IMG/VR virus record: IMGVR_UViG_3300042006_000176
Coordinates: 1-31,240 of that record
From: a virus
Reading direction: 5' to 3' (one strand)
Length of the DNA: 31,240 nucleotides
Shown: positions 1 to 31,240 of the stretch, one piece after another
Layout of the letters: every line of letters begins with the position of its first letter
Position numbering within the stretch: the first letter of the stretch is position 1
Notes under the pieces: model-generated
What the model was told of the DNA's origin: nothing
Database searches by the model: none
Seen by the model: only the letters and a program-made list of their open reading frames with translations
Position numbers and translations under genes: made by a program

Positions 1-77
1 TAGCGGAGCTTTCTGTATTCGCCTGCCTCCATAAGGCGCGGCAACTTGACCGTGATCTGGGCCAGAATTTTTGCCAT
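1..77 (-). CDS. Partial small phage protein, N-terminus only
   Basis: An ATG at 77-75 (minus strand) opens a frame that runs off the left edge; the first 25 residues begin MAKILAQITVKLPRLMEAGE. GGAG lies about 7 nt upstream of the start, a good ribosome-binding site. It is the next gene of the leftward early operon after the 95-aa protein at 122-409. Too little is visible to assign a family. Confidence 0.5.
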   Translation of the reverse strand, partial: MAKILAQITVKLPRLMEAGEYRKLR

Positions 78-121
78 TGTGATGCTCCATGCCGCGCGTG
101 GCGGCAGAAGGTGGTGATGGG

Positions 122-409
122 TTATGCGCCGGCCTTGGCCAGAACTGCGTCGGCAACTTTCATGGCAGCCTGCGCATCGTTGACGTAGGCGGGGTCGAAC
201 CCGCCTGCCAGGTGGATCGTTGCTTGGCAGGCACGCAAGTTCTCGCGGGTGAGCTTCAGCGCCGCTTTCAGCTCTTCCACCAGCGCCGCTGACTGCCGGT
301 GAAGTTCGACGTCGACCGGTGTTGCGCCTCTATGTCCTTCGGGATCGAGTTTTTCAATTCGGTTTTGCAGGCGGACCAGCAGTGGTCGGGGATCAAGTGC
401 ATTGCTCAC
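122..409 (-). CDS. Hypothetical early phage protein, 95 aa
   Basis: I choose the GTG start at 409 (VSNALDPRPLLV...) because GAGGA sits 6 nt upstream; the longer ATG frame to 433 has no comparable signal. The protein is soluble and largely helical, with a Leu/Glu-rich central helix (about residues 30-60) and an Ala-rich C-terminus. It follows the DUF2591-like gene by about 50 bp in the same leftward operon. I do not recognise a functional domain. Confidence 0.65.
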   Translation of the reverse strand: MSNALDPRPLLVRLQNRIEKLDPEGHRGATPVDVELHRQSAALVEELKAALKLTRENLRACQATIHLAGGFDPAYVNDAQAAMKVADAVLAKAGA

Positions 410-461
410 GGGAATTCCTCGCCCGCCGTACACCGGCAGGCTGTTGAGTTGGGGGGAGGGG

Positions 462-779
462 TTACTGCTGAATGAGTTCGGCGGGGACCTTCACCGCGGC
501 GCCGCGCTTGGCGAATACCACGGCGCGGAACACTGCGATGGTTCGGGTTTCGCCGGGCTGGCGCTGGCATGGGTCGTCAGTCATATCTGCCAGCCATGGA
601 ACAAGGTGGCCAACGTCGACCCAGACGCCGTACTTCGTGATCAACTGCTCGGCGTCGGGCAGGGCGAAGAGATCCAGCTGGCCCGCCGCGGGCTGCTGAT
701 CACCCTCGATCGCGTTGATTGCCCAGTCCAGCGCCGGGCCGGTCAGTTCCTCGGTGCGGACGCTGACCATGCGGTTCAC
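462..779 (-). CDS. DUF2591-like (NinX-type) phage protein
   Basis: The segment TEELTGPALDWAINAIEG followed by a central W/VDVGHLVPW region and a C-terminal AVFAKRGAAVKVPAEL resembles DUF2591, a family of small phage proteins called NinX in some lambdoid phages. Its biochemical role is unknown. The start is taken as the GTG at 779, whose GTGA overlaps the TGA of the gene before it (stop at 776); ATG at 770 (MVSVRTEEL) is the alternative. The overlap suggests translational coupling. About 105 aa, close to the family size. Confidence 0.6.
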   Translation of the reverse strand: MNRMVSVRTEELTGPALDWAINAIEGDQQPAAGQLDLFALPDAEQLITKYGVWVDVGHLVPWLADMTDDPCQRQPGETRTIAVFRAVVFAKRGAAVKVPAELIQQ

Positions 780-964
780 GATGTGAGCCCGGTCAGCGGA
801 TGCCAGAAAGCCTGGTGTCCGCACTTGCTGCACTTGAAGGTGCGCATGTCCACGAGTTGGCCAGAGACTTCGAACTGATGGGTGCTGCGCGTTTCGATCG
901 TGCAGTACGTCGCGCCCAGCCAGCGCCTGCGGAACCTGCGCGCCAGAATCTGGAGCCAGTTCAT
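776..964 (-). CDS. Small protein with one CxxC knuckle, 62 aa
   Basis: A short basic protein: the N-terminus (MNWLQILARRFRRRWLG) looks like an amphipathic or membrane-surface helix, and the C-terminus carries FKCSKCGHQAFWH, a single CxxCGH zinc-knuckle-like motif that would need a partner or dimer for a full zinc site. AAGGGG stands about 9 nt before the ATG. Its ATG overlaps the stop of the 18-codon ORF upstream and its TGA overlaps the GTG of the DUF2591-like gene, so it lies mid-chain in a coupled set. Function unknown. Confidence 0.6.
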   Translation of the reverse strand: MNWLQILARRFRRRWLGATYCTIETRSTHQFEVSGQLVDMRTFKCSKCGHQAFWHPLTGLTS

Positions 965-1017
965 CGCCGCGTCCCCTTGTAGCAGTACACGTAGGCGAAC
1001 CAGGCGAGGGCGATCAT
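961..1017 (-). CDS. Tiny coupled ORF, 18 aa hydrophobic peptide
   Basis: ATG at 1017-1015 opens MIALAWFAYVYCYKGTRR and stops at 961. Its ATGA overlaps the TGA of the cupin-like gene (stop 1014), and its own TGA overlaps the ATG of the next gene (start 964), so it fills the junction exactly. The first 13 residues are hydrophobic and aromatic, followed by a basic tail, as in single-pass membrane micropeptides. It might instead be only a ribosome-relay ORF; no direct evidence of expression is available. Confidence 0.4.
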   Translation of the reverse strand: MIALAWFAYVYCYKGTRR

Positions 1018-1595
1018 GGCGTCACCTTCAGGCCGAGCAGCACATCGCTGACAACCTCCCAGAGTTGCGATGGCGACCACTGGAATCGATCAAAGTCGGT
1101 ATCAGGCTCCACGCCGATCAAGCAGCTGGACTGCGCGCCTTTCGTTCCCTCCCAGCCCTTCTTAAGGATCGTCGCTACCTTGCCGTCGCCGCCGGGCTCG
1201 GTGCGATGAAAGTCGTAGGCCTTCATGCAGTAGGTCGATCCAGCGGAAACCGCGTGGCTATAGACTTCGCGCATATCAACCCGTCCATTCGGCGCCCAGG
1301 GGCGACCACCACGCGCCGTTCTCGCACCCTCATGCAGATAGACTTCGTGGGTTTCCTTAGTGAAGCAGGCTGACGCCGCAGGGAAATCGACGAAGAGAAC
1401 GTTGATTTGCGTGCCGACGAGAACGCGCGACTCGAAGTCGAAGCGGTGGTTGTGAATCGCCGAATGCTCAAAGCAAGCCCGGCGCGGTAATTCAGGGTGC
1501 CAGACGTGTAGGCGCTGGCTGCCCTGCAACTGAACCTGCACGAACCCGAGTCCATGCAGGGTGATCTTGTCGGTCATTACATCATCGATAATCAT
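1014..1595 (-). CDS. Cupin-like phage protein, about 193 aa
   Basis: A His-rich beta-type protein: HSAIHNHRFDFESRVLVG looks like a cupin motif 1 (HxH followed by E), and a later YDFHRTEP could supply another metal ligand. No enzyme activity can be assigned. I choose ATG at 1595 (MIIDDVMTDKITLHG) because its ATGA overlaps the stop of the 26-aa membrane peptide and a GGCGG-like signal lies upstream; the open frame reaches 1682. The stop overlaps the tiny ORF at 961-1017. The cupin assignment rests on motif appearance only. Confidence 0.5.
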   Translation of the reverse strand: MIIDDVMTDKITLHGLGFVQVQLQGSQRLHVWHPELPRRACFEHSAIHNHRFDFESRVLVGTQINVLFVDFPAASACFTKETHEVYLHEGARTARGGRPWAPNGRVDMREVYSHAVSAGSTYCMKAYDFHRTEPGGDGKVATILKKGWEGTKGAQSSCLIGVEPDTDFDRFQWSPSQLWEVVSDVLLGLKVTP

Positions 1596-1672
1596 CCGAT
1601 CACCGCCTTTATGGTCAGTACCAATGGAAGCCAGAAGAAGAGGGTGCAGCCAGCCATGCATTTGAAGATCAT
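1592..1672 (-). CDS. Small membrane peptide, 26 aa
   Basis: ATG at 1672-1670 opens MIFKCMAGCTLFFWLPLVLT followed by IKAVIG and stop. It shares one base with the TGA of the 143-aa gene (TGATG), and its stop overlaps the ATG of the cupin-like gene (ATGA). Nearly all of it is one predicted transmembrane helix with a single Lys near each end. Perfect placement at both junctions and a coherent hydrophobic composition argue for a real gene rather than a chance frame. Its role is unknown. Confidence 0.5.
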   Translation of the reverse strand: MIFKCMAGCTLFFWLPLVLTIKAVIG

Positions 1673-2103
1673 CAGCACTCACTCCAATTCATGGACTGGA
1701 TGTATTCGCAGGGAATAACCAGTCGATCAGTCGGCACGGTGCTTTCGGTCTTGGCATCGCCGAAATACGCTATGGCCGCCTTGGCCCGCTCAAGCGTCAG
1801 TTCGGCATGGCGAACCTGCCAAGACTTGCGGGCTTTGAAAGATCGCAATGCCAGGGCCTTGTCGGTGTAGGCGAATCGCCGGCCATGCTCACCGCCATTC
1901 TTCAGGACGCGCTTGCGGTACTTCTTCTGCAGGGACTCACGATGCGTGCCCCCGAAGAGGTTGTTGTGGAATTCGTCCACGATGTACCAGCACTGCTCTG
2001 TCTCACCGATAACCACGTACTTTTTGCAGGTGACTTCGAGGCCTTTCGGGTCCAGCTCATCGACATAGCGGTAATGGTCCGGGCCGAGTTTTTTCTTTTC
2101 CAT
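1672..2103 (-). CDS. Hypothetical basic phage protein, 143 aa
   Basis: Starts MEKKKLGPDHYRYVDELDPK at ATG 2103, with a weak GGACGAG upstream. The N-terminal third looks beta-rich (VTCKKYVVIGETEQCWYIVD), while residues 60-110 are basic and helical (QKKYRKRV, RSFKARKSWQVRHAEL). The upstream intergenic gap (2104-2235) contains a perfect 14-bp palindrome. It begins the chain of overlapping ORFs that runs to 462. I do not recognise the family. Confidence 0.6.
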   Translation of the reverse strand: MEKKKLGPDHYRYVDELDPKGLEVTCKKYVVIGETEQCWYIVDEFHNNLFGGTHRESLQKKYRKRVLKNGGEHGRRFAYTDKALALRSFKARKSWQVRHAELTLERAKAAIAYFGDAKTESTVPTDRLVIPCEYIQSMNWSEC

Positions 2104-2119
2104 GGTCGAGCTCGTCCTT

Positions 2120-2133
2120 GCCGCTATAGCGGC
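2120..2133. repeat. Perfect 14-bp palindrome GCCGCTATAGCGGC
   Basis: GCCGCTATAGCGGC reads identically on both strands. It lies 16 bp upstream of the leftward gene starting at 2103 and in the divergent gap before the rightward gene at 2236. The position fits a small operator for a dimeric regulator. No second copy was noticed in the window. Confidence 0.4.
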
Positions 2134-2235
2134 TGACTTTGAAGGGGGAGGGAGTGGCCTTTTGCCTCAATAGGCGAAGCGGCCTCTATGGTTGAAACTT
2201 ACTGTTCTGCCAGCCGGTGCCTATAGGAAGAGGAC

Positions 2236-2478
2236 ATGTCACACAGCCTGGATAGGCCGATCGCCCACGAATATCGAGGGCATGAAGTGATCATCAAATT
2301 CGACTGGGACAAGCCGAACGACGAAGCCCCTGTGGGTGCTCATGTCATTGAGGCCAGTGAAGTACCAGGTTTTGCCAACACTGTTGCCGATCTCACTGGC
2401 CCGTGGGACGACTATCAAAGCGCGCTGGCGGAGGCGCTGGCCACTGCTGAGCGATGGGTCGACAGTCAGCTGCCTTGA
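2236..2478 (+). CDS. Hypothetical acidic protein, 80 aa
   Basis: Begins MSHSLDRPIAHEYRGHEVII at 2236, with AGGAAGAGGA just upstream, a strong ribosome-binding site. It looks like a small alpha/beta protein: an N-terminal beta hairpin (YRGHEVIIKF) and a C-terminal helix (YQSALAEALATAERWVDSQL). It is encoded rightward inside the leftward operon, ends one base before the stop of the convergent 214-aa gene, and so must have its own promoter in 2104-2235. No family recognised. Confidence 0.6.
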   Translation: MSHSLDRPIAHEYRGHEVIIKFDWDKPNDEAPVGAHVIEASEVPGFANTVADLTGPWDDYQSALAEALATAERWVDSQLP

Positions 2479-2479
2479 C

Positions 2480-3124
2480 TCAAGCTGCTAGCTGCTCCAG
2501 CGGTTGTTGACGCAGCGCAGCCTGTACTGCCTCAACCACCCGGCGCAGATAGTTGAATTCGTGATTCTCCTCGACCGCCTTGTCGCCAACCGGGTAGTGC
2601 CACTCATCACCAAACAGTTCAGTCAGCAGCCTGTCGTGATGCCAACACTCGTTTGGCGACTCCACGCTTCGCAGAACGTCGATGTCATGCCAGAGCTCAC
2701 GCGCCTCATCCTTGCTCAGCTCATCCAGCTCCCAGTCATGTCGGCCGGTCTGTTGCCGGCGGCGCTGGACGATGCATTTTTTCGCTAAGGCGTGAAGGGC
2801 ATTCCCGCTGAAGCGCGTGCTGCTGATACCGCGATCGAGGCAGTTCAGGACGTAGTGCCAATCACAGTCGGCCACGAACTCGGCCACCGTGCGAGGGCCC
2901 ATGCCGCCCCAGTAGGCGCTCCAGCTCTTGTCCCAGCAATTGACCGTGATCTTGCCCTGGGCGGTCTGATAGCTCTGGTCGAATTCAGTAGGGCAGTCGC
3001 GGCGGCCGAAGTCCTCGAGGAACACGGTAATAGCGTCGAGACGCGGCGCGCCGGTGATCACCAGCTTCGTGACTGTAGAGCGCTCAACCTTCAGCGGCTC
3101 GGCCGATTTGTTTTCTGTGGGCAT
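2480..3124 (-). CDS. Conserved phage protein of unknown function, 214 aa
   Basis: ATG at 3124 is preceded by AGGA at suitable distance. Notable stretches are ITVNCWDKSWSAYWGGMG (about residues 58-75), a Trp-rich block of a kind I associate with early proteins of Pseudomonas and enteric phages, and a Glu/Asp-rich C-terminal half (ECWHHDRLLTELFGDEWHYP). No catalytic motif is evident. It lies in the leftward early operon, convergent with the 80-aa gene at 2236-2478. Confidence 0.6.
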   Translation of the reverse strand: MPTENKSAEPLKVERSTVTKLVITGAPRLDAITVFLEDFGRRDCPTEFDQSYQTAQGKITVNCWDKSWSAYWGGMGPRTVAEFVADCDWHYVLNCLDRGISSTRFSGNALHALAKKCIVQRRRQQTGRHDWELDELSKDEARELWHDIDVLRSVESPNECWHHDRLLTELFGDEWHYPVGDKAVEENHEFNYLRRVVEAVQAALRQQPLEQLAA

Positions 3125-3217
3125 GGGGCATCCTATGCCGGGGCATGCCCGGGCGGTGGAGGGTGGGGAGATCAGCTAAAGTGATGGGATGTGCCTTCAA
3201 GTTTGGTCGAGGGAAAT

Positions 3218-4006
3218 ATGGGGTTTGAAGAAACGCAGAAGGGAAATCCGTACAAGTTGACGATCAATCAACACGTCTTTCCAAAGAAAAGTATTGATAG
3301 ATTTGCTGACGGGAAAGGTTTGGTGCAGTTGTTCAGAAAGGGGGGCTCGAAGGCAATCGCGGTTAATTCATCGAACGGTTTGTTTTGTGCAAAACGTGTT
3401 TGGGATCAAAGTACAGAAACTGGAATAGGGAAAAACGTCGAGGACCGATTTCAACGTTTAGTCCAATCGATTTTGGTGAGATCGTTGACGGTCATTGGCC
3501 ATTTGGAAAAGGTTGTCGTCGAGGACTTTTTTTCACTTTGGAGAGCAAGGCAAAAATTCAGGACGGAAGGGCTTGAAGATTTCATGTTAGAGGGCATACA
3601 CGGCGACTCCCTGAGTAAAGATGAGCAGGAGCGCCTCGAGCATATGCACGTTTTATATTGTAGAGACGGCGTGATGCCTGGGCGATTCGCGGCAGGAATT
3701 CATGTCTTTGGCTACATGGACACATTCCGGCGAGAGAACCAGCACATGCATTGGGGAATTGTTCGTGCGGGAGAAGGTGAATTCATCGTTCCCGATTGTT
3801 TTCAAGACATGATGATGGTTCCCATTTCTCCCAAGCTGATGCTTGTTGCAGATCAGCCAAATTCAACGCTCACTCGTAGCGAGGTCGCAGTCGTCAATCA
3901 GACCGCAATCGATCGATCTACCGACTATTTCTTTGCCAGAAACCTATCGCAATGCCCAGTTTATCGAGATAGCCCACCTAGACTTCACCGGATCTTTGTT
4001 AGCTGA
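3218..4006 (+). CDS. DUF4238-like accessory protein, about 262 aa
   Basis: I choose ATG 3218 (MGFEETQKGN) because GAGGGAAAT precedes it directly; a GTG at 3191 extends the frame without a clear signal. NQHVFPKKSIDRF near the N-terminus and a C-terminal VPISPKLMLVADQ followed by VVNQTAIDRSTDYFFARN resemble the layout of DUF4238 proteins (an N-terminal His-Phe-Pro repeat, a central helical region, and a late PLSP-type strand). That is remembered family layout, not a search result. It is AT-richer than its neighbours and transcribed against the operon, which suggests a cargo gene. Some DUF4238-type genes occur near defence genes, but no activity is claimed. Confidence 0.55.
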   Translation: MGFEETQKGNPYKLTINQHVFPKKSIDRFADGKGLVQLFRKGGSKAIAVNSSNGLFCAKRVWDQSTETGIGKNVEDRFQRLVQSILVRSLTVIGHLEKVVVEDFFSLWRARQKFRTEGLEDFMLEGIHGDSLSKDEQERLEHMHVLYCRDGVMPGRFAAGIHVFGYMDTFRRENQHMHWGIVRAGEGEFIVPDCFQDMMMVPISPKLMLVADQPNSTLTRSEVAVVNQTAIDRSTDYFFARNLSQCPVYRDSPPRLHRIFVS

Positions 4007-4016
4007 GTGTGCACGA

Positions 4017-4940
4017 TCACGCAGCGGCTCTCAGCGCTTCGAGGATCCGCTGGCCAGCCAGTGGCGGCACGGCGTTACCAGTCATGTGCATAGTCAGGCG
4101 GTGGTTGTGAGGGCGCAGCGTGTCCTTCGGGAATGACTGAGCTGCCATCGCCTCGTCAGCGCTGATCATCCGCATCATGTCGCCATCTACTACGGCCCAG
4201 CGGTCCAGCGTGGTGATGGTGCCGATCGGGCGGTCGAGGCTGCGGCCGGTGAGGCCAGAGCCGGAACCGTAGTAAGGCATCACGAACCGTTCACCGAATT
4301 TTTCTCGACCGTTTTTCACGCGCAGCAGTGTCGAAGCGGCGCGGCCTGGCTTGTTGATCGGCGACCACTTGCCGGCATCGAAGTTGATAATCTGGCTGGC
4401 GGGCACGTGCTGGTAGCGGGGCAGTTGCAAGTGCAAGGGCGCCTTGCTGCGCGAGCAGACCATGAACAAGCGCACGCGGTGCTGCGGGACGCCAAGATCG
4501 GCGCAGTCCAAGATGTGTGGCGCCAGTGAATAACCCAGCCGCTGCATCGCGTCAGCCCATGCCGGGTAAAGAATCCAGTCCATGAACTCCGGCACATTTT
4601 CGATAACAGCGAATTCCGGCCGGTTGACTTCGGCATTGCCGACTGGCGCCCATGCTGTTGATCGCGAGTTGTCACGCTTCGGGTCTGCCTGAGCGAGTCC
4701 GCGCGCCTTCGTGTGACCCTGGCAGCACGGAGAGGCGAGCATGACGTCGTGCTTCGGTACGTCCGCCCAGTTCGCTTGTTGCAGATCCTGACAGGCGTGG
4801 ATGGTGTCCGGGTTATTGCGGGTGTGCCACTCCACTGCCTCGGGCCAGTGGTTGGCAGCCCAAAGAACATTGAGCCCGGCGTCCTTGCCGCCGCGCGTCC
4901 AACCACCGAAACCAGAAAATAAGTCAATTGCTGTGAGCAT
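4017..4940 (-). CDS. DNA (cytosine-5)-methyltransferase
   Basis: The protein transfers a methyl group from S-adenosylmethionine to C5 of cytosine in DNA. The motifs run in order: motif I DLFSGFGG (residues 6-13, SAM binding), motif IV SPCCQGH with catalytic Cys73, motif VI ENV (114-116), motif VIII QHRVR (153-157) and motif X GNAVPP near residue 288. The usual GPPCQ is replaced by SPCCQ. I use ATG 4940 (MLTAIDLF...), with GAGGA 7 nt upstream, giving 307 aa, typical of compact phage enzymes. No cognate nuclease gene is adjacent, so it is probably an orphan enzyme that protects phage DNA or alters regulation. Its target sequence cannot be read from the protein by eye. Confidence 0.9.
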   Translation of the reverse strand: MLTAIDLFSGFGGWTRGGKDAGLNVLWAANHWPEAVEWHTRNNPDTIHACQDLQQANWADVPKHDVMLASPCCQGHTKARGLAQADPKRDNSRSTAWAPVGNAEVNRPEFAVIENVPEFMDWILYPAWADAMQRLGYSLAPHILDCADLGVPQHRVRLFMVCSRSKAPLHLQLPRYQHVPASQIINFDAGKWSPINKPGRAASTLLRVKNGREKFGERFVMPYYGSGSGLTGRSLDRPIGTITTLDRWAVVDGDMMRMISADEAMAAQSFPKDTLRPHNHRLTMHMTGNAVPPLAGQRILEALRAAA

Positions 4941-5016
4941 GCGGGATCCTCGCCGGCTGGCGTGATTCGTAGAAGTGGGGTATTTATCTGCAATCTCACA
5001 CTGGCAGGAGGCCGAC

Positions 5017-5205
5017 ATGAGGTTGCAGAGCGATGTAGATGCGCTAGCGGCTATCGAAGAGGACGCTAAAGCAATGCTGAAACGGATAGGACTGCCGGAT
5101 GACGCAGTGAAGCTGGAGGTGGTCGTGTTCCTTCGGGAGGTGATCGACCTGGCCAGCTACATGGAGTCGAAGCATCGGCAGGTTGAAGCGCCGGGTTTCG
5201 TCTGA
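5017..5205 (+). CDS. Small helical protein, 62 aa
   Basis: ATG 5017 (MRLQSDVDALAAIEEDAKAM) has a near-ideal AGGAGG 6 nt upstream, so I prefer it over the upstream in-frame start at 4975. The protein is short, acidic and helical. It is divergent from the methyltransferase and heads a small rightward cluster (5017-6094) inside the leftward operon. No family recognised. Confidence 0.55.
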   Translation: MRLQSDVDALAAIEEDAKAMLKRIGLPDDAVKLEVVVFLREVIDLASYMESKHRQVEAPGFV

Positions 5206-5273
5206 GCTGGCGCATTGCCCGTCGTTGCGGTATTTGTGTTCGGCCCGGCATGGAGCCGGATCAAGGAGCTCTG

Positions 5274-5519
5274 ATGTTTGCGCGAATCGTTGTTGGACTA
5301 TTGATAGGAGTCGTTGCGGGTTTTGTTGAAGCTTCGGGGCCGGCTTGGTCAGCCAAGTGGCAGCGAATTTCAGAGGCGCTGTTGTTTCTTGTAGGCCTAG
5401 CGTTTATCGGATCGTCTTTCATGTTCGGCGCTATCTATGGCGTGATGGCGATAGCCGAAATTGCTGTCGGCTTCTATGCATACGGCAAAGTCTTCCGCTC
5501 AAAAAAAGCAAGCTTGTAA
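5274..5519 (+). CDS. Small two-helix inner-membrane protein, 81 aa
   Basis: ATG 5274 (MFARIVVGLLIGVVAGFVEA) follows AAGGAG by 6 nt. Two hydrophobic segments are visible, about residues 3-20 and 35-65, the second long enough to be two closely spaced helices; the C-terminus is basic (KVFRSKKASL), consistent with a cytoplasmic tail. It could be an exclusion or conversion protein of the lysogen, but that is only inferred from its size and location. Confidence 0.55.
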   Translation: MFARIVVGLLIGVVAGFVEASGPAWSAKWQRISEALLFLVGLAFIGSSFMFGAIYGVMAIAEIAVGFYAYGKVFRSKKASL

Positions 5520-5629
5520 ATTTCTCCAGTCAGGCGCCGCCCTCCGTGACCGGTGGTGGCAATTTGGTTTGGGTTGGGGTATTACAAGCTCAGCCCACAG
5601 GGGGCATAACGTTAAACGGGAGTAGGAAA

Positions 5630-6094
5630 ATGGAATTTGTACAGGAGCCGCAGAACTTCGCTGCTTTTTTGGGCAGCGCTAAAAGAGATTGGACGAAAGC
5701 AGAAGAAAACTTTTTTGCCTTGGTAGAGCACTGGCAGGGTCTCTGCGTTAATCACTTCGGAGGGCTAATTTCAATCATCAAAGTTGATGAAAAATCTGTT
5801 CTTAAGGGTGTTGTGCTCAACAAAAGTTATTCGGTTGAGCTTCGGCCTATCGCCGTTCAGGGCAAAGGCTTTGCTGAAGTAGTGATCAAGGTGCTTTTTA
5901 GCGAACGTGAAGTCTGTGAAGCTGGACGCTTTCTGGTCGATCGTAGGGGTTCGGTAGTACAGGAAGACGGATCCGTTGTCGTTGATGCAGACACTGATTT
6001 GGGCAGCGCACAGATTTTTACGACTATCGCCAAAGCGGTGCTTGAAACCCCGTATCCGAGCTCGCTAGGCCGGATCAATATTGCTTTGCCTTAA
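5630..6094 (+). CDS. Hypothetical accessory protein, 154 aa
   Basis: ATG 5630 (MEFVQEPQNFAAFLGSAKRD) is preceded by GGGAGTAGGAAA. It is a soluble alpha/beta protein with a beta-rich middle (SVELRPIAVQGKGFAEVVIKVLF) and an acidic C-terminal region. Its codon use is AT-richer than the operon around it. The 3' end overlaps the end of the convergent leftward gene (6065-6382) by 30 bp. About 110 bp without a visible gene separates it from 5519. Function unknown. Confidence 0.6.
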   Translation: MEFVQEPQNFAAFLGSAKRDWTKAEENFFALVEHWQGLCVNHFGGLISIIKVDEKSVLKGVVLNKSYSVELRPIAVQGKGFAEVVIKVLFSEREVCEAGRFLVDRRGSVVQEDGSVVVDADTDLGSAQIFTTIAKAVLETPYPSSLGRINIALP

Positions 6095-6382
6095 GGTTTC
6101 TCGTGTTCTGAGTTGCTGAAGCTTCCGCGACACGTTTTCGCTTATCTTGATTTCGTGTCGCGGCGGTTCGAAGAAAGGAGCAGAGCATGTCGGCCCAAGT
6201 GCATGCAGGCGATGCAAGGCCAAAGTCATTGCTTCGCCCTGTTCATCGATCTGATGCCACTCCATTAAATCAGCCAGCACCTGCCGGGTTCCGGCCAAGG
6301 CATGCATTCGTAACTCCTCTTCGCCGCGTTGCTTCCTCTTTGTCGCCGCTTTCTCTGAACGTTCCGCGTTGCTCTTGGCCAT
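6065..6382 (-). CDS. Hypothetical Pseudomonas-phage-type protein, 105 aa
   Basis: ATG 6382 (MAKSNAERSEKAATKRKQRG) has GAGG upstream. The N-terminus is strongly basic and helical, the middle is helical (RMHALAGTRQVLADLMEWH), and the C-terminal part reads PPRHEIKISENVSRKL. The DNA encoding that last motif is a 37-bp inverted-repeat element (6126-6162) that recurs at 17198-17233. Its function is unknown; basic N-terminal helices could bind nucleic acid. It overlaps the convergent gene at 5630-6094 by 30 bp. Confidence 0.6.
   Translation of the reverse strand: MAKSNAERSEKAATKRKQRGEEELRMHALAGTRQVLADLMEWHQIDEQGEAMTLALHRLHALGPTCSAPFFEPPRHEIKISENVSRKLQQLRTRETLRQSNIDPA
6126..6162. repeat. Inverted-repeat element, copy A
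   Basis: CGCGACACGTTTTC (6126-6139) and CGTGTCGCG (6154-6162) form an inverted repeat with 9-bp perfect inner arms and a 19-nt centre. The same 14-mer, inverted, and the same 9-mer partner recur at 17198-17233. The repeat lies in the 3' part of the 105-aa gene and encodes SENVSR on the minus strand. Confidence 0.65.
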
Positions 6383-6457
6383 GGCCTACCTCTTCAATTC
6401 CGCTGGCCGGCAAGTCCAGCCAGGTCTGTCGTTTGCGTTGTTGGGTGCGAAAACGTT

Positions 6458-6922
6458 TCACGCTGCGACCTTCACCTGATGCCAGGCGCCGGCGGCGTAG
6501 AACAGCTTCGCGGCTTGGGCTTCGTCCATCGATAGTTCGTCCGGAATGGCAATCCAGCCTGACGCCACCAGATGGTTCGGGTTCGCGCTGTTGCGCAGCT
6601 CCAGGTAGTAATGCTCGATCGCATCAGTGAGGCGCTCGACCTTGTAGATGCCCTCGGGCGAGATCTCCACCGACTTGATGTACTCGGCGCCGCGCTCGTC
6701 TCGACACATGGCGGCGATGTAGATCGTCCAGCGGTAGGAGAAGTCGAATATCGCGTTGGCGATCGCCAGACTGCGGATCTGCTTGCAGCTCTTCCAGTTC
6801 GCCATGATCTGGCTGCCGCTGGGATCGATGTTCACCACCGCGACGTGGTTGGTTCGCAGCAGCGCCCGGCAACTGCGTTCGGCCCGGGCGAAACCGTTGT
6901 TGGGTTTGCGTTTCGACTTCAT
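6458..6922 (-). CDS. Hypothetical early phage protein, 154 aa
   Basis: ATG 6922 (MKSKRKPNNGFARAERSCRA) overlaps the TGA of the upstream gene as ATGA. Residues 25-75 look like a mixed alpha/beta core (NHVAVVNIDPSGSQIMANWK, FDFSYRWTIYIAAM), followed by EGIYKVERLTDAIEHYYLEL and a C-terminal helical hairpin. It sits two genes downstream of the exonuclease in the recombination block, so a link to DNA metabolism is possible but unproven. Confidence 0.6.
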   Translation of the reverse strand: MKSKRKPNNGFARAERSCRALLRTNHVAVVNIDPSGSQIMANWKSCKQIRSLAIANAIFDFSYRWTIYIAAMCRDERGAEYIKSVEISPEGIYKVERLTDAIEHYYLELRNSANPNHLVASGWIAIPDELSMDEAQAAKLFYAAGAWHQVKVAA

Positions 6923-7161
6923 AGCGAGTCCGCCATTTTGCGCAGCGCCTTGCGTTCGGCCGCCGAGATCGGCTTCGGCCGTCGCTTGAGGACCGTTTCA
7001 GGGTCTACCCAGTCCCGTCGCGCTGGCTTGGGCTTCATGCGCACCGGCGGCAACTCTTTGAAGGTGCTGCCGGGCCGCGTCCAGAAGTCAGCCATCGCAG
7101 CCGCGATTCGATCCGACTCAGTCTGCTTTTCACGAACCGCATTGAGATTGAAACTGATCAT
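6919..7161 (-). CDS. Small basic protein next to exonuclease, 80 aa
   Basis: ATG 7161 (MISFNLNAVREKQTESDRIA) overlaps the TGA of the YqaJ-like gene as ATGA, and its own TGA overlaps the next gene. It is rich in Pro, Arg and Lys from residue 28 on (RPGSTFKELPPVRMKPKPAR), so the C-terminal half is probably flexible. Tight coupling to the exonuclease suggests an accessory role in recombination. No domain recognised. Confidence 0.6.
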   Translation of the reverse strand: MISFNLNAVREKQTESDRIAAAMADFWTRPGSTFKELPPVRMKPKPARRDWVDPETVLKRRPKPISAAERKALRKMADSL

Positions 7162-7775
7162 GCTGCGATGCCCAGTACCTGGTTCATGCGATCCTCAAGG
7201 ATCTCGTAGAAGGTTTTCACCCGCTCCGAGAGCTTGCGGATCATTGCTTCGTCGCGGTAGGCGCGCTTGATGAACAGCGGCATGCCTGGCCAGTAGCAGA
7301 CGAAGTCGATCCACTCGCGTTCCGACACCCACAAGCCGCCTTGGCATTGGGCGATGTGCTCTTTCGGGATCTCACCGCCGAGGATCACCTCGACCTGCAG
7401 CTTAGGCAGCTTGGTTTTGATTTCTGTCAGTCCGTCCTCAAGCACCAGGGAGTCCGGCGAGTAACCGATACCGTGGTTGAGGATGATGCCGACCTGCGTG
7501 GTTTTCACTTCTTCGCGATCTTCGTACAGGGTGCGCGCGGCGCCTTCCAGTTCGTGGCCGCGTTCGGTATGGCGGTTGCCCGTGAATGGGTCGGCCAGCT
7601 CGCCAGTGATGCGCTCGCCGATCAGGGTGTTCATGTAGGTGAATGCCCCTGCGCCGAATCCAGCTTCACCCTTTCCGTTGACCAGCAGGCTGTCCAACTC
7701 CGAGCAGGTGACAATGCCAAGGCGCAAAGCAAGCCACTCAGGCGTGCCTTGCTGAATATCCGTGATGATTTGCAT
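7158..7775 (-). CDS. YqaJ-type 5'-3' exonuclease (lambda Exo-like)
   Basis: This is a PD-(D/E)XK nuclease of the YqaJ viral recombinase family, which resects double-stranded DNA ends so the partner annealing protein can load. Visible signatures are GTPEWLALRLGIVTCSELD (residues 10-28), RGHELE (72-77), SPDSLV with Asp108, EIK (118-120) and AQCQGGLWV (142-150), matching the acidic and Lys/Gln active-site pattern. At 205 aa it has the usual length. AGGAG precedes ATG 7775. The ERF-type gene lies immediately upstream (3-bp gap), so the two form a two-component recombinase like Exo/Beta. Confidence 0.9.
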   Translation of the reverse strand: MQIITDIQQGTPEWLALRLGIVTCSELDSLLVNGKGEAGFGAGAFTYMNTLIGERITGELADPFTGNRHTERGHELEGAARTLYEDREEVKTTQVGIILNHGIGYSPDSLVLEDGLTEIKTKLPKLQVEVILGGEIPKEHIAQCQGGLWVSEREWIDFVCYWPGMPLFIKRAYRDEAMIRKLSERVKTFYEILEDRMNQVLGIAA

Positions 7776-7778
7776 GGT

Positions 7779-8540
7779 TTACTCCTGCGGCCGGCTGGCG
7801 GCTTTAGTGATCCGCGCTGAAACTGCATCGAACTCGGATTTGAATACATTGGCCGCACATCCGTATTTGGCCGCGAAGTTGTCCTGCAGTACTTGGCTGC
7901 ACTTCTTCAGAAGCGCGTCCAGCTGGGCAGCCTGACCAGCGGTGATAACTGGCTCTGCCGGCGGTTCGGGATTCTTATTGGCGCCCTGGCCGTCATCGTC
8001 TTCGCCTGTGGTGGTGAAGTTGAGCAATGCGCCGGCGGTGTAGCGTTTTCCGTAACTGACAGAGCTGGCCACCGCCTGCACGGCATTTTTATTGCCGCTC
8101 ACATCCGCAGGGAGAAAGATCGACGTTACCTCTCGATGGCCGGCGCGATGGCTGAGTACGCCCTCGACCTCAACCCCACCCTGAGTGCGTGGAATACGGA
8201 ACGACAAGCCAAACCCGTGCTTAGCGAGGACGGGTTTGATTTGTTCGTTGATGTCTTCCCACAACGCGTAGGTGGATTGGACGTTCTTGAACTTGTCGCG
8301 GATCGCTCCGCGCTCGCCGATCACCGGCATTTCCTCCTGCATCTGAGCCAGCGCTTCGTCGTACTGCTGTTTCGCCTGCTGCGCCTGGAAGCGTTCGTGC
8401 ATTGCCATCAAGCGCTCCATCTTGTCGATGTCAGCATCCGGAGACATCGCTACCTGCTGGATGATTGACATGATTGTTGCCGATTCGGTTTGAACGGCCG
8501 GGACGCGCTCAACCTGTTCTGTCACTGCAAGATTGCTCAT
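7779..8540 (-). CDS. ERF-family single-strand annealing protein
   Basis: The protein matches the ERF superfamily. A central domain (about residues 60-185) includes YALWEDINEQIKPVLAKHGF, and it ends with SSVSYGKRYTAGALLNFTTT followed by the acidic GEDDDG stretch typical of ERF proteins. These proteins coat single-stranded DNA and anneal complementary strands during phage replication and recombination. The C-terminal 60 residues are a separate small helical domain after a Pro-rich linker. GAGGT precedes ATG 8540. It is transcribed just before its exonuclease partner. Confidence 0.88.
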   Translation of the reverse strand: MSNLAVTEQVERVPAVQTESATIMSIIQQVAMSPDADIDKMERLMAMHERFQAQQAKQQYDEALAQMQEEMPVIGERGAIRDKFKNVQSTYALWEDINEQIKPVLAKHGFGLSFRIPRTQGGVEVEGVLSHRAGHREVTSIFLPADVSGNKNAVQAVASSVSYGKRYTAGALLNFTTTGEDDDGQGANKNPEPPAEPVITAGQAAQLDALLKKCSQVLQDNFAAKYGCAANVFKSEFDAVSARITKAASRPQE

Positions 8541-8547
8541 AGCGACC

Positions 8548-9705
8548 TCAGTAGCGGATTGAAATGGCGGGGATCTTGCGCTGGGCGATCAGGGTGATTG
8601 CCTGCTTCGCGCATTCCTCGGTCATGCCGCCCTCGATGAAGGCTTCCAGCGCGGCGCGGTTGATCTGTTTTTTGTGCTCCAGGTCGGCCTCGCGCGCCTG
8701 CTGCTGGCGGAGGATTTCGGCAGCCGCTGCATCGGCGCGGCGGCGCTCGTCGGCTCGCGCTTGCTCTGCAGCCTGTTCGGCACGTTTCGCCGCGGCTTGG
8801 CGTTCCTGCTCTGCGCGTTGCTCGGCGGCGATGCGATTCGCTTCCGCCTGCTCTGCCGCAAGTCGAGCCTGCTCGGCCTGCTGCTCAAGCTGGAGGCGCT
8901 GACGCTCGGCCTGTGCCTCTGCTTCGCGGGCAGCTTGCTCGGCGGCACGCTGCGCTGCGGCAGCCTGATCAAGCAACTCTTGCTCGCGGCGCGCGGCAGC
9001 TTCTCGTTCGGCTTGTGCGCGCTGCTCAGCTTCGCGGCGGGCACGCTCTTCAGCTTCCCGGGCGATCTGTGCATCCCGATCGCGCTGAGCCTGTGCTTCG
9101 GCTTCGGCGCGCAACCGGATCAATTCGGCCTGCTCAGCTTCGTACCGCGCTCGCTCGGCGTGCAGGGTGCGCAGCTTGATCAGCGTCTGATCTTTCACCT
9201 GGGCGGCTTCGGCCAGAAACTCTTCCCAGCTATCGCCGATTTCGAGCAGTTCGAGGTCGGCGATGATGCTGGCCAGATGGTCGGACGTTGGCGCCGTTTC
9301 GAAGATGGCGAGATCCTTGATGCGCTGAATTGCGTCGACGTGAGCATCTGTCCGGGCAATCTCGGCCTGCTCCCAGTCCGTCAGCGGCTGGCGAGTGGCG
9401 TCACGCAGCGCGTCCATCTTGTTCACGAACTCGCGCAGCTCAGCCTCGACGGCCTTCGGCATTTCCTTCAGGCGTTTGAGGTAATCGCGGCCCGGCTTTT
9501 CCACGGCTGTCTTCGACTTGCTGACCTTTGCCGCCAGAGAGGCTATACGCTCGCGGCCCTTACGAGTGGTCAGGTCTGGAACCTCGGCGGTGACCTCAGC
9601 GGCTACCGCGTCGAAGAACTGGCCAAGGCCGCCGGCGACATAGATGGCCGGGGCGTTTTCTTCGCTGATGTCGTCAATCTTGATGACTTGCTGTTGTGCG
9701 GACAC
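8548..9705 (-). CDS. Long coiled-coil recombination-block protein, 385 aa
   Basis: GTG 9705 opens MSAQQQVIKIDDISEENAPA. Residues 1-180 form a helical N-terminal domain. Residues about 185-340 are an almost uninterrupted Ala/Glu/Arg/Gln coiled coil of TolA-like composition. The last 45 residues (KKQINRAALEAFIEGGMTEE, ending KIPAISIRY) resemble a C-terminal module I recall at the end of many lambdoid early proteins. It lies directly upstream of the ERF gene. A scaffold or loader role in recombination is inferred only from position and shape. The coiled coil creates a long spurious antisense frame. Confidence 0.7.
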   Translation of the reverse strand: MSAQQQVIKIDDISEENAPAIYVAGGLGQFFDAVAAEVTAEVPDLTTRKGRERIASLAAKVSKSKTAVEKPGRDYLKRLKEMPKAVEAELREFVNKMDALRDATRQPLTDWEQAEIARTDAHVDAIQRIKDLAIFETAPTSDHLASIIADLELLEIGDSWEEFLAEAAQVKDQTLIKLRTLHAERARYEAEQAELIRLRAEAEAQAQRDRDAQIAREAEERARREAEQRAQAEREAAARREQELLDQAAAAQRAAEQAAREAEAQAERQRLQLEQQAEQARLAAEQAEANRIAAEQRAEQERQAAAKRAEQAAEQARADERRRADAAAAEILRQQQAREADLEHKKQINRAALEAFIEGGMTEECAKQAITLIAQRKIPAISIRY

Positions 9706-9748
9706 GGGGAATCCTTGCCGCGACGTGCGCAGCGCTTGAAGTTGAAAG

Positions 9749-9865
9749 TCAGGAGGTGATGCGGTCGGCGAGCGCGCTGAGCAGCATCAAGAAGGTGAAC
9801 ATGCCGATAGCGGAGAACGATCCGCGCCGAATGAGGATGCGGCGGGCCATCTGCCGACCGGTCAT
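9749..9865 (-). CDS. Small single-pass membrane protein, 38 aa
   Basis: ATG 9865 opens MTGRQMARRILIRRGSFSAI, followed by a hydrophobic segment GMFTFLMLLSALA and a short tail. A positively charged N-terminus before one transmembrane helix predicts N-in topology. Its ATGA overlaps the stop of the 41-aa membrane protein upstream. Too short for routine gene callers but coherent in composition. Function unknown. Confidence 0.55.
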   Translation of the reverse strand: MTGRQMARRILIRRGSFSAIGMFTFLMLLSALADRITS

Positions 9866-9987
9866 CGGAACACCTGATAGGTGGTGGAGCGCGGCACTTG
9901 GCACACGCCCGAGTCACTGGTGATGACCTTGAAAGCGCCGGCGCCGGCAACCAGAAGCACGACGAGAATCCAGTAGACGAGGTTCAT
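9862..9987 (-). CDS. Small membrane protein, 41 aa
   Basis: ATG 9987 opens MNLVYWILVVLLVAGAGAFK, a single N-terminal transmembrane helix, followed by a short polar segment (VITSDSGVCQVPRSTTYQVF) with one Cys. ATGA overlaps join it to the 64-aa gene upstream and the 38-aa membrane protein downstream. The pair could form a small two-component membrane complex; this is inference from adjacency. Confidence 0.55.
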   Translation of the reverse strand: MNLVYWILVVLLVAGAGAFKVITSDSGVCQVPRSTTYQVFR

Positions 9988-10178
9988 GGCCGAGCCCTCA
10001 CAGCGATACGCCCGCCTTTCATGGTCACCGACAGGCGCTGCGGAAGGCTGTGGACCAGATCCTCGCGCTTGCGGCCGATCACTTCGTTGAAGGGCAGGCC
10101 GAAGCCGAGAATCGCAATGCGGCGCTCGATATCCTCAAGCTGCTCATCGACCAGCGTTTTCACCAGAGGGGTTGTCAT
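9984..10178 (-). CDS. Hypothetical early protein, 64 aa
   Basis: ATG 10178 (MTTPLVKTLVDEQLEDIERR) overlaps the previous stop as ATGA. An amphipathic N-terminal helix is followed by IAILGFGLPFNEVIGRKRED and a basic C-terminus. No domain recognised; it belongs to the tightly coupled series 11090-9749. Confidence 0.6.
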   Translation of the reverse strand: MTTPLVKTLVDEQLEDIERRIAILGFGLPFNEVIGRKREDLVHSLPQRLSVTMKGGRIAVRARP

Positions 10179-10390
10179 TCCGAAACTCCTTTCAGATGCG
10201 TGTTGCGCTCGACGAACTTCGCGTCCAGCGCATCCCGATAACGATTGGCGGTGCGGGCGTCGATGATCTCGGCGAACTCCGCCATTTCGATCATGCCCAT
10301 GACGAAGGTACGATCCGGCACCGGAGTGCAGGACTTGCGCATCTTCGCGATCTCAAGGCCCAGCCGGGCCAGTGCTACCTGATTGCTCAT
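10175..10390 (-). CDS. Hypothetical early protein, 71 aa
   Basis: ATG 10390 (MSNQVALARLGLEIAKMRKS) overlaps the previous stop as ATGA. The protein is almost all helix, with a conserved-looking central stretch DRTFVMGMIEMAEFAEIIDA. No function can be assigned. It is coupled at both ends to its neighbours. Confidence 0.6.
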   Translation of the reverse strand: MSNQVALARLGLEIAKMRKSCTPVPDRTFVMGMIEMAEFAEIIDARTANRYRDALDAKFVERNTHLKGVSE

Positions 10391-10815
10391 AGCTCGTTGT
10401 CCTCGGCCTGGGCGATCAGCGCGTCATCGACAAGGGGTCGAAGTAGGCCCTCTGCGATTTCGGCGAGCTTGCCGAGTGGGTGGTCGCTGGGGCCGAGAAG
10501 TTCGGCGGCGGCGACCTTGTCAGCGTGTCCGCGCTCGGCGGCGATCAGCAGGTAGCCCAGCGAAGCCGTGGTGACCTCGCAGTCTGCAAGTCGACCGTTC
10601 ACATGCTCATCAACCGCCAGAGCGAACTGGGCCAGCGTGACACCCTGAGCCGGCCGCATGCGGCGCTGGAACGAGACGTCGCAGCCGAACCGCACCAACT
10701 GCTCAGCAGCGTTGTACAGCCACTCAGCCCGAGCCACTTCCCGCGCGCTCTCGCTCACCATTGGAGGCAACTGCTCGTCGTGCATGGCCTGACAAATCTT
10801 TAGTGCTGCGTTCAT
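10387..10815 (-). CDS. Hypothetical helical early protein, 142 aa
   Basis: I use ATG 10815 (MNAALKICQAMHDEQLPPMV), which has GGAGG 5 nt upstream and overlaps the preceding TGA as ATGA; an in-frame start at 10830 has no such signals. The protein is Ala/Leu/Glu-rich and helical throughout (EVARAEWLYNAAEQLVRFG, SLGYLLIAAERGHADKVAAA). No catalytic motif is visible. Function unknown. Confidence 0.6.
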   Translation of the reverse strand: MNAALKICQAMHDEQLPPMVSESAREVARAEWLYNAAEQLVRFGCDVSFQRRMRPAQGVTLAQFALAVDEHVNGRLADCEVTTASLGYLLIAAERGHADKVAAAELLGPSDHPLGKLAEIAEGLLRPLVDDALIAQAEDNEL

Positions 10816-11090
10816 GCTGCCTCCGGCCAATGGCGCTCAATGCTCTCTTTTGCGTAGATGGACAGCCGCTCGTGACTGTTCACGCCACCGCAGCCGGGCA
10901 TGGTTCCTTCCAGTTCGACGCAGGCGCGGATATCGCAGCGGCGCGAGCAGACCCAGCCGCCGTAATGGCAGCTGTGGACTTCGCCTTTCGGATCGGGGTG
11001 ATAGGCTAAGCCCGCCTTCCAAGAAGGTGACCCGCGCAACTTGAGGCCGCACCCTCGGCACACCGCTTGAGTTTCAGTACAGCTATGCAT
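10812..11090 (-). CDS. Cys-rich zinc-binding-type protein, 92 aa
   Basis: GGAGG precedes ATG 11090 (MHSCTETQAVCRGCGLKLRG). Two CxxC-like groups are visible: CRGCG near residue 11 and CHYGGWVCSRRCD around residues 41-53, followed by CVELEG and PGCGG. The layout fits a treble-clef or zinc-ribbon fold. Such small zinc proteins are common in phage early operons; the target is unknown. The TGA overlaps the next ATG. Confidence 0.6.
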   Translation of the reverse strand: MHSCTETQAVCRGCGLKLRGSPSWKAGLAYHPDPKGEVHSCHYGGWVCSRRCDIRACVELEGTMPGCGGVNSHERLSIYAKESIERHWPEAA

Positions 11091-11111
11091 GGCGACCTCC
11101 AGTGCTTGGGA

Positions 11112-11396
11112 TTAGGCGGCAGCTACCGGCTCGTCCTTGTCGTACTTCTCGCCGCAGAACATGCAGAAGTTGGCCTGCATGCTCATCGATTGTTTCTTGT
11201 CCTTCATCACGCCGGCTTTGGTCGGGGCCTGGTAAGTGACCTCAATCGGCATTATCTGGCGCGACACCATCAGACCCTCACCCAACATCAGCGCGTAGCC
11301 AGTAAGACGGGCGCTTAGGTTCTGATGACCCTCCGGAAGCTGAGCGGGTAGTGCTTCAAGCAAGCGGCGCTCCGTTTCTTGTCTGCAATTGCACAT
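11112..11396 (-). CDS. Small protein with Cys pairs at both ends, 94 aa
   Basis: I choose ATG 11396 (MCNCRQETERRLLEALPAQL) because AGAGGT lies upstream; the open frame reaches 11483. CNC at the N-terminus and FCMFCGEKY near the C-terminus could together form a zinc site. A 50-bp stem-loop (11434-11483) lies 37 nt upstream of the start, similar to those ahead of the genes at 12608 and 12861. It heads the leftward run of genes downstream of the terminator at 11544-11569. Confidence 0.6.
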   Translation of the reverse strand: MCNCRQETERRLLEALPAQLPEGHQNLSARLTGYALMLGEGLMVSRQIMPIEVTYQAPTKAGVMKDKKQSMSMQANFCMFCGEKYDKDEPVAAA

Positions 11397-11433
11397 CGCA
11401 ATGACCTCTGTGGTTGATCCAACAAAACTCGCA

Positions 11434-11483
11434 ATGCACTCATCCGCTCCGCTGGTTGCCGTTGGGCGCGGAAGGGAGTGCAT
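11434..11483 (-). promoter_or_regulatory. Stem-loop H3 upstream of the gene at 11396
   Basis: On the minus strand ATGCACTC (11483-11476) pairs perfectly with GAGTGCAT (11441-11434), enclosing 34 nt that can form an inner CCGC/GCGG stem. The 3' arm continues GCATTG, as in H1 (12886-12908) and H2 (12635-12656). It lies between the terminator at 11544 and the gene start. Confidence 0.5.
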
Positions 11484-11543
11484 TCGGGATTGGTCGGGAT
11501 TTTGATGACTAGCTGCGCGGGCTCATTGCGGTGCGACGCGCAG

Positions 11544-11569
11544 AAAAAAGCCCGCGTGAGAGGCGGGCT
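11544..11569 (-). terminator. Intrinsic terminator after 11584-12012 gene
   Basis: AGCCCGC (11549-11555) and GCGGGCT (11563-11569) form a perfect 7-bp stem with a 7-nt loop, followed on the minus strand by six T (11549-11544). It ends the leftward cargo gene at 11584-12012. Transcripts from PL must read through it to reach the early operon below 11396. Confidence 0.85.
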
Positions 11570-11583
11570 TCAGGGGGCAGGCT

Positions 11584-12012
11584 TCAGAGGCAGTCGGACT
11601 TGCCTATCTGAAACTCAACTATCGGTGAGCTGGTTGAATCCTTATACAGAAGGTTAATGGAAAGACCCGTTTTTACGAACTGTCCTAAACCTTTTTCATT
11701 GCAGAATGCAGAAACTGCAAGCGCTTTGGCGTCCGCGGTGAACTCATCGGTATCGATTTCGTCCTTCGCTACTTTTGTGAGTGTGTAGGAGATACGCATG
11801 ACCTCATCGCTGTAGGTCACCGAGTCGATGCGAGTTGAGTCATCAGATGCTTTTCCGGACTGAACACTCATGATTAGCGCGAGACCCTTTAGCTGGCGTT
11901 CACGCTCCTGCATTTTCTCTTCCGGAGCAGTCTTCGCATGCCATACCTGTACCAAGATAAATAGCAAAGTCACTGCCGAGAAAAATATGATTATTCCGCG
12001 ATTCTGTTTCAA
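11584..12012 (-). CDS. Membrane-anchored cargo protein, 142 aa
   Basis: Translation starts at TTG 12012 (a TAA lies three codons upstream, so no earlier start is possible). An N-terminal membrane anchor or uncleaved signal (GIIIFFSAVTLLFILVQVWH) is followed by an acidic, probably periplasmic domain with Cys near residue 104 and at residue 141 (AFCNEKGLG and KSDCL), which may form a disulphide. It has low GC, lies downstream of a possible promoter around 12030-12070, and has its own terminator at 11544. These are marks of a lysogenic-conversion gene. No family recognised with confidence. Confidence 0.6.
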   Translation of the reverse strand: MKQNRGIIIFFSAVTLLFILVQVWHAKTAPEEKMQERERQLKGLALIMSVQSGKASDDSTRIDSVTYSDEVMRISYTLTKVAKDEIDTDEFTADAKALAVSAFCNEKGLGQFVKTGLSINLLYKDSTSSPIVEFQIGKSDCL

Positions 12013-12073
12013 CTGGGGTTACCGTAGCAAAAGGCCATTATTTATTTGACCACGCCTGCGGGACCAGCTCAAG

Positions 12074-12202
12074 TTACCCGAGCTGCCGGTTACGTCTCCG
12101 GCGCCGAGTTCCACGGCCGTGTTCAGTTCGCCAGCGCTCGATAACAACCGATTCTGGGATTTGATGCAGGTGGGCGGTTATAGGCCGCAGTTTCGTCCGC
12201 AT
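12074..12202 (-). CDS. Possible small basic protein, 42 aa
   Basis: ATG 12202 (MRTKLRPITAHLHQIPESVV) follows GGAG by about 10 nt; the frame stays open to an ATG at 12289 that lacks a ribosome-binding site. The C-terminus is extremely Arg-rich (HGRGTRRRRRNRQLG). It fills the gap between the 90-aa gene and the cargo gene and has coding-like composition, but no family is recognised. Confidence 0.4.
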   Translation of the reverse strand: MRTKLRPITAHLHQIPESVVIERWRTEHGRGTRRRRRNRQLG

Positions 12203-12335
12203 CGGATTGCGATCTCCCTGAACTTTAATCAGCACCTCCCTCGCGAGCGGGCGCCCTGCCTGGAAGATCGCAAACCGATGCGCTCTCATAGAGAGGATCG
12301 GGCAGTTAACGACAGGCTGTCGTGGCGCTGGTTGT

Positions 12336-12608
12336 TCAGTCGTCTTCGCCTTGTGCGAGCATCTTCTCGATGTCGGCGGCTCCGGGTTTCTTCCAGTTTT
12401 TAATCAGCCCGGTGTCCAGATCGATGTTCAGGATCAGGTAATCGCCGTAGTGCTGTCCGGGGAAGAAGTCCGGCACGTAGCCTTCATAGCTACCGACTTC
12501 CTCGCCCTGAGCGTCTTTCAGACCTGCGGCGAATCCATCGCGGACCTTGATGTAGAGGTGCAGCTCAGTCACGTCGACCTGCACCGTTTTTTGCGTGTTG
12601 ATTTGCAT
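12336..12608 (-). CDS. Conserved small Pseudomonas-phage protein, 90 aa
   Basis: ATG 12608 (MQINTQKTVQVDVTELHLYI) is preceded by GGGAGG. The core VRDGFAAGLKDAQGEEVGSY and YVPDFFPGQHYGDYLILNID recall a widespread family of short early phage proteins of unknown function. It is beta-rich with an acidic C-terminus. The frame continues upstream to 12854, but the strong signal and the family-like start support 12608. Stem-loop H2 lies 26 nt upstream. Confidence 0.7.
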   Translation of the reverse strand: MQINTQKTVQVDVTELHLYIKVRDGFAAGLKDAQGEEVGSYEGYVPDFFPGQHYGDYLILNIDLDTGLIKNWKKPGAADIEKMLAQGEDD

Positions 12609-12634
12609 GCTGCTGCCTCCCGGTTGTTTTCCCA

Positions 12635-12656
12635 ATGCACCCGTCACCAGGTGCAT
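12635..12656 (-). promoter_or_regulatory. Stem-loop H2 upstream of the gene at 12608
   Basis: ATGCACC (12635-12641) and GGTGCAT (12650-12656) form a perfect 7-bp stem with an 8-nt loop. On the minus strand it is preceded by ACTG and followed by TGGGAAAACAAC and the GGGAGG ribosome-binding site. This matches the layout of H1. Confidence 0.55.
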
Positions 12657-12672
12657 CAGTGAAAAGGCCCGG

Positions 12673-12861
12673 TCAGCCTTCGCAGCCCATTTGATAGTTG
12701 CTTGCATGCTCAGCGCTGCAAAACGGCAACTCTCGAGTGCGAAGCACCTGACGGTTGGTGTATGGGTCGCGGGTTCGGTCGTGGATATTGCGGCGAACCA
12801 CCTTTTCGGCTGGCTTACCGCAGTACGTGCATATCGTTTGTGTAGCTGCTGCATCGCTCAT
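12673..12861 (-). CDS. Small zinc-finger-like protein, first clear PL gene, 62 aa
   Basis: ATG 12861 (MSDAAATQTICTYCGKPAEK) has GGAGGG upstream. CTYCG (about residues 11-15) and LPFCSAEH near the C-terminus give a two-knuckle zinc-binding pattern. It is the first well-supported gene of the leftward PL operon, about 330 bp from the promoter. Stem-loop H1 lies 24 nt upstream. A regulatory role is plausible but not shown. Confidence 0.65.
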   Translation of the reverse strand: MSDAAATQTICTYCGKPAEKVVRRNIHDRTRDPYTNRQVLRTRELPFCSAEHASNYQMGCEG

Positions 12862-12885
12862 CGTGTTGCCCTCCGTTGATTTCCA

Positions 12886-12908
12886 ATGCCGCCTCATAGA
12901 AGCGGCAT
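12886..12908 (-). promoter_or_regulatory. Stem-loop H1 upstream of the gene at 12861
   Basis: ATGCCGC (12886-12892) and GCGGCAT (12902-12908) form a perfect 7-bp stem with a 9-nt loop. On the minus strand it is preceded by ACTG and followed by TGGAAATCAAC and the GGAGGG ribosome-binding site. The flanks match H2 although the stem differs by compensating changes. Confidence 0.55.
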
Positions 12909-13015
12909 CAGTAAATCTGTGGTCTTGCTCTCCGCCCCATGCTCGGCGCCGCGGTTTCCCCACCTGGCCGCGTCACACATTTCGTGTTCGGTGTTATTCG
13001 CCGGCTGGCTTGCAT
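12908..13015 (-). CDS. Candidate 35-aa Arg-rich peptide in PL leader
   Basis: ATG 13015 opens MQASRRITPNTKCVTRPGGE and ends RRARPQIY. GGGAGGA lies about 10 nt upstream. It is basic (seven Arg, one Lys, two Glu) and sits where lambda-type phages encode the N antiterminator, but it is far shorter than N and no homology is seen. It may be a leader peptide or not translated at all. Confidence 0.25.
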   Translation of the reverse strand: MQASRRITPNTKCVTRPGGETAAPSMGRRARPQIY

Positions 13016-13193
13016 GGTTTGGCGTCCTCCCATATGGGGAGTCCGGCAGGTTCCAGAGCCTGCATGGGGATCGAAGTTTGTGTTTCGCGCTATGCCCGTT
13101 CCCGGGGATCGATCCGCGAAGATTCCAAATTGTGAAAGAGCGGCGGGTCTGTCGAGGCCCTTCGCAGTGGCTGTGTGTCGCTGCGATGGAAGG

Positions 13194-13222
13194 AATATAG
13201 GCAAACCCGTATTTAGTGTCAA
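13194..13222 (-). promoter_or_regulatory. PL: leftward early promoter
   Basis: On the minus strand a perfect -35 TTGACA (13222-13217) is separated by exactly 17 bp from TATATT (13199-13194). Transcription would begin near 13187. Repressor-type operator sequences overlap both boxes, so the lysogen should hold it silent. Confidence 0.88.
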
Positions 13223-13253
13223 TGGGCATTCCCATAATTTTGAATCTCCCGTA
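13196..13253. promoter_or_regulatory. OL: operators for the repressor at PL
   Basis: Three sites share the CCCRTA right half-site seen at OR: 13196-13211 (TATAGGCAAACCCGTA), 13221-13236 (AATGGGCATTCCCATA) and a weaker 13238-13253 (TTTTGAATCTCCCGTA). The first covers the -10 box and the second abuts the -35 box of PL. Centres are 25 and 17 bp apart. Confidence 0.65.
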
Positions 13254-13264
13254 TTTCTGGTCGC

Positions 13265-13288
13265 AAAAAAGCCCGCGCTTGGCGGGCT
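13265..13288 (-). terminator. Intrinsic terminator after the imm-like gene
   Basis: AGCCCGC (13270-13276) and GCGGGCT (13282-13288) form a perfect 7-bp stem with a 5-nt loop, followed on the minus strand by six T (13270-13265). It stops transcription of the superinfection-immunity gene just before it would enter PL. Confidence 0.88.
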
Positions 13289-13308
13289 TCAGATGACGCT
13301 CGTGCTAT

Positions 13309-13719
13309 CTACACCGCCTGTTGTTCCAAGTCAGAGCCACAGTAACGGCACTTCTTGGCGGCGGCCTTGATGGTTTCCGCGCAGAACGGGCATTCCTTGT
13401 TCGCGGCAGCGGCAGCAAGATCCTCGGCGTAAGTTGTAGTCTCGACCGGACGGGCAGTGTAGATGGCGGGCTTGTTGAGTGCCCAGATGAAAGCCGCAAC
13501 CCAGCCGATAAAAGTCCAGCCGGCGAGGAGGTTTAGCGGGAAGATCGGCGTGGCCTTGGGGTGTTCGCCAACAGCGCAAATTGTCGGGTAGAAGTACAGC
13601 GCGATCACGCTGGGAAAGAAAACGATACTTGCGACCATTGCAAAGCCGTTGGTGCCGCTCCCGATCAGGTAGCTGACCAGGCAAACAATCCCGAGCAAAA
13701 TCAGGCCTACGATCCTCAT
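13309..13719 (-). CDS. Superinfection immunity (Imm-like) membrane protein
   Basis: The central block [20 protein letters not shown] (about residues 34-53), then [20 protein letters not shown] (61-80), matches the superinfection-immunity (T4 Imm-type) family of small membrane proteins. In T4, Imm blocks entry of DNA from later phages at the inner membrane. Three hydrophobic segments (3-20, 28-47, 62-81) precede a C-terminal zinc ribbon (CPFC 110-113, CRYC 124-127), an addition to the short Imm core. GGAGGG precedes ATG 13719. The gene lies between PL and the CI operon with its own terminator, so it is probably expressed in the lysogen. Confidence 0.8.
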
Positions 13720-13755
13720 TGGATCCCTCCGTCAATTGAGCACAGATTACCATTC

Positions 13756-13770
13756 GTGGCGGCGCGCCAC
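13756..13770. repeat. 15-bp palindrome upstream of imm-like gene
   Basis: GTGGCG-GCG-CGCCAC is a perfect inverted repeat with a 3-nt centre, 37 bp upstream of the imm-like start and 28 bp from the terminator of the CI operon. It may be an operator for the imm-like promoter; no clear -35/-10 pair was found beside it. Confidence 0.35.
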
Positions 13771-13797
13771 CATCGGGCGAGGGGGAGGGCAGGTATG

Positions 13798-13822
13798 AAA
13801 AAGCCCGGCGCTGGGCCGGGCT
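13798..13822 (-). terminator. Terminator of the CI/rex-position operon
   Basis: AGCCCGGC (13802-13809) and GCCGGGCT (13815-13822) form a perfect 8-bp stem with a 5-nt loop, followed on the minus strand by five T (13802-13798). It lies seven bases past the stop of the Panacea-like gene and closes the operon that starts with the repressor. Confidence 0.9.
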
Positions 13823-13828
13823 CTTAAA

Positions 13829-14287
13829 TCAACCTCTGAACTCTCTAGCAAGAGAAACAAGGTCGAGAGCGGCGTAGCGGTCGCTCGAAGTTACAGGGTA
13901 GGTTGAATAAACGTAATCAATAAAAGCGTTGAAGTACATTGACTTTGTTTTTTTAATTACAGCGTCAAGTATCTGCTCGTCCCTCTCGGACAAATCTATT
14001 CTTCTATGATCGCCTGAATATTCTACTAAGTATTTGGTTGCTCCGTATGGGTTCTCTTGAGCAATAACCGAAAATCCTCGACAGTGTTTAACCGAGTCGA
14101 CCACATCGTCAACGTAAGGCCCGTAGTGGTTGAACACCCACCGAATATCTGTCATTTGCTCATCATCTAAAAGTGATGAAAACCAATCCGCTAAGTAGAC
14201 TAGCTTTGTAATTCTTGCTTTAGATAGTTCGTGTTTGTGCGGGTAGTGATAGCAGAGATATGCCACTATGTTCTGTAATCTAGTCAT
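13829..14287 (-). CDS. Panacea/SocA-like antitoxin-domain protein, 152 aa
   Basis: The N-terminal region LSKARITKLVYLADWFSSLL (residues 21-40), followed by RWVFNHYGPYVDDVV (49-63), carries the hallmarks of the Panacea (DUF4065, SocA-like) fold: a KL.YLADWF helix and a W..hyGPyv motif. Panacea proteins are broad-range antitoxins that bind and neutralise an adjacent toxin; SocA also acts as a proteolytic adaptor. I choose ATG 14287, which has AAAGGAGG at optimal distance; its ATGACTAG overlaps the stop of the upstream 353-aa gene by 8 nt, so the two are translationally coupled. It is AT-rich relative to the phage backbone. The likely partner is the upstream membrane GAF protein. Confidence 0.75.
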   Translation of the reverse strand: MTRLQNIVAYLCYHYPHKHELSKARITKLVYLADWFSSLLDDEQMTDIRWVFNHYGPYVDDVVDSVKHCRGFSVIAQENPYGATKYLVEYSGDHRRIDLSERDEQILDAVIKKTKSMYFNAFIDYVYSTYPVTSSDRYAALDLVSLAREFRG

Positions 14288-15341
14288 TTCGCATACCTCC
14301 TTTATCAAAACTTTGAAGAAAATCTTGCTCCACCGATGCTGGAGCAACTTTAATGTTAACTTCTCGATTCAACTCAAGGCCGTCTCGTAGAAATTTAGAG
14401 TGTATTCCCTGGTAGTCTGCGCAATAGGCACAAATTTTGCTTTCAATTTCGCCTCCTACGGTGCTGAAGAAGTCCTCTTCGGTGCTTTCGAAAACTATCA
14501 CACCTGTATGAGCGTCCGCGTCCGATATCGCCACTGCAACATATCTGCAGCTCTTCATTGCAAACCCCGAAGCCTGCGCCTGCTTAAAGCCATAGACGTC
14601 TTCCATGTGGCGAAAATATTCTGCCTCGTTTCCGAAGCCCGGGCAAACCCTTTCCACATGCTTCTGATGTTGCCATGCAAGGCCAATCACACCTTGATTC
14701 AATGCGAATTTTAGTCTGTGTGATTTCGCATATTCAGGGTTCTGAGAATATCTTGCAAGAAGGTAAAAGTCATTTCCGTATTCGTAATAAATTGATACTC
14801 GATCATGCGTAGATAGACCGATGCTTTTGTATGCTGCTTTAAGATGTGTAGTTACGAGTTCGGTGTGTAATTTTCGTAAGGATGATCTTAGTGTTTCGAT
14901 AGTCTCTTGCGAACTGTTGATGCCGTCGTTCAGGGACGGGATGGTGCTGTTTTCTAGAGTTAGGGTTTCAATTTTCTGCTTGAGAGAGGAAGAGTCACGA
15001 TATGTTCCTATGGAACCTATGATGATTAAGAAGCCGCCGACGAACATCCAAATAATGGGATGGCATGCATATATCCACGCTATTTCTAGCAAAGGATTTA
15101 TATCCTTTAGTTTTTCCTCAAGTTTGTAATTCCCTGCTAAGGCACCGCCGAATCCCAGTAAAATTGTGCCTATCGCTGTAAGTATTATATACAAGCCGTT
15201 GTCAACAGTTGCTCCGAGGTTTAGGAAAAACCTAGCTTCGCTGGAAAATCCAAATTTTGAAAAAAACCCTTTATTTGCGATCGCTTGTATTGGCTTCTCA
15301 AAAGTCGGGGAGCTTTTAGTTTTATCTGCAAAATCATTCAA
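14280..15341 (-). CDS. 2TM-coiled-coil-GAF membrane protein, putative Panacea partner
   Basis: The 353-aa protein has two transmembrane helices (about 47-69 and 88-112), a heptad-like coiled coil (118-165) and a C-terminal GAF-like sensor domain (about 180-305: RVSIYYEYGNDFYLLARYSQ, then LNQGVIGLAWQHQKHVE, then YVAVAISDADAHTGVIVF). GAF domains bind small ligands or sense redox or nucleotides. GGAGG precedes ATG 15341, 46 bp after the CI stop with no terminator between, so it is probably cotranscribed with the repressor. It occupies the lambda rexA/rexB position and is about 42% GC. It may be a toxin or trigger controlled by the downstream Panacea protein; alternatively a membrane sensor that acts by itself. 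Confidence 0.7.
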   Translation of the reverse strand: MNDFADKTKSSPTFEKPIQAIANKGFFSKFGFSSEARFFLNLGATVDNGLYIILTAIGTILLGFGGALAGNYKLEEKLKDINPLLEIAWIYACHPIIWMFVGGFLIIIGSIGTYRDSSSLKQKIETLTLENSTIPSLNDGINSSQETIETLRSSLRKLHTELVTTHLKAAYKSIGLSTHDRVSIYYEYGNDFYLLARYSQNPEYAKSHRLKFALNQGVIGLAWQHQKHVERVCPGFGNEAEYFRHMEDVYGFKQAQASGFAMKSCRYVAVAISDADAHTGVIVFESTEEDFFSTVGGEIESKICAYCADYQGIHSKFLRDGLELNREVNIKVAPASVEQDFLQSFDKGGMRND

Positions 15342-15387
15342 TCCTTAAAGCCTCCAGTCATCCTTGCTTGTTGCCTTATCGTTGAAA

Positions 15388-16119
15388 TCATCGGGAATAC
15401 ATCGCCCACCAGAACACGTGCCCCAGGATCGATATCTGCTGCTCCTGGATTTGCTGGAACGTATAGTCCTCGTCCGGATGTTCGTCACGGTTGAAGCTGC
15501 GCAGGCGAATCCCGATCGGGATCCGGTAGACCTGCTTCACCCGAAGCTGACCGTTGTGGTTGATGGCGTACATCTCGCCGTCGACGATATCGCTCAGAGA
15601 GTTTTTTCCGACGTTCACGCCTACAGTTGCGCCATCGCGTAGCACGGGCACCATGCTGTTGCCGCCGACCTTCACGCACTTGGCGTTGCTGAACTGAACG
15701 CCATTGTGGCGCAGGTCCTTCTTGTTGAAGCGCAAGCGCGAGTTGGCGCTCTCCTCGATCGCAAACCTGCCAGATCCGGCCGCCAACTCGACTTCATGAA
15801 GGAAGGGGACGTAGACCTCATCGTCATCGAGCGGTGTTTCGTCGTCCCAGGTTTCGATGGTGCCAAGTTTCACGCTGGGCTGGATGCGTTCAGCCTGATG
15901 ATCAGGCACACCCTTGAGCATGTCACCGACACCTTCAGCCAGCCACATCGGGGACACGCCACATACAGAGGCGATCTGGGCTGCGAAGGCTGTAGCTTTC
16001 GATTTCCCCCTCTCCAAATCGGAGATCGAGGTTTGCGTGAGTCCGGCGCGCTCAGCAAGCTCAGTCTGATTGAGCTTGGCGTGGCGGCGGGCGGTTTTGA
16101 GTCGGTCTTTGAATTCCAT
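15388..16119 (-). CDS. CI-type phage repressor with S24 autocleavage domain
   Basis: The N-terminal HTH_3 domain (LNQTELAERAGLTQTSISDL, residues 16-35) binds operators. The C-terminal LexA/S24 domain has Ser155 in GNSMVP, Lys195 in LRVKQVY, and a cleavage site at Ala114-Gly115 in ELAAGSGR, so it should be inactivated through RecA in the SOS response. It has 243 aa, typical of the family. I use ATG 16119: the -10 box TAATAC ends 8 bp upstream, which makes the PRM mRNA leaderless. The frame stays open to 16608, but that part is antisense to cro. It maintains lysogeny by silencing PL and PR. Confidence 0.93.
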   Translation of the reverse strand: MEFKDRLKTARRHAKLNQTELAERAGLTQTSISDLERGKSKATAFAAQIASVCGVSPMWLAEGVGDMLKGVPDHQAERIQPSVKLGTIETWDDETPLDDDEVYVPFLHEVELAAGSGRFAIEESANSRLRFNKKDLRHNGVQFSNAKCVKVGGNSMVPVLRDGATVGVNVGKNSLSDIVDGEMYAINHNGQLRVKQVYRIPIGIRLRSFNRDEHPDEDYTFQQIQEQQISILGHVFWWAMYSR

Positions 16120-16126
16120 CCGCGAA

Positions 16127-16155
16127 GTATTACGGGCGCTCCCATACCCTTGCAA
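16127..16155 (-). promoter_or_regulatory. PRM: repressor maintenance promoter, leaderless start
   Basis: On the minus strand -35 TTGCAA (16155-16150) and -10 TAATAC (16132-16127) are 17 bp apart. The predicted first transcribed base is about 16119, the A of the repressor ATG, and there is no ribosome-binding site, as for lambda cI. Confidence 0.75.
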
Positions 16156-16194
16156 ATCGGTATTCCCATAATCTACTATATGGGTATTCCCGTA
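16131..16194. promoter_or_regulatory. OR: three operators spaced exactly 24 bp
   Basis: The sites are TACGGGCGCTCCCATA (16131-16146), AATCGGTATTCCCATA (16155-16170) and TATGGGTATTCCCGTA (16179-16194). All have the right half-site CCCRTA, and their centres are 24 bp apart. The outer site near repressor covers PRM -10, the middle one abuts the shared -35, and the cro-side site covers the PR start region. Confidence 0.75.
16150..16179 (+). promoter_or_regulatory. PR: rightward early promoter
   Basis: On the plus strand TTGCAA (16150-16155) and TACTAT (16174-16179) are 18 bp apart; transcription would start near 16186. The -35 hexamer is self-complementary and is the same six bases used by PRM on the other strand, so the two promoters compete for one site. 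Confidence 0.6.
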
Positions 16195-16206
16195 TGGAGG
16201 GGCATC

Positions 16207-16422
16207 ATGAACGCAATTTACAAGGGCCTCGTTGACTACTTCGGCACCCAGGAGGCCACCGCCGAAAAGCTCAAGGTTGATCAAAGCACTGTTTCGGGCT
16301 GGGTTCGGGGGAAGCACGGCATGTCTCCGGTTATTGCCAAGCGAGCGGAGGCGCTGACCGAAGGTGCTTTCAAAAAAGAAAAGCTGTGTCCGTCGTTTCC
16401 TTGGGCCGAGATGGCCGCCTAA
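16207..16422 (+). CDS. Cro/YdaS-like transcriptional regulator
   Basis: ATG 16207 follows GGAGGGG by 5 nt. The 71-aa protein has a helix-turn-helix in EATAEKLKVDQSTVSGWVRG (residues 16-35), followed by MSPVIAKRAEALTEG, matching the Cro/YdaS-antitoxin family of small phage repressors. Encoded divergently from CI and first in the PR operon, it should bind the same operators and favour lytic growth by shutting off PRM. Confidence 0.85.
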   Translation: MNAIYKGLVDYFGTQEATAEKLKVDQSTVSGWVRGKHGMSPVIAKRAEALTEGAFKKEKLCPSFPWAEMAA

Positions 16423-16476
16423 GCGACATCCCTGTCCGCCAATCCGTTGAAGCCAGATTAGAAGAGAGCAGTCCCC

Positions 16477-17091
16477 ATGCAAACGTCCAGTTCCAGACAC
16501 ACCGTACAAACCCGTGATCAGGTGCTGGTTGCCCATGCTGCAAACCAGATCGCACGCACGAGCCTGAGCCAAGACGACTTCGCCCAGGCGCTGAGCCGCG
16601 AACTGCACCTGTCGTGCCCGGAAAAGGCCGCCGCCAAAGAGGTCCCGGACTTCGCGGCGCTGACTACACAGAACGACGTGGCCGAGTTCGTCAAGGCAAC
16701 CGGCCGCTGGCTCAAGCGTGTTCAGCGCTGGCTTTGTGGTGATCAGGAAATGCCGTCATGGCTCGAAGAGTCCTGGGTGAATGCTCTGGAGCCTGAGTTC
16801 CGCGACAAATGCATCAACGAATTGGCCGGCCGTCATGGCTTGACCGGCGCCCGCCAAATGCAGAGCGACCAATGCGCCAATAAAAGCTTCGGTGCACTGA
16901 TCCGCGCGCTGGGCGATGTGATCGACACAGGCAGCGAGGTCTTTGACGACCAAGTGATGTGCGAAGAGGACCTGCCGCACTTGCCTGCGTTTGCTGAGCA
17001 ATGCCGCCAGGTTGAGGCGCGAGCGGGGGAATTGGGGCGGAAGGCTGAGACCTTGCTGGCGAAACACAAACCGAATTTGAAGCTTGCCTGA
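16477..17091 (+). CDS. Hypothetical protein in cII position, 204 aa
   Basis: GAAGAGAG lies about 9 nt before ATG 16477 (MQTSSSRHTVQTRDQVLVAH). The protein is helical: a segment AVNQ/ANQIARTSLSQDDFAQALS, a central KATGRWLKRVQRWLCGDQEM and GRHGLTGARQM. It recalls a conserved family directly after cro in Pseudomonas prophages. RWLKRVQRWLCGDQEMPSWL could be a DNA-binding helix-turn-helix, which with its position suggests a CII-like activator. Sequence similarity to CII itself is not apparent. Confidence 0.6.
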   Translation: MQTSSSRHTVQTRDQVLVAHAANQIARTSLSQDDFAQALSRELHLSCPEKAAAKEVPDFAALTTQNDVAEFVKATGRWLKRVQRWLCGDQEMPSWLEESWVNALEPEFRDKCINELAGRHGLTGARQMQSDQCANKSFGALIRALGDVIDTGSEVFDDQVMCEEDLPHLPAFAEQCRQVEARAGELGRKAETLLAKHKPNLKLA

Positions 17092-17102
17092 ATCGCAGGC
17101 AC

Positions 17103-17128
17103 AAAAAAGCCGGGATTGCGCCCCGGCT
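17103..17128 (-). terminator. Terminator-like hairpin facing left, after cII-position gene
   Basis: AGCCGGG (17108-17114) and CCCGGCT (17122-17128) form a perfect 7-bp stem. The T tract (six) lies on the minus strand side (17108-17103); on the plus strand the stem is followed by AATTCATT. It would therefore terminate leftward transcripts best, although the neighbouring genes run rightward. Confidence 0.6.
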
Positions 17129-17156
17129 AATTCATTAACACTTGATGAGGCCGATT

Positions 17157-17957
17157 ATGCATAGCCAACCTACTTCAAGCAATACCCCCAACAGTGTCGC
17201 GACACGTTTTTCGAATTCTGAAAACGTGTCGCGTACCACCATGTCCTCTCGCGAGATTGCCGAACTGGTCGATAAGCGTCACGACAATGTGATGCGAACC
17301 ATTGAAACGCTGCACGAGCGGGGCGCTATCGGACTTCCTCATTTTGAGGAAGTACCAAACTTCGGCCCCGGACCGCTTCTACTCAAGCAATACAGCATCG
17401 GCAAGCGCGACAGCTTCGTCGTGGTCGCCCAACTCAGTCCGGAGTTCACCGCCGCGCTGGTGGACCGCTGGCAGGAGCTGGAAGGGCAGATCGCCCAACC
17501 ACGCGAACTGTCCCGCATGGACCTCATTCAGCTCGCTTTCGAGGCGGAACAGCAGCGTCTACAGCTGACCATCCAAGTCGAAGCCCAGGCATCGAAAATC
17601 CACTCCATGGAGAACTTGTTCAAGGAAGGGATGACGCACACCCAGTTCTGCAAGGGCCTCAATGGGGTCAACGTCATGCAGGTTGGAAAATTCCTCCTCG
17701 GACGCGACTGGCTCTACAACGAGAGCAAATCCGGCCTGCGCTTCCGCGTGGCGTCCTACGCCCGCGACAAATACATGACCGAGCATCAGAACGAAGTCAC
17801 TCCGCATGGCAAAGAACCTTTCATTGCCTTCACGCCGATCTTGCTCAAGAAGGGCGCCGTGCGCCTGTACGACCTGTACCTGGCCGGCGCACTGCCTATG
17901 AAGAAAAACTGGGACGGCTTGTTCACTCACAACAAAGCACTGCGTGGTGCAGTATGA
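17157..17957 (+). CDS. Rha/antirepressor-type regulatory protein (pRha + KilA-C)
   Basis: I use ATG 17157 with TGAGG upstream, giving 266 aa. After a low-complexity N-terminus comes a Rha domain (about residues 27-110: TMSSREIAELVDKRHDNVMR, then LSPEFTAALVDRWQELE). The C-terminus (about 160-266) reads EGMTHTQFCKGLNGVNVMQV, then FLLGRDWLY and PFIAFTPILLKKGAVRLYDL, typical of the KilA-C/antirepressor DNA-binding domain. Such fusions interfere with repressors or host regulators. The codons for residues 14-26 lie within an inverted-repeat element also found in the gene at 6065-6382. The stop overlaps the O-like gene (ATGA). Confidence 0.8.
   Translation: MHSQPTSSNTPNSVATRFSNSENVSRTTMSSREIAELVDKRHDNVMRTIETLHERGAIGLPHFEEVPNFGPGPLLLKQYSIGKRDSFVVVAQLSPEFTAALVDRWQELEGQIAQPRELSRMDLIQLAFEAEQQRLQLTIQVEAQASKIHSMENLFKEGMTHTQFCKGLNGVNVMQVGKFLLGRDWLYNESKSGLRFRVASYARDKYMTEHQNEVTPHGKEPFIAFTPILLKKGAVRLYDLYLAGALPMKKNWDGLFTHNKALRGAV
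17198..17233. repeat. Inverted-repeat element, copy B
   Basis: CGCGACACG (17198-17206) and GAAAACGTGTCGCG (17220-17233) enclose 13 nt centred on GAATTC; the arms pair perfectly over 13 bp (CGCGACACGTTTT/AAAACGTGTCGCG). The right arm is a 14-bp match to the complement of copy A (6126-6139). It lies in the first 80 bp of the rha-type gene. Confidence 0.7.
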
Positions 17958-18880
17958 GCATGGGCCTGATGGTTGCCGCAATGAAACTTCGCGTCGGCAA
18001 TCCCCTGCGAAAGCTGGTACTCATCAAACTCGCAGACAATGCCAGCGATATCGGTGAGTGCTGGCCGTCCTACCAGCACATCGCGGATCAGTGCGAAATC
18101 AGCAAGCGGTCTGTCATGAACCATATCACCGCGCTGTGTGAGTCGGGATTGCTGCGCAAGGAAATCAGGAAGGGTGGACCGAAGGGCAATTCGTCGAATG
18201 TTTACTTCCTGACCCTTGAGGGTGGTGCACCTCCTGCACTAGGGGTAGTGCAGCAGATTCACCAGGGTGGTGTAGTAGGTTCACCCCCTAGTGAATCTCC
18301 TGCACCAGGGGGTAGTGCAGGAGCTGCACCCAGAACCAGTCACTCTTCTGAACCAGTCAATGAACCGGTCATTGAACCAATTGCACCCCCGGCCTCCGCC
18401 GAGGTGGTGCCGGCTCAATCCCGCAATCTGGTTCTGGTGGTTGATCGAACCGATGCGCCACGGGTCGAGATCCCTGCCGACATGCCAGGCCCAAAAGACC
18501 AGTCCTGCAAAACCTTCAAGGTCTGGGCGAACTACGCCATGGCCTACCGCAAGCGCTACAGCACCTGGCCGGTGTGGAACGCCAAGGTTGGTGGCCAGCT
18601 CGGTCAGCTGGTCGACCGCCTCGGCGCCGATGTTGCCCACCACGTCGCGGCTCACTTCCTGAAAACCAGCGATGCCGCGGTGCTGCGTAAGTGCCACAGC
18701 CTCAACGAGCTGCTGGCCAACGCGGAGAGTTACCACACGCAGTGGGTGACCGGTCAGCGCATCAACGGGACAACTGCACGCCAGATGGAGCGTACCGAGG
18801 CGAACGTCTCCGCCGCCGAACAGGCCGCGCAAATGGTCTTGGCCAAGCGCCAAGCGGGAGAGCGCAATGAGTACCTTTGA
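17954..18880 (+). CDS. O-like replication initiator, 308 aa
   Basis: An N-terminal winged helix (residues 12-85: NPLRKLVLIKLADNASDIGE, then WPSYQHIADQCEISKRSVMN, then HITALCESGLLRKEIRKGG) has the form of phage replication initiators (HTH_36/lambda O N-terminal type). A Pro/Ser-rich linker (95-165) is encoded by a cluster of inverted repeats that may be the origin, as lambda ori lies within O. The C-terminal domain (about 175-290) would contact the helicase loader. ATGA overlaps rha; the next gene starts 14 bp before its stop. Confidence 0.8.
   Translation: MSMGLMVAAMKLRVGNPLRKLVLIKLADNASDIGECWPSYQHIADQCEISKRSVMNHITALCESGLLRKEIRKGGPKGNSSNVYFLTLEGGAPPALGVVQQIHQGGVVGSPPSESPAPGGSAGAAPRTSHSSEPVNEPVIEPIAPPASAEVVPAQSRNLVLVVDRTDAPRVEIPADMPGPKDQSCKTFKVWANYAMAYRKRYSTWPVWNAKVGGQLGQLVDRLGADVAHHVAAHFLKTSDAAVLRKCHSLNELLANAESYHTQWVTGQRINGTTARQMERTEANVSAAEQAAQMVLAKRQAGERNEYL
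18231..18323. other. Candidate replication origin: inverted-repeat cluster in O-like gene
   Basis: Three units with the same design follow each other. The first is CTCCTGCAC-N8-GTGCAGCAG (18231-18256, one mismatch). The second has GGTTCAC with CTAGTGAATC (18279-18297), related to a GATTCACC at 18256-18263. The third is CTCCTGCAC-N9-GTGCAGGAG (18297-18323, perfect). Loops share the core AGGGG(G)TA or its complement. Further GTGCACC/GCTGCACC words lie at 18223-18229 and 18322-18330. Position and repeat type fit initiator-binding iterons. Confidence 0.6.
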
Positions 18881-19664
18881 AATGAACGATCAACAGGTTG
18901 CCGGGCTCGCTGCTGCGATCTGCGCCACCGCCGAGGCCATGGGTCAGGAAATGAACCCAGGTACCGCGGCGATCATGGCCGAAGATCTCTGTGCTTACCC
19001 GGTGCAGGTGGTAAAGGCCGCGCTGAAGGCTTGCCGCTTTGAAGTGAAAGGCAAGTTGTCCATGGCTGACATCCTCCAGCGCGTCCAGGTTGCTGATGGT
19101 CGCCCGGGCAAGGACGAAGCATGGGCGATCGCCATGACCACGAATGACGAGTTTGAAACCGTGGTGCTGACCGACGAGATTCAGCTTGCGCTGGCAGCTG
19201 CAAAACCTGTCCTCGATGCCGGCGACAAGGTCGGTGCGCGCATGGCGTTCAACAGCGCTTACGAGCGTCTTGTGGGACAGGCCCGTGAGGACAACAAGCA
19301 AGTCAACTGGCATGTGTCCGTCGGCTTCGATGCTAGCCGACGCACTCAAGCAATCACGAAGGCCGTGCAGATGCAGCGCATCCCCAATGAGCGCGGGCAG
19401 TTGTACCTGGCTGACCTGAGTGTCGCGCCGGTTACGGAAGACGGCCGGGCCGTCGTGGCGCTGCTCACCGGCGAAGTCTCGCGACCATCGCCAAAGCAGC
19501 GCGAGAAGCTCGCCGCAGTGAAGGATTCGATGCTCGCAATGCGAAAAGAATCTGCTGAGAAAAAAACAGAACTGCGGATTCAGTACGCCAACGACTTGGC
19601 TGATCGCCGGGCGCTGCTGATTCAGCAGGCCGAACAATTGGAAGCAAGGAGTGCGGCTCGATGA
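18867..19664 (+). CDS. P-position replication-associated protein, 265 aa
   Basis: ATG 18867 lies 14 bp inside the end of the O-like gene. The N-terminal half includes AEAMGQEMNPGTAAIMAEDL and KGKLSMADILQRVQVADGRP, followed by GKDEAWAIAM and KPVLDAGDKVGARMAFNSAY; the C-terminus is a long charged helix. This recalls a conserved protein that follows the initiator in Pseudomonas and Burkholderia phages. The place corresponds to lambda P, the helicase loader, but no Walker motif or P similarity is seen, so the role is inferred from order only. The stop overlaps the next ATG. Confidence 0.65.
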   Translation: MSTFEMNDQQVAGLAAAICATAEAMGQEMNPGTAAIMAEDLCAYPVQVVKAALKACRFEVKGKLSMADILQRVQVADGRPGKDEAWAIAMTTNDEFETVVLTDEIQLALAAAKPVLDAGDKVGARMAFNSAYERLVGQAREDNKQVNWHVSVGFDASRRTQAITKAVQMQRIPNERGQLYLADLSVAPVTEDGRAVVALLTGEVSRPSPKQREKLAAVKDSMLAMRKESAEKKTELRIQYANDLADRRALLIQQAEQLEARSAAR

Positions 19665-20122
19665 GCATCGATAAACAAAAGCTCCAGAAGCTGCTGTGGG
19701 CCGAGGCTGCATCATTCCGGGCCGACTGCGCAGACTGGAAGCGCAACACTGAGGCGCTGCAGGAATTCCTCGGGGAGAAGACCGTGGAGGAGGTGGCGCT
19801 GGAGCTGCTGGCTGAAAACGAGCGACTTGCTGCATTCGAAGGGGCATATACAACGGCCTGCAACGTCCGCAATCGACTCATCAAAGAGAACGAGGCGCTG
19901 CGCCAGAATGCTGAGCGGTACGAGTGGCTGCGAGACAAGCAGACATTCATCTGGTTGATTCAGGACTGGTTTCCGAGTGATGCCGAGTTCACTGATGTGG
20001 ACGCCGAGATCGACGCCGCCATGTGCAGCGGGCGACCAAATTCCTGTGGGAGCGAGCAAGGGCCCATTTCGGCTGAAACGCCCATTCCAGAGCGCTCTGC
20101 CTGTAGGAGCGAGAATCCATGA
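19661..20122 (+). CDS. Coiled-coil early protein with REP-derived tail, 153 aa
   Basis: ATGA overlap with the preceding gene sets ATG 19661 (MSIDKQKLQKLLWAEAASFR). Residues 1-90 are coiled-coil-like (ALELLAENERLAAFEGAY, KENEALRQNAERYEWLRDKQ), a design common in phage Ea22-type early proteins. From about residue 125 the sequence turns low-complexity (Ser/Pro/Glu), encoded by DNA containing two REP-like 14-mers (20043-20056, 20100-20113). The original protein probably ended near there. The stop overlaps ninB. Function unknown. Confidence 0.6.
   Translation: MSIDKQKLQKLLWAEAASFRADCADWKRNTEALQEFLGEKTVEEVALELLAENERLAAFEGAYTTACNVRNRLIKENEALRQNAERYEWLRDKQTFIWLIQDWFPSDAEFTDVDAEIDAAMCSGRPNSCGSEQGPISAETPIPERSACRSENP
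20043..20113. repeat. Pseudomonas REP-like direct repeat pair
   Basis: CCTGTGGGAGCGAG (20043-20056) and CCTGTAGGAGCGAG (20100-20113) differ at one base and are 57 bp apart. Both match the start of the short REP elements that are abundant between genes in P. fluorescens-group genomes. The second copy supplies the ribosome-binding site (AGGAG) of ninB. Confidence 0.55.
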
Positions 20123-20520
20123 ATCCCGAATACACGATTCGCGACCGAAGTGATATCAGCCGTCTCGCCGGCGCCTTGCACGCCATCGACTTGACCAAGC
20201 CGAAGGTGGTGGTGATCCGCGACGAGAAACGCCCGGACGTCTGCAACCGCAAGATGTGGGCAATGCTCAAGGACGTATCCGAGCAGGTCATCTGGCACGG
20301 CAAGAAGCTGACCAGTGAAGACTGGAAGTGCCTCTTCAGTGCCTCGCTGGAGAAGCAGCGCGCAGAGCCTGGCCTCGACCGTGGCTTCGTCGTCATGGCC
20401 GTATCGACCCGCAAGCAGTCGCAGAAGTGGTTCAGCGATCTGTTCGAGCTGATGCATGCCTTCGGCGCCGAGCATGACGTGCGCTGGACTGAGCAGGATA
20501 AGTGGGGAGGGCGGTATTAA
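20119..20520 (+). CDS. ninB: NinB (lambda Orf-like recombination mediator)
   Basis: The 133-aa sequence matches the NinB family: NRKMWAMLKDVSEQVIWHGK (residues 34-53), then LTSEDWKCLFSASLEKQ, then FVVMAVSTRKQSQKWFSDLF. NinB (Orf) binds single-stranded DNA and SSB and can substitute for RecFOR in phage recombination. ATG 20119 overlaps the preceding stop (ATGA); the AGGAG comes from a REP-like repeat. The TAA shares a base with the ninG start. Confidence 0.9.
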   Translation: MNPEYTIRDRSDISRLAGALHAIDLTKPKVVVIRDEKRPDVCNRKMWAMLKDVSEQVIWHGKKLTSEDWKCLFSASLEKQRAEPGLDRGFVVMAVSTRKQSQKWFSDLFELMHAFGAEHDVRWTEQDKWGGRY

Positions 20521-21119
20521 TGCGCACTGACCTCAAGGATGTGAAGCAGAAAACCTGCAAGGCCTGCGGCGGGAAGTTCGCGCCGATGTTTAACACCACT
20601 CAGGTGGTGTGCAGCCCGAAATGCGCGCTGGCTCACGCGCCGGCAAACACCGAGAAGGCCCGCAAGGCGATCAACCAGCGCGACCGCCGCGAGATCCAGG
20701 TGCGCAAGGAGAAGCTGAAGAGCAGGGCGGATCACCTGCGTGAAGCCCAGGCCGCCGTGAACGAGTACGTCCGCCTGCGTGACGCGCATCTGCCATGCAT
20801 CAGCTGCGACTCGATGCCGAACGACAACGACCTCATGACCGGCAGCCGCTGGGACGCCGGGCACTACCGATCTGTCGGTGCCTGTCCGGAGCTGCGCTTC
20901 GAGCCGCTGAATATTCACCGCCAGTGCGTGAAGTGCAACCGCAACCTGTCCGGTAACGCGGTGGAGTACCGCATCCGGTTGGTACTGCGCATCGGCGCCG
21001 AAAAAGTGATTTGGTTGGAAGGGCCTCATGAGTCCCGCAAGTACACCGTCGAAGAAATCAAAACCATCAAGGCCGAATACCGGGCCAAGACCCGCGAACT
21101 GAAGAGGGCTGCAGCATGA
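20520..21119 (+). CDS. ninG: NinG-like recombination protein
   Basis: The start ATG 20520 overlaps the ninB stop (TAATG), with GGGAGG about 9 nt upstream. The 199-aa protein has an N-terminal zinc ribbon (Cys13, Cys16, Cys31, Cys35), a long basic helix (KARKAINQRDRREIQVRKEK) and a C-terminal HNH-like zinc fold (LPCISCD ... WDAGHYRSVGACPELRFEPL ... HRQCVKCN), the layout of lambda NinG (Rap). Rap is a structure-specific endonuclease that cuts recombination intermediates. It works beside NinB and the ERF/YqaJ pair. Confidence 0.9.
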   Translation: MRTDLKDVKQKTCKACGGKFAPMFNTTQVVCSPKCALAHAPANTEKARKAINQRDRREIQVRKEKLKSRADHLREAQAAVNEYVRLRDAHLPCISCDSMPNDNDLMTGSRWDAGHYRSVGACPELRFEPLNIHRQCVKCNRNLSGNAVEYRIRLVLRIGAEKVIWLEGPHESRKYTVEEIKTIKAEYRAKTRELKRAAA

Positions 21120-21661
21120 CCTATCGCAACGTGATTTCCGCCGTAGTCCGCGCGCTGGCCGCCGAGACAATCAGCTCGACTGGGGGCTGCGACTTCGAGC
21201 CAAAGGTCCAATGCGCCAAACAGAAAGGGGAGATAGTCGGCAAAGAAGCCGCCTTTCTCCAGGACTGCTGGGTGTTCGGCCGTCTCCACAAGTCGCTAAC
21301 GCCGGCGCACTGGCGCGCACTGGTAGCGAAATATTCGACGCACGAAGAGCGCAAGCACAGCGCGATCCTCGAGTTGCTGAACTCGGTCAGGTCTCCGGCG
21401 CCACAACGGTTCCGTGAGTGCGCAGTGCTGACCTGGGCGATTCCGCAAATTGGCGGCACTGACGGAAAGCGTTCGTCTGCGGTGTTGCCTTCTGCCTGGT
21501 ACGACATTACCAACTGGGACAACGACGGCAAGCCGGAGTCGACTCGGTATCGGTGGCGATCATCGATTCGAAAATCGCTCGATGATCAGGTCAACGAAGC
21601 ACTGACGGCAGCGCAGGAGCTGCTCGATGCGGAGGGTTTGATCGAAAGTTGCGCGGCGTAG
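21116..21661 (+). CDS. Q-like late antitermination protein
   Basis: ATG 21116 overlaps the ninG stop (ATGA). The 181-aa protein includes DCWVFGRLHKSLTPAHWRAL, then VAKYSTHEERKHSAILEL and a PAPQRFRECAVLTWAIP block, as remembered for antiterminator Q-type proteins of Pseudomonas and other lambdoid phages. It is last in the PR operon, followed by a candidate late promoter and a strong terminator, which is the lambda Q-PR'-tR' order. It would load on RNA polymerase at PR' so that it reads through the terminators to the lysis and head genes. Confidence 0.75.
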   Translation: MTYRNVISAVVRALAAETISSTGGCDFEPKVQCAKQKGEIVGKEAAFLQDCWVFGRLHKSLTPAHWRALVAKYSTHEERKHSAILELLNSVRSPAPQRFRECAVLTWAIPQIGGTDGKRSSAVLPSAWYDITNWDNDGKPESTRYRWRSSIRKSLDDQVNEALTAAQELLDAEGLIESCAA

Positions 21662-21671
21662 CAAAAAGCCG

Positions 21672-21700
21672 TTGCAGTGAGTGAGAAAGTGAGAGAATAT
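21672..21700 (+). promoter_or_regulatory. PR'-like late promoter
   Basis: TTGCAG (21672-21677) and GAATAT (21695-21700) are separated by 17 bp. Transcription would start near 21707 and meet the terminator at 21744 within about 40 nt. This fits Q-dependent late promoters, which make a short terminated RNA until Q acts. Confidence 0.6.
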
Positions 21701-21743
21701 TTACCCATCCTGTCGATCTTGCGCGTAACGGATTGACACACCA

Positions 21744-21770
21744 AACCCGGCCACGGCGCCGGGTTTTTTA
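21744..21770 (+). terminator. tR'-like intrinsic terminator
   Basis: AACCCGGC (21744-21751) and GCCGGGTT (21758-21765) form a perfect 8-bp stem with a 6-nt loop, followed by TTTTA on the plus strand. It ends the early operon and would block late transcription unless the polymerase is antiterminated. Confidence 0.88.
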
Positions 21771-21813
21771 TTGGCTCGAATTTACCTGTAGCCAGGACAG
21801 CCTTCGGGAAGGC

Positions 21814-22554
21814 CTAGATACCTGCTTCGAGCTTTAGTCGCTCTATAGCGCGAGCGCATCCGTATTCTGCAGACTTTTTGAGATATCTCATTTGTTCTTG
21901 CTTAAGATTCTGCGTCCACATTTGAGTTGAGAGGCTCATGTAGAGATCCGCACGAACTGCTTTTTCATCAAGTGAATCGATTGCATTTTCACGGTTGGAG
22001 GCGTGCTTACGGTCGCATTTCGGCAAAAGTACTGGCTGCGGATAGTACTTACTGTACGCGCCTGTCGGTTCAGGCAAGGCATCAACCAGTGATCGAAACT
22101 CGACGGTTTTTACATCGTTGAAGCAGTAGCTGATCATCTGTAGACCAGCCGGAGCGAATCCCTTTGTCAGGCTTGATTTCAACAAAGAGCAAACCCGACC
22201 TACCACCTGCTCTCTGGGATCAAATTCTATTGCAAGCCAAGCAAGTCGGTATTGTGCGGCGGGATTACCTTCATCAGATGAGAGCCTGAGTAACGGGGTT
22301 GCCTCCACCAGCAGTGAGCTTATTTTGTTTTTTAGTGCTTCTTTTTTCCCATCTGGGATTTTTTCGTTCTTGAGTAGCTGATGCTGAAGACTGAATAGCT
22401 CGTTGTTTAAGTCGTCAATCTCATCCAGGTAAGGCAATGCCTTGAAGTACAGCGCTTCAGCTCCGGGTGAAACGCCAAGTGGCACCGCGTTTGCTGGACC
22501 GGTGAGGCAAGCCAATAAGGCTAGCGAAAGATGTCCGAGATTGCTTTTGGCCAC
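21814..22554 (-). CDS. Exported cargo protein with Sel1/TPR-like helices
   Basis: GTG 22554 has GAGG upstream and opens a signal peptide (LGHLSLALLACLTGPANAVP) with a likely cleavage after ANA. The mature part is helical: LLVEATPLLRLSSDEGNPAA followed by QYRLAWLAIEFD, and near the C-terminus YLKKSAEYGCARAIERLKLE, resembling Sel1-type repeats. At about 46% GC and transcribed against the late genes, it sits between two rightward terminators. This is a typical lysogenic-conversion gene. A periplasmic role is inferred from the signal peptide. Confidence 0.65.
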   Translation of the reverse strand: MAKSNLGHLSLALLACLTGPANAVPLGVSPGAEALYFKALPYLDEIDDLNNELFSLQHQLLKNEKIPDGKKEALKNKISSLLVEATPLLRLSSDEGNPAAQYRLAWLAIEFDPREQVVGRVCSLLKSSLTKGFAPAGLQMISYCFNDVKTVEFRSLVDALPEPTGAYSKYYPQPVLLPKCDRKHASNRENAIDSLDEKAVRADLYMSLSTQMWTQNLKQEQMRYLKKSAEYGCARAIERLKLEAGI

Positions 22555-22637
22555 TCCGCCATCCTCGTAATGATTTGCTGTGATAGAGATTATTCAACGC
22601 CCAGTATGCCCGCTGACGCGCTACCTTTTCCATATTC

Positions 22638-22665
22638 AAAGCCTCTGCATTCGCAGGGGTTTTTT
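22638..22665 (+). terminator. Intrinsic terminator upstream of holin
   Basis: CCTCTGC (22642-22648) and GCAGGGG (22653-22659) form a 7-bp stem with one G-U pair and a 4-nt loop, followed by six T. It faces rightward, upstream of the lysis genes, so late transcription must read through it as well as through the terminator at 21744. Confidence 0.75.
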
Positions 22666-22729
22666 CGTTTCCGGCTCCCCACACCCATAGCCCCTAGCTG
22701 GGAGTGCAGCGGACGCCGGATTTATCAAT

Positions 22730-22744
22730 CTCCCCAAGGGGGAG
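22730..22744 (+). promoter_or_regulatory. Hairpin masking the holin ribosome-binding site
   Basis: CTCCCC (22730-22735) and GGGGAG (22739-22744) form a perfect 6-bp stem with a 3-nt loop. The 3' arm is the Shine-Dalgarno sequence for the holin start at 22754. Lambda S has a comparable structure that sets the choice between two starts and the timing of lysis. Confidence 0.6.
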
Positions 22745-22753
22745 GCAACCCGG

Positions 22754-23077
22754 ATGCCAAACATGCCTGACAAGCCAGACACATGGGCCAAGCTCTGGCT
22801 GGCGTTGAGCAATCCGCTAATGGCGGGCGTCATCATGGCCATCACCGTTTGCTTGCTTCGCGTCATATACGACGGAAAAGAAACCAGCGTGCGCCGGATC
22901 ATTTTCGAGGCGCTGATTTGCGGATCGCTGAGTCTGGTCGCATCGAGCGTTATTGAGTGGATGGCCTGGCCTTCAAGCCTATCGATAGCCGCCGGAGGGA
23001 CTATTGGGTTCCTCGGCGTGACAGCCATTCGCGAGCTGGTGACCCGCTTCCTCGGTCGCAAGGCGGATGCCGCATGA
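22754..23077 (+). CDS. Lambda S-type holin
   Basis: The 107-aa protein starts MPNMPDKPDTWAKLW, recalling the MPEKHD start of lambda S, and has three transmembrane segments (about 18-40, 49-70, 75-95) with a charged C-terminus (RFLGRK). Holins open the inner membrane at a set time. A second ATG (Met4) gives a dual start, but no extra positive residue separates Met1 from Met4, unlike lambda S107/S105, so an antiholin function of the longer form is uncertain. The ribosome-binding site lies in a hairpin. The stop overlaps the Rz start. Confidence 0.85.
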   Translation: MPNMPDKPDTWAKLWLALSNPLMAGVIMAITVCLLRVIYDGKETSVRRIIFEALICGSLSLVASSVIEWMAWPSSLSIAAGGTIGFLGVTAIRELVTRFLGRKADAA

Positions 23078-23460
23078 AGGCCTTCGCTGCTGCAATCATC
23101 ATCGCCCTGGTCGGCCTGCTCCTCATTGGGATTCAGCAGTCGCGCGTCGTCGCTCTTCGCGGGGAGGTGGCATTCGAAGCCAGCGAGAAGAAGAAGGCGG
23201 TCGACGCCAACCTCGAAAGCCAGGCCACGATCACGACGCTGCGCGCCGAAGCCCAGCGCAACGCCGATTACCAGAAAGACCTGAACAAGCGTTTACAAGC
23301 CAGCCAAGCCAAAGCCAAAAAGGCGGAGAAGAACTTTGAAGAACTCAAGCGCAACAGCAAGCCTGTTCGTGATTGGGCTGCTCAGCCTCTGCCTGACGGC
23401 CTGCGCGGGAAAGCCGCCACTGGTAACAAAGACAGCGGCAGTAAGAGTCGAGCCCCCTGA
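23074..23460 (+). CDS. Rz-like i-spanin
   Basis: ATG 23074 overlaps the holin stop (ATGA). The 128-aa protein has an N-terminal membrane anchor (AAAIIIALVGLLLIGIQ, residues 5-21) and a long periplasmic coiled coil (about 30-100: EASEKKKAVDANLESQ, QKDLNKRLQASQAKAKK), the layout of Rz. Together with the outer-membrane lipoprotein Rz1 it fuses the two membranes in the last step of lysis. No endolysin gene lies between holin and Rz as it does in lambda. Confidence 0.85.
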   Translation: MKAFAAAIIIALVGLLLIGIQQSRVVALRGEVAFEASEKKKAVDANLESQATITTLRAEAQRNADYQKDLNKRLQASQAKAKKAEKNFEELKRNSKPVRDWAAQPLPDGLRGKAATGNKDSGSKSRAP

Positions 23461-23602
23461 ACTGGTGCCATGCGAGCGAGTAGCTGATGAAGACCTCGCC
23501 GACAACGGCCAACTGTGGGAGCTGAAGAACCAAGCCATCAACCTGCTCGACACCTGTGCAGACCAGGTGGACGCGCAGATCAAGCGCAGTCAGAGCAAGT
23601 GA
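23336..23602 (+). CDS. Rz1-like o-spanin lipoprotein
   Basis: The frame overlaps the 3' end of Rz in another frame (23336-23460), the usual spanin arrangement. It begins at TTG 23336, with GCGGAG upstream; GTG 23369 is an alternative. The lipobox LTAC (SLCLTAC, Cys23) is followed by Gly-Lys-Pro-Pro, and Pro-rich spacing recurs in RVEPPELVPC. The 88 aa extend beyond Rz, longer than lambda Rz1. The mature lipoprotein is anchored in the outer membrane and pairs with the i-spanin. Confidence 0.85.
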   Translation: MKNSSATASLFVIGLLSLCLTACAGKPPLVTKTAAVRVEPPELVPCERVADEDLADNGQLWELKNQAINLLDTCADQVDAQIKRSQSK

Positions 23603-23646
23603 TACGAACCACGTTTTTGGATGCGTCAAATAGTGGCGCGGGACGA

Positions 23647-24087
23647 TTACGGTGTATGGGTGAGGCTCGATGAGGCGGCATAGCAAGCACGCAAGGTTTG
23701 TTGATATTGCTCCATCACTTCTTTAAGGGAGACTACTCTCTCAGGGTAGTACTTCAGTGCGAAGCTGATGTCGGACCTTATATCGTCGACATCCAGTTTG
23801 ATTGGCGTGCATCGATCGTTTTCCAACTGACGCACTCTCCCCTCTGAAGCCGAGAGCGTTGCGGTCTGTTTGTTGTAGGCCTCTATCCATCGGTTGAGTG
23901 AAGTGGTTAGCCCGTCATTGGCCTTTCTAAAGTCCTCGACTCGCTCCCTAACGTTCGTTAAATCGCTGTCTTGACGACCGTAGTGAGCGGCAACTCCAGC
24001 TATTGTTGTAGCGACCCCCAAAGCGAAAGACCAAAATGCAATTGTTAGTTTGGGGCGGAGAGGGCCAGCTTGTTGCGCTTCACTCAT
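23647..24087 (-). CDS. Membrane-anchored coiled-coil cargo protein, 146 aa
   Basis: ATG 24087 (MSEAQQAGPLRPKLTIAFWS) has AAGGAAG upstream. One transmembrane segment (about 14-34, LTIAFWSFALGVATTIAGVA) is followed by a coiled-coil-like helical domain (DLTNVRERVEDFRKANDGLT, then TLSASEGRVRQLENDR). It is encoded against the late operon just after the spanins and is AT-richer. It may be a lysogen-expressed exclusion or envelope protein. No family recognised. Confidence 0.6.
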   Translation of the reverse strand: MSEAQQAGPLRPKLTIAFWSFALGVATTIAGVAAHYGRQDSDLTNVRERVEDFRKANDGLTTSLNRWIEAYNKQTATLSASEGRVRQLENDRCTPIKLDVDDIRSDISFALKYYPERVVSLKEVMEQYQQTLRACYAASSSLTHTP

Positions 24088-24160
24088 ATGGGCTTCCTTG
24101 TGGTATGACCTCTATCAATACCGGTAACCATCCCCCAATTCAATACGGAATAGCGCGCCG

Positions 24161-24634
24161 ATGACGACCGTTGCCTACAAAGACGGCGTGATCGCGTATG
24201 ACTCTCGCGTCACTCGCGGCTCACTCATCGACCACGATGACTACGAGAAGCTCATCCACAGGAATGGGCATCAGTTCCTGTTCACTGGTTGCGGTGCTGA
24301 CTTTGCCGCTCTGATGGATGAGTTCTTCGGCGTGAAGGTCAGCGATAAACCGCTCGATGCGAATGGCCTGGTCATAACGAATGGCAGGATTTGCCAAATT
24401 GGTCGCGACGCCGAGAGCGGCTTCTGGTTGGACGATGTGTGGATGGAGCGCTCATTTGCCATCGGTAGCGGGCGCGACTTCGCACTCGCTGCGATGGATA
24501 TGGGCGCAACAGCCAAGGAGGCTGTCGAGGTGGCAGCGAAGCGTGATGTTTACACCGGCGGCACGATCCGCACACTGGTCATTGACGAGGGAAGGGCTGA
24601 TGCAAAGACCACTTCCGCCGGCGTCACTGCTTGA
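24161..24634 (+). CDS. Proteasome/HslV-like Ntn hydrolase
   Basis: The N-terminus MTTVAYKDGVIAYDSRVTRG corresponds to the start of proteasome beta/HslV subunits: removal of Met would expose the Thr nucleophile, Asp14 matches the conserved Asp17 and Lys30 (YEKLI) the catalytic Lys33. HQFLFTGCGADFAALM and FAIGSGRDFALAAMDMGA followed by TAKEAVEVAAKRD match the family's GSG and helix motifs. At 157 aa it is slightly shorter than HslV. No ATPase partner is present. In the late operon it may process a virion or host protein; this is inference. Confidence 0.75.
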   Translation: MTTVAYKDGVIAYDSRVTRGSLIDHDDYEKLIHRNGHQFLFTGCGADFAALMDEFFGVKVSDKPLDANGLVITNGRICQIGRDAESGFWLDDVWMERSFAIGSGRDFALAAMDMGATAKEAVEVAAKRDVYTGGTIRTLVIDEGRADAKTTSAGVTA

Positions 24635-25223
24635 GCTGTCCGACCTTTCCGACCTCGGCATTCGTCTGACGCCAGCGCCTGATGTGTGGGAATGGCTCCA
24701 AGCCGAGATCCTCGCCGACACCGGCAGCATCCACAACGAAGACCATGCCCACCTGATCGATGCGGACGTGCGAGTGATGTGGGCGTCTGCTGCCTTCACG
24801 AAGAAAGGGCGTACGGTGGTGGGCCAGGCCGAACAGGTAGCGTTCCGCGCGGGTGGTTGGCAGAAGGCCCGGATGGAACAGCAGATGCTGGATTGGTTCG
24901 GCGACGTGCCGGCCTACATCATCACGCTGGCTGCTGACTACTGCGCCCAATGCTCTGACGCTGAGTTCTGCGCACTGGTCGAGCATGAGCTGTACCACAT
25001 CGCCCAGGCGACCGATCAGTACGGCGCACCCAAGTTCACCCAGGAAGGATTTCCCAAGCTTGAGATGCGCGGACACGACGTTGAAGAGTTCGTCGGTGTA
25101 GTACGTCGGTATGGGGCGAGCCCTCAAGTGCAAGAGCTGGTGGACGCTGCAAACAATCCTGCTGAGGTGGGGAAATTGAACATATCGAGGGCCTGCGGAA
25201 CCTGTCTGCTCAAGTCGGCCTGA
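24600..25223 (+). CDS. Putative phage zinc metallopeptidase (HExxH)
   Basis: ATG 24600 (MQRPLPPASLLELSDLSDLG) lies after GAGGGAAGG, 35 bp inside the end of the Ntn hydrolase gene. HELYH (residues 129-133) in CALVEHELYHIAQATDQYG is an HExxH zinc site, as in the putative phage metallopeptidase family. AYIITLAADYCAQCSDAEFC comes just before it; EMRGHDVEEFV may supply the third ligand. Phages often place this gene ahead of the terminase. Its substrate is unknown. Confidence 0.8.
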   Translation: MQRPLPPASLLELSDLSDLGIRLTPAPDVWEWLQAEILADTGSIHNEDHAHLIDADVRVMWASAAFTKKGRTVVGQAEQVAFRAGGWQKARMEQQMLDWFGDVPAYIITLAADYCAQCSDAEFCALVEHELYHIAQATDQYGAPKFTQEGFPKLEMRGHDVEEFVGVVRRYGASPQVQELVDAANNPAEVGKLNISRACGTCLLKSA

Positions 25224-25253
25224 CTTTGACAGTACTTTGACGGATGCCCACTT

Positions 25254-25730
25254 ATGGCCGCACTCAGAGACGAGGTGAAAGCCTTTGTCGTACAGGCTCT
25301 CGCCTGCTTTGACACGCCATCTCAAGTGGTGGCGTCCGTCAAAGAAAGATTCGGGCTCGAAGTGACCCGCCAGCAATGCGAGGCATACGACCCAACCAAG
25401 TACGTTGGACGCAACCTGCACGTGAAGTGGCAGACGCTTTTCAACGACACCCGCAAGCGCTTTCGTGAGGAGACGGCAGAGATCCCGATCGCCAACAGAG
25501 CGTATCGACTTCGCACCTTGGGGCGCATGGCCGAGAAGGCCGAGAACATGAAGAACATGGCGCTGACTGCCCAGTTGTTGGAGCAGGCAGCCAAAGAAGT
25601 GGGCGACGTTTACGTGAATCGTCGGCTCGAACCTGAAAAACCTCTGGGCTCCCAAGCGGACCAGCAGCACGCCGTTGCTGAGTACACCCTGGAGCCTGAT
25701 GAAAATGTCCCCGCTACCCCGTACCTATGA
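25254..25730 (+). CDS. DUF2280-type small terminase subunit
   Basis: The start MAALRDEVKAFVVQALACFD, then TPSQVVASVKERFGLEVTRQ, and IPIANRAYRLRTLGRMAEKA, match DUF2280, found immediately ahead of phage large terminases and thought to be the small subunit that recognises packaging-site DNA. TPSQVVASVKERFGLEVTRQ has the form of a helix-turn-helix. 158 aa. The Shine-Dalgarno is weak. Its 3' end overlaps the large terminase start by 32 bp. Confidence 0.8.
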   Translation: MAALRDEVKAFVVQALACFDTPSQVVASVKERFGLEVTRQQCEAYDPTKYVGRNLHVKWQTLFNDTRKRFREETAEIPIANRAYRLRTLGRMAEKAENMKNMALTAQLLEQAAKEVGDVYVNRRLEPEKPLGSQADQQHAVAEYTLEPDENVPATPYL

Positions 25731-27024
25731 CCCGCCGGTAAAGCTGACGCCGAAGCAGGCGAACATTTACTGCTGGGGCTTCCAGCCTCAGGCGCGCTTC
25801 CGCGATGCGGTGTGTGGTCGCCGGTTCGGCAAGACGTTCTTGGGCAAAGCTGAGATGCGCCGAGCTGCTCGGCTGGCAGCTGAGTGGGGCGTGAGCGTCG
25901 AGGACGAGATCTGGTACGGCGCGCCGACGTTCAAGCAGGCCAAGCGCGTGTTCTGGCGACGGCTGAAGCAGGCAATCCCTGAAGCGTGGCGCGCACACCG
26001 GCCAAACGAAACGGAATGCTCGATCACGCTCAAATCTGGGCATGTGATGCGCGTGGTAGGGCTCGACAACTACGACAATCTGCGCGGCTCAGGTCTGTTC
26101 TTCGTCCTGGTGGATGAATGGGCGGACTGTCCATGGGAAGCATGGGAAGAGGTTTTGCGGCCAATGCTTTCGACCTGCCAGTACTCGATACCGGGCATCG
26201 GCATGCGAAAGGGCGGTCACGCGCTACGCATCGGCACACCCAAGGGATTCAACCACTGCTACGACACGTTCCAAGACGGCCGGCCGGGGCATGAGCCTGA
26301 CCACAAAAGCTGGCTTTACACCTCGCTCGATGGCGGCAACGTGCCGGCTGAAGAGCTGGATGCGGCCCGTCGCAAGATGGATCCTCGCACCTTCCGACAG
26401 GAATACGAGGCCAGCTTTGAGAATTACGCAGGTGTTGTCTACTACACCTTCAATCGTGAGACGAACCGAACCAGCGAGACGATCAAGCGCGGCGAGGCAT
26501 TGCACATCGGTATGGACTTCAACGTCATGAAGATGGCGGCAGTCGTGCACGTCATTCGCGATGACCTGCCACTGGCGCTCAGCGAGTTTTCAGATGTACG
26601 GGACACGCCTGAGATGATCGAGAAGATCAAGCTCCGCTTTCCAGACCACAGCATTGCGATCTACCCGGACGCCAGCGGCCAGAACACCAGCAGTAAGAGC
26701 GCGAGCGAATCTGACCTGTCACTGCTCAAAAAAGCGGGATTTACCGTAGTGGTGGATTCGACCAACCCCGCTGTGAAGGATCGGGTCAACGCCATGTGCG
26801 CGATGTTCGCCAATACCTACGGCGAGCATCGATATCTGGTCAACGTCGACCAGTGTCCGAAATACACGCAGTGCCTGGAGCGCCAGATTTACACGGACAA
26901 GGGCGAGCCCGATAAGAAGGCCGGCTACGACCACTTGGTGGATGCCCCTGGCTACTTCATTGCCAAGCGGTACCCGATCAAAACACGCACAGGCGGAACA
27001 CGCCGAATTGGAGGCTTGGCCTGA
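25699..27024 (+). CDS. Large terminase subunit (ATPase/nuclease)
   Basis: This is the DNA-packaging motor. Walker A CGRRFGKT (residues 39-46), Walker B FFVLVDEW with Asp139 and catalytic Glu140, and the nuclease-domain start HIGMDFNVM (about 273) followed later by YPDASGQNTSSKSASESDL are visible. 441 aa fits the family. I choose ATG 25699, four bases after GGAG; ATG 25705 is possible. It follows the DUF2280 gene by overlap and shares one base with the portal gene (TGATG). Confidence 0.92.
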   Translation: MKMSPLPRTYDPPVKLTPKQANIYCWGFQPQARFRDAVCGRRFGKTFLGKAEMRRAARLAAEWGVSVEDEIWYGAPTFKQAKRVFWRRLKQAIPEAWRAHRPNETECSITLKSGHVMRVVGLDNYDNLRGSGLFFVLVDEWADCPWEAWEEVLRPMLSTCQYSIPGIGMRKGGHALRIGTPKGFNHCYDTFQDGRPGHEPDHKSWLYTSLDGGNVPAEELDAARRKMDPRTFRQEYEASFENYAGVVYYTFNRETNRTSETIKRGEALHIGMDFNVMKMAAVVHVIRDDLPLALSEFSDVRDTPEMIEKIKLRFPDHSIAIYPDASGQNTSSKSASESDLSLLKKAGFTVVVDSTNPAVKDRVNAMCAMFANTYGEHRYLVNVDQCPKYTQCLERQIYTDKGEPDKKAGYDHLVDAPGYFIAKRYPIKTRTGGTRRIGGLA

Positions 27025-28484
27025 TGCCAGTGCAATCGACAAACCCCGACTACGACGCGCACATCGCCGAGTGGGAGATGATGGACGACGCGCTCGAGGG
27101 TGAGTGCGCCGTCAAGCGCAACGAGCGCAACCTGCCAAAGCCGAGCGGCATGGTCGAAGCTGAGAAGCTCGACGGCGCGGGCAATAAGTATCTCTACGAG
27201 AACTATACGAACCGCGCTCAGTACGAGCATTGGGTGCGCGACTCTCTGCGGTCGATGATGGGGCTTGTTTCTCGACTCATCCCAGAGATTGAGCTGCCTT
27301 CCGGCCTGAGGGGGCTCGAGGAGAATGCCACCTCTGACGGCTTCGGCCTAAAGCAACTGTTCTTCCGCATGGTGCGTCAGGCTATTTCACACGGCCGCGT
27401 CCCGCTGGTGGTGAACATCGATGACCGTGGTGAGCCGTACTTCTCGACGTACGCCGCGCGCAACGCGATCAACTGGGACACGGCTGATCAAGGCGGTCGT
27501 CAAGACCTAGTCCTTTCGGTGTTCCGGGAATTCCGCAAGAAGGGCGGCGATCGCTACAGCCATGACTGCGACACGGTGTTCCGCGAGTTCTTCATGCAAG
27601 GCGAGACTTGTTACACCGCTGTGCGGAACGAAGGTGGCGAGATCGTCGAGGAGGAGAGACCCCTTGGCACCACTGGCACCGACAACCGACTGGTCAAAGG
27701 CCTGTCCTACCTACCGGTGATCTATTGCGGCTCGACCGACAACTCGCCGGAAGTGGACGAGGTGCCGCTGCTCACAATGGCGCGCGCGGCGCTGAAGTCC
27801 TATCAACTGAGCGCTGACTACTTCACTGCGCTACACCAGACCAGCCACCCGCAACCTTGGGTGTCGGGCCTCGACGATTCAGTAGAGCTGAGTGTGACGG
27901 GGCCATCTGCGGCATGGGACCTCGGTCGAGACGGCAAATGTGGCTATCTGGAGTTTCAAGGCGCTGGGATTGAGGCCGTCCGCAAGGCAATGGATGACCA
28001 GAAGAACGCCGCGCTTGAAGCCGGCGCCAAGGTCATGGACATCGGCGGCACAGAGTCGGGTGAGGCGCGCAAAACTCGTCAGAACGACCAGCACGCCACG
28101 TTGCACAGCATTGTCGTCACGGTGGCAGAGGCAGTGGAGCAGGGGTTGCGGTACGCAGCTGAGTGGAAGGGCTACGACCCCAAGCAGGTCAAGTTCAAGG
28201 TGAGCCCTGAATTTGTGACTCCAGTGGTCGATGCCCAGGTGCTTGCCGAGCTGCTCAAGGGTGTGATGGCTGGCACGATCAGCGCCGACACTTACTGGCA
28301 GTACCTCACCACCGCCAAACTGCCGGATCGCCCATACGAAGACGAAGCCGACCTGATCAGCGATGAGCGCGAGTCGGCCGGCATCAACCTGGATAAAGAC
28401 GATGCCATCGACAAACCTAGCGCAGGCGGACAGCCAACTGCTGGAGCAGACGACGCGCCACTCGGTAATGCTGGAGCGGCTTAA
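27024..28484 (+). CDS. Portal protein (DUF4055 type)
   Basis: The 486-aa product follows the large terminase (TGATG overlap) and has the portal-like DUF4055 pattern: YLYENYTNRAQYEHWVRDSL near residue 57, RMVRQAISHGRVPLVVNIDD (115-134), a central TMARAALKSYQLSADYF helix, and GTESGEARKTRQNDQHATLH. The acidic, low-complexity C-terminus is usual. It would form the dodecameric ring at the capsid vertex through which DNA is packaged. The MuF gene begins 83 bp before its end. Confidence 0.85.
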   Translation: MPVQSTNPDYDAHIAEWEMMDDALEGECAVKRNERNLPKPSGMVEAEKLDGAGNKYLYENYTNRAQYEHWVRDSLRSMMGLVSRLIPEIELPSGLRGLEENATSDGFGLKQLFFRMVRQAISHGRVPLVVNIDDRGEPYFSTYAARNAINWDTADQGGRQDLVLSVFREFRKKGGDRYSHDCDTVFREFFMQGETCYTAVRNEGGEIVEEERPLGTTGTDNRLVKGLSYLPVIYCGSTDNSPEVDEVPLLTMARAALKSYQLSADYFTALHQTSHPQPWVSGLDDSVELSVTGPSAAWDLGRDGKCGYLEFQGAGIEAVRKAMDDQKNAALEAGAKVMDIGGTESGEARKTRQNDQHATLHSIVVTVAEAVEQGLRYAAEWKGYDPKQVKFKVSPEFVTPVVDAQVLAELLKGVMAGTISADTYWQYLTTAKLPDRPYEDEADLISDERESAGINLDKDDAIDKPSAGGQPTAGADDAPLGNAGAA

Positions 28485-29514
28485 AGCCGGCGAGGTTAAG
28501 AAGTTCGAGAAGTACCTTCGCCAGATCGACACGCTTGTGCGGGTGCAGTTGACCCGCAAGGAACTGACCACCTACAGCCGGGACCGCCTTGAGCAGTTCC
28601 TGGCTCGTGTGGACGGTAAGCTGCTGGAGATCTACAAGGCCTACGGCGACCTGGTGCAGGCCGATCTGGTCGATATCGCGCTGTACGAGTCGACCTTTGA
28701 GGCCAACAGCCTGAGCAATGCGCTGCCCATCGATGCGGTGGTGCCGAGCAACACAGTGATCCGCGCGGCGGTGTTTTCCTATCCGCTGCAGGTGAAAGGC
28801 ATCGACGGCGGCAAGCTGCTGAAGAGTTTCGTCAGCGGCTGGACGCGCGCCGAGACGATGCGCGTCACCAACACCATCCGCCTCGGCTTCGGTCAGGGCA
28901 AAACCAACGCCCAGATCATTCAGGCGATTCGCGGCACCGCGACGCAGAACTTCACAGACGGTGTGTTGGCGGTGAGCAATCGCAACGCTGCATCCGTGGT
29001 GCAGACGGCAATCCAGCACGTTGCCACGACCGCGCGAATGGAGACGCTGAAAGCCAACAGTGACGTGGTGCTGGGCTATCGCTGGGTGTCGACGCTCGAC
29101 CGCAAGACCTCGCAGCAGTGCAAGGGCTTGGATGGCATGCGGTTCGACCTGGGCAAAGGGCCGCTACCGCCGGCGCACATTAACTGCCGCTCAACCACGG
29201 TGCCGACAACCCGGCTTTCCGAGATGTTCGCCAAGGACGCCATGCGCGCTTCGGTGGGCGAAAACGGCGGAGCACAGGTAGATGCGAGCCTGAACTATTA
29301 CGAGTGGCTGGCAACGCAACCGGCGAGCTTCCAGGATCACGCCCTTGGACCGGTCCGGGGCAAGTTGTTCCGGGATGGCGGATTGACTCCGGAGAAGTTT
29401 GCCAAGCTGCAGCTCGACAAATCGTTCAAGCCACTGACGCTTGCTCAACTGAAGGCCGCTGAGCCTGACATGTTCATCCGCGCAGGCGTTACACTCGGCG
29501 CTCCACCGGGTTGA
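28402..29514 (+). CDS. MuF-type head morphogenesis protein
   Basis: ATG 28402 (MPSTNLAQADSQLLEQTTRH) with GGATAAAG upstream. The C-terminal half has the Mu-F pattern: VQTAIQHVATTARMETLK, then WVSTLDRKTSQQCKGLDGM and GPLPPAHINCRSTTVPTTRL, where HxNCR and the earlier DxRT/SxxC are conserved. MuF proteins are minor head components beside the portal and are needed for assembly; the domain is also found in phage-delivered effectors, but no toxin domain is attached here. 370 aa. Confidence 0.88.
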   Translation: MPSTNLAQADSQLLEQTTRHSVMLERLKAGEVKKFEKYLRQIDTLVRVQLTRKELTTYSRDRLEQFLARVDGKLLEIYKAYGDLVQADLVDIALYESTFEANSLSNALPIDAVVPSNTVIRAAVFSYPLQVKGIDGGKLLKSFVSGWTRAETMRVTNTIRLGFGQGKTNAQIIQAIRGTATQNFTDGVLAVSNRNAASVVQTAIQHVATTARMETLKANSDVVLGYRWVSTLDRKTSQQCKGLDGMRFDLGKGPLPPAHINCRSTTVPTTRLSEMFAKDAMRASVGENGGAQVDASLNYYEWLATQPASFQDHALGPVRGKLFRDGGLTPEKFAKLQLDKSFKPLTLAQLKAAEPDMFIRAGVTLGAPPG

Positions 29515-29522
29515 GAAAGCCG

Positions 29523-30017
29523 ATGCAGATCATCGTTGAAGACGGAAAGGGCAGACCGGACGCAAATAGCTTCGTGCCGCTGGAGAAGCTTACCTTCTAC
29601 CGCGACTACTACGGGTTCCGGATACCTGAAGCAGAGGTCGAGCAGGTCGAACTGCTGCTGCGCGCCGCGGCCGAAATCAACGGTCGACAGTGGAAGGGTC
29701 GAAAGGCCAATCCTGGCCAGGCAATGGCCTGGCCCCGGCGTGACTGCAAGATTGAATACCAGACACTGTCCGAGACGTTCGTGCCCTTTGAGCTTGAATG
29801 GGGTCAGGTGCGGTTGGCGGTTGAACTGTACGCCGGCGAGCAGGGCTTCCAGATCGAGGAGCCAACGCATTGCACTGAGCCGAATGGCCGGCGCACGAGG
29901 CTCAACCGAGACACGCCAGGCCTACGAATGCGGCCGCCGCCGTATGCGCCGAGCAGGACGCAGTTCGCTGATTATTTAATTATGCGGGGACTGTCTGTAG
30001 TCGCATTGCAAAGCTAG
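29523..30017 (+). CDS. DnaT-like/head-completion-position protein, altered C-terminus
   Basis: ATG 29523 (MQIIVEDGKGRPDANSFVPL) is preferred over an in-frame TTG at 29511. GRPDANSFVPLEKLTFYRDY and LLLRAAAEINGRQWKGRKAN, then QAMAWPRRD, match the DnaT-like family found among phage head-tail genes. Residues from about 130 are Arg/Pro-rich, and the last 20 (LIMRGLSVVALQS) are encoded by AT-richer DNA joined to the next cargo gene, so the tail may have been replaced when that gene entered. Virion connector function is inferred. Confidence 0.6.
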   Translation: MQIIVEDGKGRPDANSFVPLEKLTFYRDYYGFRIPEAEVEQVELLLRAAAEINGRQWKGRKANPGQAMAWPRRDCKIEYQTLSETFVPFELEWGQVRLAVELYAGEQGFQIEEPTHCTEPNGRRTRLNRDTPGLRMRPPPYAPSRTQFADYLIMRGLSVVALQS

Positions 30018-30062
30018 GCGTTAGAGTGCCATGACGATTACAGCTATTCGTCGGAGGCAAGC

Positions 30063-30686
30063 ATGAGATGGATTTTGGGGGTTGTGGCTGTATTAGCGTG
30101 CGTTATATGTGGCTTGCTTGGGTTGACAGCGGGTATCAATTTCAACCCTAACTCGACTACAAAGTACGTACCTAACTGGGGAAGCCTGGGAGATTGGGTT
30201 TCTGGTGTCGGCGCGATGCTGGCGGTTGTTTCGAGCTTTATCCTTGTTCGCAGGAATGAGGCTGCCCAAGATGACCGCGAAAAAGAAAAGATCTCAGTGG
30301 AACAATGGGCCAGCGACTTCTTTCTTTCAATCAGAGTTATCTCAACCGGACATTTCCCCTGCACGATAAACGGGGTCTTTTTCGAAAGCCTGAGTGGTCG
30401 TGTCGTCAGTCTGGCTGCAAGTTTGCCTAGTGAGGTGAAAGTACAAATTCCTCATCGGCTGGAAAGTCGCTCCGATATGAATTTCGGTTGGACCTTAACG
30501 CAGATGGGCCGGCTTCTGGGGGCTTTATCACTGCTAGATTTAGACCGTGTTGAAGACCTATCTATCTATGTGGTGACGTCAATTGCAGAGCACAGATTCC
30601 CCATCGGTGCAGATGTCTCGAACATGCTCATCGGGATCGCAAGGGCTGAAGGTATTCAGCTATTGAAGGACGAAACTGAACACTAG
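30063..30686 (+). CDS. Two-TM membrane cargo protein, 207 aa
   Basis: GGAGGCAAGC precedes ATG 30063 (MRWILGVVAVLACVICGLLG). The first transmembrane helix spans residues 3-24 and the second about 47-63 (GVGAMLAVVSSFILV); a charged linker and a cytoplasmic-looking domain follow (EQWASDFFLSIRVISTGHFP onward). It is AT-richer than the flanking structural genes and is followed at once by a terminator, so it is a moron-type insertion between the connector-position and scaffold genes. This topology recalls small membrane proteins of bacterial defence and sensing systems, but no domain is recognised. Confidence 0.65.
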   Translation: MRWILGVVAVLACVICGLLGLTAGINFNPNSTTKYVPNWGSLGDWVSGVGAMLAVVSSFILVRRNEAAQDDREKEKISVEQWASDFFLSIRVISTGHFPCTINGVFFESLSGRVVSLAASLPSEVKVQIPHRLESRSDMNFGWTLTQMGRLLGALSLLDLDRVEDLSIYVVTSIAEHRFPIGADVSNMLIGIARAEGIQLLKDETEH

Positions 30687-30706
30687 CAATTGCAAAATTT
30701 TCCTGA

Positions 30707-30730
30707 CCTCGGCCATGCCGGGGTTTTTTT
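30707..30730 (+). terminator. Intrinsic terminator after the membrane cargo gene
   Basis: CCTCGGC (30707-30713) and GCCGGGG (30717-30723) form a 7-bp stem with one G-U pair and a 3-nt loop, followed by seven T. It ends the cargo gene in the middle of the structural operon; late polymerase must read through it. Confidence 0.82.
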
Positions 30731-30772
30731 ATGCCTGCAAAGCGGGCCGACCAAACCCAAGGGGTGCACCAA

Positions 30773-31240
30773 GTGGCAGACGAAAACCAGATTGATCTTG
30801 AAGACCCGGCAGTTCAGACAGCCATTGCTGCAGCTGTCGAGGCTGCGACCGTGGGCCTCAAGAACAAAAACACCGAGCTGCTTGGCTCGCTCCGGACTAC
30901 CAAAACTGAATTGGACGGCTTCAAGTCGCAGTTCGAGGGTTTGGACATCTCCGCGGTGAAAGGGCTGCTGACCAAAGTTGGCCAGGACGAAGAAACCAAG
31001 CTGATTGCCGAAGGCAAGCTGGACGAGGTCATTACCCGCCGTACCGAGCGCCTGCGCACCGACTACGACACCAAGCTGGCCGCCGAGAAAGCGCGTGCCG
31101 ACAAGGCCGAGCAATTCGCTGCCAAGTACAGCGACAAGGTGCTGGCCGATTCCATCCGCGCTGCTGCCATCAAGGCCGGCGCGCTCCCTGAGGCTGCCGA
31201 GGACATCATCCTGCGCGCCCGGGGCACTTTCAAACTCAGT
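30773..31240 (+). CDS. Scaffold-like protein, partial
   Basis: I choose GTG 30773 (MADENQIDLEDPAVQTAIAA), which follows AAGGGG by 9 nt; an in-frame ATG at 30731 lies in the terminator T tract. 156 codons are seen before the window ends. The sequence is acidic and coiled-coil-rich (TKTELDGFKSQFEGLDISAV, DYDTKLAAEKARADKAEQ) and ends AIKAGALPEAAEDIILRARG, a pattern shared by phage capsid scaffolding proteins. The position between portal/MuF and the presumed capsid gene supports this. Confidence 0.7.
   Translation, partial: MADENQIDLEDPAVQTAIAAAVEAATVGLKNKNTELLGSLRTTKTELDGFKSQFEGLDISAVKGLLTKVGQDEETKLIAEGKLDEVITRRTERLRTDYDTKLAAEKARADKAEQFAAKYSDKVLADSIRAAAIKAGALPEAAEDIILRARGTFKLS

Follow-up and report, generated by a model that had tools for sequence, protein, structure and literature searches.

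Two unrelated families of conserved RNA hairpins among the early genes of Pseudomonas phages, one of them a candidate translational operator

Introduction

The nearest described analogue of the main RNA family analysed here, invoked by analogy only, is found in cluster K mycobacteriophages, in which the elements SAS and ESAS recur immediately ahead of the start codons of some of the non-structural genes, which belong to different families (PMC3203893). SAS is a 13-bp sequence (GGGATAGGAGCCC) located at the translation start and ESAS a 17-bp inverted repeat beside the ribosome-binding site; a role in translation has been proposed for them, with the binder supplied by either the host or the phage (PMC3203893). 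The hairpins considered below are likewise repeated upstream of the starts of diverse non-structural genes, but they occur in other phages with a different host, and whereas SAS is a primary-sequence motif, they keep an architecture (a bulged A and wobble pairs) while their stems vary. By eye, the sequences appear to differ as well, the consensus that follows the bulged-A hairpin being CAACCGGAG.

A variable stem combined with an invariant unpaired nucleotide beside the ribosome entry site also characterizes the coat-protein hairpins of MS2 and PP7, which are phage translational operators, and the eukaryotic iron-responsive elements. The present family shares this combination; in those systems, however, the loop is conserved and the protein is known, whereas here the loops vary, the bulge lies well below them and many genes are served. 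With HK022 put, which suppresses terminators without a phage protein, and with the lambda nut and rrn boxA leaders, our hairpins have in common that they are conserved RNAs of early operons, but those elements are promoter-proximal and act on RNA polymerase, which matches a separate leader upstream (13131-13188) and not the hairpins themselves.

The DNA in question, hereafter the window, is a 31,240-base virus record from IMG/VR, and all of its features discussed below lie on the minus strand. An original prediction, made from the sequence alone, had singled out three related stem-loops (H1, H2 and H3) just upstream of leftward early genes. As detailed below, H1 and H2 do form one family, but H3 is a member of a separate one, so that there are two families in all.

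Structure and conservation of H1 and H2

H1 (12878-12917) and H2 (12627-12665) are genuine elements and members of a single RNA family. Each folds as a single hairpin of 17 pairs (fold z = -5.4 for H1 and -4.2 for H2), in which the flanks pair as a lower stem under one bulged A. H1 consists of the lower stem GAUUU/AAAUC, the bulged A at 12912, a C-G pair, U·G, G·U and the upper stem AUGCCGC.../...GCGGCAU, while H2 has the lower stem UUUUC/GAAAA, the bulged A at 12660, a C-G pair, U·G, G·U and an AUGC stem above the bulge, and a GNRA tetraloop, GUGA. The stems, the common flanks and the compensating pairs between the two are just as originally described, and the flanked pattern ACTGATGC...GCATTGG indeed has two matches in the window, whereas 100 dinucleotide shuffles average 0. 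What had been missed is that the flanks, correctly recognized as shared in sequence, are largely the lower stem with its bulged A; the intervals first given for H1 (12886-12908) and H2 (12635-12656) capture the upper stems, and the full hairpins extend beyond both ends.

Scanning viral contigs with the pattern ACTGATGCN{8,20}GCATTGGRAA matched at least 120 stretches, and a scan of genome contigs matched many Pseudomonas prophages plus unrelated chance sequences. The chance sequences are readily told apart by their lack of a complementary stem, and the matches of this kind (98 of 252 rows, mostly non-Pseudomonas) were left out, at the cost of losing a few genuine members that have a single stem mismatch. 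In a sequence-only alignment of 66 copies (A1), 97.8% of the cells are paired and seven of the eight variable pairs show compensatory changes, the pairs of the AUGC/GCAU core being unable to vary there because the scan pattern fixes them. This bias was removed with a covariance model (R1), which scores H1 at 57.3 bits (E 4.8e-14) and H2 at 67.2 bits (E 7.4e-17) and yields 101 matches in 59 loci (alignment A2), including divergent types with AAGC/GCUU, CUGGCC/GGCCAG, CUGC and UCUGC cores and with CAUC/GAUG lower stems. In A2, which unlike A1 was fitted to the model and so favours the structure, 13 of the 17 pairs are compensatory and 96.1% of the cells are paired, versus 33-55% for slid structures. 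The idea of a functional RNA backed by covariation is thus strongly borne out, and further covarying copies in related phages have proved to be numerous. No Rfam family is matched in the window at its gathering score, the best permissive match being mir-2067 with 24 bits where 70 are required.

The family follows a common plan, in which a lower stem is succeeded by the invariant bulged A, a C-G and a U·G pair, and 9-10 variable pairs, making a near-continuous helix of 17-19 pairs whose stem sequence varies freely. Its constants, YACU...GGR in sequence, amount to the bulged A, the C-G pair next above, and two U·G pairs, the second further up the stem, these wobbles being kept in 83 of 88 and 79 of 87 cells of A2. 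Both GNRA and 3-nt loops are found, with the bulge about 12 pairs below. Since wobble pairing is preserved on a single strand, and since R1 gives the reverse complement a mere 12-13 bits (57-67 bits for H1 and H2), the selected molecule is RNA and not DNA. None of the 46 pairs of copies from within one phage reaches 90% stem identity, against 12% of pairs between phages (permutation p~0.001), meaning that the architecture, and not the stem sequence, is kept; this divergence fits one selected architecture together with an avoidance of direct repeats.

Loci L052, L079 and L105, on other viral contigs, carry CTGATGC...GCATTGG hairpins that lack the bulged A, two of them with an ATG directly after the lower stem; these possibly constitute a separate hairpin family.

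Position relative to genes

In 83 of 95 distinct copies the hairpin is followed at 12-26 nt by a Shine-Dalgarno sequence and the ATG of an ORF with 30 codons or more, versus 3.3% of random places on the same strand, and the distance to the start peaks at 16-18 nt. On the other side, an upstream ORF of 40 codons or more ends right at the hairpin in 58 of the 95 copies against 23% at random; both features occur jointly in 49 of 95 (52%), compared with 0.7%. The 57 loci counted have one to three copies per phage, 150-1100 nt apart. Behind them lie genes for 85 distinct proteins matching 46 PHROG families, the commonest named ones being sigma/LuxR-like, CsrA-like and TerB-like; as these genes are unrelated, the hairpin belongs to the intergenic gap and not to any one gene.

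In the window, gene A (12676-12861, 62 aa) starts with an ATG 16 nt after H1 and gene B (12339-12608, 90 aa) with an ATG 18 nt after H2; neither product has a Pfam match. Counted from the GCAT arm, the start codons are 24 nt (H1) and 26 nt (H2) away, and that of H3 follows at 37 nt, in agreement with the original prediction. Relatives of gene A have the hairpin in four cases and lack it in none, and in one ortholog family that usually has a hairpin it is absent where the gene lies directly behind a promoter; for such counts with and without a hairpin, the core pattern misses AUCACU-type copies, and only individually read examples were used.

Phage genes resembling csrA/rsmA stand directly 3' of a bulged-A hairpin in loci L415, L416, L449, L459, L460 and L466. 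A patch of 60-76 nt in the window (12265-12340, minus strand), containing CUCUC-UAU-GAGAG, is 95-97% identical in the phages PseuP_224 and Aurca01 and partly so in SC_8_H2H8_2017, with flanks that are otherwise unrelated, and may be another conserved RNA.

H3 as a member of a second RNA family

H3 (11426-11493) does contain the perfect stem initially reported, but its supposed kinship with H1 and H2 does not hold: it has no flanks in common with them, and R1, run unfiltered and with E values as high as 10 allowed, finds no match at 11434-11483. The window holds 124 perfect 7-bp stems with loops of up to 40, and these, along with the missing R1 match, spoke for a chance stem, an explanation that was overturned by a conserved apical element and by covariation in relatives. 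H3 is built of an outer stem (AUGCACUC/GAGUGCAU), an inner stem (UCCGC/GCGGA), an apical GCC-CAAC-GGC and an AACCA bulge, and it thereby has the features (outer stem, inner stem, apical GCC-CANC-GGC, AACC bulge) of a conserved RNA family, unrelated to that of H1 and H2, which was traced via the apical element GCC-CANC-GGC plus AACC. The covariance model of this family (R2) scores H3 at 75.5 bits (E 3.2e-15). In an alignment of 54 H3-type copies (A4), 94.1% of the cells are paired versus 28-40% for slid structures, and 10 of the 19 pairs are compensatory.

R2 matches 71 of 249 Pseudomonas genomes and none of 229 in a class sample, where the anchor lacks the H3 type and hence offers no positive control, the same model and tool having produced matches in the Pseudomonas sample. 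In the loci checked there is one H3-type copy per phage, which as a rule follows the last H1/H2-type hairpin at 0.3-1.6 kb. A start codon follows 27-40 nt downstream in 31 of 33 cases; in the window it is the ATG of a 94-aa gene (MCNCRQETERRL..., 11112-11396), 37 nt after the outer stem. An upstream stop directly precedes the element in just one of 33 copies, and because such stops are so rare H3 may work differently from H1 and H2. We found no description of either RNA in the literature, which is weak evidence of novelty given that subscription papers were mostly beyond our reach.

Host range

R1 matches 124 of 399 genomes (species) of one Pseudomonas genus and 49 of 298 genomes in a family sample. 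The anchor genome is the sole match in an order sample of 195 genomes, and a class sample adds a single marginal match among 273 others besides the anchor (G569/L470, E 4e-4), which was not accepted as a member and was left out of the count; outside Pseudomonadaceae, R1 thus matches at most one of 467 genomes. Each of the 40 chromosomal neighbourhoods examined contains between 8 and 100 ORFs with relatives in hairpin phages, and by this gene content the chromosomal carriers of H1/H2-type hairpins look like prophages. The plasmids searched for the H1/H2-type hairpin gave no match. Two phages recorded from the cyanobacterium Leptolyngbya (L509, PP438408.1, and OP828577.1) have a pL leader of the Pseudomonas type and a hairpin resembling H1; they may have been assigned to the wrong host, owing to contaminating Pseudomonas.

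Possible function of the hairpins

Our tentative reading, which we regard as not quite an even bet, is that H1 and H2 are translational operators at intercistronic ribosome-binding sites. They would represent two copies of a dispersed cis-acting hairpin family scattered between genes in the pL (leftward early) operon of temperate Pseudomonas phages, the typical seat being right after an upstream stop and about 16-18 nt ahead of the next start codon. An RNA-binding factor, most likely host-encoded, would recognize the invariant kink (the bulged A between the lower stem and the C-G/U·G pairs) together with the helix shape, the stem sequence itself presumably not being read. Bound beside the Shine-Dalgarno sequence, this factor would block or position the 30S subunit, and several unrelated early genes could thereby be tuned together. 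The analysis directly shows the structure, conservation, position, strand and range of the family and the divergence of its copies within a phage. From the fixed spacing to start codons, the strandedness and the invariant kink we infer ligand-dependent control of translation initiation, and the ligand, its host origin and the sign of its effect all belong to this inferred part of the model. The Shine-Dalgarno sequence has a mean unpaired probability of about 0.4-0.55, so it is about as open as its surroundings and not sequestered by the hairpin, which means that any repression would need the ligand. As a counterpoint, a hairpin and a ribosome-binding site moving together as a recombining module would also give a fixed distance to the start.

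Translational control by a phage protein had been suggested originally; the fixed start distance suits the first half of this proposal, but a phage protein finds no support. No protein family occurs in all of the 13 hairpin phages compared, most of them nearly whole, the best being present in 9 of 13 (BLASTP at 1e-3, which could miss small, divergent proteins), and an all-against-all BLASTP likewise found none in all 58 loci, with a best family in 31. Among the loci and phages compared, these figures led us to set aside a phage-encoded binder shared by every carrier. Because no family is present in all 13 phages, a host reader is weakly favoured, consistent with the restriction to Pseudomonadaceae.

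Some more specific candidates were also discarded, namely CsrA/RsmA sites (most loops have no GGA) and the A-rich motif of Hfq/Crc (not seen by eye). Mimicry of the type I-F CRISPR repeat, as an RNA anti-CRISPR, was dismissed on inspection, stem bases varying freely here; it is this repeat that UUCACUGC and the GCAGC...GAAA end resemble.

The main rival to the operator reading, though in our judgement an unlikely one, is that the hairpins are processing or stabilizing sites for RNase III or RNase E, at which the polycistronic early mRNA would be cut between genes to give the cistrons a protected or fresh 5' end. Early mRNA of phage T7 is processed between genes, and the long near-continuous helix of 17-19 pairs, the intercistronic position of several copies per operon and the free stem sequence would all suit such a role. 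Processing alone, however, leaves unexplained the invariant bulged A with its C-G/U·G pairs and the tight distance to the start, as well as the restriction to Pseudomonadaceae (RNase III being, to our knowledge, universal).

Next comes a ligand-free insulator, less probable still, in which the hairpin would do no more than tie up the RNA behind the upstream stop, keeping the following ribosome-binding site accessible for initiation that does not depend on the upstream gene. The frequent location exactly between stop and Shine-Dalgarno sequence agrees with this, as do the freely varying stems and the ortholog family lacking the hairpin where no gene intervenes between promoter and start. Yet any stable hairpin would then suffice, and the invariant bulge and wobble pairs would have no explanation.

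We consider it very unlikely that H1 and H2 act on RNA polymerase as antitermination elements of the HK022 put or lambda nut type, the other function originally suggested for them. They are conserved RNA hairpins in early phage transcripts, and the early operon does possess a boxA-type leader. It follows a putative pL promoter, TTGACA-17-TATATT (13194-13222; 11 of 12 consensus positions), upstream of the operon with H1-H3, and comprises tandem hairpins and a boxA-like CGCTCTTTCACA at 13142-13131 (GCTCTTTAACA in most relatives). The leader (13131-13188) is conserved in more than 70 loci with compensating stem changes visible, and 48 of 58 loci have a boxA-like site no more than 2.5 kb ahead of their first hairpin, versus 14% in the control. 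As the whole-leader fold in the window is no better than shuffles (z = -0.5), the case for antitermination by the leader rests on the comparison between phages, which marks it as a better candidate for a put-, nut- or rrn-like element than H1 or H2. HK022 put consists of promoter-proximal tandem hairpins; H1 and H2 are single and intercistronic, H1 beginning about 280 nt after the -10 box and behind the first ORF of the operon. Further points against antitermination are the number of copies, as many as three in one operon among the 57 loci, with the majority at a set distance from a start codon, and the absence of boxA from the sequence profiles on either side of H1/H2-type copies; moreover, the leader would already suit the role.

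The first ORF just mentioned (12908-13015), as read from the sequence, encodes an arginine-rich product of 35 residues and ends with a UGA (12910-12908) inside H1; its product could be an N-like protein or a leader peptide. Between cI and the pL promoter (13829-15341, minus strand), a SocA/Panacea antitoxin-like gene lies beside an ORF of 353 aa that matches DUF973 only weakly, a pair that is a possible toxin-antitoxin or exclusion cassette.

Most improbable of all is that the hairpins are conserved junctions for early-gene exchange with no RNA role, as their occurrence in the same classes ahead of unrelated genes in different phages might suggest, for pairing in the RNA is under selection, as the compensatory changes and the kept G·U pairs show, and a homology junction would require similar copies, whereas those of one phage have diversified.

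Implications

Two covariation-supported RNA families thus occur in about 30% of the sampled Pseudomonas genomes and correspond to no Rfam family at threshold. The bulged-A hairpins stand at a fixed distance ahead of dozens of uncharacterized phage early genes, csrA-like and sigma/LuxR-like regulators included, and could serve as markers of true start codons in small early genes. Going beyond the operator reading, one may speculate that Pseudomonas temperate phages possess a post-transcriptional regulon of early genes, with two unrelated RNA families downstream of a boxA leader, the H1/H2 type present once or in several divergent copies and the H3 type as a single copy, and with the bulged-A hairpins read, since no phage protein is shared by all carriers compared, by an undescribed conserved Pseudomonas host factor; on the patterns summarized here, we hold this larger picture to be doubtful. 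The reader of the 40-nt hairpin could be a host or a phage translation regulator used across unrelated phages. If the regulon proposal is true, there would be a host RNA-binding activity, so far undescribed, that many unrelated phages exploit.
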